From assembly GCA_946480465.1 (NCBI GenBank), contig CAMLJY010000171.1, forward strand, positions 1-6,277: a stretch of DNA of 6,277 nucleotides, written 5' to 3'. The notes below the pieces were generated by a model. It saw nothing but the letters and a program-made list of their open reading frames with translations, did not search any database and was not told where the DNA came from. How positions within the stretch are numbered: the stretch's first letter is position 1; each line of letters opens with the position of its first letter. This document shows positions 1 through 6,277 of this stretch, piece by piece. The position numbers were made by a program, and so were the translations under genes. The stretch comes from an uncultured Burkholderiales bacterium (GTDB taxonomy: Bacteria; Pseudomonadota; Gammaproteobacteria; Burkholderiales; Burkholderiaceae).

Positions 1-596
<596 letters not shown>

Positions 597-640
597 GAAA
601 CTCTCGGTGCGGGCCGCTCACTTCAGGAGTCAGCCCGATC

Positions 641-671
641 AAAACGCAGGAGCGGGCACGTCGGCCCGCTC
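641..671 (-). terminator. Probable rho-independent terminator after dnaN
   Basis: Read on the minus strand, a perfect 8-bp stem, GAGCGGGC (664-671) with GCCCGCTC (650-657), encloses a 6-nt loop. TTTT follows at 641-644, after five intervening bases. It starts 23 nt past the dnaN stop codon and precedes gyrB. The stem is strong but the T-run is short and displaced, so termination may be partial and some read-through into gyrB is plausible. Confidence 0.5.
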
Positions 672-694
672 GGCACATCGGGGAACGGCGGCGA

Positions 695-1810
695 TCAGAT
701 CCGCATCGGCATCACCACGTACTTGAAGCCGGTCTGGTCGGGCACCGTGATCAGCGCGCTCGAGTTGCTGTCCTGCAGCTCGACCTTGACCATGTCCTGC
801 GCGATGTTGGCCAGCACGTCCATCAGGTAGGTGACGTTGAAGCCGATCTCGATGGCGTCGCCGCCGTAGTCGATCTCGATCTCCTCCTTGGCCTCTTCCT
901 GCTCGGCGTTGCTCGACGCGATGCGCAGCGTGCCGGGCTCGATGTTGACACGCACGCCCTTGAACTTCTCGCTGGTCAGGATCGCGGCGCGCTGCAGGCT
1001 GGCCAGCAAGGGCACGCGGCCCAGCACCACCGCGTTCTTGTGGTTCTTCGGGATCACGCGGTTGTAGTCGGGGAACTTGCCCTCGACCAGCTTGGTCACG
1101 AACTCCATGCCCGAGAAGGCGAACTTGGCCTGGTTGCCGGCGAAGCGCATCTCGATCGCGCCGTCGCCGCCCTTGTCGTCCTTCAGCAGACGCTGCAATT
1201 CCAGCACGGTCTTGCGCGGCAGGATGACCTCCTGCTTCGGCATCTCGGACTCGAGCTCGGCCTGCGCCAGGCCGAGGCGGTGGCCGTCGGTCGCCACCAG
1301 CGTCAGCGTCTTGCCTTCGGCGACGAAGAGGATGCCGTTGAGGTAGTAGCGGATGTCGTGCACGGCCATCGCGAAGTGCACCTGGTCGATCAAGGCCTTC
1401 AGCGTCTTCTGGGGCACCGAGAACGCGGGACCGAAGTCAACCGCTTCGTTGACCAGCGGGAAGTCGTCGGCGGGCAGGGTTTGCAGCGTGAAGCGGCTCT
1501 TGCCGCCGGTCAGCGTCAGCTTGTTCTGCGCGGTGCTCAGCGTCACCACCTGGTCACCGGGCAGCGTGCGCAGGATGTCGATCAGCTTGCGGGCACCGAC
1601 GGTCGTCGAGAACGTGCCGGGGTCGCCCCCCAGCTCGGCCTGGGTGCGGACCTGGATTTCCAGGTCGCTGGTGATCAGCTCCAGCTGGCCGCCGTTCTTG
1701 CGCATCAGCACGTTGGCCAGGATCGGCAGCGTGTGCCGACGCTCCACGATGCCGGCGACCGACTGCAGCGCGTCCAGCAGGGCTTGTTGTGGAGCTTTCA
1801 GAACAATCAT
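695..1810 (-). CDS. dnaN: DNA polymerase III beta subunit (sliding clamp)
   Basis: Ring-shaped processivity clamp: a homodimer that encircles DNA and tethers polymerase III and other clamp-binding proteins. The protein is 371 aa against about 366 in E. coli, so full length. Hallmarks include the N-terminal RRHTLPILANVLM block (residues 24-36) followed by ITSDLEIQV (46-54), a central VATDGHRLGLA (about 172-182) and the C-terminal YVVMPMRI, which forms part of the peptide-binding pocket. The ATG at 1808-1810 is well supported: AGAGGAAG at 1813-1820, read on the minus strand, is a good Shine-Dalgarno site with GAGG about 5 nt from the start. It lies downstream of dnaA with a 339-base gap that contains a terminator and DnaA-box-like sites, so it probably needs its own promoter. 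I could not pick one out with confidence. Confidence 0.98.
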   Translation of the reverse strand: MIVLKAPQQALLDALQSVAGIVERRHTLPILANVLMRKNGGQLELITSDLEIQVRTQAELGGDPGTFSTTVGARKLIDILRTLPGDQVVTLSTAQNKLTLTGGKSRFTLQTLPADDFPLVNEAVDFGPAFSVPQKTLKALIDQVHFAMAVHDIRYYLNGILFVAEGKTLTLVATDGHRLGLAQAELESEMPKQEVILPRKTVLELQRLLKDDKGGDGAIEMRFAGNQAKFAFSGMEFVTKLVEGKFPDYNRVIPKNHKNAVVLGRVPLLASLQRAAILTSEKFKGVRVNIEPGTLRIASSNAEQEEAKEEIEIDYGGDAIEIGFNVTYLMDVLANIAQDMVKVELQDSNSSALITVPDQTGFKYVVMPMRI

Positions 1811-1856
1811 GTCTTCCTCTTTGAACTTGGTGGTTCTAGTAGAGGGCCGGCTGGCC

Positions 1857-1865
1857 TGTGGAGAA
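1857..1865 (-). promoter_or_regulatory. DnaA box, one mismatch
   Basis: TGTGGAGAA on the plus strand, that is TTCTCCACA on the minus strand, differs from TTATCCACA only at position 3. It lies about 47 bases upstream of the dnaN start and directly beside the AT-richer stretch at 1868-1896. It could serve origin unwinding or dnaN control. Confidence 0.55.
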
Positions 1866-1975
1866 CCGTATTTTCGCCTGCAATTTCAAGGATTTAGGGC
1901 GGCACGAACCCTGTGGGGCAGCAGGCCGGAAGCGGGCGGGCAAACCGACAACAAGTTCGGGCCGTTCACGCCGGC

Positions 1976-1984
1976 TGTGGATGA
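1976..1984 (-). promoter_or_regulatory. DnaA box, one mismatch
   Basis: TGTGGATGA on the plus strand (TCATCCACA on the minus strand) has one mismatch to the consensus. The identical 9-mer occurs again at 4424-4432 inside rnpA, which supports it as a real variant box of this chromosome. Confidence 0.6.
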
Positions 1985-1987
1985 CTG

Positions 1988-2022
1988 CAAGGTTGTTCGG
2001 AAAATGTCCACAGGGTTGTTCG
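1988..2022 (+). repeat. 12-base direct repeat pair, 23-base period
   Basis: CAAGGTTGTTCG (1988-1999) and CAGGGTTGTTCG (2011-2022) match at 11 of 12 positions. They are spaced 23 bases apart, close to two helical turns, with the DnaA-like 9-mer 2004-2012 between and partly overlapping them. The layout resembles short iterons flanking an initiator site; the binding protein, if any, is unknown. Confidence 0.5.
2004..2012 (+). promoter_or_regulatory. Weak DnaA-box-like site
   Basis: ATGTCCACA has two mismatches to TTATCCACA, at positions 1 and 3, with the conserved CCACA core intact. It is credible mainly because it lies 19 bases from the 1976-1984 box in opposite orientation, framed by direct repeats. 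Confidence 0.35.
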
Positions 2023-2027
2023 AAGGC

Positions 2028-2048
2028 AAAAAAGGCCCCTTGCGGGGC
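2028..2048 (-). terminator. Rho-independent terminator after dnaA
   Basis: Read on the minus strand, GCCCC (2044-2048) pairs with GGGGC (2035-2039) around a 4-nt loop, followed by one C and a run of six T (plus-strand A's at 2028-2033). It lies about 100 nt past the dnaA stop and upstream of dnaN. The stem is short but fully G-C, and the T-run is textbook. It would end much of the dnaA transcript before dnaN. Confidence 0.7.
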
Positions 2049-2149
2049 GCTGGTCGGATCGGTATCGGAGAGGTGCCGCTGGGCTCGGTGGCCCGCGGAC
2101 TGATGGTTTTGCGGGCCTTGCCCGCCGCGGAGCGGCCCAGGTCTGCGGG

Positions 2150-3622
2150 TCACCCCTTCAGCGTCTGCTCGAGCACGTGGAGTTGCTGGTTCAGTTCGGT
2201 GTCTTTCGTGCGGTCGCCGCCGATCTTGCGCACTGCGTGCAGCACGGTGGTGTGGTCGCGGCCACCGAACAGCTCGCCGATCTCCGGCAGGCTCTTCTGC
2301 GTCAGCTCCTTCGCCAGGTACATCGCGATCTGGCGCGGCTTCGCAATCGAGGCCGGCCGCTTCTTCGAGTACATGTCGGCGACCTTGATCTTGTAGAAGT
2401 CCGCCACCGTCTTCTGGATGTTCTCGACCGAGATCTGGCGGTTCTGGATCGACAGCAGGTCCTTCAGCGCCTCGCGGGCCAGGCCGATGTTGATGTCCTT
2501 GTGCGAGAAGCGGCTGTAGGCCAGCACCTTGCGCAGCGCGCCTTCCAGTTCGCGCACGTTGGCGCGCACGTTCTTGGCGACGAAGAAGGCCACGTCCTCG
2601 GGCATCTCGGTGCCCTCGGCCTGTGCCTTGCGGATCAGGATCGCGACGCGCATCTCCAGCTCGGGCGGCTCGATCGCCACCGTCAGCCCGGCGTCGAAGC
2701 GGCTGGTCAGCCGCTCGTCGATGTCGACCAGGCCCTTGGGGTAGGTGTCGCTGGTCATGATGATGTGCGCCCGCTTGGCCAGCAGCGCCTCGAAGGCGTT
2801 GAAGAACTCCTCCTGCGTGCGGTCCTTGCCGGCGAAGAACTGCACGTCGTCGATCAGCAGCAGGTCCAGCGAGTGGTACTTGGCCTTGAGCTCGTCGAAG
2901 GTCTTGCGCTGGTAGTTCTTGACGACGTCCGAGATGAACTGCTCGGCATGCAGGTACAGCACGCGGGCGTTCGGCCGGTCGCGCAGCAGCGCGTTGCCGA
3001 CGGCGTGGATCAGGTGCGTCTTGCCGAGGCCGACGCCGCCGTAGATGAACAAGGGGTTGTACATGACCCCCGGCGCACCGGCGACGTGCAATGCGGCCGT
3101 GCGCGCCATTTGGTTGGCGCGGCCGGCGACCAGCGTGTCGAAGGTGAGCGCGGTGTTCAGGCGATGGCCGTGCGCCGCCGGCGGCAGGTGGACGCTGGCC
3201 GCAGTGCTGCCGCCGGCCGCCGCGCGGCCAGAGTTCCCGCCCGGCGGCGGGGTGAGCGGCTGCACGCTGGTGGAGGGTGCGAATGCCTGGCTGTTGAGGA
3301 GCGCGGCCGCCCGCATCGGCGGACCGGACAGCGTGATGCCTCCCCGAGTCACGGGCGGCTGCTCGCGCGGGGCGAGCGTCAGTTCCAGCCGCACCGGCTT
3401 GCCGGCGAGGTCGCTCAGCACACCTTCGATCCGGCTGGCGTATTGCGAGCGGATCCAGTCCAGCTTGAACCGGTTGGGCACCCGGACCGATGCGACCGCG
3501 CCATCACCGCCGGCATCGGTGATGTCGGCAGCCGGCAGCGGCCGGATCCAGGTGTTGAATTGCTGTTCAGGCAACTCGGTTGCGAGGCGCTCGCAACCGC
3601 GTTGCCAGAGATCTAGGCTCAT
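2150..3622 (-). CDS. dnaA: Chromosomal replication initiator protein DnaA
   Basis: AAA+ ATPase that binds DnaA boxes at oriC, unwinds the origin and recruits the helicase; it is also a transcription regulator. The protein is 490 aa from the ATG at 3620-3622 (E. coli 467). Domain I (about 1-85) begins [13 protein letters not shown] and contains [11 protein letters not shown] Pro/Ala/Gly/Ser-rich linker (about 86-155) follows. The AAA+ domain has Walker [10 protein letters not shown] (195-203), Walker B LLLIDD (254-259), sensor 1 IIMTSDT (287-293), the arginine-finger box ERLTSRF (303-309) and sensor 2 VRELEGAL (about 356-363). Domain IV carries the signature [12 protein letters not shown] (453-464), which contacts the box. 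A TTG nine bases upstream (3629-3631) is also in frame, but it is part of a DnaA-box sequence, and betaproteobacterial DnaA proteins typically start MSL.LWQ, so the ATG is preferred. A moderate AGAAG lies about 12 nt before it. DnaA-box sites near the promoter and start suggest autoregulation. Confidence 0.98.
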
Positions 3623-3631
3623 TGTGGACAA
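3623..3631 (-). promoter_or_regulatory. DnaA box abutting the dnaA start codon, one mismatch
   Basis: TGTGGACAA on the plus strand (TTGTCCACA on the minus strand) has one mismatch to the consensus and ends immediately before the dnaA ATG. It occupies the space between the Shine-Dalgarno-like AGAAG and the start codon. Bound DnaA would lie within the first transcribed bases of its own gene. The TTG of this box is the spurious in-frame alternative start. Confidence 0.55.
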
Positions 3632-3651
3632 GTTCTTCTATGAGCGGCCGG

Positions 3652-3680
3652 ATTGTAGGCCCCCTCGGCCCGCGAGTCCG
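3652..3680 (-). promoter_or_regulatory. Candidate dnaA promoter (proximal)
   Basis: On the minus strand a -10 TACAAT (3652-3657; 5 of 6 to TATAAT) has a weak -35 CGGACT (3675-3680; 3 of 6) at a 17-base spacer. Transcription would start near 3645, giving a leader of about 23 nt. The perfect DnaA box at 3684-3692 lies just upstream of the -35. The good -10 with a poor -35 suggests activator dependence or modest strength. Confidence 0.45.
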
Positions 3681-3682
3681 CT

Positions 3683-3711
3683 GTTATCCACAGTTCCGAG
3701 ACGTCGGTCAA
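3683..3711 (-). promoter_or_regulatory. Candidate dnaA promoter (distal), overlapping a DnaA box
   Basis: On the minus strand TTGACC (3706-3711; 5 of 6 to TTGACA) is followed after 17 bases by GATAAC (3683-3688; 4 of 6). The -10 lies within the DnaA box 3684-3692, so DnaA binding would block this promoter. It is an alternative or an addition to the proximal candidate. Confidence 0.4.
3684..3692 (+). promoter_or_regulatory. Perfect DnaA box upstream of dnaA
   Basis: TTATCCACA matches the consensus at all nine positions and lies 61 bases upstream of the dnaA ATG, within or beside both candidate dnaA promoters. DnaA binding here would fit the autoregulation of dnaA known in other bacteria, and the site may also count toward the origin. 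Confidence 0.8.
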
Positions 3712-3746
3712 GCCCCCCGCAAAGCCGCAGGTCGTGGTGCAAGTGT

Positions 3747-3775
3747 TTGACCGGTAAGGGTGTTTTTGCTCTAAT
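3747..3775 (+). promoter_or_regulatory. Sigma70-type promoter for rpmH-rnpA-yidD-yidC
   Basis: TTGACC (3747-3752; 5 of 6) and TCTAAT (3770-3775; 5 of 6) are separated by the optimal 17 bases. This is the best promoter match I found in the non-coding regions. Transcription would begin near 3782, leaving a leader of about 278 nt before rpmH. It fits the high expression expected for a ribosomal protein operon. Confidence 0.7.
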
Positions 3776-3781
3776 CGCGGG

Positions 3782-4059
3782 TTTCCCTGATTCCCTAGAA
3801 GCAACATGCGCTGCGCCTCGTCAGGGGCGCAGACCCCAAGTCGTGAAAGGGACCGGGGAAGTCCGGAAGCCAGCGCCTTCGGCGCCGCGCCCTGCAGAAC
3901 AGTGCACCTGAGCAGCAGGCGTTGAGCGTGAACGTTCCGCTGGCCGATGCAAAGGGAGATGCCGGGCCCGTTCGCGAGATCCTTTTCCGAGGGTCTGCGA
4001 GAGAGGGGCCGTCCACTGCTGCATCCCGAGCGAACCCCGACTGATCCCGAGGAACTGCC
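3782..4059 (+). other. Long untranslated leader of rpmH with hairpins
   Basis: This stretch lies between the inferred transcription start and rpmH and has no recognisable gene. It contains a perfect 7-bp inverted repeat (CTGCGCC 3811-3817 with GGCGCAG 3826-3832) and a 5-bp GC hairpin with a TTC loop (3873-3885). It also contains a weak 39-codon ORF (3806-3925), preceded by AGAAG five bases before the ATG. I do not recognise a known riboswitch or small RNA. It ends with the rpmH ribosome site GAGGA at 4049-4053. A structured leader could carry ribosomal-protein feedback or simply be spacer; function is unknown. Confidence 0.35.
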
Positions 4060-4197
4060 ATGAAGCGCACCTACCAGCCGTCCAAGACCCGCCGTGCCCG
4101 CACCCACGGTTTTCTCGTCCGCATGAAGACCCGTGGCGGCCGCGCCGTCATCGCGGCTCGCCGCGCCAAGGGCCGCAAGCGGCTGACCCAGGTCTGA
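4060..4197 (+). CDS. rpmH: 50S ribosomal protein L34
   Basis: Small, very basic protein of the large ribosomal subunit. The 45-aa product begins MKRTYQPS and continues [17 protein letters not shown] and [11 protein letters not shown], the near-invariant L34 sequence; the usual length is 44-46 aa. It ends LTQV. The start is fixed by the family N-terminus and by GAGGA at 4049-4053, 6 nt from the ATG. It is the first gene of the rightward block, 44 bases ahead of rnpA, with a strong upstream promoter at 3747-3775 and a long leader. The rpmH-rnpA pair divergent from dnaA is a standard origin-region order. Confidence 0.98.
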
Positions 4198-4241
4198 TCT
4201 CGAGGCCCGTCGGTCCCGGGTCGACACCACAGCCTGCAGGC

Positions 4242-4754
4242 ATGGTCGGGCGCTTGCTGCGAACGGCCGATTTCGAGCGCGTGCTTTCCCAGCCGCCGTG
4301 CTCGCGAAGTGCTCACTTCGCGTTGCACCACGTGGCGGGTGAGCTCCTGCCCGCCGGCAAAGCAGGTTGCGCACCGGATTCCGACAAGTTATCCACAGGT
4401 GATGCACCTGGTTGCCCACCGCTTGTGGATGAGTGTTCCGGCGCAGCTGTCCCGGAGGCTGCGGAACTCGGCGCGTCAGCCGTTAGCGGCCGCTGGCTCG
4501 GCACCGTCGTGCCCAAGCGGCATGCCCGGCGTGCCGTTACCCGCAACCTGCTGAAGCGGCAGATGCGCGCGGCGGTTCAGGACGAGGCCGAACGCCTGCC
4601 CCCCGGCCTGTGGGTGGTGCGCCTGAAGGCGCCGTTCGACAAGCAGCAGTTTCCAAGCGCTGCGTCGGGGCCGCTGCGTGCACTCGCGCGCAGCGAACTG
4701 GCCGCCTTGTTCCAACGCGCGATCGCGCGTCCGCCGAAGGCCGACCCGCGATGA
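4242..4754 (+). CDS. rnpA: Ribonuclease P protein component, with an internal extra segment
   Basis: Protein cofactor of RNase P, which with the catalytic RNA (rnpB, not in this window) removes 5' leaders from pre-tRNAs. The N-terminus LLRTADFERVL.....SRSAHFALHH (5-30) and the RNR-type motif RRAVTRNLLKRQMR (96-109), with the preceding WLGTVVPKRHA, identify it, followed by LWVVRLKAPF. The length of 170 aa is well above the usual 115-130. The excess is a Pro/Ala/Gly-rich stretch, about residues 33-80, between what would be the first and second beta strands. Codons 50-52 (LST) and 62-63 (VD) of this stretch are spelled by DnaA-box DNA. The ATG at 4242 has only a poor, very close CAGG, so translation may depend on coupling to rpmH; the frame is open upstream and an alternative start cannot be excluded. 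The stop overlaps the yidD start (ATGA). Confidence 0.93.
   Translation: MVGRLLRTADFERVLSQPPCSRSAHFALHHVAGELLPAGKAGCAPDSDKLSTGDAPGCPPLVDECSGAAVPEAAELGASAVSGRWLGTVVPKRHARRAVTRNLLKRQMRAAVQDEAERLPPGLWVVRLKAPFDKQQFPSAASGPLRALARSELAALFQRAIARPPKADPR
4303..4322. repeat. Perfect 9-bp-arm palindrome inside rnpA
   Basis: CGCGAAGTG (4303-4311) and CACTTCGCG (4314-4322) are exact reverse complements with a 2-base centre. It lies in codons for SRSAHFA of RnpA, 66 bases before the perfect DnaA box at 4389. It could be a protein-binding dyad in DNA or a hairpin in the mRNA; the encoded segment is itself conserved in RnpA, so chance is possible. Confidence 0.6.
4389..4397 (+). promoter_or_regulatory. Perfect DnaA box inside the rnpA coding sequence
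   Basis: TTATCCACA matches the consensus at all nine positions and reads as codons 50-52 (L-S-T) of RnpA. TTA is a rare leucine codon in such a GC-rich genome, so its use here hints that the DNA sequence itself is selected. It faces a second box at 4424-4432. Confidence 0.75.
4424..4432 (-). promoter_or_regulatory. Second DnaA box inside rnpA, inverted, one mismatch
   Basis: TGTGGATGA (TCATCCACA on the minus strand) has one mismatch to the consensus and is identical to the box at 1976-1984. It is inverted relative to the 4389 box, with 26 bases between them. That gap includes the dyad CAGGTG/CACCTG (4396-4410). Confidence 0.6.
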
Positions 4755-5017
4755 ACCCGGTCCAGTCGATGCTGATCATGCTGGTCCGGGGCTACCGCCT
4801 CTTGCTCAAGCCCTGGCTTGGCAACGCCTGTCGCTTCGAGCCGACCTGTAGCGCGTATACGCTGGCTGCGCTCGAGCAGCACGGCGCCGCCGCCGGTGCC
4901 TACCTCGGCGCCGCTCGGCTGCTGCGCTGCCATCCCTGGTGCGACGGTGGCCTGGATCCAGTTCCGGATCAGCCGCCGGCCCTGTTCACCCGCTTTCTTC
5001 CGAAGACCCGCCCATGA
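4751..5017 (+). CDS. yidD: Membrane protein insertion efficiency factor YidD
   Basis: Small protein at the inner face of the cytoplasmic membrane that assists YidC/Sec-dependent insertion of membrane proteins. The product is 88 aa, within the usual 70-110. It shows the family pattern: an N-terminal amphipathic or hydrophobic stretch with YRLLLKPWLG (15-24), the cysteine motif CRFEPTCSAY (27-36), and RLLRCHPWCDGGLDPVP (about 56-72). Its ATG (4751-4753) overlaps the rnpA stop as ATGA, and its TGA (5015-5017) overlaps the yidC ATG, so translation of all three is probably coupled. The frame is open further upstream inside rnpA, but the family N-terminus fits the overlapping ATG. Confidence 0.95.
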   Translation: MNPVQSMLIMLVRGYRLLLKPWLGNACRFEPTCSAYTLAALEQHGAAAGAYLGAARLLRCHPWCDGGLDPVPDQPPALFTRFLPKTRP

Positions 5018-6277
5018 CCGACATGCGCCGCACCATCCTGTGGGTGGTGTTCACTGCCTCGCTGTTCCTGCTGTGGGATGCCTGGAACAAGCACAACGGG
5101 CATCCCTCCTTCTTCAGCCCGGCCGCGCGTCCGGTGGCGGCCGGTTCGGCGCCGGCGGGCGCATCGGCGGCCGGCGTGCCGGCGCCGGTGGCCGGGGGCG
5201 CGGCCACCGCACCCGCAGCGGCCGCGAGTGCGGCGCCCGCGGGCGAGCAGCTGGTCGTCAAGACGGATGTCTTTGAAGCCACGCTGGACAGCCGCGGCGG
5301 CGATCTTGTGCGCCTGGCGCTGCTGAAGCATGCCGACGACGCCGATCCGAAGAAGCCGCTGGTGCTGTTCGACCGCAGCGCGCAGCGCCAGTACGTCGCG
5401 CAATCGGGGCTGATCACCAAGCAACCCGGCGTGGCGCTGCCCAACCACCTGACGCTGATGAAGCTGCTGCCCGGCGAGGCGGTGTTGAAAGACGGCAGCG
5501 ACGCGGTGACGGTGGGCTTCGAGTCGCCCAACGAAGGCGGCGTGACGCTGCGCAAGACCTACACCTTCAAGCGGGGCCAGTACACGATCGGCGTCAAGCA
5601 CGAGGTCGTCAACGCCGGGGCCGCTCCGCTGCAGCCGGAGCTGTACCTGCAGCTGGTGCGCGATGGCACCATCCCGCCGAGCAGCATGTTCATGGCGCCG
5701 ACCTCCTTTACCGGACCGGCAATCTACACGGAAGAAAAGCACTTCCAGAAGGTCGAGTTCGCCGACATCCACAAGGGCAAGGCCGAACACGTCGCCGCTG
5801 CGGACAACGGCTGGATCGGCATGGTCCAGCACTACTTCAATTCGGCCTGGCTCGTGCCGCAGAAGGCCGCGCGCGAGTTCCGCACCCGGGACCTGCAGAA
5901 CAACCTCTACTCGGTCTCGATGGTCTTGCCGCTGGGCACTGTCGCGCCGGGTGCCACGCTGGCGCATGAGGCCACGCTGTACGCCGGTCCGCAGGAAGAG
6001 AACAAGCTGGAGGCATTGGCGCCCGGCCTCGAATTGGTCAAGGACTATGGCTGGTTCACCGTGCTGGCCAAGCCGCTGTTCTGGCTGCTGGACAAGCTGC
6101 ACACGCTGATCGGCAACTGGGGCTGGGCCATCGTCGCACTGGTGGTGCTGCTGAAGGTTGCCTTCTATTGGCTCAATGCCAGCGCGTACCGGTCGATGGC
6201 CAAGATGAAGGCCATCAACCCGCGCGTGATGGAACTGCGCGAGCGCTACAAGGACAAGCCGCAGCAGATGCAGCAGG
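5014..6277 (+). CDS. yidC: Membrane protein insertase YidC, N-terminal part (3' end outside window)
   Basis: Inner-membrane insertase that works alone or with SecYEG. There are 421 complete codons in the window; family members in Proteobacteria are usually about 540-570 aa. The first membrane helix is at about residues 7-24 (TILWVVFTASLFLLWDAW). A long Ala/Pro/Gly linker (about 36-77) follows, then the large periplasmic P1 domain (about 78-340, beta-rich). The amphipathic stretch FTVLAKPLFWLLDKLH (348-363) leads into the core helix NWGWAIVALVVLLKVAFYWL (368-387), with K381 where E. coli has the hydrophilic-groove arginine R366. The cytoplasmic SMAKMKAINPRV...ERYKDKPQQMQQ loop begins before the edge. 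The start at 5014 has GAAGA at 5002-5006, 7 nt away, and overlaps the yidD stop; a second ATG at 5023 is a possible alternative. Confidence 0.97.
   Translation, partial: MTDMRRTILWVVFTASLFLLWDAWNKHNGHPSFFSPAARPVAAGSAPAGASAAGVPAPVAGGAATAPAAAASAAPAGEQLVVKTDVFEATLDSRGGDLVRLALLKHADDADPKKPLVLFDRSAQRQYVAQSGLITKQPGVALPNHLTLMKLLPGEAVLKDGSDAVTVGFESPNEGGVTLRKTYTFKRGQYTIGVKHEVVNAGAAPLQPELYLQLVRDGTIPPSSMFMAPTSFTGPAIYTEEKHFQKVEFADIHKGKAEHVAAADNGWIGMVQHYFNSAWLVPQKAAREFRTRDLQNNLYSVSMVLPLGTVAPGATLAHEATLYAGPQEENKLEALAPGLELVKDYGWFTVLAKPLFWLLDKLHTLIGNWGWAIVALVVLLKVAFYWLNASAYRSMAKMKAINPRVMELRERYKDKPQQMQQ

Follow-up and report, generated by a model that had tools for sequence, protein, structure and literature searches.

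The window analysed here, a stretch of 6,277 nucleotides from an uncultured Burkholderiales bacterium, raises the question of why two DnaA boxes should face each other inside rnpA, a gene for an RNA-processing protein. Their letters could serve the protein, the mRNA or the DNA itself, and each of these possibilities is weighed below.

A pair of opposed DnaA boxes within rnpA

The rnpA coding sequence (4242..4754 on the + strand, 170 aa, with the ATG start as listed) lies between rpmH and yidD-yidC, all on the same strand. DnaA box 1, TTATCCACA (4389..4397, + strand), is read in frame as TTA-TCC-ACA and encodes Leu50-Ser51-Thr52, and DnaA box 2, TCATCCACA (4424..4432, - strand; TGTGGATGA on the + strand), extends from the third base of codon 61 through the codons of Val62 and Asp63 to the second base of codon 64. 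The places of the boxes, their opposed orientation and the gap of 26 bases between them (35 nt from start to start), all within rnpA, are as an earlier sequence-only reading of this DNA had described them. That reading also pointed to the TTA leucine codon under the perfect box, and across 62 related rnpA genes, in the rest of the sequence compared, TTA indeed makes up 1.2% of the leucine codons. Allowing one mismatch, TTATCCACA is matched six times in the window vs 0.19 matches expected, and none of 200 dinucleotide shuffles reaches six, so that the window holds a cluster of DnaA boxes above chance. Two of the six lie in the dnaN-dnaA intergenic region, one at the start of dnaA and one between dnaA and rpmH, and the other two are the rnpA pair. 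In an Rfam scan of the window, nothing reaches the gathering threshold.

Conservation of letters and spacing among relatives

To place the pair in an evolutionary setting, loci were taken from the best 80 DnaA matches to the window's DnaA; they are hence close kin, for which the counts of changes on the tree allow in part. A tblastn search located the rnpA gene in the window and in 77 of the loci, but not in L005, L070 and L075. On a quick DnaA tree with SH-aLRT support only, the pair is present on one side and absent on the other of a branch with support of 100. The side that carries it (the window and L001-L062 without L005; 62 genes) is called the pair clade here, and the other side (16 genes) the outgroup. 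Among these loci, the one nearest to the window is L009, Aquabacterium terrae (Sphaerotilaceae). Judging by record titles, the pair group (Sphaerotilaceae) includes Rubrivivax, Roseateles, Ideonella, Aquabacterium, Rhizobacter, Methylibium, Sphaerotilus, Caldimonas, Inhella and others, and the outgroup represents the Comamonadaceae side (Acidovorax, Comamonas, Delftia, Polaromonas and Diaphorobacter, among others).

Throughout the clade, box 1 reads TT[AG]TC[CA]ACA (62/62 genes) and the distance from its first base to the first base of TGTGGA is 35 nt (62/62). This spacing had been fixed beforehand in the first count of pairs, and a separate scan left it free. In the free scan, the 35-nt spacing was found in 20, 33 and 58 of the 62 clade genes at up to 1, 2 and 3 total mismatches, respectively, with runner-up spacings reaching 7/62, and the 16 outgroup rnpA genes yielded no pair at any spacing between 10 and 120 nt. 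In 44 of the 62 clade genes box 2 is TGTGGATGA, and in 32 neither box departs from TTATCCACA by more than one mismatch.

Box 1 takes four forms in the clade, namely TTGTCAACA (21 genes), TTATCCACA (18), TTATCAACA (12) and TTGTCCACA (11), and in 33/62 genes it has an A at position 6, off the E. coli DnaA-box consensus TT[A/T]TNCACA as given in PMC8682772. That only 18 genes carry the exact box and 21 carry TTGTCAACA would be in keeping with a site for a different DNA-binding protein with a consensus similar to that of DnaA boxes. We regard this as very unlikely: the site adjoins dnaA and other boxes, two deviant genes described below have boxes 3 bp apart, and weak partner boxes of E. coli at datA and nrdD, as listed in PMC11317965, also have A at position 6.

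There may also be weak box-like sites between the two boxes. When box matches on the + strand were averaged over the 62 sequences, offsets 11 and 23 ranked next after offset 0, with modest averages of 3.6 and 3.5 matches of 9 vs a mean of 2.0 (sd 0.7). At least 7 of 9 letters match at offset 23 in 13% of the sequences and at offset -21 in 15%. The best - strand offset after 35 is offset 1 (4.61), which overlaps box 1 itself and hence is no separate site. In the window, the putative weak sites are TGATGCACC (4400..4408, + strand, offset 11), which begins 2 bp past box 1, and TTGCCCACC (4412..4420, + strand, offset 23). According to the accessible text of PMC11317965, the boxes preferred by E. 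coli DnaA are separated by 2-3 bp and are often one strong and one weak; the 2-bp gap at offset 11 is of this kind. Extra box-like sites 21 nt before or 23 nt after box 1 were seen in the rnpA loop of L023, L036 and L008 and of L022, L031 and L032.

Selection on the DNA

The codons beneath the boxes were compared with other conserved codons of the same genes by counting third-base changes on the DnaA tree. The box 1 Thr and the box 2 Val (GTG in 62/62) have undergone none, vs 21 in another conserved Thr, 15 and 17 in two conserved Val, 20 in a Gly and 19 in an Ala. All other conserved columns with synonyms have 4-29 third-base changes (6 for the Asp of VD), and the sole other conserved column with none is a Trp, which has a single codon. 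Likewise, the Thr is ACA in 62/62 genes vs a background of 15%, and the base preceding GTG is T in 62/62 vs 13%. The Leu of box 1 is written only as TTA or TTG and the Ser only as TCC or TCA; on the tree, base 3 of box 1 has toggled between A and G at least 13 times and base 6 between A and C at least 8 times, and no other bases occur. Conservation of the pair across the clade with strong synonymous constraint at the box codons is what the sequence-only reading had proposed to look for. Since the Thr and Val codons are frozen while the surrounding loop varies in length, it is the DNA itself that appears to be selected.

Two explanations that do without a DNA site are bound up with these counts. 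The first is that RnpA function maintains an LST...VD motif, with the DNA following suit. In an alignment of 30 clade proteins, L, S, T and V are indeed among the 17 invariant columns, within the alignment's most variable part. However, the motif lies in a disordered loop that varies in length (6-35 aa separate the first strand from LST, and 4-24 aa separate VDx from the next strand), the 16 outgroup genes lack the pair that encodes it, and neither the unchanged ACA and GTG, for which synonyms are free, nor the fixed T before GTG is what a protein motif would ask for. We therefore consider a protein motif highly improbable. The second is an mRNA hairpin formed by the inverted boxes, with a stem of 9 bp that in the window includes one G-U. 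All nine pairs are possible in 28/62 clade genes, but in 33/62 an A-G clash stands at stem position 6, where the partner G is fixed in 62/62 genes with no compensatory change. This uncompensated mismatch contradicts a hairpin, a reading to which we give next to no credence.

Comparison of the 62 genes shows the key letters and the spacing to be held by selection on the DNA, beyond the needs of protein or RNA stem, and this selection very probably serves DnaA.

The RnpA protein and its loop

The product of the window's gene can be assigned to the RNase P proteins on the basis of its domain and fold. The Pfam Ribonuclease_P model scores 43.9 bits (cut-off 22.3), although the scores for NCBIfam PRK00038.1 and TIGR00188 fall below their cut-offs. 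Five structures match the AlphaFold2 model (mean pLDDT 83) in Foldseek at E <=0.001, all chains of B. subtilis and S. aureus RNase P proteins; one of them, 4jg4, we take to be the B. subtilis protein, and the other four are so titled. In the model, a strand at residues 26-31 is followed by residues 32-83 (4335..4490, + strand) without secondary structure and by a strand at 84-89. The pLDDT is about 46-56 across most of residues 32-83 and the flanking strands are confident; in relatives, the stretch varies in both length and sequence. The boxes (residues 50-64) are thus placed in an unstructured stretch between two strands, in agreement with what had been read from the sequence.

The earlier reading had gone further and regarded an RnpA insertion as the protein-level cost of accommodating the boxes. 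In the pair clade, the loop measures 31-61 aa (median 47; 57 of the 62 genes measured), and on the Comamonadaceae side it measures 23-47 aa (median 41; 16/16 genes), with no pair in any of these 16. Loops of similar length in relatives without boxes, which the earlier reading had itself named as a finding that would count against it, indicate that a long loop does not need them, and an insertion caused by the boxes is therefore rejected. The more general proposal, that DnaA-box DNA has been accommodated within a coding gene, is upheld by the clade-wide pair and the synonymous constraint. Order-wide, the loop between the two strands is short in many RnpA proteins, as judged by eye.

Occurrence in the family and the order

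Among 399 genomes of the family, the strict pair pattern was found in 136, and its reversed control in 0/399. The pattern occurs once per genome in 7/7 clade genomes and is absent from one outgroup genome; two genomes of the larger scan, G082 and G186, have a second place. Fifty pattern places were examined, 30 as given and 20 picked partly for looking odd: 42 lie in rnpA, 5 between hemE and priA, 1 in another intergenic region and 2 in other genes. With a profile built from 30 clade RnpA proteins, RnpA was detected in 192/200 family genomes, and the strict pair, with places compared by eye, lies in rnpA of 63 of the 70 family genomes in which RnpA scores at least 150 bits. G063 and G115 have a lower-scoring RnpA yet carry the strict pair in rnpA.

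Four of the seven exceptions keep the 35-nt spacing with a degenerate box (L212, L214, L215 and L216). In two more, the spacing differs and boxes lie at a distance of 12 nt (L209 at 32/44 and L217 at 41/53/65); the resulting 3-bp gap resembles the doublets that E. coli DnaA prefers (PMC11317965, accessible text). In the remaining one, L213, no pair was found within the thresholds used, and the same holds for the 14 lower-scoring rnpA genes examined (L218-L231). In an order-wide sample, G001 apart, the strict pair was found in 0/59 rnpA loci; the search spanned all 59 whole loci, with rnpA candidates in 49 of them and a match in 5 of the other 10, at least one of which (L185) is apparently spurious.

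Inverted DnaA-box pairs were also observed between hemE and priA, at 35 nt in L087, L111, L114, L115 and L116 and at 24 nt in L210 and L211; hemE and priA were identified by NCBIfam on L114 and by eye in the rest. The hemE-priA pair of G082 lies about 4.5 kb from atpC. Since a 35-nt pair recurs at this junction, the geometry as such is no proof of an origin part.

Relation to the origin of replication

Boxes in the clade, mapped with up to one mismatch, cluster in three places: dnaN-dnaA, dnaA-rpmH and rnpA. No box at this threshold was found in dnaN, in rpmH or up to 1.2 kb past rnpA, and dnaA itself holds 31 one-mismatch boxes in 63 loci. In the window, the box search places a perfect box in the dnaA-rpmH intergenic region (3684..3692, + strand), a one-mismatch box at the start of dnaA (3623..3631, - strand) and boxes at 1857 and 1976 (both - strand) in the dnaN-dnaA intergenic region (1811..2149), a candidate core origin of the clade.

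Within the window's dnaN-to-yid stretch, the helix is weakest in the dnaN-dnaA intergenic region, as in 37/59 clade loci; the weakest helix falls in rnpA in 1/59. The rnpA pair thus does not have boxes beside an easily unwound AT-rich stretch, as an oriC would, and given this single locus, rnpA is not the unwinding site and no oriC by itself. From this distribution, dnaN-dnaA may be where the clade has its core origin, and rnpA would be at most a satellite. In the outgroup, the weakest helix lies in dnaA-rpmH in 10/15 loci, and the core origin may therefore differ between the sister groups.

GC skew at four-fold sites did not locate the origin. In G082 (20 sampled stretches), the skew is negative at 600-780 kb, positive at 840-885 kb and then near zero or of either sign. 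In this genome rnpA lies at 900 kb and hemE-priA at 1,464 kb, so that the first sign change is 60-120 kb from rnpA, and the skew fluctuates thereafter. The same stretches have no lasting sign change at hemE-priA, which argues, as weak evidence, against hemE-priA as the true origin. Two genome papers on Burkholderiales, in their accessible parts, describe the exact origin of chromosome 1 as uncertain or locate the switch in skew about 90 kb away from dnaA (PMC4948915, PMC2864759).

Possible roles of the pair

On balance, we lean towards the rnpA pair being an origin-proximal DnaA-binding module, which would either belong to an extended oriC or control initiation from an adjoining site. Such a module would be written into the part of rnpA that encodes the disordered RnpA loop, and would consist of two facing boxes 35 nt apart, perhaps with the weak sites at offsets 11 and 23 between them. 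DnaA would bind both boxes, and the module, as a satellite of the origin, would serve to nucleate a DnaA complex, or to hold one, that assists initiation or sets its timing. The dnaA-rpmH box is about 0.7 kb away and the dnaN-dnaA boxes are at a distance of about 2.4-2.5 kb; this nearness, along with the concentration of boxes in three places, makes an origin-proximal satellite the most likely role. The cost to the gene would be small because the loop tolerates many residues. Bipartite origins occur in other bacteria. A bolder version, in which the origin of the whole family is split and a fixed DnaA assembly sub-site is dual-coded in the RNase P protein gene with the disordered loop as its landing strip, is conceivable and is offered tentatively.

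The position of the boxes within rnpA, a gene flanked on the same strand by rpmH and yidD-yidC, also invites the idea that DnaA acts there as a roadblock or operator, coupling rnpA-yidD-yidC expression to the DnaA-ATP level without bearing on initiation. DnaA roadblocks within transcribed regions have been described for E. coli (PMC11317965, accessible text), but a roadblock has no obvious need for a fixed 35-nt inverted geometry, and we judge this role unlikely.

Rather less probable still is a site for titration or nucleotide switching (datA-like or DARS-like), which would lower or restore active DnaA. Opposed boxes near dnaA, with the same spacing recurring at hemE-priA, would fit it. Like the rnpA pair, the DARS1 and DARS2 cores of E. 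coli have clustered DnaA boxes at fixed spacing with one in opposed orientation; however, they lie between genes, and the spacing measured in both is 0/14/26 (PMC5742627, in its accessible part, states that the two are equal). The rnpA module, inside a gene, reads 0/(12)/35 from box 2. It therefore lacks the defining arrangement of a DARS core, in which box I is opposed and the three boxes stand at 0/14/26, and a more DARS-like site is found elsewhere in genomes of the family, between the genes for a Do-family protease and lepA (L194 and L195, 0/15/26). Given the weakest helix in dnaN-dnaA and the lack of a DARS fit, we favour the order of origin-proximal DnaA module first, operon roadblock second, and titration or nucleotide switching third.

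DnaA sites inside genes are common to E. coli, where sites in yceQ and dnaN are listed, and to this clade; the E. coli double boxes are close and in the same direction, unlike the 35-nt inverted pair, and clade-wide codon freezing is not a subject of the accessible part of that work (PMC11317965). In Bdellovibrio, the accessible account of the origin likewise has DnaA boxes around dnaA in the same gene cluster, with 6/8 in the dnaA-dnaN intergenic region, whereas here a codon-frozen pair lies inside rnpA. The literature searched, mostly without subscription papers and in its accessible parts, describes no DnaA boxes inside rnpA and no such pair.

The pair is a clear example of DNA that is kept at nucleotide precision inside a gene for an RNA-processing protein, very probably to control replication, with the protein loop varying around the fixed DNA. 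The small loop could serve as a test bed, through synonymous recoding, for the function of a DnaA pair of fixed geometry, and the pair points to further DnaA sites in the Burkholderiales, an order in which the origin can be hard to place.

At the junction of the Do-family protease and lepA genes, an inverted group of boxes was seen in 9 of the 18 places examined (L194-L198, L200 and L204-L206), at 26 nt in six and 48 nt in three. The gene names were checked on L204 and otherwise assigned by eye, and the pattern search behind these sites matched 57/200 genomes vs 6/200 for its reversed control. The sites in L194 and L195, with spacing near that of the DARS core, are a candidate DARS of this family.
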